Of a stretch of 43,251 nt of DNA, positions 1-43,251 are shown piece after piece. A program made the translations under genes and the position numbers. How positions within the stretch are numbered: the first letter of the stretch is position 1; each line of letters begins with the position of its first letter. The notes beneath the pieces were generated by a model. It had not been told where the DNA came from, did no database searches, and saw nothing but the letters and a program-made list of their open reading frames with translations. Source of the stretch: an uncultured Clostridia bacterium (GTDB taxonomy: Bacteria > Bacillota > Clostridia > Oscillospirales > Ruminococcaceae); assembly GCA_947175385.1 (NCBI GenBank), contig CAMWMN010000010.1, forward strand, positions 1 through 43,251. The letters are read 5' to 3'.

Positions 1-782
1 GTGGAATAATCCGCTACACCGGCGCGGATTTGAATGTGCTCTCCCCTGCCGCCCCGACTGCGGACGAGCCGTCCGCTCCCGAGGAAAAGCCCGCCGTTAA
101 AAATGTGGAACTGCCAAAACCCGTAAATGTTTCCGCAGGTGAAATCGCCTCGCGGATACAAGACAACGAGGAGATTAAATTTCTGTTCAACGAGGCTCAA
201 CGGCTGTACGGAAGAATGCTCCGACAAAGTGAGGAGCAGCTTCTCATCTCGCTTACCGACCACTACGGGCTTTCGGGAGCAGTATCGGCAATGCTGTTAG
301 GATATTGCTTCAAAAACGGTCAGACCGCACCGAGTTACATCTCCGCTGTTGCCAAAAACTGGGCAGAAGAGGAAATCACCTCGGTGGAGCTTGCGAACGC
401 GAAGATACGTGCATTGGAAAAGCAAAGCGCTATTGAAGAGCGTCTGCGCCGCGCAATGGGTATGAAGTCCCGAATGACCTCCAAAATGCGGAATTTCATC
501 GATAAATGGGCGAATGAATGGGGCTTTAGTGAGGAGATGATTATGCTCGCTTACGAAAAGACGGTAGACCGGATCAACGAATGGAAGCCCGAATACGCGA
601 ATAAAATCCTTGAAAGCTGGAACGCAGAGGGCTTATGCACTCCCGAAGCGGTTGAAAAATCGGAAACCGCATATCGTCAATCGATGAGCAAAAGACCATC
701 TGCCGAGCCAAGCGGCAAATCCTCGTTTAATGTCGACAGCGTTATGTCGGAGCTTAAAAATCGTTATAAAAACGGGACTTGA
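1..782 (+). CDS. dnaD: DnaD-domain replication initiation protein, 5' end outside window
   Basis: Primosome component thought to remodel DNA and help load the replicative helicase. The reading frame is open from base 3 of the window without a stop, so the N-terminal (winged-helix) part lies upstream; the TTG at 30 is not a convincing start. What is visible is a Pro/Glu-rich linker (about residues 10-45 of the visible part) followed by two helical DnaD/DnaB_2-type repeats, one around NEAQRLYGRMLRQSEEQLL and one around MRNFIDKWANEWGFSEEMI, the latter with a W-x3-G-x5-I-x2-A-Y pattern. The stop codon overlaps the Shine-Dalgarno of the helicase-loader gene 8 bases downstream, so the two are almost certainly cotranscribed. 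The family assignment rests on the paired repeats and on the dnaI-like neighbour. Confidence 0.85.
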   Translation, partial: GIIRYTGADLNVLSPAAPTADEPSAPEEKPAVKNVELPKPVNVSAGEIASRIQDNEEIKFLFNEAQRLYGRMLRQSEEQLLISLTDHYGLSGAVSAMLLGYCFKNGQTAPSYISAVAKNWAEEEITSVELANAKIRALEKQSAIEERLRRAMGMKSRMTSKMRNFIDKWANEWGFSEEMIMLAYEKTVDRINEWKPEYANKILESWNAEGLCTPEAVEKSETAYRQSMSKRPSAEPSGKSSFNVDSVMSELKNRYKNGT

Positions 783-790
783 GGTAAAAT

Positions 791-1786
791 ATGGGATTGG
801 ACAAAAGGTTTTTTCAATTGGCGCAAGAGCGCCTTGCTCAGCGCCGTTCGGACAACCGAGCGCTTGAAATAAAACGCCGCGAGGAAATCTTCGCTAAACT
901 GCCGCAATATTCCCGACTTGCGGACGAGCTTTCGGGAACGATGGCAGAGGTCGCGAGGATTCTGGCGGCAAGAGATCCCTACGCGGAATCCAAGGTCAAG
1001 GCACAATTGGACAAAAATGTCGAGCTTCAGCGGCAAATGGACGAGGTTCTCACACAAGGCGGTTATCCGTTGGACTATTTAGACCGCATATACACCTGTC
1101 CGAAATGTCACGATAAAGGCTCGGTAGACGGCGAATGGTGCGGGTGCTTTCGGAAAATCCTCACGGGAATCGCCGCAGAGGATCTTAACGCGCGCTCCCC
1201 GCTGCGGTTAAGCTCGTTCGAGAGCTTTAAGATTGACGCTTATCCCGATGAAGTGGACAATGAGTTCGGAGTCAGCAAGCGCGAAATTATGAAACAAAAC
1301 TTCACCGACTGTGCGAAATTCGCCGAGGAGTTCAACGGGCGCGGCTACGGGCTGTTTATGATTGGCGGTACGGGTCTTGGAAAAACGCACCTGTCACTTG
1401 CTATCGCAAATACCCTCATCAAGCGTGGATTCAGCGTGATTTACGGCTCAACCCCGGAGCTGCTGCGAAAGCTCCAGAAAGAGCAATTCTCACGCGGCGA
1501 AAAGAGCGATGATACAATGATGCTACTTACCGACTGCGATTTGCTGATTCTCGACGACTTGGGAGCCGAAAGCTCCTCGGAGTACACCGCTTCCTTGTTG
1601 TATGAGGTTATAAACGCGCGGCAGAGCCGTTCGATTCCGATGATTGTCAATACCAATCTCGATGAAAACGGCTTGAAGCAACGATATCAGGACAGACTAT
1701 GGTCAAGATTATTCAGTATGAAGGTGCTGTTTTTCCGCGGAAACGACAATCGGCTCGGTTTGGCGATTAACAGTACAAGAAAATAA
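791..1786 (+). CDS. dnaI: Primosomal helicase loader, DnaI/DnaC-type AAA+ ATPase
   Basis: Loads the replicative DNA helicase onto the origin or onto restarted forks. The 331-residue protein has an N-terminal helical part (1-95), a Cys-rich zinc-binding region (CPKCHDKG...CGCF, about residues 100-121) and a DnaC/IstB-type AAA+ domain with Walker A GGTGLGKTH near residue 193 and Walker B LLILDDLG near 251. A sensor/arginine region follows (DRLWSRLF). The zinc-finger-plus-ATPase order is that of Bacillus DnaI rather than of transposon IstB. It sits 8 bases after dnaD and 15 bases before a phosphofructokinase gene, in the same direction. ATG at 791 is preceded by GAGG overlapping the dnaD stop. 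Confidence 0.9.
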   Translation: MGLDKRFFQLAQERLAQRRSDNRALEIKRREEIFAKLPQYSRLADELSGTMAEVARILAARDPYAESKVKAQLDKNVELQRQMDEVLTQGGYPLDYLDRIYTCPKCHDKGSVDGEWCGCFRKILTGIAAEDLNARSPLRLSSFESFKIDAYPDEVDNEFGVSKREIMKQNFTDCAKFAEEFNGRGYGLFMIGGTGLGKTHLSLAIANTLIKRGFSVIYGSTPELLRKLQKEQFSRGEKSDDTMMLLTDCDLLILDDLGAESSSEYTASLLYEVINARQSRSIPMIVNTNLDENGLKQRYQDRLWSRLFSMKVLFFRGNDNRLGLAINSTRK

Positions 1787-1801
1787 ACGGGAGGTAACAT
1801 T

Positions 1802-2887
1802 ATGGGAAAACTCAGAATCGGCATTCTTACAAGCGGCGGCGACTGCCCCGGACTTAACGCGACTATTCGCGGCGTTGCGAAAGCAACCTACGAGCAATTC
1901 GGCGAGGACAAGGTTGAAATTGTCGGGATTCATGATGGGTATCACGGCTTGATTCACGGCGATTACAAGGAGATGTCGCCCTCGGATTTTTCGGGAATCC
2001 TCACCACAGGAGGCACTATCCTCGGAACAAAGCGCACCCCGTACAAGATGATGCAGATTATCGAGGACGACAAGGTTGACAAGGTCAAGGAGATGAAACA
2101 GACCTACCGCAACCTCAAGCTGGATTGTCTGTTCACCTTGGGCGGAAACGGAACACACAAAACCGCAAATATGCTCTCCGAGGAAGGCTTGAATGTTATC
2201 GGTCTGCCGAAAACAATTGATAATGACATTTTTGGTACGGACGTAACATTCGGATTTCATACCGCTGTTGATATCGGAACGGAGGTCATTGACCGAATCC
2301 ATACTACTGCCAACTCCCACAGCCGAATTATGGTAATCGAGATCATGGGTAACAAAGCGGGCTGGCTGACTCTGTACAGCGGTGTTGCGGGCGGCGCGGA
2401 TATTATCCTCATTCCCGAGATTCCGTATGACATCGGAAAGGTTGCAAAGGCTTGCCAGAAGCGCGCGGACGCGGGCAAGGCGTTCTCAATCATCGCAGTT
2501 GCAGAGGGAGCGTTCGACAATGAGGAGGCAAAGCTCAAGAAAAAGGAGCGCGCCAAGGCTCGCGCTGAACGCGGCGAAACTACCGCGACATCGCGAATCG
2601 CCAAGGAGGTCGAATCGAGAACAGGTCTTGAAACCAGAACCGTTGTTCCTGGACATTTTCTGCGCGGCGGCTCTCCCTCCGCGTATGATCGAGTTCTCGC
2701 AACGCAGTTTGGCGCTCATGCGGCGCACCTGTTAAAGCTCGAGAAGTTTGGATATACGGTAGCAATGGTAGATGGCAAGGTTACCGAGAACAAGCTCGTT
2801 GACGTTGCAATGAAAACCAAATTCGTCACCGAGGACTGCGACATCGTTAAAACCGCGCGGGACATCGGAATCTCGTTCGGTGATTAA
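1802..2887 (+). CDS. pfkA: 6-phosphofructokinase (PfkA family, G104/K124-type)
   Basis: Phosphorylates fructose 6-phosphate to fructose 1,6-bisphosphate in glycolysis (cytoplasm). The 361-residue protein begins with the nucleotide-binding GILTSGGDCPGLN motif and has GGNGT near residue 119, the substrate-binding PKTIDND near 139, a MGNKAGW segment near 183 and PGHFLRGG near 282. Where bacterial ATP enzymes have GGDG and PGTIDND, this one has GGNG and PKTIDND. Gly at the first site favours ATP, while Lys at the second is typical of PPi-using and long-clade enzymes, so the phosphoryl donor should be treated as unproven. AT start with GGGAGG 8 bases upstream. It ends just before a bidirectional terminator. 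Confidence 0.92.
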   Translation: MGKLRIGILTSGGDCPGLNATIRGVAKATYEQFGEDKVEIVGIHDGYHGLIHGDYKEMSPSDFSGILTTGGTILGTKRTPYKMMQIIEDDKVDKVKEMKQTYRNLKLDCLFTLGGNGTHKTANMLSEEGLNVIGLPKTIDNDIFGTDVTFGFHTAVDIGTEVIDRIHTTANSHSRIMVIEIMGNKAGWLTLYSGVAGGADIILIPEIPYDIGKVAKACQKRADAGKAFSIIAVAEGAFDNEEAKLKKKERAKARAERGETTATSRIAKEVESRTGLETRTVVPGHFLRGGSPSAYDRVLATQFGAHAAHLLKLEKFGYTVAMVDGKVTENKLVDVAMKTKFVTEDCDIVKTARDIGISFGD

Positions 2888-2896
2888 TACAACAAA

Positions 2897-2918
2897 CCCC
2901 CGAATTTTTATTCGGGGG
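2897..2918. terminator. Bidirectional rho-independent terminator between pfkA and nrdG
   Basis: Perfect 9-bp stem CCCCCGAAT/ATTCGGGGG with a TTTT loop, followed by ATTTTTG on the plus strand and by TTTGTT on the minus strand. It lies between two convergent genes and can serve both. Confidence 0.85.
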
Positions 2919-2927
2919 ATTTTTGTA

Positions 2928-3443
2928 TTATTTTTCCGGAATTTGTATTACCATATTCTCCGCGAGACTTGCTGGTACATCAATCAATCGTTGATTATCG
3001 CTCCCGCGAAACGGCAGAGAGAGCGTTCTCCGCTCAAGAATAAACCGTCCGTCCACCAACACATCAAGTATTGAAAGCAGCTTACCGACATACTCCTCGC
3101 TTTCGGCTTTTTGCCAAAGCTCTTTCCACGTCCAACCGCTGTAACACCATAAATTATAGCCGCGCTCCTTAAACATTTTACCGAGGTGATACAGCGGCTC
3201 GGGCTGACTGAACGGCTCTCCGCCCGAGAATGTCACTCCTGTAATTAATGGGTCTTCGGTACACTCCGCAAAAAGCTCCTCAATCGGAACAGTTCTTCCC
3301 GCATTGAAATCGTGCGTTTGCGGATTGTGACAACCCGGACAGTTGTGCGGGCAGCCCTGAACAAAAATCGTGTATCTCATTCCGGGACCATCCACAATGG
3401 ATTCCAGAACCGTCCCGGCAATACGCAAATCCAATTTCAGCAT
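2928..3443 (-). CDS. nrdG: Anaerobic ribonucleotide reductase activating protein (radical SAM)
   Basis: Radical-SAM activase that uses a 4Fe-4S cluster and S-adenosylmethionine to install the glycyl radical on NrdD. The 171-residue protein has the NrdG-type CxxxCxxC cluster motif (CPHNCPGC, about residues 31-38), the preceding DGPGMRYTIFVQGC segment and the TFSGGEP motif near residue 72 that binds SAM. The length matches the family. ATG follows GGAG by 9 bases, 12 bases after the nrdD stop, so both genes form an operon. The activase looks intact although its partner upstream lacks the usual radical site. Confidence 0.93.
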   Translation of the reverse strand: MLKLDLRIAGTVLESIVDGPGMRYTIFVQGCPHNCPGCHNPQTHDFNAGRTVPIEELFAECTEDPLITGVTFSGGEPFSQPEPLYHLGKMFKERGYNLWCYSGWTWKELWQKAESEEYVGKLLSILDVLVDGRFILERRTLSLPFRGSDNQRLIDVPASLAENMVIQIPEK

Positions 3444-3455
3444 ACCACGATCTCC

Positions 3456-5720
3456 TTATTCATCTATTTTGATGAACATCTTTGGACGCTCAATTCTGTC
3501 AAGCACAATTTCGCTGTCATGGCGGTGACACATGGGGCATTCATCGTCGATTATCCCCGTGAATCCGCAGCAAGGATCGCGGTCAATTGGGTGATTTATC
3601 GCGCCGTAGCCGATTCCCTGCTCTTTCATATAGCGGACGATCTGCTCGAACGCGTCAAGATTCTTCAGCGGGTCGCCGTCAAGCTCGATATAGCTGATGT
3701 GTCCGGCGTTGGTAAGTGCGTGATACGGCGCTTCAATATGGATCTTCTTGAACGCGCTGATGTTATAATATACGGGCACATGGAAAGAATTGGTATAATA
3801 ATCCTTGTCGGTGATTCCGGGAATTTCGCCGTAGTGTTTCTTGTCAATGTTGATAAACCGTCCGGAGAGTCCCTCGGCGGGAGTCGCCAGCAGACTGAAA
3901 TTCAGCCCCGTCTTTTTGCTCTTAGCGTCTACCTTTTCGCGCATATGGGTGATGATTTCCAGACCGAGCTTTTGCGCCTCCTCGCTTTCACCGTGGTGAA
4001 CGCCGATAAGTGACATCAAGCACTCCGCAAGACCGATAAATCCAACGGACAACGTGCCGTGCTTCAGAATCTCGTCAATGTTGTCATTCTCGTCCAGTTT
4101 CTCGGAATCGATCCAAACACCCTGCCCCATCAGAAACGGGAAGTTTTTAACACGCTTTGAGCACTGAATCTTAAACCGCTGCAAAAGCTGCTCGAACACC
4201 AATTCCATCATTGCGTCCAAATCCCGATAAAACTTGCTGATGTCCTTGTTTGCCTCAATTCCCAGACGCGGGAGATTAATCGTGGTAAAGCTCAGATTTC
4301 CGCGTCCCGTAACGATCTCGCGCGATGGATCGTAAATATTGCCGATAACGCGTGTGCGGCAACCCATATAGGCGATTTCGGTGTTGTAATCGCCCTCTTT
4401 GTAATATTGCAGATTGAACGGTGCGTCGATAAAGCTGAAATTCGGGAACATTCTCTTTGCGGAAACACGAATCGCCAGCTTGAACAGGTCGTAATTCGGG
4501 TCGCCCTCATTGTAATTTACACCCTCTTTCACCTTAAAGATGTGAATCGGGAAAATCGGCGTTTCGCCGTTTCCTAAGCCGCTTTCGGTAGCAAGCATTA
4601 CGTTTCGCGCAACCATTCTGCCCTCGGGGGAAGTGTCCGTGCCGTAATTGATGGAGGAGAACGGATTCTGCGCGCCCGCGCGGGAATTCATCGTGTTGAG
4701 ATTATGAATCAGCGCCTCCATTGCCTGATATGTCGCGCGGTCGGTTTCAATCTCCGCGAGTTTCTCTGCCTCATCCTGAAGCGCGGTAAACTTGTCGCCG
4801 AATTTGGGCGCGAGAATCTCCCACTCACGGGACTTGTAATCATCATTATTATTCAGCGATGGGAACAATCCCTCCTCTGCCAGTTTTCCCTCAACCTCTT
4901 TCAGCGTTCCCAATATCTCGTGATAGTCAATATTTTCATAAGAATACAGGATTGCCTTTGCCAGATTCTGGATATACATACGTCGGAAAGTCTTTTTTAC
5001 ACCCTCTGCCATCGCGTAGTCGAAATTCGGCACAGACTGTCCGCCGTGCTGGTCATTTTGGTTGGACTGAATGGCAATACACGCAAGCGCCGCATAGCTT
5101 GAGATGTCGTTCGGCTCACGCAGGAATCCGTGCCCGGTGGAGAATCCGCCGTGGAACAGCTTAAGCAAGTCAATCTGGCAACAGGTGGTAGTGAGTGTGA
5201 GAAAATCCAAATCGTGGATATGAATATCGCCGTTTATATGAGCGTTAGAAAATGCCGGGTCAAGCACATACATCTCATTGAACTGCTTTGCGCCCTCGCT
5301 GCCGTATTTCAGCATAGTTCCCATAGCAGTATCGCCATCTATATTCGCGTTTTCACGCTTGATGTCGCTGTCCGCGGCGGGCATAAACGTCAAATCCTCG
5401 TAAGTCTTCATCAGCGTGGAATTCATCTCGCGGACGCGAGTGCGCTCCGCGCGATAGAGGATATACGCTTTGGCGGTCTTGGTGTGTCCCTCCTCAATCA
5501 GGACGCGCTCCGCCATATCCTGAACCTCCTCAACTGACGGATTTCTGCCGATAATCGTTTCGGAAAGCTCCTGGCAAACCATATCCGCAAGCCGAAGCGA
5601 CTCGTTGTAGTCCTTTCCGCCCACAGACTGCGCCGCCCTGAAGATTGCGTGCGCGATTTTCTCGATATTAAAAGGCACTTGTCTGCCGTCACGCTTTTTG
5701 ATCATTGTTATCATTGCCAT
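3456..5720 (-). CDS. nrdD: Anaerobic ribonucleoside-triphosphate reductase, lacking glycyl-radical C-terminus
   Basis: Large subunit of the class III reductase that makes dNTPs without oxygen. 754 residues: an ATP-cone (about 5-95, starting IKKRDGRQVPFN) that senses dATP/ATP, then the catalytic barrel with conserved TTTCCQI (Cys near 180/181) and MGCRTRV (Cys near 454), HGGQS and a Cys-rich C-terminal zinc region (Cys near 717, 718, 728, 731). After DRIERP, where relatives continue with an RITGYLV-like glycyl-radical loop and about 30 more residues, this protein reads KMFIKIDE and stops; no trace of the loop is found in the other frames and nrdG starts 12 bases later. Start: ATG at 5720 has AAAGGAG 10 bases upstream; the in-frame GTG at 5741 falls in a probable operator and is unlikely. 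Confidence 0.9.
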   Translation of the reverse strand: MAMITMIKKRDGRQVPFNIEKIAHAIFRAAQSVGGKDYNESLRLADMVCQELSETIIGRNPSVEEVQDMAERVLIEEGHTKTAKAYILYRAERTRVREMNSTLMKTYEDLTFMPAADSDIKRENANIDGDTAMGTMLKYGSEGAKQFNEMYVLDPAFSNAHINGDIHIHDLDFLTLTTTCCQIDLLKLFHGGFSTGHGFLREPNDISSYAALACIAIQSNQNDQHGGQSVPNFDYAMAEGVKKTFRRMYIQNLAKAILYSYENIDYHEILGTLKEVEGKLAEEGLFPSLNNNDDYKSREWEILAPKFGDKFTALQDEAEKLAEIETDRATYQAMEALIHNLNTMNSRAGAQNPFSSINYGTDTSPEGRMVARNVMLATESGLGNGETPIFPIHIFKVKEGVNYNEGDPNYDLFKLAIRVSAKRMFPNFSFIDAPFNLQYYKEGDYNTEIAYMGCRTRVIGNIYDPSREIVTGRGNLSFTTINLPRLGIEANKDISKFYRDLDAMMELVFEQLLQRFKIQCSKRVKNFPFLMGQGVWIDSEKLDENDNIDEILKHGTLSVGFIGLAECLMSLIGVHHGESEEAQKLGLEIITHMREKVDAKSKKTGLNFSLLATPAEGLSGRFINIDKKHYGEIPGITDKDYYTNSFHVPVYYNISAFKKIHIEAPYHALTNAGHISYIELDGDPLKNLDAFEQIVRYMKEQGIGYGAINHPIDRDPCCGFTGIIDDECPMCHRHDSEIVLDRIERPKMFIKIDE

Positions 5721-5737
5721 TTTTTGACTGCTCCTTT

Positions 5738-5785
5738 GCACAATATGTTGTATAGAAATTAACGTACTCTTTCATTATACAGTAT
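5738..5785 (-). promoter_or_regulatory. Two NrdR-box-like sites over and after the nrdD promoter
   Basis: Site 2 (5753-5738) reads ATACAACATATTGTGC and matches about 13 of 16 positions of the NrdR-box consensus acaCwAtATaTwGtgt as I remember it. A weaker site 1 (5785-5770, about 10 of 16) overlaps the -10 hexamer. Their start-to-start distance of 32 bases (three helical turns) is the usual arrangement for NrdR, the dATP-responsive repressor of ribonucleotide reductase genes. No nrdR gene is in the window. Confidence 0.6.
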
Positions 5786-5802
5786 TTTTCCACGCTTGTC
5801 AA
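5774..5802 (-). promoter_or_regulatory. Consensus sigma-A promoter of nrdDG
   Basis: Minus-strand TTGACA (5802-5797), 17-base spacer, TATAAT (5779-5774), both hexamers perfect. It lies 54 bases upstream of the nrdD start codon. Confidence 0.85.
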
Positions 5803-5862
5803 TAGAAAACGAAAAAATTTTCGAGAAATTTTTTCGATTCGGCATTTCTCCAAAACGTAAAA

Positions 5863-5885
5863 GCTCCCCGTTTCAAACAGGGAGC
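5863..5885 (-). terminator. Terminator of the SGNH/DUF4358 operon
   Basis: Stem GCTCCC/GGGAGC continued by GTTT/AAAC across one mismatch. On the minus strand it is followed by TTTTACGTTTT. It lies 12 bases after the last gene of the operon. Confidence 0.7.
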
Positions 5886-5897
5886 GAAATTTCATTT

Positions 5898-6272
5898 TTA
5901 CGCGAGAGCTGAAAAACTCCCGGATTTATTCATAATATCAATGACGAGGATAGCAGTAAGCGCGACATTAAACACGTTGCTTATGACGACATACGTCACC
6001 GAAGAACGCTTGTGCCGTGGCTTTAGAAAACCGCTGTTGATACCGATCCACCCCGCCGAAACCGCAACGGCGATAACCATAGTCAATATTCCGCCGAATA
6101 GCGTGACATCGACTTTCATTATACGCATAACCACATATTCAAGCACGATATATGTCAGCGGAACTACTATCAACGGAAGCGTTGCAACCGCCCAATCCTT
6201 ATGGTGTGTTCGGAGAAAAATCATTACAACCAACAAGAAAATGGCTAATATTGCCGCACATTCAATCGCCAT
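5898..6272 (-). CDS. Small multi-pass membrane protein, function unknown
   Basis: 124 residues with about four hydrophobic segments: near the N-terminus (AAILAIFLLVVMIFL), then LPLIVVPLTYIVLEYVV, GGILTMVIAVAVSAGWIG and VVISNVFNVALTAILVI; a basic KPRHKRSS loop precedes the last. No family recognised. ATG at 6272 is chosen because AAAGGAG lies 8 bases before it; the longer reading from 6293 would include this ribosome binding site. It is the last gene of a four-gene operon of envelope proteins, 21 bases after the DUF4358-like lipoprotein, and is followed by a terminator. Confidence 0.75.
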   Translation of the reverse strand: MAIECAAILAIFLLVVMIFLRTHHKDWAVATLPLIVVPLTYIVLEYVVMRIMKVDVTLFGGILTMVIAVAVSAGWIGINSGFLKPRHKRSSVTYVVISNVFNVALTAILVIDIMNKSGSFSALA

Positions 6273-6293
6273 ATTTTTCTCTCCTTTTTGCAA

Positions 6294-6869
6294 TCAACCG
6301 AGTATGTCTTTCGCTATGTTGTTGTCCGCGCAAATTGCGTAGGTTACGGTTGTTCCGTTTATGTTCACAAAAGCGTCATCAAGCTTGTAAAGCTCATTGG
6401 CAGCGATTGGATAATCCTCATAGGTCTTTTTCTGGGCTTCAACGCGATTTTCCAGACACTCCTTAATTCTTGATGCCGCGTCCTCACTTTGTGCGACAAA
6501 AATACCGAACTCATCGGGCATTGCTCCCGAGCCACAGATATACGCCGAATACTCCGCAACATCGTTCATAGTGAAGCCGTAATAAACCTCGAGATTATCC
6601 TCCTTAACCGCTACCATCGATGGGAACTCAACATCGTTCATAAGCTGATCGGTTTGGCTGCTAATATCGTAGAATATGACGTTACTGGAAATATCACTGT
6701 TTGAAACAACTTCCCAGCTGTTTTCGGAATCAGTGCTTTCCGGTTTTGAAGCAGTACTGCCGTTCCATGAGGCGGGATTACTTCCGCTGTTTGAGGACTG
6801 ATTGTCGCCGCAGCCAGCCAGCATAACGCAGCTCAATGCTGCCGCGATAAATAAAGTAGATTTTTTCAT
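6294..6869 (-). CDS. DUF4358-like lipoprotein
   Basis: Secreted lipoprotein of 191 residues, probably anchored to the outer face of the membrane. Signal peptide MKKSTLFIAAALSCVMLAGCG has a clear lipobox (LAGC, Cys19), then a Ser/Asn/Gly-rich linker to about residue 45. The globular part (about 60-190) contains a MPDEFGIFVAQ segment, a helical stretch with ENRVEAQKKTYEDY and a final strand ending TVTYAICADN, which together resemble DUF4358 proteins of Clostridia; biochemical function is unknown. ATG at 6869 has AAGGAG 6 bases upstream. It follows the SGNH lipoprotein by 53 bases and precedes a small membrane protein by 21 bases. Confidence 0.78.
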   Translation of the reverse strand: MKKSTLFIAAALSCVMLAGCGDNQSSNSGSNPASWNGSTASKPESTDSENSWEVVSNSDISSNVIFYDISSQTDQLMNDVEFPSMVAVKEDNLEVYYGFTMNDVAEYSAYICGSGAMPDEFGIFVAQSEDAASRIKECLENRVEAQKKTYEDYPIAANELYKLDDAFVNINGTTVTYAICADNNIAKDILG

Positions 6870-6922
6870 AATTTCTCCTTTTCTTGGAAGTCCGCATAAA
6901 TCTCCGTACGGACAAATTGGTT

Positions 6923-7843
6923 TCATTGCGTTTCCAATCCGAAAAGCAATACATCATAAGCAGCCTTTTTGAAATGAAAGCCATCTACCTCGGCATACTC
7001 TGCCTTGAAATAGCCGTTGTTATCACTCAAAGCGGTATTCAAGTCAAAATACCGAATCTCCAGTTCCTCACACATTTCCTTTATATAATCGTTCGCGCTG
7101 TCGATGGTTGTCTTCGTGATTCCGGCGCTCTTCGCCAAGGAGCTGTTTTCTGTAATGGGCGGCACGGAGACTATACATATCTCGCTGTTCGGGCAGGCGG
7201 TTTCCAACGCGTTGATAAGGCTCTTGTAGTCATTAACCAATCCGGTGAGCGACACTCCGGGACCCAACATATTCGAGCCGAGCATAATGTTTATATGCGT
7301 TGGCTGCATTTCTTCCGCATAATCCACCGCTGTTCCGTTATAGTTGCTCAAAGTGTTGTAATGCGCACCGGCTATCGAATTTCCAACCGACGCGGCGACA
7401 TTGCTCTTGTCAAGAATGCCATAAAGACTCAATCCAGTGAAAATGCTGTCGCCGATAAACAAATCATCGCTGAAGTACTCATAGTTGTAATATGTTGGCA
7501 TGGTGATTTTTGATTGTTCTTCGTAAGAGGTAATATCATCAGGCACATATTCATCCGGGTTTATGTTATCAGAACTTGAATCATCAGGACTTGTATTATC
7601 GGAGTCTGAAGTATCAGTGCTTGTGTCATCGAAGTCTGAAGCATCGGTGCTTGTGTCATCGGAGTCTGAAACATCGGTGCTTGTGTCATCAGATTCCATG
7701 CTTGGTTCGTCCATGGGAGAGTCCGATTCGAACATTGACAGTGAAGAATTATTATCCGCAGAATTTCCGCTTGTTATATTGCCGCAGCCTGCAAACATAA
7801 CACAGCTCAACGCTGCCGCGACAATTAACTTCTTCCTGTTCAT
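6923..7843 (-). CDS. SGNH/GDSL-hydrolase lipoprotein
   Basis: Probable secreted esterase or O-deacetylase of the SGNH superfamily; the natural substrate, perhaps an acylated cell-wall or carbohydrate group, is unknown. 306 residues: lipoprotein signal (FAGC, Cys20), a low-complexity Asp/Ser/Thr linker (about 30-110) with a 10-residue tandem repeat, then the catalytic domain. Visible blocks are FIGDSIFTGL (nucleophile Ser), MLGSNMLG (the G-x-N block) and VDGFHF (Asp-x-x-His) near the C-terminus. Its ATG overlaps the stop of the upstream paralogue by four bases (ATGA), so the two are translationally coupled. The domain is closely related to that paralogue, which points to tandem duplication. 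Confidence 0.85.
   Translation of the reverse strand: MNRKKLIVAAALSCVMFAGCGNITSGNSADNNSSLSMFESDSPMDEPSMESDDTSTDVSDSDDTSTDASDFDDTSTDTSDSDNTSPDDSSSDNINPDEYVPDDITSYEEQSKITMPTYYNYEYFSDDLFIGDSIFTGLSLYGILDKSNVAASVGNSIAGAHYNTLSNYNGTAVDYAEEMQPTHINIMLGSNMLGPGVSLTGLVNDYKSLINALETACPNSEICIVSVPPITENSSLAKSAGITKTTIDSANDYIKEMCEELEIRYFDLNTALSDNNGYFKAEYAEVDGFHFKKAAYDVLLFGLETQ
7578..7697. repeat. Four tandem 30-bp units inside the SGNH lipoprotein linker
   Basis: Units begin at 7578, 7608, 7638 and 7668 with GAA and contain the core TCATCGGAGTCT or variants. They encode ten-residue Asp/Ser/Thr units (DTSTDxSDxD) in the linker, so the linker length can vary by slippage in steps of ten residues. Confidence 0.85.
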
Positions 7844-8853
7844 TGTGATGATTCTCCTCCTGTTTGAGTGCCGACCGATTTATCCCACAACTGCTCCACC
7901 CCGACCAGCAGAACATCATAGGTTTTAACCTTAAAGTGCATACCGTCCAGCTCGGCATATTCTTTCTTGAAGTATCCCTCGTTATCGGAAAGATGGCTGT
8001 TCAAATCAAAATACGGAACATTGATTTCGGAGCACATCTTCTTAATTTGTTTATTCGTATCATCGATCATCTTTTTGGTGATACCGGCAGAATCAGCCGC
8101 AGAGCTGTCCTTGGTGATCGGCGGAATGGAAATCACGCAGATTTTGCTGTTTGGAGTGACTTCCTTGAGAGCGGCTATCAGCTCCTTATAGTCCTTGATC
8201 ATCTCCGAAACGGAAGCATCCGGTCCAATACTGTTGGAGCCTAACATTATGTTGATATGTTTCGGTGTGATTTTCCCCGCATAATCCACTGCTGTTCCCG
8301 CATAGTCACTCAGGGTATTGTAGTGCACTTTGTAGGGTGTGAATCCGATTTCCGCAGCGACATTATGCGTGCTGAGAATATCATAAGTACTCAACCCGGA
8401 GAGTATGCTGTCGCCAACGAAAAGGTCATCATCGGCATATTTATATTTATACCCAGCAGGAACGGAAATAGTCTGAGGAGTGCTTGATTCACTGCTGTTC
8501 GCCGGCTTGGGCGAGGAATCACCGCCGCTTATCAGATATGCCGAAAGACTGCTGCTGTCATTATCACTTGTGCCGTTTTCGGTGTTCTTGGTGCTGTTAA
8601 GACTTATAATAAACACCACCGTGACGATTATCAGAATCGCTACCGAAAGAACCACATAAATTTGAATGGTTTCTTTTGGAGGCTTGTATTTGTTGCCTTT
8701 GGGGTTTGGATTTCGTTTAGGAGCGCTGTTTCTGACCGGGATATGTATCTCCTCGGGTTGGATTATTTGTTCCCGCGCTCTTGGTTCTCTCTTCTTGGAG
8801 AAATCCAAATCAAAATCATCGGAATTGGTATTGGAGTTTTTTCTGTCGCTCAT
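7840..8853 (-). CDS. Membrane-anchored SGNH/GDSL hydrolase
   Basis: 337 residues. An acidic then basic cytoplasmic N-terminus (about 1-60) is followed by one transmembrane segment (IYVVLSVAILIIVTVVFII, about 65-85), a Ser-rich linker and an extracellular SGNH domain with VGDSILSGL, MLGSNSIG and LDGMHF blocks. It is an anchored counterpart of the lipoprotein downstream: the domains share the NYN/DYAGTAVDYA region, the SIPPIT segment and the YFDLN..LSDN..YFK tail. ATG at 8853 has AAGGGGAAG upstream; an in-frame start at 8904 is less likely. First gene of the envelope operon. Confidence 0.85.
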   Translation of the reverse strand: MSDRKNSNTNSDDFDLDFSKKREPRAREQIIQPEEIHIPVRNSAPKRNPNPKGNKYKPPKETIQIYVVLSVAILIIVTVVFIISLNSTKNTENGTSDNDSSSLSAYLISGGDSSPKPANSSESSTPQTISVPAGYKYKYADDDLFVGDSILSGLSTYDILSTHNVAAEIGFTPYKVHYNTLSDYAGTAVDYAGKITPKHINIMLGSNSIGPDASVSEMIKDYKELIAALKEVTPNSKICVISIPPITKDSSAADSAGITKKMIDDTNKQIKKMCSEINVPYFDLNSHLSDNEGYFKKEYAELDGMHFKVKTYDVLLVGVEQLWDKSVGTQTGGESSQ

Positions 8854-8909
8854 TTTAACTTCCCCTTTCAAAATTTTCCCCAACCTATCAATACATCTTA
8901 ACAAATACC

Positions 8910-8938
8910 ATTATAGTACATTTTTTGCCAAAATGCAA
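8910..8938 (-). promoter_or_regulatory. Promoter of the SGNH/DUF4358 operon
   Basis: Minus-strand TTGCAT (8938-8933), 17-base spacer, TATAAT (8915-8910). It lies about 57 bases upstream of the first start codon. Confidence 0.6.
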
Positions 8939-9021
8939 GAGGTATTACAAAAAATTCATAAATTCTTTATTTTTTCAATATTGCGTTGCCTTAACTTTTC
9001 GCTGTAAGGGTAATACACGGC

Positions 9022-11904
9022 TTAATTACGGAGTTTTCGCTCGTTCCACTCTTGTCTGGTCATCAGCACTTGACGCGGCTTTGAACCCTCTGAGGAACCC
9101 ACCACGCCCATTCTCTCCATAGTGTCGACAATTCGTGCGGCTCTACCGTAGCCGAGCTTTAGATGCCGCTGAAGCGCAGATGTGCTCGCCTGCCCCGCGT
9201 TAATTACGAACTCGATTGCCTCATCGAGCTTTTCATCCTTATCATCGCCGTCAATATCCGAATCTGAGCCGCCCTTGCTGTTGTTGGAGCTTACTATCTC
9301 CGCCTGACGCTCGATCTCTGCCATAATACCCTCATCGTACTCCGCCTTGAAGGTCTGCTTAATGAACTGTACCACGCGCTCGACTTCATCATCTGATACA
9401 AAGCACCCTTGCAGACGTATCGGTTTCTGAATGCCTACAGGCATATACAGCATATCGCCGTTGCCGAGAAGCTTCTCCGCGCCGCCCGCGTCCAGAATTA
9501 CGCGGCTGTCGGAGTTGGAGCTTACGAGCAGCGCGATTCGGCTTGGAATATTACCCTTGATAAGTCCCGTAACCACGGATACGATCGGCTTTTGGGTCGC
9601 AATTACAAGGTACATTCCGGCGGCTCTTGCTTTCTGCGCAAGACGGACAATGCTGTCCTCAACGTCCTTAGGAGAAGCCATCATCAAATCCGCCAGCTCG
9701 TCAATGAAAATGACGATACGAGGCATAACCTCAAGCCCGTCTACGTTCTTGGCGAGGTCGTTGAAGCCGTCGATATTACGCACGTTATTCTCGGAAAACA
9801 GCGTATAGCGGTTTTCCATCTCGGTTACAGCCCATGCCAACGCGCCCGCTGCCTTTTTCGGATCGGTGACAACGGGAATAAGCAGGTGCGGAATGCCGTT
9901 GTACATCATAAATTCCACTTGCTTGGGGTCGACCATTATCAGGCGAACGTCCTCAGGAGTGGACTTCATCAGAATGCTCATTATGATGGAGTTTACGCAT
10001 ACGGATTTTCCCGAGCCTGTCGTTCCCGCGATAAGCAAATGCGGCATTTTCGTTATGTTACAGGTGATGGAATTACCGCTGATGTCCTTGCCCAACACAG
10101 TTTCCAGTTTTTTGTCAAACGACTTTTTGAACTGTTCGGTATCCACCAACTCGCGGAAGAAAACAGTATCCTTAACCTTATTGGGAATTTCGATTCCGAC
10201 CGCCGCCTTATCCGGCACGGGAGCGATTCGTACACCGCCCACCGCCAGATTCAGCGCCACATCATCCGCGAGATTGGCGATTTTGCTGAGCTTTACGCCC
10301 GGCGCGGGCTGAAGCTCATAGCGCGTTACGGAAGGTCCTCGGCTTGCGCCGAGATAGGTTGTCTGAACACCAAAGCTCTTCAGGGTTTCTACGAGCTTGT
10401 CCGCGTTTTTACGAATCTCGGAATCGATATCCGATTGCTGAACAGGTTTTTTCACGGGGTTCAGCAGATTCATCGGCGGGAGCGTGTATACGTCCGACAG
10501 TGTGTACTGCGGACTTTCGGTGCGATTCATCAAAGTTTCGCCGAGCGGCATTATTTCCTTTTGCGGCGCGGGATTTCCCGGAGGTTCGATAAGGAGCTTG
10601 CTGTTTTCTGTTTGAGAACGGTTCTCGAAGATTATATCGTCCAAATCAAACGGAAGCTCCGCCTCTTCAGCGTCCGGAATATCAAAATCTGCGTCCGTGG
10701 ATTTCGCAAGAGCGTCCGAAGTGGTAATATCTTTCCTCGGAGCGTCAATGATTTTGGAAACACGCGCGGGAGATTTCTCGGCATTGAGCTTGTCCAGCGC
10801 GTCAATAATCGGCACTAAATCCGCGTCGTTGTCGACCAGACGCGATTCGGGACTTTCGGGAGGACGCATTATCGGGTGACGTTTTTCCATATATTGCCTG
10901 AGTGCTTGCTGATAATCACGGCTGTCTTGTTTCTGCTCGGCAATTATTTTATCCTCATTCTCACCCATTAGCTTGATGTCGCACTTAACATCGGGGGATT
11001 TCGGCTGCATGGGTTCGGGCATTGGCTTTTGAGGAACAGAATTTTCCGAAGCCTTTGAGGATTCGTCAGCACCGACTGAATTCACCACTTCCTGCATTTC
11101 GGCGAGCTTGCGCCGTTTCTGCTCCTCAATGGCTTGCTTGCGCTCAAATTCACGCTGTTCGCGCATAATCTGCTGTTGTTTTCTCTTTTCCGCCTGAATC
11201 CGCCGATACTCCTCGTTGGCGATTGCGGATTCCTCACGGCGACGTTCACGGCTTTCGGAAGCGCGCTCCCCTGCGGACTTAACCGCGCCGCCAATAATCG
11301 TGAAAATCTCCGTAAGCGGCATATTTATCATCAACAGTACGCATACCAACGCAACGATTATTATGATTATCGCCGCGCCGAACTTCCCAAGAAACAACAG
11401 CGGAACTCCCAGAATCAGCGCGAAAAATCCGCCTCCGGAAAATTCTGCGCCGCCCTTGTAGAGATTCACGACAACCTCTCCGAAATTCTCGCCATTTACC
11501 TTTCCGACTGCGAAGATCTCCACCGCCGCGCAAAAAATCAGCGTAAACAGCACAATCTTAAACACCGTAAACGCGATTGTACCGTTGGTTTGGTTTGCGG
11601 AGATCACAACTGCCGCATAAATCATCAGCGGTCCGACCGTATATGCCGCGAACCCGAACAGCCCGTGCATAACGCTCCAAAGTGCGTGCCAGCCCATGCT
11701 GCCCGGAATGATTGCCAACAGCGTCAGCAGAACACCTGCCGCCAGCATAATTATTGAGGCGATCCGACGCTTTTGCATACTGCGCCGCAGAGCCTCCTCG
11801 CGCCGCCGCTGAGCCTCTTGCTCCGCAGCCTTTTTGGAGCGCGATTTCGCTGTGGACGTTGATTTCGACCTGCCCACATTCCCGTTTGTTTTTCTTTCTG
11901 CCAT
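9022..11904 (-). CDS. ftsK: DNA translocase FtsK/SpoIIIE
   Basis: Septal DNA pump that clears or packages chromosomal DNA at division and, in spore formers, moves the chromosome into the forespore. 960 residues: basic N-terminus, four hydrophobic membrane segments (about 50-215), a long charged/Pro-rich linker (215-470), then the RecA-like motor with Walker A GTTGSGKSV near 625 and Walker B VIFIDELADL near 725, and a C-terminal winged-helix gamma domain (about 890-955, ASTSALQRHLKLGYGRAARIVD) that reads orientation sequences. The length is normal. It follows uppP by 24 bases and lies near tepA, a neighbourhood also seen around spoIIIE in Bacillus (as I recall). Which of FtsK or SpoIIIE it corresponds to functionally cannot be decided here. 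Confidence 0.95.
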   Translation of the reverse strand: MAERKTNGNVGRSKSTSTAKSRSKKAAEQEAQRRREEALRRSMQKRRIASIIMLAAGVLLTLLAIIPGSMGWHALWSVMHGLFGFAAYTVGPLMIYAAVVISANQTNGTIAFTVFKIVLFTLIFCAAVEIFAVGKVNGENFGEVVVNLYKGGAEFSGGGFFALILGVPLLFLGKFGAAIIIIIVALVCVLLMINMPLTEIFTIIGGAVKSAGERASESRERRREESAIANEEYRRIQAEKRKQQQIMREQREFERKQAIEEQKRRKLAEMQEVVNSVGADESSKASENSVPQKPMPEPMQPKSPDVKCDIKLMGENEDKIIAEQKQDSRDYQQALRQYMEKRHPIMRPPESPESRLVDNDADLVPIIDALDKLNAEKSPARVSKIIDAPRKDITTSDALAKSTDADFDIPDAEEAELPFDLDDIIFENRSQTENSKLLIEPPGNPAPQKEIMPLGETLMNRTESPQYTLSDVYTLPPMNLLNPVKKPVQQSDIDSEIRKNADKLVETLKSFGVQTTYLGASRGPSVTRYELQPAPGVKLSKIANLADDVALNLAVGGVRIAPVPDKAAVGIEIPNKVKDTVFFRELVDTEQFKKSFDKKLETVLGKDISGNSITCNITKMPHLLIAGTTGSGKSVCVNSIIMSILMKSTPEDVRLIMVDPKQVEFMMYNGIPHLLIPVVTDPKKAAGALAWAVTEMENRYTLFSENNVRNIDGFNDLAKNVDGLEVMPRIVIFIDELADLMMASPKDVEDSIVRLAQKARAAGMYLVIATQKPIVSVVTGLIKGNIPSRIALLVSSNSDSRVILDAGGAEKLLGNGDMLYMPVGIQKPIRLQGCFVSDDEVERVVQFIKQTFKAEYDEGIMAEIERQAEIVSSNNSKGGSDSDIDGDDKDEKLDEAIEFVINAGQASTSALQRHLKLGYGRAARIVDTMERMGVVGSSEGSKPRQVLMTRQEWNERKLRN

Positions 11905-11928
11905 ATTTTCCCTATTCCTTATGTACTT

Positions 11929-12801
11929 TTATCTTCCGAACATTGCCGCCAGCGTATTCCCCGAAATGTGCTCCCAAATACCGCACGCGACACAAAGAAC
12001 ACCAAGAATCGCGGTATAGATTCCGAAAATCTTAAAGCGATCCTTTTGCAGCAGCCAATTCACGAGCTTAATCGCGAGGAATCCCACAACTGCGGCAACT
12101 ACAAATCCGATTCCCAGTATTACCCAATTAATATCCATATCAGATTTAAGCGCGTCGCCGACCTCAAGAACACTTCCGCCCAGAATCGCGGGGATTCCGA
12201 GAATAAACGCGAATGTTACGGCGGTGTTCTTCTCCAGTCCGCAGAACAGCCCCGCCGCGGTTGTCGACCCGGAGCGCGAAACTCCAGGGAACAGCGCCAC
12301 ACATTGGAACAATCCAACTGTCACCGCGTCTTTAACGGTCATTTGCTCACCCGTTTTTGCGTTGTTCGCGCATTTATCCGACAGAAACAGCAGAACCGCC
12401 GTGAAAAGGAACGCGATTCCCTCAAAAACGATGTCGCCGTCACCTTGGCGCGCGGTAAAGAAATCTTTGAACAGATACACAGGAACAAGAATCAAAGTGG
12501 CAATTATTACCATAAACATCATTCGGCGATTGGAGTTCATATTTTTCCACGAGAACCGCCCCGTGAAAATATCGCCGATCGTCTTGAAAAACTCCGTTAT
12601 CATGCCCCAGATAGTCTTTCGGAACACCGCAAAAACCGCGACAAGCGTTCCCATATGTAATACAATTGACAGAATCAGCGCCGTTTCGCCCGAATATCCC
12701 GTGATATGCTGAATCACCGACAGATGTCCCGAGCTTGATACGGGCAAAAACTCCGTCAATCCCTGAACTATTGCTTGAATGATTACATTAATAATGTCCA
12801 T
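11929..12801 (-). CDS. uppP: Undecaprenyl-diphosphatase (BacA/UppP)
   Basis: Integral membrane phosphatase that recycles undecaprenyl pyrophosphate to the monophosphate carrier used for peptidoglycan and other envelope glycans; overproduction in other species gives bacitracin resistance. 290 residues, about eight membrane segments. The N-terminal signature QGLTEFLPVSSSGHL (about 12-26) holds the catalytic Glu and Ser residues, and the second signature PGVSRSGSTTA (about 173-183) holds the conserved Arg. ATG at 12801 has AAGGGG 5 bases upstream. It precedes ftsK by 24 bases and is probably cotranscribed. Confidence 0.95.
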   Translation of the reverse strand: MDIINVIIQAIVQGLTEFLPVSSSGHLSVIQHITGYSGETALILSIVLHMGTLVAVFAVFRKTIWGMITEFFKTIGDIFTGRFSWKNMNSNRRMMFMVIIATLILVPVYLFKDFFTARQGDGDIVFEGIAFLFTAVLLFLSDKCANNAKTGEQMTVKDAVTVGLFQCVALFPGVSRSGSTTAAGLFCGLEKNTAVTFAFILGIPAILGGSVLEVGDALKSDMDINWVILGIGFVVAAVVGFLAIKLVNWLLQKDRFKIFGIYTAILGVLCVACGIWEHISGNTLAAMFGR

Positions 12802-12821
12802 ATATACCCCTTATTTTAATA

Positions 12822-12919
12822 GCAAATCCGAAACCACGCAAACGCTGCGCGTTTGCGTTTGCTGAGCTTCACCTCACACCGCGTCGCGGTGTGAGGTGAA
12901 GCTCGCGTTTCGGATTTGC
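12822..12919. repeat. 98-bp palindromic element with 13-bp terminal inverted repeats
   Basis: Outer arms GCAAATCCGAAAC (12822-12834) and GTTTCGGATTTGC (12907-12919) match perfectly. Inside are two more perfect hairpins: a 10-bp stem with a TGC loop (12836-12858) and a 20-bp stem with one central base (12864-12904). No ORF. The same ends recur at 23229 and, with a changed sequence, at 43181. It is a candidate miniature mobile element or structured RNA. Confidence 0.75.
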
Positions 12920-13016
12920 ACGAATCTCCGATACGTTGCTTTGAATCAGACGCGCTAAGTTTTCTCTCGGCAGCGTTGCGTTATGTACGCCGAACGGTTC
13001 CCCGCCCGGCTTTGAC

Positions 13017-13154
13017 TTAGTAGCTGCCGAAATACAGAGTTCTCATCATATCAAACGCGAATGCGCTGTGCATATTGTCCTCGATTTCGCAGTTGACATT
13101 TTGGTTTCTGTCTTCTTCAAACTCGTTTTCACGGTCTGCGATAGTCTGAATCAT
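13017..13154 (-). CDS. 45-residue acidic protein coupled to tepA
   Basis: A short ORF whose ATG overlaps the tepA stop codon (ATGA), a strong sign of translational coupling. It encodes 45 residues, rich in Glu/Asp/Asn in the first half and ending in [12 protein letters not shown]; there is no signal peptide or membrane segment. No family recognised. In Bacillus a small protein (YlzJ) follows tepA, but I see no resemblance beyond position. Confidence rests on the coupling and on the clean stop; a GGAG lies about 12 bases upstream. Confidence 0.55.
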
Positions 13155-14011
13155 CTTTCACCACTCCAATCATTATATCTCATTTCCCCTCTCGGAGAAA
13201 TTGATTTCACCGCCGTAGCACGATCCGTCCGCGAAGTTGAGGGAGTTATCCGCGTGGGGTTGCTCCGTTTTTTCGCCGTGGACTTGCCGCCCTTGTTGGA
13301 TTTTCCCGATTTCGCGGATTTTTCCGCCGATTTGCGCTCTTCCTTTTCAATCAGCTTATACAGGCAGTCCACCGCATCGGAAAGCCCGCCGAGGGAATCT
13401 ATCAAGCCCTCCTTGACCGCGTTCTTTCCGTCCAGTACCGTTCCCACGTCAAGCACCAGCTCGTCACGCTCCATCATAAGCTCCTTGAAGCGTTCGGCTT
13501 TCATCTTGCTGTTGTTTGTCACGAACCGTGTAATGCGCTCCTGCATTTTCTCGAAATAATCCATCGTCTGCGGAACGCCCAACATCATGCCGTTCATTCG
13601 CACGGGATGGATCGTCATGGTCGCGGACGGCACAATAAAGCTCCTTTTCGCGGACACCGCCAACGGAACGCCGATTGAATGCCCGCCGCCCACTACTATC
13701 GAAACGGTAGGTTTTGACATTCCCGAAACCAACTCGGCAATTGCCAGACCCGCCTCGACATCGCCGCCTACGGTGTTCAATACAATAAGCAGTCCCTCAA
13801 TGGAGCTGTCCTCTTCGATTGCCACCAACGCGGGAATGATATGCTCATATTTGGTGGTTTTATTCTGCGGCGGCAGCGTATAATGCCCCTCGATCTGCCC
13901 GATTACAGTCAGACAGTAGATATTGTGCAGGGCATTTCCCGGCGCGATGATTCCGGTATCGATTATCTGTTGATTCTGCTCCTCGGTAAACGGAGCGTTC
14001 TCTTCGCTCAT
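13151..14011 (-). CDS. tepA: ClpP-like serine protease TepA
   Basis: Cytoplasmic ClpP-fold peptidase related to the translocation-enhancing protein TepA, which in Bacillus aids protein export and degrades spore-protective proteins at germination. 286 residues: ClpP/crotonase fold (about 30-210) with [10 protein letters not shown], the nucleophile in GGGHSIG (Ser near 111) and the catalytic His in MTIHP (near 136); a Lys/Ser-rich tail (about 225-286) is unusual and looks disordered. ATG at 14011 is chosen because AGGGG lies 7 bases upstream. Its stop overlaps the 45-codon ORF. Its position upstream of the ftsK operon supports the identification. Confidence 0.85.
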
Positions 14012-14109
14012 TTCCAATCCCCTCTTTAAGCAATTGTTTGTACATATTATTCCTCAAGAGGGCGCGGATATTCTGCTTGGACGAAAATATTTATCCGCAT
14101 ATATTTATT

Positions 14110-14138
14110 ATTATAACACATTTCCTGAATTATTTCAA
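14110..14138 (-). promoter_or_regulatory. Promoter of tepA
   Basis: Minus-strand TTGAAA (14138-14133), 17-base spacer, TATAAT (14115-14110), about 100 bases upstream of the tepA start codon. Confidence 0.6.
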
Positions 14139-14173
14139 TATCTTTTCCAAAAAATCTCCCCCAACAACTTGTC

Positions 14174-14200
14174 ATACTTGCCCGTATACAAGCATACAAT
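14174..14200 (+). promoter_or_regulatory. Probable sigma-E promoter of the sipL-spoIVA operon
   Basis: ATA (14174-14176), 16 bases, then CATACAAT (14193-14200). This fits the mother-cell sigma-E pattern ATA-N16-CATAnnnT, and both downstream genes belong to the early mother-cell coat programme. Confidence 0.65.
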
Positions 14201-14243
14201 ACCACTGAAAACAATTACACCAAAATTCCGAAGGAGGATTACT

Positions 14244-15785
14244 ATGGAAGATATTACCAAAGCTGCCGTTTACATTGATGAAAGCATCTATGACGGTCAA
14301 GCGGAACAAGGCGTTGAGCTGGACTATGTACTGCCCGACTACTGCCCCGACATTTTCAAGATCCTGTCCTGCACGTTAAGCCCGAAAGTCGTTTCCTACA
14401 ACGTTTCGGGCGACTGCAAGCTGAATATTGACGGTGTGGTGTACATAAAGGTTCTGTATATGGCAGAAAATTCCAATGATGTCTACTGCATAGACCAGCG
14501 CTACACCTACACCAAAACAGTTGATATGGCTCGGAAGAATATGCCAAGCGTAACTCCCGCGGTTTCGCTGTCAATGAAGTCCGACTACTGCAACTGCCGC
14601 GCTGTCAGCCCTCGACGGATTGACGTCCGCGGTGCCGTTTCCTGCCGCGTGAAAGCAACCGCCGGTATGGAATACACGCTGCCGGAAATTCCCGAAGAGC
14701 TTCAGGTGAAAACCGTTGAAGTCAGCTGCTGCGGAAAGACGCTCTCCGCCGAAAAACAGGTGGTGATCCGTGAGGAGATCGAAACGGGCGCTGAGGGTAT
14801 CGCGTTTATCATGCAATGCTCGGCAGTTCCCAAGGTTACGGATTTGCGCGTAATTGCGGATAAGGCGGTGCTTAAAGGCACGGTCGCTATCTCGGCATTG
14901 TACGGAATCTTCAATCCCGAAAGCGGCGGAGCTTCTCAGACCGAAAAAATGACAGCGGATATTCCGATAAGTGCGATTCTGGACATTGACGGAATTACCG
15001 ACAGCCACCAGTGCTTCCCCGAAATCTCGATTATGAACTTTGAGCTGGTTCCCAAGTCTGATAGCGGGATTTTGTCCTGTGAGATTCTGGCGGAATGCAA
15101 AGTCCGCGCGCAGATGGAAAATAAAATCTGCATCGCGACCGATACCTATTCCACCGATTACGAAACAGATTTCACCTCAAACACCATGAAAATCTCCTCC
15201 GACCCGCGCGTAATAAACGAGAATCTTTCTGTAAGAACGAATCTTTCCTGTGATAAGGGCGAGATTCACTCGGTTTGGGACGTTTCCGGAGAGCTTAAAA
15301 ATGCCGCTTGCCGCCCCACCGATGACGGAAAACTTCTGCTTACCGGTCAGCTTTTTATTACGGCATATGGTACGAATACGGACGGAGTTCCGTTCTGCTC
15401 GGAAAAGCAGGAGAACATTGAGGAACGTATTTCCGCAGCAAATGTAACTCCCGACACTATTGTGGATTTCAATGCAGCTGTAACAGATACGGGATTCTCC
15501 ATCAAGCCCGATGGTACGTTAGACGTTACCTCAACAATCGCGTTTGAGGCATCACTTCATAATGTAAATCCCGTCAGCGCGATAAATGAGGTTACGGTAT
15601 ACGAAGACCGTCCCTTGGATAAATCCGATGAGTTTGCTCTGCGGATATGCTATACAGACGATTCCTCCGACTGCTGGAGCATCGCAAAACGTTGCGGAAC
15701 AACAGTCAAGGCACTTATGGAGGAAAACGACATCGAAAACTGCGATGAGCCGCTTTCGGGTATGATTATTATCCCAACAGTTTGA
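14244..15785 (+). CDS. sipL: SipL-like spore coat assembly protein (DUF3794/SPOCS plus LysM)
   Basis: Probable partner of SpoIVA: in Clostridioides difficile SipL binds SpoIVA and tethers the basal coat layer to the forespore. 513 residues. The N-terminal and middle parts carry repeated DUF3794 (SPOCS) modules, recognisable by LDYVLPDYCPDIFKIL at about 27-42, with another copy in the 160-300 region. The C-terminal 45 residues form a LysM domain (SIAKRCGTTVKALMEENDI) that ends IIIPTV. ATG at 14244 is preceded by AAGGAGG; the frame is open further upstream, but there the DNA has promoter character. It lies 18 bases before spoIVA. The symbol is assigned by domain order and neighbourhood. Confidence 0.85.
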   Translation: MEDITKAAVYIDESIYDGQAEQGVELDYVLPDYCPDIFKILSCTLSPKVVSYNVSGDCKLNIDGVVYIKVLYMAENSNDVYCIDQRYTYTKTVDMARKNMPSVTPAVSLSMKSDYCNCRAVSPRRIDVRGAVSCRVKATAGMEYTLPEIPEELQVKTVEVSCCGKTLSAEKQVVIREEIETGAEGIAFIMQCSAVPKVTDLRVIADKAVLKGTVAISALYGIFNPESGGASQTEKMTADIPISAILDIDGITDSHQCFPEISIMNFELVPKSDSGILSCEILAECKVRAQMENKICIATDTYSTDYETDFTSNTMKISSDPRVINENLSVRTNLSCDKGEIHSVWDVSGELKNAACRPTDDGKLLLTGQLFITAYGTNTDGVPFCSEKQENIEERISAANVTPDTIVDFNAAVTDTGFSIKPDGTLDVTSTIAFEASLHNVNPVSAINEVTVYEDRPLDKSDEFALRICYTDDSSDCWSIAKRCGTTVKALMEENDIENCDEPLSGMIIIPTV

Positions 15786-15803
15786 AGGAGGGTACAACTT
15801 GAT

Positions 15804-17279
15804 ATGAACAATTCCATTTATTCGGATATCGCCAAGCGCACAGGCGGAAACATCTATCTCGGTGTTGTGGGACCCGTGCGTTCGGGGAAATCCACATTTA
15901 TCAGCAGGTTTATGAACAGCCTTGTTATCCCGAATATCACCGATGAATTCCGCCGCGAGCGCGCCAATGACGAGCTTCCGCAATCCTCGGCTGGGCGGAC
16001 GATTATGACTACCGAGCCGAAATTTGTTCCCGAAGAGGCGGTTTCCATTGAGCTTGAGAACGATGTGAAAATGAACGTTCGGCTGATTGACTGCGTGGGA
16101 TACATCGTCCCGAGCGCGATTGGCTACATAGAGAACGAAGCGCCGCGAATGGTTATGACTCCGTGGTTTGACGAGGAGATTCCGTTCAATATGGCAGCGG
16201 AGGTCGGCACTCAAAAGGTTATCAACGACCACTCCACCATCGGTATCGTGGTCACTACGGACGGCAGCATTACAGATATTCCCCGCGAGGAGTATCAAGC
16301 AGCCGAAGAGCGCATTATCAGCGAACTCCATGACATCAACAAGCCGTTTGTGGTAGTGCTGAACTGTCAGAATCCGACAGCCCCCGAGAGCGTTTCACTC
16401 GCGCGGCAGCTCTCAGAGAGCTACGGCACGGACGTTATTCCCGTGAACTGCGTGGATTTGGACGAGGAGAAGATCCGCGAGATTCTAGGCGCGGTGCTGC
16501 TTAAATTTCCCGTGCGTGAAGTTAAGATCCGTATGCCCAAATGGATTACCGCGCTTGAACGCGAGCACTGGCTCAAAAAGAGTGTTTTCGGCTGCATTAA
16601 GGAGCAGGCGGCAAATATAAAAGGCATCAATGACATCAAAATTGCCGCAGACGCGATTTGTGACTGCGAATACGTAAAGCGTGCCATCGCCGAGGACTTG
16701 GATTTAGGCACGGGCAGCGGAGTTATCGACATCACGCTGCAAAACGAGCTGTTCTATAAGATTCTCGGGGAGGCTACCGGTCTGGAGCTTGGCAGCGAGA
16801 ACGACCTTATGCCGTGTATGATTGAGCTTGCAAATATCAAACGAAAGTACGAGCGCGTGAAAAACGCTCTGGAGGAGGTCGAGGCTACGGGCTATGGAAT
16901 CGTACTCCCGCAGATGGACGAACTGACGCTTGAAGAGCCTGAAATCATCAAGCAAGGCGGGAAATACGGCGTTCGGCTGAAAGCTTCCGCGCCCTCTATC
17001 CATATGATGAGCGCGAACATCACCACCGAGATCAACCCGATTGTAGGCACGGAGAAACAATCAGAGGAGCTTGTCAACTACCTTCTGAATGACTTCGAGG
17101 AGAATCCCACCAAAATCTGGGAGAGCAACATCTTCGGCAAGTCGCTTTCGGATTTGGTAAACGAGGGGCTTCATAACAAGCTCAACCGAATGCCCGTGGA
17201 CGCGCGGCTGAAGCTCCAGGAAACCATTCAGCGCATTATCAACGATGGCTGCGGCGGGCTTATCTGCATTATCTTGTAA
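15804..17279 (+). CDS. spoIVA: Stage IV sporulation protein A, coat morphogenetic ATPase
   Basis: Mother-cell protein that hydrolyses ATP and polymerises on the forespore surface as the base of the spore coat; also required for cortex formation. 491 residues, the usual length. N-terminal TRAFAC-like ATPase domain with Walker A GPVRSGKS (23-30), a T-rich switch region (SAGRTIMTTEPKF) and a DCVGY motif (about 96-100) at the position of Walker B. The C-terminus ends GGLICIIL, typical of SpoIVA. Ribosome binding site GGAGGG lies 13 bases before ATG. Cotranscribed with sipL and followed by a terminator. Confidence 0.97.
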   Translation: MNNSIYSDIAKRTGGNIYLGVVGPVRSGKSTFISRFMNSLVIPNITDEFRRERANDELPQSSAGRTIMTTEPKFVPEEAVSIELENDVKMNVRLIDCVGYIVPSAIGYIENEAPRMVMTPWFDEEIPFNMAAEVGTQKVINDHSTIGIVVTTDGSITDIPREEYQAAEERIISELHDINKPFVVVLNCQNPTAPESVSLARQLSESYGTDVIPVNCVDLDEEKIREILGAVLLKFPVREVKIRMPKWITALEREHWLKKSVFGCIKEQAANIKGINDIKIAADAICDCEYVKRAIAEDLDLGTGSGVIDITLQNELFYKILGEATGLELGSENDLMPCMIELANIKRKYERVKNALEEVEATGYGIVLPQMDELTLEEPEIIKQGGKYGVRLKASAPSIHMMSANITTEINPIVGTEKQSEELVNYLLNDFEENPTKIWESNIFGKSLSDLVNEGLHNKLNRMPVDARLKLQETIQRIINDGCGGLICIIL

Positions 17280-17312
17280 CGTTTATAAGTTAATCCTCCT
17301 TAATATATTGAA

Positions 17313-17335
17313 CCCCCGTACTTAATGTACGGGGG
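17313..17335. terminator. Bidirectional terminator after spoIVA
   Basis: Perfect stem CCCCCGTAC/GTACGGGGG with a TTAAT loop, followed by ATTTCTTAGATTTT on the plus strand. It overlaps the end of the convergent membrane-protein gene. Confidence 0.8.
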
Positions 17336-18266
17336 ATTTCTTAGATTTTGGAGCTATCAAGTGGAAAAACCGCGCCAATATTGTCAATACGAAGATTCCG
17401 ATGAGAATCTCAAGCGAGAACAACACCAACGCGCTTTCGGGAATCAACATCGCCAGAATCGCGATTGCTCCCGCGGGCGGAATGTACATCTTCACTCCAC
17501 GCATAAGCAGTATCACCGCCAAAATCGCCGCCATCGCGGATACCCACAACGAAAGTCCCATTGTTACCGTAAATAGGTATCGGAATCCCGTTCCGATAAG
17601 CGCGCCGAGCGTTATTATCATTGGTATCGCAAGCAATCGCTTTCGTTCGGGGCATTTCGCGCCCGAAAGCTCCGTAAACGCCACCAACAGCGGAGGCGCG
17701 GCAACGAATCCCCAACCCGTCAGAATCCCTGCCGCAATCACCGTGGAAGCAAGCAGAGAGCGAATCAACAGCCGCTCGAAATCCGCCTTGTCAATCCGCG
17801 CGGGCTTTTCGTACCGCGACGGCTCAGCGATTTTCGCTTTCTCCAGGATTATGCGGCATAACAGGATAAACGCCGTTAAAATCACCGCCGAGGCTATGTA
17901 AATCGGAGTGGTGGTTTGCAGCATTATCGGCAGCACCATCGCGGAAATCATCGGCGCAAAGCTCGTTTTGGACATAATCAGAACTGCTTGAGCTATGACG
18001 TAGCCGACAATCATCTGCGACCATACAGGCAGCGGCAGAAAGCGCACGATAAGCATTCCGCAGACCGCGCAAATCACAATACAGATAAAAATCCGTGACT
18101 TACTGACATTCCACGTCATTTTCGGCGAAATCATCGCACCGATAGCGATTGCGGCAATCTCCGGGAAGATAATTTCACGCTCATCGAAAACGGTACTCGC
18201 AATCACCATCAATACAACCAAAAGCACCGACATTACAATCGGTACGGATTTTTTAACATATGACAT
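17322..18266 (-). CDS. HPP-like integral membrane protein
   Basis: 314 residues with roughly ten hydrophobic segments in two halves joined by a charged loop (about 142-165, ILEKAKIAEPSRYEKPARIDKADFERLL). Each half has a signature-like stretch; the second (MYIPPAGAIAILAMLIP, about 256-272) resembles the HPP family motif, but the first His is replaced. The substrate is unknown; some HPP proteins are linked to nitrite transport, which cannot be claimed here. Its ATG at 18266 has GAGGTG upstream. The stop codon lies inside the hairpin of the spoIVA terminator. Confidence 0.6.
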   Translation of the reverse strand: MSYVKKSVPIVMSVLLVVLMVIASTVFDEREIIFPEIAAIAIGAMISPKMTWNVSKSRIFICIVICAVCGMLIVRFLPLPVWSQMIVGYVIAQAVLIMSKTSFAPMISAMVLPIMLQTTTPIYIASAVILTAFILLCRIILEKAKIAEPSRYEKPARIDKADFERLLIRSLLASTVIAAGILTGWGFVAAPPLLVAFTELSGAKCPERKRLLAIPMIITLGALIGTGFRYLFTVTMGLSLWVSAMAAILAVILLMRGVKMYIPPAGAIAILAMLIPESALVLFSLEILIGIFVLTILARFFHLIAPKSKKSPVH

Positions 18267-18300
18267 TTTAACACCTCATAGCGGAGCTGCTCTTCTTTAT

Positions 18301-18336
18301 GGCAATACCGCGCTTTGCGTTTTATGCGGTGTTGCC
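18301..18336. repeat. Hairpin with GGCAATACCGC/GCGGTGTTGCC arms
   Basis: Arms 18301-18311 and 18326-18336 pair over 11 positions with one wobble. The right arm, read in the minus direction, is the GGCAACACCGC motif that also follows the stop codons at 24187-24197, 29977-29987 and 32496-32504. This is the only locus with both arms. Confidence 0.7.
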
Positions 18337-18348
18337 TTAAATATGCTT

Positions 18349-19038
18349 TTATTGATTCTGCTGCACACACATAGCCTGAACTTTTTCAACCAATTCTTCA
18401 AACACTTTATATGAAAAATAAACCTGGTTGTATTCTTTTTTTACATTGCTGTCGTGCTGAGCATCATTACAGTGCCTTTTGGCATTATACAATTTCTCAA
18501 CGAAATCTCTTTCCAACAGCCCAGAATTTTTACAAATTGTGATGTTATCATCTAAACTATTATTCATATTGAAACTCCCTATTAAATGGGAAATAACACA
18601 TTTTACTCCCTTTTCCAGACCAATTCTTATATCGTGAAGAGCATATCCATAATCCTCCTTTTTCATTTGGTTATACGCTTTATTATGTAGTTCATTCATT
18701 TCAAATAATATCTTTCGGTAATCATTAACCGAAAGATTCCCTTTATCTAATCCACTTTTATTGTACCCATTCTTGTCATAACCGCTTTGATCAAATCCCT
18801 CCTTATCAAATCCGCTTTGATTAAATCCGGTTTTATCATATCCGGATTGATCATAGCCTTGTCGATCATATCCGCTCTTATCATATCCGTTACGATCATA
18901 TCCCTCTTTGTCAAATCCAAACAAATTAAAACCGTCTTCATCATAATGAAACTTGTTATAAATAAATTTTCCTCCTGATACGACACCACCTATAGCACCG
19001 GTCAACACAGCACGTATTGCAATTATGATCTTATTCAT
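18349..19038 (-). CDS. Membrane protein with YD pentapeptide repeats and HEPN-like tail
   Basis: 229 residues. One N-terminal membrane segment (IIIAIRAVLTGAIGGVV, about 3-20) is followed by about 14 tandem five-residue units of the form G-[YF]-[DN]-x-x (31-100), then an alpha-helical C-terminal domain (about 103-225). In the latter, ALHDIRIGLEKGVKCVISHLI and RHCNDAQH (Arg-x6-His) recall HEPN proteins, some of which are RNases; this is a resemblance only. ATG at 19038 follows GGGGTG; an upstream in-frame start at 19092 would overlap rlmD. The gene lies 29 bases after rlmD on the same strand. Function unknown. Confidence 0.6.
   Translation of the reverse strand: MNKIIIAIRAVLTGAIGGVVSGGKFIYNKFHYDEDGFNLFGFDKEGYDRNGYDKSGYDRQGYDQSGYDKTGFNQSGFDKEGFDQSGYDKNGYNKSGLDKGNLSVNDYRKILFEMNELHNKAYNQMKKEDYGYALHDIRIGLEKGVKCVISHLIGSFNMNNSLDDNITICKNSGLLERDFVEKLYNAKRHCNDAQHDSNVKKEYNQVYFSYKVFEELVEKVQAMCVQQNQ
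18739..18948. repeat. Tandem 15-bp units encoding G-Y/F-D-x-x pentapeptides
   Basis: Fourteen consecutive 15-base units code for residues 31-100 of the YD-repeat protein. The third positions differ between units, so the array is old enough to have diverged, but length changes by slippage remain likely. Confidence 0.8.
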
Positions 19039-19067
19039 ACAATGTACACCCCTTTTTTTAATCCAAT

Positions 19068-20417
19068 TTACTTTATCATCAACGCCACACACTCAACATG
19101 GCGCGTCCTCGGAAACAGGTCGAACGGCTGAACTGCACACAGCGAATACCCGTTTTCGGCAAGGAATTTGCAGTCGCGGGCAGCGGTGGCGGGATTGCAC
19201 GAAATCATCACAATCCGTTCGAGGTTCATTTTCACGCACTCCGCAAGAACCTCTTCCCCACAGCCCTTGCGCGGCGGATCAAGGATTATCACATCGGGAG
19301 AAAGTCCGCGCTCGGCGAACATCGCGGCGGTCTCGGCAGCGTCCGCGGCGATAAACTCCGCGTTGTTTATTCCGCTTAACAGAGCGTTTTTCCGCGCGTT
19401 CTCCACCGCCTCTGGGACAATCTCCGCGCCGATGATTTTCTCCGCTCCTTGCGCCATTGACAGCCCGATTGTCCCTGCGCCGCAATACAGGTCAAGAATA
19501 GTCTTTCCATTTGGTTCGGCAAATTCGGCGGCTTTTCGGTAGAGATTCTCGGCAGCGGGAGTGTTCACTTGATAAAATGATTTAGGCGAGATTTCCACCT
19601 TTACTCCGCACATTTGATCGGAAATTTCGGGCTTTCCGATTAGCGTAATCGCGCGCTCACCCAAAATCACATTGGTCTTATCGGGATTTATATTCAGCAC
19701 CACACCCGTGATTTCGGGGAATTTCTCGGAAAGCTCCCGCGCCAATTTCCAGAACTCGGGAACCTTTCTCCGCGCGACCAAAACCGCGCATATCTCGCCG
19801 CTGTAATGTCCGCGCCGCAGATAAATATGCCGCAAAACTCCCTCGTTTTTTTCCTCGTTGTACACAGAGATTTTAAGCTCGGCGGCGCGTTTTTTTATGA
19901 ACGTTACAATCTCAGCGAATATCGTCGGCTGGAGCTTGCAGTCCTCAATCGGCACGATTCGGTGAGAGCGTTCGGAATAGAATCCGCTTATAATGCCGCT
20001 GTCGGTCTTTCCGAGCGGCATTTGCAGTTTGTTGCGGTAACGCTCAGAAAGACCGCTTGCGGCAATCGGCAAGAACTTCGCACATGATAAGTCAATACCA
20101 CCCAAACGCTCGAACGCGTCACGGACAACCTGTTCCTTTGCGCGCAGCTCCGCGGAATAGGAAATATGCCGAAACACGCAGCCGCCGCACTTCCCAAACA
20201 CGGGGCAATCATTCTCGATTCTGTCCTCGGAGGGCTTTTTTATCCTCTCGATTTTTGCATAGGCATACGTCTTGTGAACCTTTAGTATCCGCGCCTCTAT
20301 CACATCTCCCACTGCCGTAAGCGGCACGAATACAGCCATTCCGTCATACCGCGCGATTCCGCTGCCCTCGCTTGTAAGCGCGGTGATTTCAAGGGTTACA
20401 ATGTCATTTTTGTTCAT
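19068..20417 (-). CDS. rlmD: 23S rRNA (uracil-5-)-methyltransferase, RlmD/TrmA family
   Basis: SAM-dependent enzyme that methylates C5 of a uridine, most likely in 23S rRNA. 449 residues: N-terminal TRAM RNA-binding domain (1-58), a 4Fe-4S site with CPVFGKCGGC (Cys near 70, 76, 79) and a fourth Cys near 159 (EDCKLQ), then a Rossmann methyltransferase domain with LDLYCGAGTIGL (about 309-320), DPPRKGC (about 374-380) and the catalytic Cys in SCNPAT (near 403). Family members differ in target (U747, U1939 or tRNA U54), so RlmCD or TrmA activity is not excluded. ATG at 20417 has AAAGGTG upstream. Confidence 0.92.
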   Translation of the reverse strand: MNKNDIVTLEITALTSEGSGIARYDGMAVFVPLTAVGDVIEARILKVHKTYAYAKIERIKKPSEDRIENDCPVFGKCGGCVFRHISYSAELRAKEQVVRDAFERLGGIDLSCAKFLPIAASGLSERYRNKLQMPLGKTDSGIISGFYSERSHRIVPIEDCKLQPTIFAEIVTFIKKRAAELKISVYNEEKNEGVLRHIYLRRGHYSGEICAVLVARRKVPEFWKLARELSEKFPEITGVVLNINPDKTNVILGERAITLIGKPEISDQMCGVKVEISPKSFYQVNTPAAENLYRKAAEFAEPNGKTILDLYCGAGTIGLSMAQGAEKIIGAEIVPEAVENARKNALLSGINNAEFIAADAAETAAMFAERGLSPDVIILDPPRKGCGEEVLAECVKMNLERIVMISCNPATAARDCKFLAENGYSLCAVQPFDLFPRTRHVECVALMIK

Positions 20418-20458
20418 AATTCACCTTTTTTCAGTTCTCAATATTACGCCGACCCTAT

Positions 20459-20707
20459 TTAATCGAAGTTCCCTTTGAACGAGAGCTGCCAACCGCTTAT
20501 CGGCTCGTTGGATTTGTTCGTAATCGAAATCTCCGCTGTAAAGCTGTTGCCCTGCTGATTGGTTATTTCGTAGCTTATATCCACCTTGCTCGTGCAGTCC
20601 ACGGTTACATACGTTTCCGCAAGTGTTTCGCCCACTGCCGCGAATCCCTCCGCGCCAATGCCGAACAACAGTACAAGACTTAATAACAGGGAGATTATCT
20701 TTTTCAT
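20459..20707 (-). pseudogene. Truncated secreted CBM2-like cellulose-binding protein
   Basis: 82 residues: signal peptide (MKKIISLLLSLVLLFGIGA, cleavage after about residue 24) and then the first half of a CBM2-type beta-sandwich, with YEITNQQGNSFTAEISITN and ISGWQLSF. A stop follows GNFD where relatives continue with the second half of the roughly 100-residue domain; the remaining 41 bases to rlmD contain no continuation in any frame. It is therefore probably a remnant of a cellulase or scaffold gene, although the start, RBS (AAAGGA) and signal are intact and a short secreted product is possible. Confidence 0.6.
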
Positions 20708-20751
20708 AACGGTGTCCTTTCTTTATAATAAAATTTGTACCATAAATACAA

Positions 20752-21490
20752 TTAACCTGTGCTAAAAGCGGCGTAAAACTCTTTTTCATTATTATATACC
20801 GTTTCATTGTTGAAATTTATACTGTTGTTTTTGCAGGTAATGTTGACAGAATAGTGGTTGGTTATATTCTCCCTACAATAACAGTAGAAATCATACAACC
20901 ACCCAAAAGATTCGGGTGTAATGTGTGTGTCATCTATATTGGAGTGTATAACAAGATTGATCTTTCCTTCAAATTGCGAAATATCCGCTTCCGGATTTTC
21001 TTCAAAGAATGATGTTGTAGTTGGGGTGCTATAGCCGGGATAGCTAATTTTAGCTGTAATATTTCTTGTTTCAAAGAAGGACTTGAGATAGGAATCGTAA
21101 ACCTTTCGTTCTGCATAAGCTACCCAATAAAAGTCGGAAATTCTTTCTCTTTCAACTTGAATCCCGAAACAAATATCATTCCACTCAAAAGTAAAACTAT
21201 CAATGCGAAATTCGTATGGATCGATGCTGGTCGATCTATAATGCTGCTGAACCAGTTTTGCTCCAGAGTAGCGTTCATTGACATATTCCATTGCGGCGCG
21301 TTTGTTTTTGTGCCTGAAATTGCCACCATAGCGGCGGGTCGGCAATATCCCAAACACATAAACCCACAATCACCAAAAGAATTGATAATATGATTATCTT
21401 CCTTTTCGTGAAAAAACTTTTCTTCGTCTGCTTTGCGGCAGACGAATCGGGGTTAAGGCTTTCGTAACTGTTACACGATTCTTGTTTCAT
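20752..21490 (-). pseudogene. Membrane-anchored unknown protein split by a +1 frameshift
   Basis: Two overlapping frames make one gene. The first (from ATG 21490, RBS GAGGAG) encodes about 30 hydrophilic residues, a membrane segment (KRKIIILSILLVIVGLCVW) and DIADPPLWWQFQ. The second, shifted by one base, continues with NKRAAMEYVNERYSG and about 190 further residues to the stop at 20752. They join sensibly at an AAAAA run near 21312-21317, so a one-base insertion (in the cell or in the assembly) best explains the break. The first frame ends at 21275. The product has no family I recognise; the second part is rich in aromatic residues and Thr/Asn, as in small extracellular domains. A consensus promoter lies upstream. 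Confidence 0.7.
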
Positions 21491-21520
21491 ACTTGCTCCT
21501 CTAGTAATGCCGTTTACTGT

Positions 21521-21549
21521 ATTATAACACATTTTTGTGAGATTGTCAA
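21521..21549 (-). promoter_or_regulatory. Consensus promoter of the frameshifted gene
   Basis: Minus-strand TTGACA (21549-21544), 17 bases, TATAAT (21526-21521), 31 bases upstream of the start codon. Confidence 0.8.
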
Positions 21550-21626
21550 TTCTTCCCGTACGATATTTACGTTTGCCGTTAAGGCGGCGCACCTTAATTG
21601 TCCATTGTCAATCGAAAAACAATGCT

Positions 21627-21654
21627 CCCCCGATTAACTTCTATCAATCGGGGG
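21627..21654 (-). terminator. Terminator after the 32-residue peptide gene
   Basis: Stem CCCCCGATT/AATCGGGGG with a 10-base loop; in the minus direction it is followed by AGCATTGTTTTTCG. Confidence 0.75.
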
Positions 21655-21674
21655 AACAAAATCCATAAATTCTA

Positions 21675-21773
21675 TCAGTGCTTTGAAAGTTCATCAATTT
21701 TCGGCTCAATAACATACTTGAACAGAAGCTGTCCAATAAGCGTTCCCAAGAAGATGGGTAAAAACTTCTTCAT
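21675..21773 (-). CDS. 32-residue single-pass membrane peptide
   Basis: Short ORF with an excellent ribosome binding site (AAAGGAGG, 7 bases before ATG) and its own terminator 20 bases after the stop. The product starts MKKFLPIFLGTLIGQLLFKY and ends in a charged tail with EPKIDELSKH: one hydrophobic segment with a basic N-terminus and a mixed C-terminus. It lies 18 bases after the 100-residue unknown gene, in the prfB transcription unit. No family recognised. Confidence 0.7.
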   Translation of the reverse strand: MKKFLPIFLGTLIGQLLFKYVIEPKIDELSKH

Positions 21774-21791
21774 TGAAATACCTCCTTTCGT

Positions 21792-22094
21792 TTAGTAATG
21801 TGAATAATACGAGAAATGCATTTCTCTGCCGCAAATCTTGATTAACGGTGTGTTTTCCGGGATATGGAACACCGTTTTATTGGACTTCGTATAATATTCC
21901 AGAAAGTGCCGATCATCCTTGCTTGAGCACTTCCACAGAACATCATTCCCCGAAACGGAGGCAAGAAACCGATTTTCCTTAATCACGGGGATTATGTCGC
22001 TTACAGTTGCGTCGTTCGCGAAACCGATATTGCGGCTGTTGTCCGCCACATCATCACCCATACAAACGCTGTCGCGTGTGCAATAAATCGTCAT
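21792..22094 (-). CDS. Unknown 100-residue protein coupled to prfB
   Basis: Its ATG shares one base with the prfB stop (TGATG), so translation is probably coupled. 100 residues starting MTIYCTRDSVCMGDDV, with two N-terminal Cys and an acidic pair, followed by strands and helices (FANDATVSDIIPVIKEN) and ending MHFSYYSHY. No membrane segment or signal. I do not recognise a family. The position behind prfB suggests a housekeeping-linked transcript rather than a mobile gene. Confidence 0.7.
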   Translation of the reverse strand: MTIYCTRDSVCMGDDVADNSRNIGFANDATVSDIIPVIKENRFLASVSGNDVLWKCSSKDDRHFLEYYTKSNKTVFHIPENTPLIKICGREMHFSYYSHY

Positions 22095-23206
22095 CAGATT
22101 TCCCCCAGACTTTTCGCCTTAAGATACGCATTAATAAATCCGTCCAAGTCGCCGTCCATAACCGCGTTTATGTTCGCGTTCTCGAACTTTGTGCGAACGT
22201 CCTTGGCGAGGGTGTACGGCATAAATACATACGAACGTATCTGGCTTCCCCACTCGATTTTGAGCTGTTCGCCCTTAATGTCGGAGATTTTGTCGAGGTG
22301 CTCCTGCTCTTTTATCTGCACGAGCTTTGACATCAGCATTTTCATCGCAAAATCGCGGTTCTGAACCTGAGAACGCTGAGTCTGGCAAGCTGTAACAATT
22401 CCCGTGGGCTTATGAATCAAACGAACCGCCGAGCTGGTCTTGTTGATGTGCTGACCGCCCGCGCCGCTGGCTCTGTAAACCTCCATCTCGATGTCCTCGG
22501 GGCGTATCTCAACGGAAACGTCCTTTTCAATTTCAGGCATTACCTCCACGGAGGCAAAACTGGTCTGCCGTCTTCCCGACGCGTCAAACGGAGAGATACG
22601 CACCAAACGGTGAACTCCGTGTTCGCTTTTCAGAAATCCGTATGCGTTGAACCCCTCGATATGGATCGACGCGCTCTTGATTCCCGCCGTATCGCCCTCG
22701 AGAATGTCCAGGATCTCGCTTTTGAAACCGTGACGGTCGCTCCACTTGGTATACATACGCATAAGCATCTGTACCCAGTCCTGCGCCTCGGTACCACCCG
22801 CGCCCGCGTGGAACGACAGAATTACATTGCAGTTGTCATATTCCCCTGTCATTAGCGTCGCGAGCTTTTGCTCCTCATAAGATGACTTGACGGTTTCAGC
22901 GAGCGCGTTTACCTCGTCCGCCATGGATTCGTCGTTCTCCTCCTCGGCAAGCTCTATCATCGTCAGAACGTCATCACGGTTGGAGCAGAGCTTTTCATAG
23001 CCCTGAATAGTGTTCTTGTACTGCCCGATTTGCTGAAGCACCGCCTGCGACTTCTCGGGGTCGTCCCAGAAATTCGGTTCGGTGGTTTTCATCTCCAGCT
23101 CATCGAGCTTGATTTTTATCCCGTCAAGATTCAATGCGGCGCGAAGCTCCTCCAAATCGCCCTCGAGAGCCTCCATCGCAAGTCTGGTTTCATCATATTG
23201 TATCAT
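22094..23206 (-). CDS. prfB: Peptide chain release factor 2, without programmed frameshift
   Basis: Recognises UAA/UGA stop codons and triggers peptide release on the ribosome. 370 residues in one continuous frame: helical N-terminal domain, the SPF codon-recognition motif (HRLVRISPFDASGRRQTSF, SPF near 204), and GGQ (GAGGQH, near 250) for peptidyl-tRNA hydrolysis. Most bacteria read prfB through a CTTTGA shift site near codon 26; here the corresponding region reads LRAALNLDGIK in one frame with CTTGAC and no UGA. The ATG is preceded by AGGGG 8 bases upstream. The gene is coupled to the 100-residue unknown downstream. Confidence 0.95.
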   Translation of the reverse strand: MIQYDETRLAMEALEGDLEELRAALNLDGIKIKLDELEMKTTEPNFWDDPEKSQAVLQQIGQYKNTIQGYEKLCSNRDDVLTMIELAEEENDESMADEVNALAETVKSSYEEQKLATLMTGEYDNCNVILSFHAGAGGTEAQDWVQMLMRMYTKWSDRHGFKSEILDILEGDTAGIKSASIHIEGFNAYGFLKSEHGVHRLVRISPFDASGRRQTSFASVEVMPEIEKDVSVEIRPEDIEMEVYRASGAGGQHINKTSSAVRLIHKPTGIVTACQTQRSQVQNRDFAMKMLMSKLVQIKEQEHLDKISDIKGEQLKIEWGSQIRSYVFMPYTLAKDVRTKFENANINAVMDGDLDGFINAYLKAKSLGEI

Positions 23207-23228
23207 AAATGTACCCCTATTCTAAATT

Positions 23229-23265
23229 GCAAATCCAAAAACGTGCTGACGAAATTGGGATTTGC
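23229..23265. repeat. Degenerate copy of the GCAAATCC-bounded element in the prfB leader
   Basis: GCAAATCC (23229-23236) and GGATTTGC (23258-23265) are inverted copies separated by 21 bases with no inner palindrome. The ends match those at 12822 and 12907. It lies in the transcribed leader of prfB. Confidence 0.5.
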
Positions 23266-23329
23266 ACGTAACCCGATAGCTTGATGGGATATATTGCGTC
23301 CCGAACCGCACCACCGTAAAGTTATTTTT

Positions 23330-23358
23330 ATTATACCACTTTTTTCCGAAAATTGCAA
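23330..23358 (-). promoter_or_regulatory. Promoter of prfB
   Basis: Minus-strand TTGCAA (23358-23353), 17 bases, TATAAT (23335-23330). The leader to the start codon would be about 120 bases. Confidence 0.6.
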
Positions 23359-23392
23359 CCCCTTTTTTGGCAATACCCCGACAAATCGGAAA

Positions 23393-24136
23393 TTATGTTC
23401 TGCTTTTTGCCTTATGCGAAACAACAACAGCCATTACAACAATTACCGCTTTGCAGACAAGCGATATGTAAAAATTACCTCCGCTTGATATCTGAGAAAA
23501 CGTATTAATCAAAGCATGGGTCATTGCACATATCCACAAGCTCCTTGTCTTATTATACAGCGCGGACAAAATAAAACAGTTTATTAACAGACCCAACAGG
23601 AACGGCATTATATCGGCTTGATTCAAACTGCCCTCAATATAGAAATATAATAAATGCCATACCCCCCATGATACAAAAGTAAGAACAGTGGAGAAAATGT
23701 AATTAAACTTTTCCTCTAAAACAGTCTGAAAGGTATATCTCCAACCGATTTCCTCTATTCCTCCAAACAGAATTGCTTTGAGAAATAGTATAACGGGTAT
23801 ATACCAGCTGCTTATCTGAAGCTTTCCGCCATATAGAATATAACAAAAATCCAACAGTAAAAACGCAAGAACAAGGACATAGCTTGAAACAGGCTGACGC
23901 ACATTTACAAAATCAATCAGTATTTCTTTTAACTTTGCTTTTTGATACTTGATTTTAACAACAGCTCCCCATAATGCCGATGAGATTCCGCCTATTACAA
24001 TGAACACCATTCCCAAAGCCGTTGTATAATCCACCGTCATTCCGATATTTCGCAGCAGAAAAACTGCGAGGACTATAATAAATATTTGCCCCAATGTTCC
24101 CAACAAATATGTTAAAAGCGCCCTGTGTCTGTCCAT
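23393..24136 (-). CDS. CPBP-family intramembrane metalloprotease
   Basis: Membrane protein of the CAAX/CPBP (Abi) family, predicted to cleave or bind membrane substrates. 247 residues with about seven membrane segments. The three family motifs are present: EEIGWR (the EExxxR motif, about residues 132-137), the SWGVWHLLYF segment (His near 162) and AMTHALIN (His near 208). Related clostridial proteins are linked to bacteriocin self-immunity or to prenyl-protein processing, but no such neighbour is visible. ATG at 24136 is preferred because GGAG precedes it; the TTG at 24148 lies ahead of that ribosome binding site. Confidence 0.85.
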   Translation of the reverse strand: MDRHRALLTYLLGTLGQIFIIVLAVFLLRNIGMTVDYTTALGMVFIVIGGISSALWGAVVKIKYQKAKLKEILIDFVNVRQPVSSYVLVLAFLLLDFCYILYGGKLQISSWYIPVILFLKAILFGGIEEIGWRYTFQTVLEEKFNYIFSTVLTFVSWGVWHLLYFYIEGSLNQADIMPFLLGLLINCFILSALYNKTRSLWICAMTHALINTFSQISSGGNFYISLVCKAVIVVMAVVVSHKAKSRT

Positions 24137-24186
24137 AAGTTTCTCCAATCCGAAGTGTGTTCACATTACCGTTCATCGGAATTTAT

Positions 24187-24197
24187 GCGGTGTTGCC
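24187..24197 (-). repeat. GGCAACACCGC motif abutting the fruK-like stop codon
   Basis: On the minus strand the stop TAA is immediately followed by GGCAACACCGCATAAA. One of four copies in the window (see 18301, 29977, 32496). Confidence 0.7.
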
Positions 24198-25109
24198 TTA
24201 AATCATAAGTGCCTTCATCAGCTCGATTATTTTGTCCCTTTTACCTAAACCTTCGGAAAAAGCGGTAGCGCAGCCCGCAGCCGTGCCTTGAATCAGCGCG
24301 TACTCAAAATCCACATCATTGTCGATAAGTGAGGCAACTACCCCCGCGAGCATACTGTCGCCCGCACCAACGGGATTCACTAGCATACCCGGACAAACAC
24401 CTTGACGGTAACTTCGCCCGCCCTCGGTCATCAATAGCGCGCCGTCCTTGCCCATCGACACGAGAACGTTCTTCGCGCCCATATTTTGGAGCTGCTCGGC
24501 ATATGCGGCAACCTCACTGTCCGTAGTCGGCGTATCGCCGAAAAGCTCCGCCAGCCCGTCAAGATTCATCTTGATGAGGTTGGGCGCGTATTTTAGCGTT
24601 TCGGTAAGCAGCTCGCCGTGCGTGTCCACAACAGTTTTGATTTCGTGTGCGGAAACATACTCCAGAATTTGCGCGTAAATGTCGCTCGGACAGCCCGGAG
24701 GAACACTTCCCGACAGCACCAGCACATCGCCATCGGCAACGTTATGGAGCTTAACAAACAACTCCATAATATCCTCGGATTTAACCTCCTCGCCCGGCGC
24801 GTTAAGCTCGGTTTCCGCAGAGGTTTTGAGTCTTACATTTATACGGGAGCTTCCGTGCGGAAGGTGTACGAAATCCGTATTAATGCCGCATTCGCGAACC
24901 CTGCGTTCAATTTCATCACCCGTAAATCCCGCGACAAAACCCAACGCCGTGGACGGAACACCGAACTCCCCCAGCATAACGGATATGTTGATTCCATTTC
25001 CGCCCGCCGAAATCGCCGCACGTTCAATCGCATTCACCGAGCCGATTTCAACTGCGTCCGTGTACATTACATAATCCAATGACGGATTTAAGGTAATTGT
25101 GTAAACCAT
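24198..25109 (-). CDS. fruK: 1-phosphofructokinase / tagatose-6-phosphate kinase, PfkB family
   Basis: Ribokinase-fold sugar-phosphate kinase of the FruK/LacC branch. 303 residues: TITLNPSLDY at the N-terminus (characteristic of FruK/LacC), GGNGINIS (about 36-43), VLSGSVPPG (about 128-136) and the C-terminal PfkB signature with catalytic Asp, NPVGAGDSMLAG (about 245-256). Whether fructose 1-phosphate or tagatose 6-phosphate is the substrate is not decided; no fructose PTS gene is next to it. It is the last gene of the yfhO operon, 6 bases after the acetyltransferase gene, and its stop codon abuts the GGCAACACCGC motif. Confidence 0.85.
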   Translation of the reverse strand: MVYTITLNPSLDYVMYTDAVEIGSVNAIERAAISAGGNGINISVMLGEFGVPSTALGFVAGFTGDEIERRVRECGINTDFVHLPHGSSRINVRLKTSAETELNAPGEEVKSEDIMELFVKLHNVADGDVLVLSGSVPPGCPSDIYAQILEYVSAHEIKTVVDTHGELLTETLKYAPNLIKMNLDGLAELFGDTPTTDSEVAAYAEQLQNMGAKNVLVSMGKDGALLMTEGGRSYRQGVCPGMLVNPVGAGDSMLAGVVASLIDNDVDFEYALIQGTAAGCATAFSEGLGKRDKIIELMKALMI

Positions 25110-25115
25110 TTAATT

Positions 25116-25751
25116 TCACTCCGGATTCTTGATTTCTTCCATCATTTCGGACGGAAATTCGCGGTTTTTGAAGTAGAACTTCATATCCTCATCGGTGATT
25201 TCGCGGATTACCTGACACGGATTCCCCGCAGCGACTACATCATCGGGAATATCCTTTGTAACCACACTGCCCGCGCCGATTACGCTCCGCGAACCGATCC
25301 TCACTCCGGGGCAAATCACAACGTTTCCGCCTATCCAGACGTTATCGCCGATGGTTATCGGGATTCCGTATTCGTACCCCGAATTGCGCGCCTTGTGATG
25401 CGCAGGGTGACCCGCAGTGTAAATCGCCACATTCGGCGCAATAAAAACGTTGTTTCCGATTGTAACAGGCGCAACATCCAGAATCACAAGGTTGTAATTC
25501 GCGAAAAAGTTATCGCCGACCGTGATGTTGCTGCCGTAATCGCAATGGAACGGCGGAAGAATCGTGAGGTTCTTCCCCGCGACGCCCAGTATCCCGCGAA
25601 TCAGCGTATCGGAGCGCTTTACTCCCTCCTCGCTCCAACAATCAGAATTGTTGAACTCGTACAGTCGGGCGCGGTTTTCACGCATTATCCGAAAGCACTC
25701 ATCATCGGCGATGTATGGTAAACCGTTTTGCTTATGTTCAAAATTATTCAT
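25116..25751 (-). CDS. maa: Sugar O-acetyltransferase (maltose/galactoside acetyltransferase type)
   Basis: Left-handed beta-helix (hexapeptide-repeat) enzyme that transfers acetyl from acetyl-CoA to a sugar hydroxyl. 211 residues: N-terminal Mac domain (GLPYIADDECFRIMRENR, about 11-28), the repeat region (about 75-185) with the catalytic His in AGHPAHHK (near 117) and GIPITIGDNVWIGGNVVICPGV. The start at 25751 has GGAGG 6 bases upstream and overlaps the yfhO end by 8 bases. Substrate not known; next to yfhO and a sugar-phosphate kinase, it may act on sugars for envelope glycans, but that is inference. Confidence 0.85.
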   Translation of the reverse strand: MNNFEHKQNGLPYIADDECFRIMRENRARLYEFNNSDCWSEEGVKRSDTLIRGILGVAGKNLTILPPFHCDYGSNITVGDNFFANYNLVILDVAPVTIGNNVFIAPNVAIYTAGHPAHHKARNSGYEYGIPITIGDNVWIGGNVVICPGVRIGSRSVIGAGSVVTKDIPDDVVAAGNPCQVIREITDEDMKFYFKNREFPSEMMEEIKNPE

Positions 25752-28374
25752 CGTTTTCCTCCGTTTTTTCTTTTTGAGGCAAAAGATTCGGCACAATCAA
25801 GATCGCGAGAATAACCGCGCCGAATCCGCAACAAATCAGTCCCTGTTTCATTCCTGCGGGGGTGAATTTCAAAGTAATTTTGTGCTCTCCTGACGGAACC
25901 TCAACGCACATCAGCGTACGATTCGCGCAAGCGGAAATCTCGGCTTTCCCGCCGTCAATCTCAGCGCTCCAACCCTCCTCATACGGAATCGAGGTAAACA
26001 GCACCTGATTTTCAACCGCAGAAACATTTATTTCCAATTCGGCTTTTCCCGTCCGAATAACGGTGGTATTCTCGTTCATAGCGCGGATTTGCGCATTCCA
26101 CGCGAAGATTTCCGCGTCCGTGGTGTAAAAGAACTGAGCCTCTTTGATGTACACATCATCGGCAAGCAGTTTCAGCTCCGCCTTGAAAGTTTCCCCTTTG
26201 GAAAACTCACCCAGACACACAATGGTGTGATTCTCGTTGTTGAAGTACTTCTTGAAATACTCATCGTTCAGATACAGGTCGCAATTGCGCTCATAATCGG
26301 TCGGGAAGTAAAGATACGCTCTGCCGCTTTCGGGCATTTCCACATCGTAGTAAATCGATGCGGACTCGCTCTTTATACGCTTTTTGTAGGAAATATGCTC
26401 GTCGGTGGTTGAGCCGATGTTGATGTTTTCACACCCGAAAATTGTGTCCGTTATCGGGTGATACAGTTCAATGGGATTGCCCGCAAGCAGCCCCGCCAAC
26501 TCCTCTTGAGCGGAAAACGGATCTCCGGAGATCATCGAATGATTAACCCCCGAATCCGCGAGGAATGCCAATCCAAACGCATCGGGATTCTCATAAACCA
26601 TCACATCGCTGTCATTTTCAATCGGCACGGTTTCGGAATACGGAACAAATCTATCGTCCTTGGACAGCACATACTTGAAACCGAAAATATCATCGGTGAG
26701 AGATGTCGCGCCGTCATATCTGGAATAATGGTCGCGCGCACCGTAGCCGAGCGTCCGCAACAGCGCGAGTGCTTTTTCGTTGTATACACTGGTGCTGTGC
26801 GAAACCCCGTACAGTCCAACAGCCATCGGGTCGTTTACCGTGCGGTGGAAAGTTTTTTCGGTGCGGTAGAATCCGTTGTCGTATTCGCGGAGTTGGTCAA
26901 CGATTTCCCGCGTTTTAGGAATATCGTCAACGTAGCTGCCCCGTTCGGAATAATACACGTCACTGTGCATTTTGCGCAAATAAACGATGGAACTCATCAG
27001 CAGCTCCACACAGACAAGTCCGACAAGCACGCAGTTCATCACCTTATTGCGGTGATTTCTGTAAGCCACTAGAAATGCCACGAAAATCCCCAATACAATC
27101 AGCGGAATCACAATTACGAGCTTAGTGTCAAAGTGGCTGTTTCCCGCATAATAGTCACAGAAAAGCAGCGTTCCCAATAACAGGAAAAACACGCTGCCGA
27201 TGGTCTTCATACGCGTTTTTTCAATGTTCTCAAATCCCTCCGCACCGAAAATCACCAACAGGAACACCACCGTAAACGCGTATCTGAACGGCATCCACAC
27301 AGGAACTTGTCCGCCATGCCACAGCATATCTATCGGCTTGATATACATCGACAGCGCCATAATCCCCAGTATAAAACCGCCCGCGATTCGCCGCCGCAGC
27401 GGGATTTTCCGCAACACAAAATACACTGCCGCGAAAATCAGCGCCAATGTTCCGCAATATAGCATAGGCAATCCCTCGGGGCGCTCGGTGTCGTAAGTCG
27501 CGGGAAACAGCTTAATGAACATATCCGCGAGGTTAAAATTCTCGGCGAGGGGGAAATCCGCGTTCTCCCCGCTGATTTTACCGTTGCGGAGTGCCTTGAA
27601 CACGGGAATCAGCACCGGGCACGCGAGCATTATCGCGGACACCGAGCTTAATCCGTATACAAGCACGGACTTCGCAAATTCACGCGCGGATTTAACCTCC
27701 GAACTTCCCGATGCGAGGTAATACGCGAAATACAGTGCCGAGAAAATTCCGACCATATAGCCGATGTAGAAATTCGCGATGAAAATATACAGCAGCGACA
27801 GAGTATACAACAGGAATCTTTTTTCATCGCAGACGCGCTCCACGCCCATAATCACGAGCGGGAGAGCAATCAACCCGTCCAACCACATGGGGTTGAGCGT
27901 ATGAGCCATAAAATATCCGCACAGCGCAAAGCTCACCGAGAATAAAATCACGGTGAGATTTGAAAAACCACGCTGTTTTTTCAGATAAACCGCGCTTGTA
28001 AAGCCGACTGCCGCCGATTTCATCAACAGCATTGTCATTATGCCCTCGGTGATACACGCCCGCGGAAACACCCACACAATAAAATTGAACGGGCTTGCGA
28101 GATAGTACGCAAAGGTTCCGAAAAACTCCCCCGAAAGTGAGCCTGACCAACTATAAAACAAGCTCTCTTTCCCGCTCAGAACATCGCGCATATAGTCAAA
28201 ATAGTAAACATACTGTGCGTTTAAGTCCAGTGCCAACACCGAACGTTTCCCAAACGGATAAACACCGAAAAACATATACGCGCACAGCAACAAAACGGCA
28301 GGCAGCAGCGCCGAAAGAAAATACGCTCGCCTGTCGTAAATCCAAGTCCTGGCAGATTTCAAACGGTCAAGCAT
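25744..28374 (-). CDS. yfhO: YfhO-family GT-C-like membrane glycosyltransferase
   Basis: Large polytopic membrane protein. In Firmicutes YfhO relatives act with undecaprenyl-linked sugars to glycosylate lipoteichoic acid or other wall polymers; this function is by family. 876 residues: about 13 membrane segments in the first 480 residues, a short loop with acidic residues after the first segment (LALDLNAQYVYYFDY, the usual place of catalytic acids in GT-C enzymes), an extracellular domain with a beta-rich region (about 480-835) and a final membrane helix (CCGFGAVILAILIV). It starts 3 bases after yjbQ and overlaps the acetyltransferase gene by 8 bases. Confidence 0.85.
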   Translation of the reverse strand: MLDRLKSARTWIYDRRAYFLSALLPAVLLLCAYMFFGVYPFGKRSVLALDLNAQYVYYFDYMRDVLSGKESLFYSWSGSLSGEFFGTFAYYLASPFNFIVWVFPRACITEGIMTMLLMKSAAVGFTSAVYLKKQRGFSNLTVILFSVSFALCGYFMAHTLNPMWLDGLIALPLVIMGVERVCDEKRFLLYTLSLLYIFIANFYIGYMVGIFSALYFAYYLASGSSEVKSAREFAKSVLVYGLSSVSAIMLACPVLIPVFKALRNGKISGENADFPLAENFNLADMFIKLFPATYDTERPEGLPMLYCGTLALIFAAVYFVLRKIPLRRRIAGGFILGIMALSMYIKPIDMLWHGGQVPVWMPFRYAFTVVFLLVIFGAEGFENIEKTRMKTIGSVFFLLLGTLLFCDYYAGNSHFDTKLVIVIPLIVLGIFVAFLVAYRNHRNKVMNCVLVGLVCVELLMSSIVYLRKMHSDVYYSERGSYVDDIPKTREIVDQLREYDNGFYRTEKTFHRTVNDPMAVGLYGVSHSTSVYNEKALALLRTLGYGARDHYSRYDGATSLTDDIFGFKYVLSKDDRFVPYSETVPIENDSDVMVYENPDAFGLAFLADSGVNHSMISGDPFSAQEELAGLLAGNPIELYHPITDTIFGCENINIGSTTDEHISYKKRIKSESASIYYDVEMPESGRAYLYFPTDYERNCDLYLNDEYFKKYFNNENHTIVCLGEFSKGETFKAELKLLADDVYIKEAQFFYTTDAEIFAWNAQIRAMNENTTVIRTGKAELEINVSAVENQVLFTSIPYEEGWSAEIDGGKAEISACANRTLMCVEVPSGEHKITLKFTPAGMKQGLICCGFGAVILAILIVPNLLPQKEKTEENDE

Positions 28375-28377
28375 TCG

Positions 28378-28785
28378 TCACTCACCGATTATCTTGACAA
28401 GGACGTTCTTTTCACGCTGACCATCGAAATCGCCGTACATAATATATTGTCGCGGACCGAGGTCGAGCCGTCCGTCCGAAATGGGAACCACCACGCTTGC
28501 GCCAAGCAGAATCTGCTTCAGATGTCCGATTCCCGCGCTTTCATAGTCAACCTTGTACGCGGTATCGCCCTCGGTGAGCTTCTCCAAAACGCGCGACCAA
28601 TCGGCATACAAATCCTCGTTGTCGTTCTCAAGAAACACCGCCGATGTGGTGTGCTGCGACGCTATTATGCACAGTCCGTCCGTAACCTGACTTCTGCGCA
28701 CACATTCCTCAACCTCATACGAAAGATTGAAAAACTGCTGCTTGGATTCCGATGTTACTGTTAAAAGCTGTCTGTAATTCTTCAT
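28378..28785 (-). CDS. yjbQ: YjbQ/UPF0047 family protein
   Basis: Small cytoplasmic protein of the UPF0047 family; members show weak thiamine-phosphate synthase activity, but their true role is unsettled. 133 residues. The conserved signatures are present: ASQHTTSAVFLENDNED (about 42-58, His binding site), IGHLKQILLGASVVVPI (about 86-102) and GPRQYIMYGDFDG (about 109-121). ATG at 28785 has AAAGGGAT upstream; the longer in-frame start at 28818 would overlap the DUF4097 gene. It lies 22 bases after DUF4097 and 3 bases before yfhO, an unusual place for this gene. Confidence 0.88.
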   Translation of the reverse strand: MKNYRQLLTVTSESKQQFFNLSYEVEECVRRSQVTDGLCIIASQHTTSAVFLENDNEDLYADWSRVLEKLTEGDTAYKVDYESAGIGHLKQILLGASVVVPISDGRLDLGPRQYIMYGDFDGQREKNVLVKIIGE

Positions 28786-28807
28786 AGTTTTATCCCTTTC
28801 CATATCG

Positions 28808-29545
28808 TTAATCAACAATATTTATCACCAAAGTACCATGCTCTATCACCGTGTGAATAACCCTGTTTCCTCCGTTATATCCATAGAATCTGCTCCCGTA
28901 TGGATCTCCGTTCCACAGCTCGGTTTCGCACTTGCCGCTGTCAGTTTCAAAATCCACCGCCATTGAACTGTCCCCCGGCACGGTGAATTTCGCATCCCCC
29001 TTTCGCGACAGGATTTCGCAGCCGTCAACGATATTTTCAAAATTCACATCAATAAACCCGCTTGTGGTGGTAATATTTGTAAGCGCAACGGTGTTCTCGC
29101 AAGTAATATTACCGCTTTCGGTGGAGAGTCTGGTTTGCCCGCAGTCGACTCTGCCTATTTTTATGCTGCCGGAGCCGGTGTAAATCGAAATCTCGCGGTA
29201 AATATGCTGCGGAAGATACAACGTCAACTCAAACTCCGACTTTTTTCCTGCGAACAACGACACAACAAACTTGTTGCTCTCGGCTATGGCAAGACTGTTG
29301 TCACCGGTCTCAAAATCAAGCGGGAGGTCATTTTTATACACCGCGCGGATCTCCTCTCCGTCATACGGAATCACCGTCACCGGAAGCCGCGCAAGGCTTA
29401 CATCTATATACTCGCACAACGGAAAGCTGCGGTCGCCCTCGCTTACACTATCGTGCTCAGCATTGCGAAACAGGAATGTAATCCCCGCGAAGAAGATTCC
29501 GCAAACCAATGTGAAAACCAAAAGCCTGTTAATACTCTTTTCCAT
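28808..29545 (-). CDS. DUF4097-type membrane-anchored beta-helix protein
   Basis: 245 residues. N-terminal signal-anchor (RLLVFTLVCGIFFAGITFLF, about 7-26), then a beta-rich extracellular domain with short repeated strands typical of DUF4097 (SIYTGSGSIKIGRV, LSTESGNITCEN, ITTTSGFIDVNFENI, about 122-170), ending IEHGTLVINIVD. DUF4097 genes commonly sit with PadR/DUF1700 genes, as in envelope stress modules; here no PadR gene is seen, but a small membrane protein precedes it by 6 bases. Start: ATG at 29545, after GGGTG; the GTG one codon earlier is also possible. Confidence 0.75.
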   Translation of the reverse strand: MEKSINRLLVFTLVCGIFFAGITFLFRNAEHDSVSEGDRSFPLCEYIDVSLARLPVTVIPYDGEEIRAVYKNDLPLDFETGDNSLAIAESNKFVVSLFAGKKSEFELTLYLPQHIYREISIYTGSGSIKIGRVDCGQTRLSTESGNITCENTVALTNITTTSGFIDVNFENIVDGCEILSRKGDAKFTVPGDSSMAVDFETDSGKCETELWNGDPYGSRFYGYNGGNRVIHTVIEHGTLVINIVD

Positions 29546-29551
29546 CACCCG

Positions 29552-29875
29552 TTACCACCCACGGAGTTTGTCACACCGACGCCTTACCTTGATAAAACCG
29601 CGTGATATAATGAACCCCAGTTTCACGGCAATCAGTCCGAGAGATGCGGAAAAGAATCCCGCCGACAGTCCGCCGAACAGCATTACTTGCGGCGCAAGCT
29701 CTGTGATAACGAAATCTGCCTTAAACATCAGAACAGCCACACCAAACACCGCCATCATTGCTCCCAAGGGTACACCGATAACCGCCGCAGTAAGCATAGC
29801 CAACATCGCCGCCGTTGTAACCGCAAACGCAATCCAGAACGCCGTATACCGCAAAAAGACCCTCAAGCCCGTCAT
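29552..29875 (-). CDS. Small three-helix membrane protein, first gene of the yfhO operon
   Basis: 107 residues with three long hydrophobic segments (about 8-32, 34-50, 62-85) and a basic C-terminal tail (RGFIKVRRRCDKLRGW). The order, small membrane protein followed by DUF4097, resembles DUF1700/DUF4097 pairs, but the sequence is too short to be sure. ATG at 29875 has AAAGGAG 8 bases upstream and a perfect promoter about 36 bases further up. Function unknown. Confidence 0.75.
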   Translation of the reverse strand: MTGLRVFLRYTAFWIAFAVTTAAMLAMLTAAVIGVPLGAMMAVFGVAVLMFKADFVITELAPQVMLFGGLSAGFFSASLGLIAVKLGFIISRGFIKVRRRCDKLRGW

Positions 29876-29910
29876 AACGGAATCTCCTTTGAAAATAATA
29901 CCACATATTA

Positions 29911-29939
29911 ATTATACCACATTGTTTTCTGATTGTCAA
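29911..29939 (-). promoter_or_regulatory. Consensus promoter of the six-gene yfhO operon
   Basis: Minus-strand TTGACA (29939-29934), 17 bases, TATAAT (29916-29911), both perfect. Gene spacing downstream is at most 22 bases through fruK. Confidence 0.85.
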
Positions 29940-29976
29940 CCATTTTAATGAAATTAGTCCATATTGCGATGATTGT

Positions 29977-29987
29977 GCGGTGTTGCC
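29977..29987 (-). repeat. GGCAACACCGC motif after the MBL gene
   Basis: The motif begins 9 bases after the stop codon of the metallo-hydrolase gene, in the same orientation as the copies at 18326, 24187 and 32496. Confidence 0.65.
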
Positions 29988-29996
29988 TTAATCAAA

Positions 29997-30632
29997 TTAT
30001 GCCCATTTTCTGTTGGGTTTAGGGCTACCATGTCCGAAATAGATGATTCTATCGCCGATTTTGCCGATCCTCCGCGCACTTTCAAGCATTTCTTCTTTAT
30101 CGTGATAAAGCATTGAAACTGTGGGATAGAACATATTCATCAATGCGTCGCCGACAATTAAATGCTTTTTATCAACGTCAATACCGATAGAACCGTTAGT
30201 ATGCCCCGGCAAAGAAATAATACGAGCGTCAATTCCGTAGTCGGATAAGCTATCTCCGTCATTTAGCAGAACGCTCGGCTTAAACTCCGACATTGTACGG
30301 GCGGAAAAATCCTTGAGCGACGCAGACAAAACAATCTTTCCCAAAAACGTTGACGCGGAAAGCTCTTGATTTGTATTGGATTTAATCAAATCGGAATCTC
30401 GTTCATTCATAGCAATCGGTATTCCGAACATATCGGAAATTTGTGCCGCATTTTCCGCATGGTCAAAATGCGCGTGAGTTAGTACAATCAGTTTAACATT
30501 ATATTGTTTGCAGGACTCAACTACTTGATGTAAAAACTCTTTTTTCCCGGTATCAATCAAAATTCCACAGGTTCCGTTTTCGATAATGTAACAGTTGCCG
30601 TTACCGCATTTAATCCGATGAACCTCACTCAT
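29997..30632 (-). CDS. MBL-fold metallo-hydrolase
   Basis: Zinc-dependent hydrolase of the metallo-beta-lactamase superfamily, glyoxalase II-like. 211 residues with the metal motif THAHFDHAE (about 52-60), a second His in LPGHTNGS (about 141-148), Asp in VGDAL (about 160-164) and a terminal GHGSPKP (about 200). The substrate cannot be told. ATG at 30632; the ribosome binding site is weak (GGGTGC). It lies 15 bases after the DUF308-like gene, and both are probably transcribed from the promoter at 31296. Confidence 0.88.
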   Translation of the reverse strand: MSEVHRIKCGNGNCYIIENGTCGILIDTGKKEFLHQVVESCKQYNVKLIVLTHAHFDHAENAAQISDMFGIPIAMNERDSDLIKSNTNQELSASTFLGKIVLSASLKDFSARTMSEFKPSVLLNDGDSLSDYGIDARIISLPGHTNGSIGIDVDKKHLIVGDALMNMFYPTVSMLYHDKEEMLESARRIGKIGDRIIYFGHGSPKPNRKWA

Positions 30633-30647
30633 TTTTTATGCACCCAA

Positions 30648-31256
30648 TTACTTCTCCTCTTTTGGAACGTCAATCTCTCTGGAAGTTTTCAATTCCTTTT
30701 GTACGTTGGACGCGCCTGCGATTGCCATTATATCCGCCGCGCAGCCGATAATCAACGCCACACCGAGTAAAATAGACACAACATTACTCGGAAAATCGGG
30801 CTTAAATGCGTTAAGTCCCACAAAAATCCCAACTCCAACAGTAAGCGCAATCGGAATCAGAAGTATCGCCCACATTTTATATCCTGCTTTTTTCAACGAA
30901 AACATATTCGGAAGTTTAACAACTCCGAAAATCCCCGCGAATATTCCCGCTGCCAATGCCAAAAACGGCAGAATGCTTTTTGCAAAGAATATCAGCAGCG
31001 CGCCCGCGACAACTCCAAGCACCAAAGTGATGATTACAGGTGTCGCGCCGCTCTTGTCCCTCTTCACCAACCATGTAAAAAAGGTTATAATCCCGTATGC
31101 AGCAGCAATTATACCAAGTATCACTATAATAAATTCAAGTGAATCGTTGTTGCGGATTATAAAAAGCAATCCGCCTATCAGCTCCAACATCGACAGCAGA
31201 ACCAGATTTCTGCGAAGTCCCTTCAAAATGTCAAGTTCCATATCACATACCGTCAC
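30648..31256 (-). CDS. DUF308/HdeD-like membrane protein
   Basis: 202 residues with six hydrophobic segments, the first two joined by a short NNDS loop (LLSMLELIGGLLFIIRNNDS), and a hydrophilic tail (SNVQKELKTSREIDVPKEEK). The spacing of the helices and the Gly-rich segments (GIIAAAYGI, GIFAGIFGV, GVALIIGC) resemble HdeD/DUF308 proteins. No catalytic residues. The start is uncertain between GTG at 31256 and ATG at 31241; neither has a strong ribosome binding site. Confidence 0.7.
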   Translation of the reverse strand: MTVCDMELDILKGLRRNLVLLSMLELIGGLLFIIRNNDSLEFIIVILGIIAAAYGIITFFTWLVKRDKSGATPVIITLVLGVVAGALLIFFAKSILPFLALAAGIFAGIFGVVKLPNMFSLKKAGYKMWAILLIPIALTVGVGIFVGLNAFKPDFPSNVVSILLGVALIIGCAADIMAIAGASNVQKELKTSREIDVPKEEK

Positions 31257-31295
31257 AAGAGCCGCAGCCCCTGCCCTTTCTCAATTGTTATATTT

Positions 31296-31324
31296 ATAAT
31301 ACCTTATTATTTTGCAAATGTCAA
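31296..31324 (-). promoter_or_regulatory. Promoter of the DUF308-MBL pair
   Basis: Minus-strand TTGACA (31324-31319), 17 bases, TATTAT (31301-31296), about 40 bases before the start codon. Confidence 0.7.
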
Positions 31325-31405
31325 GGGTTTTTTGTTGATTTCTCCCATTTTGGCAGAGCTGAACACAGTTTTTCGGACAAATCCGAAAAAAATTTATTTT
31401 ACCCC

Positions 31406-31434
31406 TTGACAAATGCAAAATTTTGGTGTATAAT
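31406..31434 (+). promoter_or_regulatory. Consensus promoter of tRNA-Ser
   Basis: TTGACA (31406-31411), 17 bases, TATAAT (31429-31434), 12 bases before the mature 5' end of the tRNA. Confidence 0.85.
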
Positions 31435-31446
31435 AGATTATGTTAC

Positions 31447-31535
31447 GGAAGCGTATCGAAGTGGTCATAACGGGCTTGACTCGAAATCAAGTAGTCCGCA
31501 AGGGCTCGTGGGTTCGAATCCCACCGCTTCCGCCA
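31447..31535 (+). tRNA. tRNA-Ser (CGA), CCA encoded
   Basis: 89 bases. Acceptor stem GGAAGCG/CGCTTCC, discriminator G and encoded CCA. The anticodon arm is CTTGA-CTCGAAA-TCAAG, with anticodon CGA (reads UCG). There is a long variable arm, as in class II tRNAs, and a T-arm with GGTTCGAATCC. A consensus promoter precedes it. No terminator with a U-run follows; the CCA is followed at once by a long palindrome. Confidence 0.95.
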
Positions 31536-31691
31536 GTTGAGTAGAAACGCCCTTGCTTACGCAAGGGCGTTTCTACTCAACGTAATGGCATTTGCGCACT
31601 CCGCTTTGCGGAGCACGCAAACGCTCATTACTAGCGCACTTTTTGCTCGAATTGCCCTAATGGCAATTCGATTTTGCGCTCCGCGCAAAAT
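31536..31691. repeat. Run of four perfect hairpins after tRNA-Ser
   Basis: H1 (31536-31581): a 21-bp perfect stem with a TTAC loop. H2 (31582-31631): GTAATG/CATTAC outer arms around CGCAAA- and CTCCGC/GCGGAG inner arms. H3 (31647-31671): a 10-bp stem with loop CTAAT. H4 (31671-31691): a 9-bp stem with loop TCC. The four abut each other, differ in sequence and contain no ORF with coding signs. The stretch to 31827, where the phd promoter begins, has no gene; I see no further strong structure there. Confidence 0.8.
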
Positions 31692-31827
31692 CCGCAAAAA
31701 CTGCGCGGGGTGGTCGCTCTGTTTCGCGTAATTTTTGAACAACTGCGCAGGGTTGCTCTCCTCGGATAAGGTAGATTTGCATTGAATCATTTTGTCAACG
31801 TTTTTACAGGATTTAGTCCAAAATAGG

Positions 31828-31856
31828 TTGAATTTCTCATAAAGACGTTGTATAAT
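31828..31856 (+). promoter_or_regulatory. Promoter of the phd-doc pair
   Basis: TTGAAT (31828-31833), 17 bases, TATAAT (31851-31856), 24 bases before the start codon. Phd-type antitoxins usually repress this kind of promoter; no clear operator palindrome was found. Confidence 0.6.
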
Positions 31857-31880
31857 ATGGACAGAGAGGAGTTGCTTTCA

Positions 31881-32120
31881 ATGTTGATAAATACGAATAC
31901 CTTGGTTTCCATAACCGAGGCGAACCAAAATTTTTCCAAGGTTGCAAAACTTGTTGACCAAAACGGCTCTGTGGTTATTCTGAAAAACAACGTTCCGAGA
32001 TACATCATTATGGAATTCCCCGCCGAGGAAATTCAGAACACTCCCGACGAGGACATTGTGAGTATTTCCAAAAGGCTGATTGAAAAAAACCTTGAAGCGT
32101 ATAAGGAGCTTGCAAAATGA
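31881..32120 (+). CDS. phd: Phd/YefM-family antitoxin
   Basis: Antitoxin of a type II module: the N-terminal part binds DNA and the C-terminal helix is expected to cap the Doc toxin. 79 residues: TLVSITEANQNFSKVAKLVDQNGSVVILKNNVPRYII (7-43) is the Phd/YefM dimer fold, and the acidic/helical tail (IQNTPDEDIVSISKRLIEKNLEAYKELAK) is the likely toxin-binding part. ATG at 31881 follows GAGGAG by 9 bases; the longer frame from 31848 overlaps the -10 hexamer and is rejected. The stop overlaps the toxin ATG (ATGA), as is typical of these pairs. Confidence 0.88.
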   Translation: MLINTNTLVSITEANQNFSKVAKLVDQNGSVVILKNNVPRYIIMEFPAEEIQNTPDEDIVSISKRLIEKNLEAYKELAK

Positions 32121-32494
32121 TAGGGCTTACGGAACGGCAAGCGTTGTCGGTTCACGAAATGATGACCAAAGCAACCGGCGGTTCGGACGGAGTGCGTGAC
32201 ATTGGCTTGCTGCAATCCGCCATGGAATGCCCCTTTCAAGCATTCGACAGCAAGGAAGTTTATCCCTCGATTTTATCCAAAGCGGCGGCAATGTGTCGTT
32301 CGATTATCTCAAATCACCCGTTTGTAGATGGAAATAAGCGTACAGGGATCCATATTATGCTGATTTTCCTTGAGATAAACGGTGTGCTAATGGATTACAC
32401 TCAAAAGGAACTGATTGATCTGGGATTTGGTATTGCCTCGGGAAATCTTGATGTTAACGCAATTTTTTATTGGCTGTCGGAGCACTACAAATAA
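32117..32494 (+). CDS. doc: Doc-type Fic-fold toxin
   Basis: Death-on-curing toxin: Doc phosphorylates elongation factor Tu and stops translation. 125 residues, close to the usual length. The Fic motif reads HPFVDGNKRTG (near 67-77); in Doc the Ala-Asn-Lys-Arg-Thr form (HxFxDANKRT) is usual, so Gly at the sixth position makes it look like the Fic AMP-transferase core HxFx[DE]GNxxR while the rest (size, lack of the Fic inhibitory helix, Phd neighbour) is Doc-like. The target and reaction are therefore open. ATG overlaps phd by four bases. A GGCAACACC motif follows the stop. Confidence 0.85.
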   Translation: MIGLTERQALSVHEMMTKATGGSDGVRDIGLLQSAMECPFQAFDSKEVYPSILSKAAAMCRSIISNHPFVDGNKRTGIHIMLIFLEINGVLMDYTQKELIDLGFGIASGNLDVNAIFYWLSEHYK

Positions 32495-32495
32495 A

Positions 32496-32504
32496 GGCAA
32501 CACC
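32496..32504 (+). repeat. GGCAACACC motif after the doc stop codon
   Basis: One base after the TAA of doc, in the transcribed direction, with CTC where the other copies have CGC. Same placement as at 24187 and 29977. Confidence 0.6.
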
Positions 32505-32540
32505 TCAAATTAGATACGTAAAAAGAAAGGTAGACATATT

Positions 32541-33374
32541 ATGTACAAGAGAATTTTAACTGTTCAGGATATTTCCTGCGTTGGGCAGTGTTCGCTCACC
32601 GTGGCTCTGCCGATTCTGAGCGCGGCGGGGCTTGAAACCGCGATTTTGCCCTCGGCGGTGCTGTCAAACCACACAGGCGGATTCTCGGGGTGGACATTCA
32701 CCGACCTCACCGAGGATATGCCGAAAATCCGCGAACAATGGGAAAAGGAGAACATCAGCTTCTCCGCTGTTTACACGGGTTATCTCGGCAGTGCGAAACA
32801 GATCGACTATGTAAAGGACATCGCCGCAAGCCGTCTTGAGTCCGGCGGAAGGCTGATCGTCGACCCCGCTATGGCAGATAATGGCAAGCTGTACGCGGGA
32901 TTTGATTCCTCGTTTGTGGACGCGATGAAAAAACTGGTATTCTCGGCGGACATTATCCTCCCGAATATCACCGAAGCGGCTCTGCTGACGGATTCCGAAT
33001 ATAAAGAGGAGTACGACAGCTCCTATACGGATATGCTGATTTCACGGCTGACGGATAACGGTGCAAAGACGGTAATCCTCACGGGTGTGGGATATTCTCC
33101 CGACAAAACGGGAGTGCTGGTGTGTGAAAACGGAAAACAGACCTATTATGAGCACCGCAAAATCGCGGGCGGCTGCCACGGAACTGGCGACGTGTACGCT
33201 TCCGCGTTTGTGGGCGCGCTAGAGAACGACCTCTCCGCGTTTGAATCCGCGAAAATCGCTGCCGATTTCACACTGGAGTGTATCGAGAAAACTCAAGGCG
33301 ATGAAAATCACTGGTACGGCGTGAAATTCGAGCTTGCGATTCCCACGCTTATAAAGCTCCTGAAGCTCGGATAA
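32541..33374 (+). CDS. pdxY: Pyridoxamine/pyridoxal kinase
   Basis: Ribokinase-fold kinase of vitamin B6 salvage that phosphorylates pyridoxal, pyridoxamine or pyridoxine. 277 residues: ILTVQDISCVGQCSLTVALPIL at the N-terminus (substrate site and GxGxxS-like loop), PSAVLSNHTGG (about 37-47), VDPAMADNGKLY (about 110-121), LPNITEA (about 139-145) and the C-terminal GGCHGTGDVYASAF (about 212-225) with the catalytic Asp. ATG at 32541 has AAAGGT upstream. It is followed by a bidirectional terminator. No B6-dependent gene is adjacent. Confidence 0.9.
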   Translation: MYKRILTVQDISCVGQCSLTVALPILSAAGLETAILPSAVLSNHTGGFSGWTFTDLTEDMPKIREQWEKENISFSAVYTGYLGSAKQIDYVKDIAASRLESGGRLIVDPAMADNGKLYAGFDSSFVDAMKKLVFSADIILPNITEAALLTDSEYKEEYDSSYTDMLISRLTDNGAKTVILTGVGYSPDKTGVLVCENGKQTYYEHRKIAGGCHGTGDVYASAFVGALENDLSAFESAKIAADFTLECIEKTQGDENHWYGVKFELAIPTLIKLLKLG

Positions 33375-33391
33375 ATTCAGTAAATAAAACA

Positions 33392-33417
33392 ATCCCCCGG
33401 ACTGCTGCCCGGGGGAT
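33392..33417. terminator. Bidirectional terminator between pdxY and the spore protein gene
   Basis: Stem ATCCCCCGG/CCGGGGGAT with an 8-base loop, followed by TTTTGCG on the plus strand. It lies 17 bases after pdxY and 9 bases after the convergent sspA-like gene. Confidence 0.85.
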
Positions 33418-33426
33418 TTTGCGAAT

Positions 33427-33603
33427 TTACTTAGCGTTCTGCTCGTAGGATTCGATCATTTTCTTAACCATCATACCGCCGATAGAACCTGCCTGTCTTG
33501 CGGTGAGGTCGCCGTTGTAGCCGTTGTTAAGGTTTACGCCGACTTCGTTTGCTGCCTGCATCTTAATGTTGTTCAGATTAGCCTTAGCCTGCTTATTAGC
33601 CAT
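33427..33603 (-). CDS. sspA: Alpha/beta-type small acid-soluble spore protein
   Basis: DNA-binding spore protein that coats and protects the chromosome in dormant spores and is degraded by the Gpr protease at germination. 58 residues: MANKQAKANLNNIKMQAANEVGVNL, with the region around NEVG where Gpr cleaves in this family, then GDLTARQAGSIGGMMVKKMI, the conserved C-terminal helix-turn-helix. ATG at 33603 has AAGGAG 9 bases upstream. The upstream region holds nested inverted repeats (CAAAGGTT...AACCTTTG around TTCGGA...TCCGAA) but no clear sigma-G promoter. Confidence 0.95.
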   Translation of the reverse strand: MANKQAKANLNNIKMQAANEVGVNLNNGYNGDLTARQAGSIGGMMVKKMIESYEQNAK

Positions 33604-33760
33604 AATAACAATTCTCCTTGAAATCAAATTAATAACAAAGGTTTCACAAAACATCTTCGGAATCAATCCGAAATAACCTTTGCGCTATTATTATTTTCTC
33701 GCCGGCGAAAAATATTAAAGGGAATTGTTTCGTTTTTATCCTATTTTTGCTTGAAAAAAT

Positions 33761-35188
33761 TTATATTTCAATTCCATAAGACCTAAATGTTGCTGTATTT
33801 TTCGCTTTGCATTGTTCCAACAAAGACATCACCTTAGCTTTCAATTTGTCATCGCTTTGGAACTTGTCGCGAATAATGTTTTGCTGTATCACGAAATTTC
33901 TTGCCCCCTCACACTCATTCTCAAATTCCTCTTGAGTATAACCACATCGCCCATCTTTCATAAGCCTGTCAGTATTGGCTAGAGATTTTTCTGTCGCCTT
34001 TTTGAGTCCATCGCCTTTATAGTTGGCTTTTACCAACCAATAACACTTGGAGCAACGCGGATTAGGGTTGTTGGCAAACTCTTCCGCATTACAAGTGAAA
34101 TTCAAACGAAAATGAGATACTTGATAGTAGTATTCTATACACGAATTAAGGTCTTTTACATTCCCGATTATCGGCAACATAATCTTTTTGGTAATGTCAA
34201 GCGAATATTGTAATTCACTTAACATTGAATCCTCATCAATGGATTTATAGGAAAACTTCCATATGCTTTCAAAGGAGTTCATATTACATTCATCAGATGT
34301 CTTTCTATGCATCGTATAGTTGTTTTCCAGCCACTCAATGTTTCCATCAATAGGATTTTGAGTTAAATCCAAATCCTCTTGATATACAGCAGCAACTCCA
34401 CCCAGTATATTGAATGATTTTTCATCCGTGCGGTCGGGATATTCGGTTCTGTAAGTGATAATATGAATGATTTCGCCGTTAACGACCCTCACAAAATACG
34501 GATATTCGCTCTTGATTTTCTTGAACCCAAGCGGCTCAAGAGCCTCTCCGAAAACCTTTACAAACGCCGCGTTCAGTGTCAGTGGCTTACCATTCGTCCC
34601 GGCTTTCTTGAAGTAAAACGCAGTGATATTCCGGTCGTTCTCGGAATTTTCACCCTTTTCGGAAAAATCCCTAAAGTCAGCGCACATAAACTCGGGGTTA
34701 ATTCCCAAAACAGGCGCGGATTTCCACATCACGTCCTCGACAAAAACCTCGTCCTTGCCCCAGATTTCTGATAATTTTTCCCAAGTTTTGTCCTCTGCAA
34801 GAAGGTGTTCCCAACACTCGCGATTGCCTTTCGGAGCGTCTTCGATACCGTACCCCGAACCATCTCCGACTATAACCTCATCCGTTTTTTCGCCGTACAG
34901 CATAAGAATCGCGAAGTCGCTGTCAACGACCTCAACGATAAACGCGCTCGTTTTCATCTCGTTGGCAAATCGCTGCGTATCATCTCGAGTCGTCGCCGGA
35001 TTATCAGTATACGAATCGGACGTGACCGTTACCCACCACTCGCTGAATCCGAAAAAGTACGATACCGCCGCCTCGTCCTCCGAGCACGGCACAAAGCCGC
35101 GCCTTGCCATTACATCGTTGAACGCGCTTATAAAGCTCGCTCTGTCGGTGTTGTTCTTGATTTGTACTGTTGTAGAAAATCTTCCCAT
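33761..35188 (-). CDS. Unknown two-module protein B (DUF4304-like C-terminal half)
   Basis: 475 residues, cytoplasmic, no signal or membrane segment. The N-terminal module (about 1-165) begins MGRFSTTVQIKNNTDRASFI and includes a strand pair around GDGSGYGIEDAPKG. The C-terminal module includes TLNAAFVKVFGEALEPLGFK (about 204-223) and a predicted strand pair with YFVRVVNGEIIHIITY, as in DUF4304 proteins, plus four Cys (about 368-440, CNAEEFANNPNPRCSKCYWL). It is a paralogue of protein A: the first 60 residues and the block at 204-245 are nearly identical, while the C-terminal thirds differ. RBS AGGAG. Last gene of the MoxR/RtcB cluster, 34 bases after the VWA gene. Function unknown. Confidence 0.8.
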   Translation of the reverse strand: MGRFSTTVQIKNNTDRASFISAFNDVMARRGFVPCSEDEAAVSYFFGFSEWWVTVTSDSYTDNPATTRDDTQRFANEMKTSAFIVEVVDSDFAILMLYGEKTDEVIVGDGSGYGIEDAPKGNRECWEHLLAEDKTWEKLSEIWGKDEVFVEDVMWKSAPVLGINPEFMCADFRDFSEKGENSENDRNITAFYFKKAGTNGKPLTLNAAFVKVFGEALEPLGFKKIKSEYPYFVRVVNGEIIHIITYRTEYPDRTDEKSFNILGGVAAVYQEDLDLTQNPIDGNIEWLENNYTMHRKTSDECNMNSFESIWKFSYKSIDEDSMLSELQYSLDITKKIMLPIIGNVKDLNSCIEYYYQVSHFRLNFTCNAEEFANNPNPRCSKCYWLVKANYKGDGLKKATEKSLANTDRLMKDGRCGYTQEEFENECEGARNFVIQQNIIRDKFQSDDKLKAKVMSLLEQCKAKNTATFRSYGIEI

Positions 35189-35222
35189 GTCTTTCTCCTA
35201 TTCAAATCTTCACGGATTACGT

Positions 35223-36377
35223 TTACAATTTGGAAAAATCCGACAAATCCATACCCTTGAACGCGCGGCTGAGCAGCTCGGGAAGCATCTGCGGACTGCA
35301 GGCAAAGGAGGGAATCCCGAGGTTGGAAAGCCGCTGTGCCATCTGCTTATCGTAGTACGGTTCGCCGCTATCCGACAGCGCAAGCAGGCAAATCAGCGTT
35401 ACCCCCGAGGATTTTATCTCCTCCATTCTGCGCACGAACGCGGCACGATTTCCGCCCTCCTCAAGGTCGGAAATCAAGAAAAATAGCGTCTTTTTCGGAT
35501 TCTCAATGAACTGCTGGCAATATATTACGGACTTGTCAATATCCGTGCCGCCGCCAAGCTGGAATCCGTACAGCAAATCCACGGGGTCATCGCATTTTTC
35601 AGTGAGGTCGATTATGTTCGTGTCGAACGCGACAATATGCGTTTTCAGCGCGCTCATACTCGCCAGAATGCAGCTCACCACGGATGAATAAATTACCGAT
35701 TCACCCATAGAGCCGCTCTGGTCAATATCGAGGATAACCGTCCATTTGTTCGCCGCCGAGGTTGACGCGCGCTCAAAAAAGAAGAAATGCTCCGGGACAA
35801 TGGTGTGCAGCTCGGGAGAATAGTGCTTCAGATTCCGCCGAATCGTCATTTTGTAGTCCAATGCCGCCGCGGACGGAATCGGAGAGTGCTCGCGTTTGTT
35901 GACGGCAGCTGTTACGGCGCGGCGGATATCCTGCTCAAACAGTTGATTGATTTGTTCGACAATCTTTTTGATGAACGCGCGGACGCTGTCCTTTGAACGT
36001 TTCGGAATCATATCCTTAAGCGTCAGAATCGTGGACGCAAGATTAATATCAGGCTCGATATTTTCGAGAAGCTCAGGCTCGAAAATCAACTGCTTCAAAC
36101 CGCAGCGATTAACCGCGTCGCTTTGGATTACTTTAATCAAATCCTTGTCAAACAGGGTGCGTACATCGCCCAGCCACTGCGAAATCTTAGGATTGGACGG
36201 ACCTTTTCCTCCGCCACCGCCCGCGAATCCGCCGCTGTTGTTGTATATCGCCGCCAACGCGCTGTCCATCAGCATTTGGTCCTCGCTAAGCTCGGGCATA
36301 TTCATTTCCGAAAAGCGTTCCTGCGACTCCTGTCCGAGAATCAGCCGCCAGCGTTGCAGTTCTTGTGTTTGTTCCAT
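35223..36377 (-). CDS. VWA (MIDAS) domain protein of the MoxR cluster
   Basis: 384 residues. The N-terminal part (1-185) is helical with a Gly-rich loop (GGFAGGGGGKGP, about 49-60). The C-terminal von Willebrand A domain (about 215-375) carries a complete metal-ion adhesion site: DIDQSGSM (DxSxS), GGGTDIDKS (Thr) and LISDLEEGGN (Asp). VWA proteins act with MoxR-type AAA ATPases to load metals or remodel protein complexes; the MoxR gene lies five genes upstream in the same transcript. RBS AAAGGAG. The domain is not preceded by a TROVE domain, so it is not a Ro60 protein. Confidence 0.88.
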   Translation of the reverse strand: MEQTQELQRWRLILGQESQERFSEMNMPELSEDQMLMDSALAAIYNNSGGFAGGGGGKGPSNPKISQWLGDVRTLFDKDLIKVIQSDAVNRCGLKQLIFEPELLENIEPDINLASTILTLKDMIPKRSKDSVRAFIKKIVEQINQLFEQDIRRAVTAAVNKREHSPIPSAAALDYKMTIRRNLKHYSPELHTIVPEHFFFFERASTSAANKWTVILDIDQSGSMGESVIYSSVVSCILASMSALKTHIVAFDTNIIDLTEKCDDPVDLLYGFQLGGGTDIDKSVIYCQQFIENPKKTLFFLISDLEEGGNRAAFVRRMEEIKSSGVTLICLLALSDSGEPYYDKQMAQRLSNLGIPSFACSPQMLPELLSRAFKGMDLSDFSKL

Positions 36378-36412
36378 ATCATTCTCCTTTTTGGAATTAA
36401 CGATTAACGCAA

Positions 36413-37801
36413 TTAAAGTTCCAACCCATACCCCCTTAACTTTTCAGTATTTTCTTTCTTACGCCGCTCCAACTCGGCAGGAGCTTTTTCCTGCAGTTCA
36501 GAATTGACGAAGAAATTATAACATTGTTTCTTGCTTTCCTCGCGTTCTCCCATAATATATTCAATTCTTGTTTCAAGAGAAGCCCTTCTTTTGGGATTGG
36601 GATTTAAAGAAAGTTCTCTATTCAAACCCTCTAATTCACGTTCGCAATATTTATCCTTAAACACAACAAATTCATCTGCTGAAAAAAGCTTTGTGCATAA
36701 AAGGCCTTCACCGCCTCCGTCCAAAAACGGATGAATGCGATGATTCATTAGTCCAAAGTAATCCATACATTTTTCAAGTGTTACTGCTTTTCCAATTGCG
36801 GGAAGAGCATACATTTCCACAACCGCAAGCACTTTTTTCAGCATCGCCATTAGGGAATTGTTATCCGTCGGGTCATAGTAAAATCTCATAATTGATGCGC
36901 GATACTTCATATCCAAGTCAGGCCAATGAGTCCTGGTATAGATCTCACTTAAGCTGTCAATAAAATTCGAGTGATACTTCGCGTAGTTTTCATCAAAGTC
37001 AATGTCGCTGTTGTACACGGTCGAAACACCACAAAACACATTAAAGCATTTGTATTTTACACCGTGACTTCCTCTACCGTCCGCTGTTTCATTAGCTACA
37101 GTAACATAATGAATTATCTCATCACTCACCACCCGCACAAAATACGGATACTTGCTCTTGATTTTCTTGAATCCCAGCGGCTCGAGTGCCTCACCGAAAA
37201 CCTTTACAAACGCCGCGTTCAGCGTCATGGGCTTGCTTTTCTTGTCGGCGGTTTTCTCCTTGAAATACAGCGTTTCAATATTCCCGTCGCTCTCCGCCAT
37301 GTCGAGAAGTTCATTATAATCTTCGATTATGTATTTGGTATCAATTCCCAGTATCGGCGCGGCTTCGCACAACGCGTCCTCAACAAAGACCTCTTGCTTG
37401 TCCCGAGCCTCGGAGAACTGTTCCCAAGTTTTGCCATCTGCTAAAAGCGGTTCCCAGAACTTCCGCTCACCTTTGGGGGAATCCTCAATTCCGTACCCTG
37501 AGCCGTCTCCGAAGATTACGGTATCGCCGTTGTTCAGCGTGAGAATCGCGAAATCGCTGTCCACGACCTCCACGGAAAAACTCGTAACGTTCATCTCTTT
37601 CACCACTTGCGGAACATCTTCCGATTCCGACGTGAACGTTACCCAGCCGCCCTCGCTGAACGCAAGCAGATACGACTTCGCCGCCTCGTCCTCTGCGCAA
37701 GGTACGAATCCGCGCTTTTCCATTGCCGAATTAAACGCGCTTATAAAGCCCGCTTTGTCGGTGTTGTTCTTGATTTGCATTGTTTTTGAAAATCTTCCCA
37801 T
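36413..37801 (-). CDS. Unknown two-module protein A (paralogue of protein B)
   Basis: 462 residues. N-terminal module starting MGRFSKTMQIKNNTDKAGFI, nearly the same as in protein B over 60 residues; then TLNAAFVKVFGEALEPLGFK at about 195-214 and YFVRVVSDEIIHYVTV, DUF4304-like. The last third (helix-rich, ending NTEKLRGYGLEL) shares only the short ending pattern (FRSYGIEI) with B. DNA of the shared block (37137-37234 against 34491-34588) differs at about ten positions. RBS GGAGG precedes ATG 37801. It lies 12 bases after the ankyrin gene and 35 bases before the VWA gene. Function unknown. Confidence 0.8.
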   Translation of the reverse strand: MGRFSKTMQIKNNTDKAGFISAFNSAMEKRGFVPCAEDEAAKSYLLAFSEGGWVTFTSESEDVPQVVKEMNVTSFSVEVVDSDFAILTLNNGDTVIFGDGSGYGIEDSPKGERKFWEPLLADGKTWEQFSEARDKQEVFVEDALCEAAPILGIDTKYIIEDYNELLDMAESDGNIETLYFKEKTADKKSKPMTLNAAFVKVFGEALEPLGFKKIKSKYPYFVRVVSDEIIHYVTVANETADGRGSHGVKYKCFNVFCGVSTVYNSDIDFDENYAKYHSNFIDSLSEIYTRTHWPDLDMKYRASIMRFYYDPTDNNSLMAMLKKVLAVVEMYALPAIGKAVTLEKCMDYFGLMNHRIHPFLDGGGEGLLCTKLFSADEFVVFKDKYCERELEGLNRELSLNPNPKRRASLETRIEYIMGEREESKKQCYNFFVNSELQEKAPAELERRKKENTEKLRGYGLEL

Positions 37802-37813
37802 ATGAGCCTCCAA

Positions 37814-38545
37814 TCAATATTGCAGCCCTCTGTCATTTACATACTTCCGCATTACGGCGCGGGTATGCGCGGTTCTGTCGATGTCGCCTTTTACCACCGA
37901 TTCATACGTTTTTCCGCGGACGGTATATGATTGAACAATGTCCGGCTGCGTCACGAACTCGTCCAGATACAGCTCGTGATTGGTTTCCATCGGGCTGGGT
38001 TCGGGGTAATGCCCACGGTTTGCCCAATCCTTGAAATCCGCGCCATACTTAATCAGCAAATCAAACAATGCCACAAGCTGTTGCTCCGCCTTTTTGTGTA
38101 CATCGGAATATACATTGTTTTCAAGCACATATTCAGCATCATTAATTGTCGTATTCAGCGCGTCAAAGCCGTTGGACGCGCGTTTGTTCGGGTCTGCGCC
38201 GCGCTTTAACAGCTCCTCAACAACCGTCAGACCGCGGTCCGAAACGTCAGGCTTTCTATAACACAAGCTATGCAGCACCATTCTGATTGCATCATGAAGT
38301 ACGGGACAGCGCACGCTGGGGTCGTCGTCCTCAGCCTCCATAAAGTTTACGTCCGCGCCGTTTTCCATAAGATAGTTGATTATTTCAAACGCGTGTATCT
38401 TCATCGCGACTTGAAGCGGCGATTGTCCGTTATCCTTTTTGGGCGGCGGAGTGGCAACGCAATTCACCAGTTCGGGTTTCTTCTCGATGATTGCCTTTAC
38501 TTCTTCCAGATTTTCCTGTCTGATTGCTTTGAACAGCTTTTTCAT
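37814..38545 (-). CDS. Ankyrin-repeat protein
   Basis: 243 residues, cytoplasmic, with four to five ankyrin-like repeats: MKKLFKAIRQENLEEVKAII, GQSPLQVAMKIHAFEIINYLMENGADVNF, a longer repeat ending VVEELLKRGADPNK, and QLVALFDLLIKYGADFKD (about 1-175). The C-terminal 65 residues fold differently, with a basic end (RAVMRKYVNDRGLQY). Ankyrin proteins bind other proteins, so an adaptor role in the cluster is likely but unproven. Start codon 6 bases after GGAGG; the rtcB stop overlaps that ribosome binding site (gap 11 bases). Confidence 0.88.
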   Translation of the reverse strand: MKKLFKAIRQENLEEVKAIIEKKPELVNCVATPPPKKDNGQSPLQVAMKIHAFEIINYLMENGADVNFMEAEDDDPSVRCPVLHDAIRMVLHSLCYRKPDVSDRGLTVVEELLKRGADPNKRASNGFDALNTTINDAEYVLENNVYSDVHKKAEQQLVALFDLLIKYGADFKDWANRGHYPEPSPMETNHELYLDEFVTQPDIVQSYTVRGKTYESVVKGDIDRTAHTRAVMRKYVNDRGLQY

Positions 38546-38556
38546 TGTTGTCCTCC

Positions 38557-39753
38557 TTAGTTCGCCTTGAAATTGTAAATCGGCTTGATTTGCTCCAGAA
38601 TCTCAACAGTATCGTCGAGATTTCCAACAATATCCTCAAGCGACTTGTAAGCCATAGGGCACTCGTCAAGCGTGCTCTCGTTTACGGACGTTGTGTAAAT
38701 TCCCTGCATTTCGTTTTGAAAATCCTCAACGGAGAAGTTCTGCTTTGCTTGATTCCTCGAGAACAGCCGCCCCGCTCCGTGCGGCGCGGAGCAGTTGTAA
38801 TCGGGATTTCCCTTTCCCCTGCAAATCAGACTGCCGTCACGCATATTTATCGGAATCAGCAGAATTTCGCTCTCTTGCGCGCTTACCGAGCCTTTACGCA
38901 AAATCATATTGTCGATATCGATGTAGTTGTGAATCGTGGTGAACTGCTCGTCAATGTGCAGTCCCATTCCGTTCACGATTTCGTCAACCATCGCTTTTCG
39001 ATTTAACGCAGCAAACCGCTGGACGATCCTCATATCGTGGATATACGAATCAAACAGCTCACCCTCACAATAAGCCAAATCCTTGGGAATATCGGGGAAT
39101 TTTCGTTGATATTCCGCAAGTGCCGACTGAATTTCACTTTGACGGTTCTGCTTTTTCAAGGAATCCACAATCGCGTTTATTTCCTGCCTGTTCGGCTTGG
39201 AAAGCCGATGGAAAGCCTCATCCTGATAGAATTTGGCGGTTTCGACTCCCAGATGACGAGATCCTGAATGAATAATTAAGTACAGATTCCCGTGCTTATC
39301 CTTATCGACCTCGATAAAGTGATTCCCGCCGCCGAGCGTTCCAACACTGAGTTTTGCACGGTCAGGATCGATGTGCGCGGCGCATTTAAGACTCTTCAGA
39401 TTCGTTTCCTGAGCGTATTTGTGCCTGAACGCGCGGATAGTCATACCCGCGGGAATATTCTCGCGGATACATTCGTCCAGCCTTTGAAGATCAATATCTT
39501 GTTCCTTCAGCTTTACGGTTTCCATTCCGCAGCCGATGTCCACACCGACAAGGTTCGGAACGACCTTGTCGGTAATAGTCATCGTTGTGCCGATTACGCA
39601 GCCCGCCCCCGCGTGGACGTCGGGCATAATCGCTATGCGCTGATTCGCCGCAAAGGGTTGATTAAGCAGCTCGATTATCTGCGCCGTTGCCTCGTCCTCA
39701 ATGACGCTTGCGTAAACATTTGCAGTGTTGTATTTTCCCTTTAATATCATCAT
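38557..39753 (-). CDS. rtcB: RtcB RNA 3'-phosphate/5'-hydroxyl ligase
   Basis: GTP- and Mn-dependent ligase that rejoins RNA with 2',3'-cyclic or 3'-phosphate ends to 5'-hydroxyl ends, as made by many toxin and stress RNases. 398 residues, the short bacterial type. The metal and guanylate sites are present: PDVHAGAGCVIGTT (about 43-57), GVDIGCGM (Asp and Cys, about 69-76), GGGNHFIE (about 141-148), HSGSRHLG (about 163-170) and the GMP-accepting His in APHGAGR (about 329-335). RBS AAAGGAG; two adjacent ATG codons (39753 and 39750) are possible starts. No rtcA, archease or rtcR gene is nearby; it is embedded in the MoxR/VWA cluster. Confidence 0.95.
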   Translation of the reverse strand: MMILKGKYNTANVYASVIEDEATAQIIELLNQPFAANQRIAIMPDVHAGAGCVIGTTMTITDKVVPNLVGVDIGCGMETVKLKEQDIDLQRLDECIRENIPAGMTIRAFRHKYAQETNLKSLKCAAHIDPDRAKLSVGTLGGGNHFIEVDKDKHGNLYLIIHSGSRHLGVETAKFYQDEAFHRLSKPNRQEINAIVDSLKKQNRQSEIQSALAEYQRKFPDIPKDLAYCEGELFDSYIHDMRIVQRFAALNRKAMVDEIVNGMGLHIDEQFTTIHNYIDIDNMILRKGSVSAQESEILLIPINMRDGSLICRGKGNPDYNCSAPHGAGRLFSRNQAKQNFSVEDFQNEMQGIYTTSVNESTLDECPMAYKSLEDIVGNLDDTVEILEQIKPIYNFKAN

Positions 39754-39790
39754 GAGAATTGCTCCTTTTTATCAGCCTACACACTCCAAA

Positions 39791-42079
39791 TCAAAAATCG
39801 AAATCAAAGCCATCCAGTGCGTCAATCTGCTCCTGTGACGCGGAATCCAGCTCAGAATTGAGAATTTCGCTTACCTCTGCGGCATTCAAGCCCCATAGCT
39901 CACCGAGATTCTCGGCGATACTGTCCTTTTCGGCGGGCGAGAAATCCGCGAACGCACGGCGCAAAAATACCAGAGCGCGCTTAAATTCCTCATCGTCAAG
40001 ATTCTGCACATACTCGTCAAGGCTCTCCCAGAGCGACTGCCGCGCAATCAGTGCGTAACGGTTCTTCATAGTCAATCCCTCGAACCAGCCCGCGCCCAAA
40101 TCGGCGGGAGTTCCGAGTGAAAGACGGCGCGAAACCTCGATTTTAAGCTGTTCGTTGGTCATTTGATTTCGCTCCAACAGAACCGCTGCCGCAAATCCCG
40201 ACAGCTTGGTGTTCAAATCATCGCGACCTGCGACCTCCCACAGCGCGTGAAGCCAGTTCTCCGTGTCAAGGAAATCCTGCGCCAGCTCCACGGAATTCAG
40301 CGTATCCATTACTTCGGCAATCGATTGACTTGCCTCATCATCACACACGCAGCTGCTCGGCAAAATCAGACACGCGCGCAGATATAACTGCTCCAGAAGC
40401 GGCTTGATCGGCTCACAATCCGCCTTTCGTATGTCGCCGTATGTGATGGAATTGGACAGACGGAACGCGGTTTTCGCCAGTTCCTCGAATGAAACCGCGT
40501 CCACTGCCATGGCTTGCAGCGCGGAAGCCGCATATGTTGCCGCGCTGCCCATTCCGCAGAAGAACGCGTCCTCAATCGCAGCGGCTACCTCGGACATATT
40601 CTGCGTCTGCTCCACGCGCTCTTTAAGCGCGAACGCCGCCGCAAGCTCCACCGTGTCGCCCTTCAGCGCGGACTCCACCAACGTGATTTCCGCCTCGGGA
40701 GTCCACACCAACGTCCATTCCTCGCGCCAAGTCGCGTTGTCCTGATCCGACTGCCGATATTGCACGAACGGAATGTTCAGCACACGCAGCTTATGCAGAA
40801 AGAACGAACGGTTCAAATCCATAAACGCGGATTTTTCACTCGAAACACGGCGGTTTTCACGCAAATCAAGCGATAAATCCTGTGCGGTCGCCGAACTGTA
40901 TTTATCAAGTTTCAAATCCTTTAGAAAACGGTAGAAGTCGTCTTGAATGCTCGTGCGCGAAACGCCCTCGGGCAACTCGCCAATTTTAGTTCCTATCTCG
41001 GTATCGGCGGTCGCAATCGAAACCGCCGCGAAGCTCCCCTCGCCAATACAGGTCTGCGCCGCATCGCGCAAATCGCGCAGTACGGGCATTCCCCCGTCGC
41101 GCAACTCCGCCAGTGACTTCGCGAGTCTTACAGCCTCGATTACCTGAGCCGAGGAAGCGGCATTCCCCTTTTGACGCTGAAAAGCCGCGATTTTCGTGAG
41201 ATAAGCGTTCGCTGTAAACAGGCTGTCGGCGCGGTTCAGACCCTCCCAAATCAGCTCGTAATATGCGGGAGCCTTGTTCCCCGCGCCGTATCCCGAACGG
41301 GTCGAAAGCCGATAATACGAGTATGGCATTAGTGTGTGCAGACATTCGGTTTTTGGAAATTCTGGCAGCTTTTCGGATTTCTCCCACGTTTTCAAGCCCT
41401 CAACGTGATACGAACCCGTTACCACAGCGATTTTCTCCGCCGCGATTCCCGATTCCACCACCTCACGGATTATTTTTCGCATATAGATTTCACGTAATTG
41501 CAGCTCCGCGAAATCGTGTTCGTCTTTCGAGCTGAACTCACGGATTTTCGCACCGAACAGATTCGCGCCCTCATGATAGGATTCCGCGTCCGCGCAGTGC
41601 TCCAAGGTACGCTCCCAGAACGTTTCGTGTGAATCCTCGCCGCTGAAAATGTCCAGTTTATCATAAACAGACAACTCGGGCATTTCAATTTCTTCCTCGG
41701 ATTCATCGGGTTCATCTTCGTATTCCTCGTCCTCCGAATCCTTGGATTCAGTCCTTTCAAGCGCAAGAAATGTTTCGCTCGGAAGATCCATAAACCGCAC
41801 GGTTACACCGTTTTCCTTACACCACAAAATCGCTTGATATTCGGGGGAATACTCTGCGAACGGGTACAGAATCGTCCTCACAGGAACACTTTTCGTGTAT
41901 GCCAGAATCGCGAACGGAGGTTTGGTTTCCGCACGCGTAATGTCATTTAATACGTCCTCGAAGTCGCTCGGGGCTTCGATTATCACCGTTTCGGGCTTGA
42001 GATTATCCAGAAATTTCCGCAGATAAAACGCACCGGCGGGCGACAAATGACGAATCCCGAAAAAATTCACACCGCTCAT
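39791..42079 (-). CDS. DUF5682-family protein
   Basis: 762 residues, no signal peptide. The first 30 residues carry FFGIRHLSPAGAFYLRKFL, then VIIEAPSDFEDVL and a LAYTKSVPVRTILYPFAEYSPEY segment, the hallmark of DUF5682. An acidic stretch follows (DSEDEEYEDEPDESEEEIE, about 121-139), then VVTGSYHVEGL (about 224-234). The His in the first motif and in the latter recall the TraB/ChaN/EreA-type fold, but no activity is known. The second half is all helical. From memory, this family is found beside MoxR/VWA genes in many bacteria. ATG at 42079 overlaps the MoxR stop (ATGA); the longer frame from 42118 is rejected. Confidence 0.82.
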   Translation of the reverse strand: MSGVNFFGIRHLSPAGAFYLRKFLDNLKPETVIIEAPSDFEDVLNDITRAETKPPFAILAYTKSVPVRTILYPFAEYSPEYQAILWCKENGVTVRFMDLPSETFLALERTESKDSEDEEYEDEPDESEEEIEMPELSVYDKLDIFSGEDSHETFWERTLEHCADAESYHEGANLFGAKIREFSSKDEHDFAELQLREIYMRKIIREVVESGIAAEKIAVVTGSYHVEGLKTWEKSEKLPEFPKTECLHTLMPYSYYRLSTRSGYGAGNKAPAYYELIWEGLNRADSLFTANAYLTKIAAFQRQKGNAASSAQVIEAVRLAKSLAELRDGGMPVLRDLRDAAQTCIGEGSFAAVSIATADTEIGTKIGELPEGVSRTSIQDDFYRFLKDLKLDKYSSATAQDLSLDLRENRRVSSEKSAFMDLNRSFFLHKLRVLNIPFVQYRQSDQDNATWREEWTLVWTPEAEITLVESALKGDTVELAAAFALKERVEQTQNMSEVAAAIEDAFFCGMGSAATYAASALQAMAVDAVSFEELAKTAFRLSNSITYGDIRKADCEPIKPLLEQLYLRACLILPSSCVCDDEASQSIAEVMDTLNSVELAQDFLDTENWLHALWEVAGRDDLNTKLSGFAAAVLLERNQMTNEQLKIEVSRRLSLGTPADLGAGWFEGLTMKNRYALIARQSLWESLDEYVQNLDDEEFKRALVFLRRAFADFSPAEKDSIAENLGELWGLNAAEVSEILNSELDSASQEQIDALDGFDFDF

Positions 42080-43158
42080 TCGTTCAGCTCCCGACACGCT
42101 TTGTACAAATCGCTCCACGAAGAACCGCGCTTTTTCATAATATTCTCAAGGTACTCCTTCCATGCGATGGAGTCCTTGGATTCGTCCTTTACGATCGCAC
42201 CCTGAAGTCCTGCCGCAACGTCCTCGGCGGAGATTTCGCCGCTGCCGAAGCTGCCCGCGAGAGCCATACTGTTGCACAACAGCGAGATTGCCTCGGCGGT
42301 GGACAGTACTCCGCTTGGAGCTTTTACTTTTTGCTTTTTGTCGAGAGTTTCGCCGTTGCGCATTTCTCTGAATATCGTGCAGATTTTCTCAATAACCTCG
42401 TCCTTGGGCAGCGCGGCATTGAGGTCAAGACCTCCCGAAAGCTGCGCCACGCGCGACTTGACGATTTCCATTTCCTCCCCGAGTGTTTCGGGCGCGGGGA
42501 GTACCACAATGTTGAAACGGCGTTTCAACGCTGCGGACATATCGTTTACTCCCTTGTCACGAGTATTGGCGGTGGCGATTACGGAAAATCCCTTTTTCGC
42601 GGGGACTTCCATCGCCAGTTCGGGTACGGAGATTCGCTTTTCGGAAAGCAGCGAAATCAGCGTATCCTGAACCTCGGACGCGCAGCGCGAAATCTCCTCC
42701 ACGCGCGCGAGAGAACCCGTTTCCATTGCGGTAAATACTGGACTTTTCAGCATTGCCTCCTCGCTGGGACCGTTTGCAATCAACATCGCGTAATTCCACG
42801 AATACCGAATCTGCTCCTCGGTTGTACCCGCCGTGCCTTGAATCACCTGACCGGAATTTCCGTTTATTGCCGCCGCGAGGTGTTCCGAAAGCCAGCTCTT
42901 TGCCGTTCCCGGCTCGCCGATAAGCAGCAATGCTCTGTCCGTAACGAGCGTTGCGATTGCGATTTCCACCAGCCGCTCGTGTCCGATATACTTCGGTGTG
43001 ATAACCGTTTTGCCGACCTTTCCGCCGCAGATGTAGGTTTTCACCGAGCGCGGCGACATTCTCCACCCCTGCGGAATCGGATCTTTTTCCGCCTTGATAA
43101 GCGCGTTAAGCTCCTCCTCGAAGAGCTTTTCTGCGGGTAATCTCAAAATTTCTTGCAT
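42076..43158 (-). CDS. MoxR-type AAA+ ATPase
   Basis: 360 residues. N-terminal extension (1-60), then the AAA+ core with Walker A GEPGTAKS (about 88-95), a Walker B-like RVEEISR (about 150-156) in which Glu takes the place of the usual Asp, sensor 1 IATANTRDKG (about 193-202) and the ALKRRF arginine finger. The C-terminal lid (about 240-340) is helical. MoxR ATPases work with VWA proteins as chaperones that insert cofactors or remodel targets. RBS AAGGAG sits 7 bases before ATG 43158; the TTG at 43185 is rejected. First gene of the cluster in the window; what precedes it is outside. Confidence 0.9.
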   Translation of the reverse strand: MQEILRLPAEKLFEEELNALIKAEKDPIPQGWRMSPRSVKTYICGGKVGKTVITPKYIGHERLVEIAIATLVTDRALLLIGEPGTAKSWLSEHLAAAINGNSGQVIQGTAGTTEEQIRYSWNYAMLIANGPSEEAMLKSPVFTAMETGSLARVEEISRCASEVQDTLISLLSEKRISVPELAMEVPAKKGFSVIATANTRDKGVNDMSAALKRRFNIVVLPAPETLGEEMEIVKSRVAQLSGGLDLNAALPKDEVIEKICTIFREMRNGETLDKKQKVKAPSGVLSTAEAISLLCNSMALAGSFGSGEISAEDVAAGLQGAIVKDESKDSIAWKEYLENIMKKRGSSWSDLYKACRELNE

Positions 43159-43180
43159 TTCCAAACTCCTTATTTTAATT

Positions 43181-43232
43181 TGCAAATCGCGAAACGTTCA
43201 CATAAACGGAGCATCGCTCCGTTTATGTGAAC
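43181..43232. repeat. GCAAATC-bounded palindrome upstream of the MoxR gene
   Basis: Starts GCAAATCGCGAAAC like the element at 12822 and contains a perfect 17-bp stem (43196-43212 with 43216-43232) around an ATC loop. The right terminal repeat, if present, lies beyond the window. It sits 23 bases upstream of the MoxR start codon. Confidence 0.6.
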
Positions 43233-43251
43233 TAGCCGAGCGACCCGCAAC

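Follow-up and report, generated by a model that had tools for sequence, protein, structure and literature searches.

An RtcB-family RNA ligase gene in a variable slot of a YehL-type MoxR/VWA cassette from an uncultured Clostridia bacterium

Introduction

YehL is one of the seven MoxR subfamilies distinguished in the accessible part of PMC3893208, and we found no functional explanation of this branch of MoxR ATPases in open papers. In E. coli, the yehLMPQ cluster encodes a MoxR ATPase (YehL), a DUF5682 protein (YehM) and a VWA protein (YehP) in that order, with a SWIM protein last and DUF4132 (yehI) nearby. Cassettes with the order SWIM-DUF5691-MoxR-DUF5682-VWA occur in Deinococcus, Methylosinus, Hymenobacter and Rhizobium (for Methylosinus and Hymenobacter, VWA was detected by profile, the gene table being incomplete and not listing it). 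MoxR and vWA proteins are also paired with extra components in the ternary conflict systems, as described in the available portion of Kaur et al., 2020 (PMC7159879). RNA ligases of the RtcB family, for their part, are found in RtcB2-PrfH and RtcBA (Rtc) repair operons. Here we describe a locus in which an RtcB gene lies within a MoxR/VWA cassette, an arrangement on which the sections available to us of two papers on SWIM proteins of Clostridium perfringens plasmids (PMC2879425, PMC3506638) and of a CRISPR survey (PMC10910872) contain nothing.

Results

An 11-gene train with a known core

The window, that is, the whole stretch of 43,251 nucleotides analysed, which is all of contig C10, carries a train of seven minus-strand genes as placed by coordinates and Pfam matches: a YehL-like MoxR-type AAA+ ATPase (42076..43158; AAA_5, 1.4e-37), a YehM-like DUF5682 protein (39791..42079; PF18934, 2.6e-156; the start was taken as the ATG at 42079, the longest open reading frame starting at 42118), an RtcB-family RNA ligase of 398 amino acids (38557..39753; Pfam RtcB, 1.5e-62), an ankyrin-repeat protein (37814..38545; Ank_2, 1.1e-8), protein A (36413..37801; the longest open reading frame starts with a TTG 12 nt upstream of the start used), a YehP-like VWA co-chaperone of the CoxE type (35223..36377; VWA_CoxE, 2.2e-41) and protein B (33761..35188), recognized by alignment to A. 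The gaps from MoxR to B, calculated from gene coordinates, are -4, 37, 11, 12, 35 and 34 nt, confirming the unidirectional order given in an earlier note on this DNA, and we infer co-transcription from this spacing alone.

The end of the contig at 43251 cuts the operon. The earlier note had pointed to a possible SWIM-type partner beyond this position, and such a gene is indeed present on the upstream side of the train, on contig C93, together with three HEAT-type genes on the same strand. Because the left end of C93 and the end of C10 share a 31-mer with no other copy in the genome at up to two mismatches, and because the locus of the sister genome G409 (L005) has the same gene order without interruption, we conclude from these assemblies that the train consists of 11 genes, with SWIM and the three HEAT-type genes ahead of MoxR. 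The 243-nt gap 5' of MoxR, measured from coordinates, carries a strong palindromic element that includes a perfect 17-nt inverted repeat (43196..43232, no strand assigned) identified by repeat search; the element is predicted to fold into a branched hairpin in L005, and the assembly break falls inside it. At the opposite end, a hairpin search returned a terminator-like structure of 12 pairs with a T-rich tail (33391..33418, minus strand), located 3' of both the train and a SASP gene, which does not amount to proof of a terminator because 13 such sites were found against 11.2 expected in shuffles.

Comparison with E. coli identifies the core of the train. The MoxR protein is 39.6% identical to YehL over 366 columns (E 8e-79), with a GEPGTAKS Walker A motif and the same EE-type Walker B as YehL; the DUF5682 protein is 26% identical to YehM, and the VWA protein, which carries a DQSGS MIDAS motif, is 34% identical to YehP. 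The SWIM gene passes the PF04434 cut-off of 19.6 bits (20.2 in the protein scan, 23.7 in the genome scan), and its product gave no BLAST match with YehQ. The MoxR-DUF5682-VWA order is retained despite 3.4 kb of cargo between the latter two, but the train differs from yehLMPQ in that it begins with SWIM and the HEAT-type genes, carries RtcB, ankyrin and A in the DUF5682/VWA interval and continues with B after VWA. Relative to the Deinococcus, Methylosinus, Hymenobacter and Rhizobium cassettes, in which we found no RtcB, the order is the same, with HEAT-type proteins in the place of DUF5691: HEAT1 matches HEAT_2 above the cut-off and DUF5691 below it (E=0.014, 15.4 bits versus 27), HEAT3 matches HEAT_2 below the cut-off, and HEAT2 has no Pfam match up to E 0.05. 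By sequence, SWIM-HEAT-MoxR-DUF5682-VWA is thus a YehL-type MoxR cassette, already known and present in several phyla, in keeping with the earlier note's view of MoxR, VWA and DUF5682 as a recurrent unit. The resemblance to the ternary conflict systems is more limited: the MoxR protein matches the bpMoxR Pfam profile (33.4 bits, cut-off 27), but the vWA is CoxE-type, and no third component of those systems was found by Pfam, there being no match to beta-propeller, FtsH, VMAP or iSTAND domains in the seven proteins, SWIM, HEAT1, HEAT2 or HEAT3.

The DUF5682 protein contains R-H..S-P and G..H residues that are invariant across 25 aligned sequences. These motifs are suggestive of a metal hydrolase of the TraB/Tiki/ChaN type, but when its profile was compared with that of E. 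coli YbaP the probability was 1% and the match covered the G..H motif alone, so that the idea is no more than a lead. A profile search of the PDB gave chance-level matches only (best E 1.2). The protein matches phrog_30700, of unknown function (2.7e-26), and no viral relative of DUF5682 or of A and B was confirmed in IMG/VR. A faecal scaffold labelled 'bacteriophage' encodes a DUF5682 protein at 56%; this putative phage may be bacterial.

The DUF5682/VWA junction accommodates changing genes

In the genus, a group of gut-type bacteria, DUF5682 and VWA lie more than 300 nt apart in 9 of 21 loci. None of the 71 gaps measured at the other three core junctions is as large (Fisher p=3e-7), and outside the genus the DUF5682/VWA gap reaches this size in 3 of 62 (p=1e-4). 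Both p-values are rough because the loci are related, and the counts are of loci and not of independent insertions. Most relatives measured have the two genes within about 20 nt of each other or overlapping. In the window this slot contains a cargo block of 3413 bp (36378..39790, minus strand, from the gap table), and in other genomes same-strand open reading frames take up 93-100% of each of the eight slots checked. The contents in close relatives are mutually unrelated (PEBP-type, alpha/beta hydrolase, GNAT, methyltransferase, SUKH and HSDR_N) and differ from one close relative to the next, the HSDR_N type occurring in two species, and a GyrI-like cargo present in G421, G411 and G412 lies just above the cut-off of the integron-associated Pfam model Cass2, which makes an integron-like origin a candidate. 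Since a BspA-type leucine-rich-repeat gene occupies the slot of L102 and the gap of L240 measures 2.1 kb, both outside the genus, the slot is not strictly genus-specific. These data show that, within the genus, the genes in the slot run in the same direction, are tightly packed and vary in identity among close species. In one genome, G419, a gene of the phage-integrase family lies directly upstream of SWIM.

Beside RtcB, the slot holds ankyrin and A in the window species (genome G000) and an HSDR_N gene in its sister G409, whose cassette has no match to the ankyrin protein; ankyrin and A are best explained as further passengers. B, like the A/B-family copy of G409, follows VWA and lies outside the slot. 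The earlier note's reading of A and B as copies of a two-module protein holds: each comprises an N module, a conserved joint, a variable C module and a tail, and the two are 46% identical overall, 64% over residues 1-230 and 27% thereafter. Neither has a Pfam match above cut-off, and A has no NCBIfam, PADLOC or PHROG match either; pieces of both failed to match DUF4304 (PF14137), which one relative approached below cut-off (E=0.015), and profile search of the PDB yielded chance-level matches only (best E 0.97). Among 19 members, 18 pairs were discordant between modules and 3 concordant, at thresholds that we chose ourselves and with pairs that are not independent, three of them comparing one G371 protein with near-identical copies. 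The correlation between N and C modules was 0.21, a value reached in 56 of 2000 permutations; it is not itself proof, since the C types barely align, which leaves even the two halves of the C module with a weak correlation (0.19). The proof lies in the discordant pairs, from whose sequences we conclude that the halves of A/B proteins recombine. An A/B gene is paired with an RTX-type secreted protein in G000, G180 and G417, which suggested a putative role as its immunity protein that we did not retain; elsewhere, A/B copies stand beside different genes.

The RtcB of the cassette has intact catalytic-type residues and lies there in one sister pair

As in RtcB2-PrfH and RtcBA operons, the window protein belongs to the RtcB family and its active-site residues are conserved. 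Its motifs align with PH1602, including the Asp/Cys/Asn/His residues of catalytic type, and eight positions do not vary among 37 homologues, apart from a single gap at three of them in a partial sequence; judged by alignment, these residues are intact. The protein matches the PHROG tRNA splicing ligase (1.8e-137), RtcB matches occur in 641 phage records, and dN/dS between the sisters is 0.071 for RtcB and 0.069 for DUF5682. In contrast to RtcB2-PrfH, it scores 97.3 bits against the Release_rtcB model TIGR03073 (cut-off 271.8), and Pfam and NCBIfam gave no prfH-type (release-factor) match among the seven proteins; nor, unlike in the Rtc operon, was there an rtcA- or rtcR-type match among these seven.

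Within the genus (43 genomes, 28 of them DUF5682-positive), RtcB lies in the cassette only in G000 and G409; in the other 26, RtcB is either located on a different contig or not matched at all. Gene order was seen in 27 of the 28 (all but G406), and six loci end before VWA is fully seen, the VWA start being visible right after DUF5682 in G399 and G427 and the downstream part unseen in G240, G414, G417 and G422. None of 60 family loci, several of them cut by contig ends, has RtcB in the cassette. These were drawn from 77 listed places, leaving aside the locus of G000 itself, 11 partial, 2 weak and 3 full-length ones (G035, G135 and G139, for which the lists place RtcB on a different contig or give no match). 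Comparing the RtcB and DUF5682 place lists by eye, we found both on one contig in the family sample, besides G000, only in G305, 281 kb apart. In the phylum sample, DUF5682 matches occurred in 11 of 398 genomes (8 over cut-off), and six further loci had no RtcB. On the family and genus screens we reject RtcB as a conserved partner of the cassette, and the co-occurrence for which the earlier note proposed a neighbourhood search was seen in the two sisters only. The note had also named a finding that would count against it, an order unique to this genome with each gene separate elsewhere, and the data come close to this: the order is found in two sister species only, and 20 RtcB regions from other family genomes have other contexts. 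These 20 regions and 9 public loci revealed no shared RtcB partner except within the genus. There, RtcB is followed by QueH in G414, and in G371 and G398 by QueH and then a MoxR-type ATPase from a different subfamily (AAA_3), so that RtcB also occurs near a MoxR gene outside the cassette.

The gene's origin can be traced within the genus. G429 has the order mutL-c153-c154-rtcB-c48-c49-c50-c51, whereas G000 and G409 have mutL-c154-c48-c49-c50-c51, lacking rtcB and c153, with no rtcB remnant found at the old site. In the RtcB tree, G000 and G409 group with G429 and G430 at 0.96, inside a genus clade at 1.00; the core tree did not resolve G429 as their nearest relative. It is strongly indicated by these gene orders that the resident rtcB left its place downstream of mutL in the ancestor of G000 and G409, and the cassette RtcB looks like this gene, relocated. 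A single relocation is the simplest account of RtcB in the slot.

Discussion

Our results support a known cassette with a passenger slot and do not support a new RNA-repair system: the RtcB that the earlier note placed in such a machine occupies the cassette in one sister pair, and in relatives this position is taken by unrelated genes. We consider it probable that the locus is a YehL-type MoxR/VWA cassette (SWIM, HEAT/DUF5691-like, MoxR, DUF5682, VWA) in which the DUF5682/VWA interval serves as a passenger slot. The MoxR ring and VWA adaptor would remodel a client complex, with the DUF5682, SWIM and HEAT proteins acting as their presumed partners, and RtcB would not be a subunit of the machine. 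Because an intact RtcB would be made on the cassette transcript, RNA breaks with 2',3'-cyclic phosphate and 5'-OH ends may become resealable whenever the cassette is expressed.

The insertion of RtcB is most improbably an assembly artefact: the genomes are drafts and the window contig ends inside the operon, yet the same placement recurs in the separate draft of G409, on a 240-kb contig with an RtcB of 92% identity. This retention in both sisters under purifying selection, while the neighbour differs, could reflect a working link to the cassette. By analogy with PrfH and RtcB2, a precedent for ligase plus remodeller in the accessible part of PMC9223846, MoxR/VWA might open or remodel an RNA-protein complex such as a damaged ribosome, whose RNA RtcB would reseal. 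The tight spacing, the status of this RtcB as the only one in the G000 genome and the RtcB genes two genes from a different MoxR-type ATPase in G371 and G398 agree with such a partnership, which we nevertheless regard as unlikely, given that there is one evolutionary event in one sister pair, that the 26 other DUF5682-positive genomes of the genus keep RtcB elsewhere or have no match, and that no RNA-related theme unites the slot genes of relatives.

A defence island against phages or toxins, in which RtcB, HSDR_N, ankyrin and A/B are changing effectors or protectors, would accommodate the variable cargo (including HSDR_N-type genes in two species and one SUKH-type), the modular shuffling of A/B, the integrase-family gene of G419, the phage records with RtcB and the MoxR-vWA pairs known in conflict systems (PMC7159879, available portion). 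We think this quite improbable: PADLOC found in the seven proteins only a weak MoxR match (mad8, 5.5e-4) and an ankyrin-region match (PDC-M72A, 4.7e-9), a large share of the cargo consists of ordinary genes (PEBP, GNAT, alpha/beta hydrolase, methyltransferase), and the core itself is steady.

Beyond the passenger-slot cassette that we favour, we tentatively consider, with more doubt than confidence, that the DUF5682/VWA junction is a cargo bay into which genes including rtcB have repeatedly moved for co-expression, and that the A/B proteins flanking VWA serve in recognition as mix-and-match proteins, with recombination between halves taking place at the conserved joint. Irrespective of their role, the A/B family offers a clear case of two-module shuffling without a named domain. 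If the cargo-bay reading is true, the cassette would act as an expression platform that responds to stress or conflict and whose outputs, among them RNA ligation, are exchangeable. MoxR ATPases of the YehL branch are widespread, and the variation of the slot in close relatives provides a natural experiment, in which an inducer of the cassette should co-induce a ligase, an acetyltransferase or a hydrolase depending on the species.

Extent of the gene train

The one-direction train of seven genes proposed in the earlier note was confirmed: the genes occupy 43158-33761 on the minus strand, spaced by -4, 37, 11, 12, 35 and 34 nt, and five of the seven proteins are named by Pfam. Because the window is all of C10, a contig in a draft genome of 2.47 Mb, the operon is truncated at 43251. 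Another contig of this genome, C93, carries a gene for a SWIM protein and three for HEAT-type proteins on one common strand, stopping 181 nt short of its left end; of the HEAT-type proteins only the first scores above the Pfam cut-off, and the second and third are paralogues of it. The ends of C10 and C93 have in common a 31-mer with no other occurrence in the genome, allowing up to two mismatches. The anticipated SWIM-type partner beyond 43251 lies on C93, and the same join is unbroken in L005, a public Oscillospiraceae draft genome with the gene order of the sister species G409 and an RtcB 92% identical to that of the window, which reads SWIM-HEAT-HEAT-HEAT-MoxR-DUF5682-RtcB-x-VWA-A/B without interruption.

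In L005 the interval between the third HEAT gene and MoxR holds a 112-nt palindromic element (6466-6577) that folds as a branched hairpin and that a mismatch-tolerant scan found in none of the other fetched loci. The assembly break of the window falls within this element, so that its own copy is divided between two contigs, the right part lying at the window end (43196-43232). The HEAT-type gene is in triplicate in the window species (L004:182-5779) and G409; among 22 counted loci, window excluded, 19 have one copy, two have two and one (G409) has three. The genomes compared are drafts, and gene calls outside the window genome are mechanical ORFs plus profile hits.

Elsewhere in the window, a Phd/YefM-like antitoxin gene (slightly below cut-off) overlaps a Fic/Doc gene (31848-32494), with a tRNA-Ser nearby (31447-31535). 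A gene for an alpha/beta-type small acid-soluble spore protein lies immediately downstream of B (33427-33603), and because of its presence the host lineage is probably spore-forming.

The cassette core is of a known kind

The MoxR/DUF5682/VWA machine is of a known kind. The E. coli K-12 yeh cluster has YehL, YehM and YehP in the window's order (40%, 26% and 34% identity to MoxR, DUF5682 and VWA, respectively), followed by the SWIM protein YehQ. A Rhizobium plasmid record is annotated SWIM-DUF5691-MoxR-DUF5682-VWA, a Deinococcus plasmid record has this order plus one small extra gene, Methylosinus and Hymenobacter records carry the same cassette with a VWA missing from the gene table and detected by profile, and an unannotated Fusobacterium record has the same gene set. 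MoxR retains an intact Walker A motif (GEPGTAKS) and shares with YehL a Walker B of the EE type; the MIDAS of VWA (DQSGS) is likewise intact. YehL is one of seven MoxR subfamilies according to PMC3893208; we found no function for the YehL-type machine in the open literature searched, where 'DUF5682' goes unmentioned, and the available text of open papers naming both RtcB and MoxR does not describe the arrangement of the window.

Some transfer of the cassette occurs, since those of G333 and G404 cluster with cassettes of other genera. A phage-integrase-family gene lies immediately upstream of the G419 SWIM gene on the same strand (L185:14119-15312), and a putative faecal bacteriophage scaffold (L278, MT835988.1) carries a DUF5682 gene (56% identity).

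A cargo slot between DUF5682 and VWA

DUF5682 and VWA overlap or lie at most about 20 nt apart in most relatives measured. This junction exceeds 300 nt in 9 of 21 measurable genus loci and in 3 of 62 outside the genus (one being just 316 nt); the other three core gaps never do (0 in 22, 24 and 25 genus loci). Any p-value on these counts takes no account of how closely the loci are related. Same-strand ORFs cover 93-100% of the slot in the eight genomes checked, the window's excluded. The cargo comprises RtcB, ankyrin and A in the window; RtcB and HSDR_N in G409; an HSDR_N homologue 53% identical to the latter in G423; SUKH in G333; PEBP, a 122-aa protein without named domain and an LMW-phosphatase-like protein in G429; unnamed 106-aa, GyrI-like (slightly below cut-off), LMW-phosphatase-like, SF0329 and unnamed 117-aa proteins in G419; a methyltransferase, Cass2/GyrI-like and an alpha/beta hydrolase in G421; Cass2/GyrI-like, an alpha/beta hydrolase (by similarity to that of G421) and GNAT in G411; and PEBP, Cass2/GyrI-like and GNAT (by similarity to that of G411) in G412. 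A tenth genus locus, G422, shows a DUF402-like gene (slightly below cut-off) and a GNAT gene ahead of its contig end and is left out of the count. In three relatives, the slot genes L188:7669-8130, L196:8033-8506 and L203:11699-12163 barely passed the Cass2 (integron-associated effector-binding) profile.

The cargo changes more quickly than the core does, since genomes whose core proteins are a few per cent apart (G000, the window genome, and G409; G411, G421 and G412) hold different cargo sets. In a 15-genome clade (support 1.00), all 13 members with a visible junction lack cargo; G240 and G414 are truncated.

A probably relocated resident rtcB in the cassette

The earlier note's view of RtcB as part of a new machine was not borne out. 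In a family sample of 396 genomes, 69 have DUF5682 and 103 an RtcB match, and RtcB lies near the cassette in 0 of 60 fetched loci, several of them truncated by contig ends. Within the genus (43 genomes), DUF5682 occurs in 28 and an RtcB match in 18, of which 13 at 50% identity or more; the two are together only in G000 and G409, the remaining 26 DUF5682-positive genomes having RtcB on a different contig or no match. The core tree pairs G000 with G409 as sister species (support 1.00), so the entry of RtcB into the cassette is one event.

In the RtcB tree these two adjoin G429 and G430 (0.96) inside the genus clade (1.00). The G429 row reads mutL-c153-c154-rtcB-c48-c49-c50-c51, and that of G000 and G409 mutL-c154-c48-c49-c50-c51, without rtcB and c153; no rtcB remnant was found at the former mutL-side place, nor a second RtcB in the window genome. 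The simplest reading, strongly indicated, is that the resident rtcB moved from the mutL row into the cassette.

Judged by its sequence, the window RtcB is intact: its motifs align with PH1602, 37 homologues show no variation at eight catalytic-type positions, save gaps in one partial sequence, and dN/dS against the sister species is 0.071. RtcB matches are frequent among phages too, with 641 records, 587 of them covering at least 80% of the protein; hosts include Mycobacterium, Listeria, Bacillus and others, and the best match (61%) is to unannotated faecal phage contigs.

A and B belong to a modular family

A (36413-37801) and B (33761-35188) matched no named domain in Pfam, NCBIfam, PADLOC or PHROG searches. 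Their family occurs in 25 of 150 relatives (23 within the genus) and, at the level of the order, in 7 of 245 sampled genomes; the window genome has three copies. Examples besides A and B are L212:826-2208, L215:5524-8444 and L219:5589-6977. Pairwise module profiles upheld the proposal that A and B are copies of a two-module protein. A shares 92% of its N module but 21% of its C module with the G409 copy, and 59% and 68% with G401; a G417 tandem pair shares 96% and 21%, and G417.a and G419 share 47% and 91%. Among 19 members, 18 pairs were discordant and 3 concordant at thresholds of our choosing. At the level of sequence comparison, this shows that the N and C modules have independent histories and recombine separately. 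Conservation is highest at the joint (73%, about residues 190-232), which fits homologous exchange at that point. Stand-alone N modules (190-198 aa) exist, and one protein combines an N module with two C modules. Downstream of an A/B gene, at a distance of 39-105 nt, three genomes encode a large RTX calcium-binding-repeat protein (L212:826-6604 on contig C118 of the window genome, L214:5832-13136 and L223:5162-10075).

Role of RtcB in the cassette

RtcB family enzymes reseal 2',3'-cyclic phosphate breaks, and the window RtcB would, by family, do likewise. A functional pairing of RtcB with the cassette is possible, but it rests on a single event. The sole sign of a possible preference of RtcB for MoxR neighbours comes from G371 and G398, two other genus genomes in which RtcB, at yet another place, precedes QueH (epoxyqueuosine reductase) and an AAA_3 MoxR-type ATPase of another subfamily (L134:5535-8307, L208:5850-8607). 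The locus may also be a defence system; PADLOC gives no convincing match.

The data establish the conservation of the core, the slot, selection on RtcB and the modularity of A and B. Section 8 of PMC7159879 describes how client proteins are remodelled by MoxR rings and their VWA adaptors, and by family membership the MoxR ring and VWA adaptor of the cassette would act in the same way. On the simplest reading, RtcB is co-expressed cargo of this machine, not a subunit.
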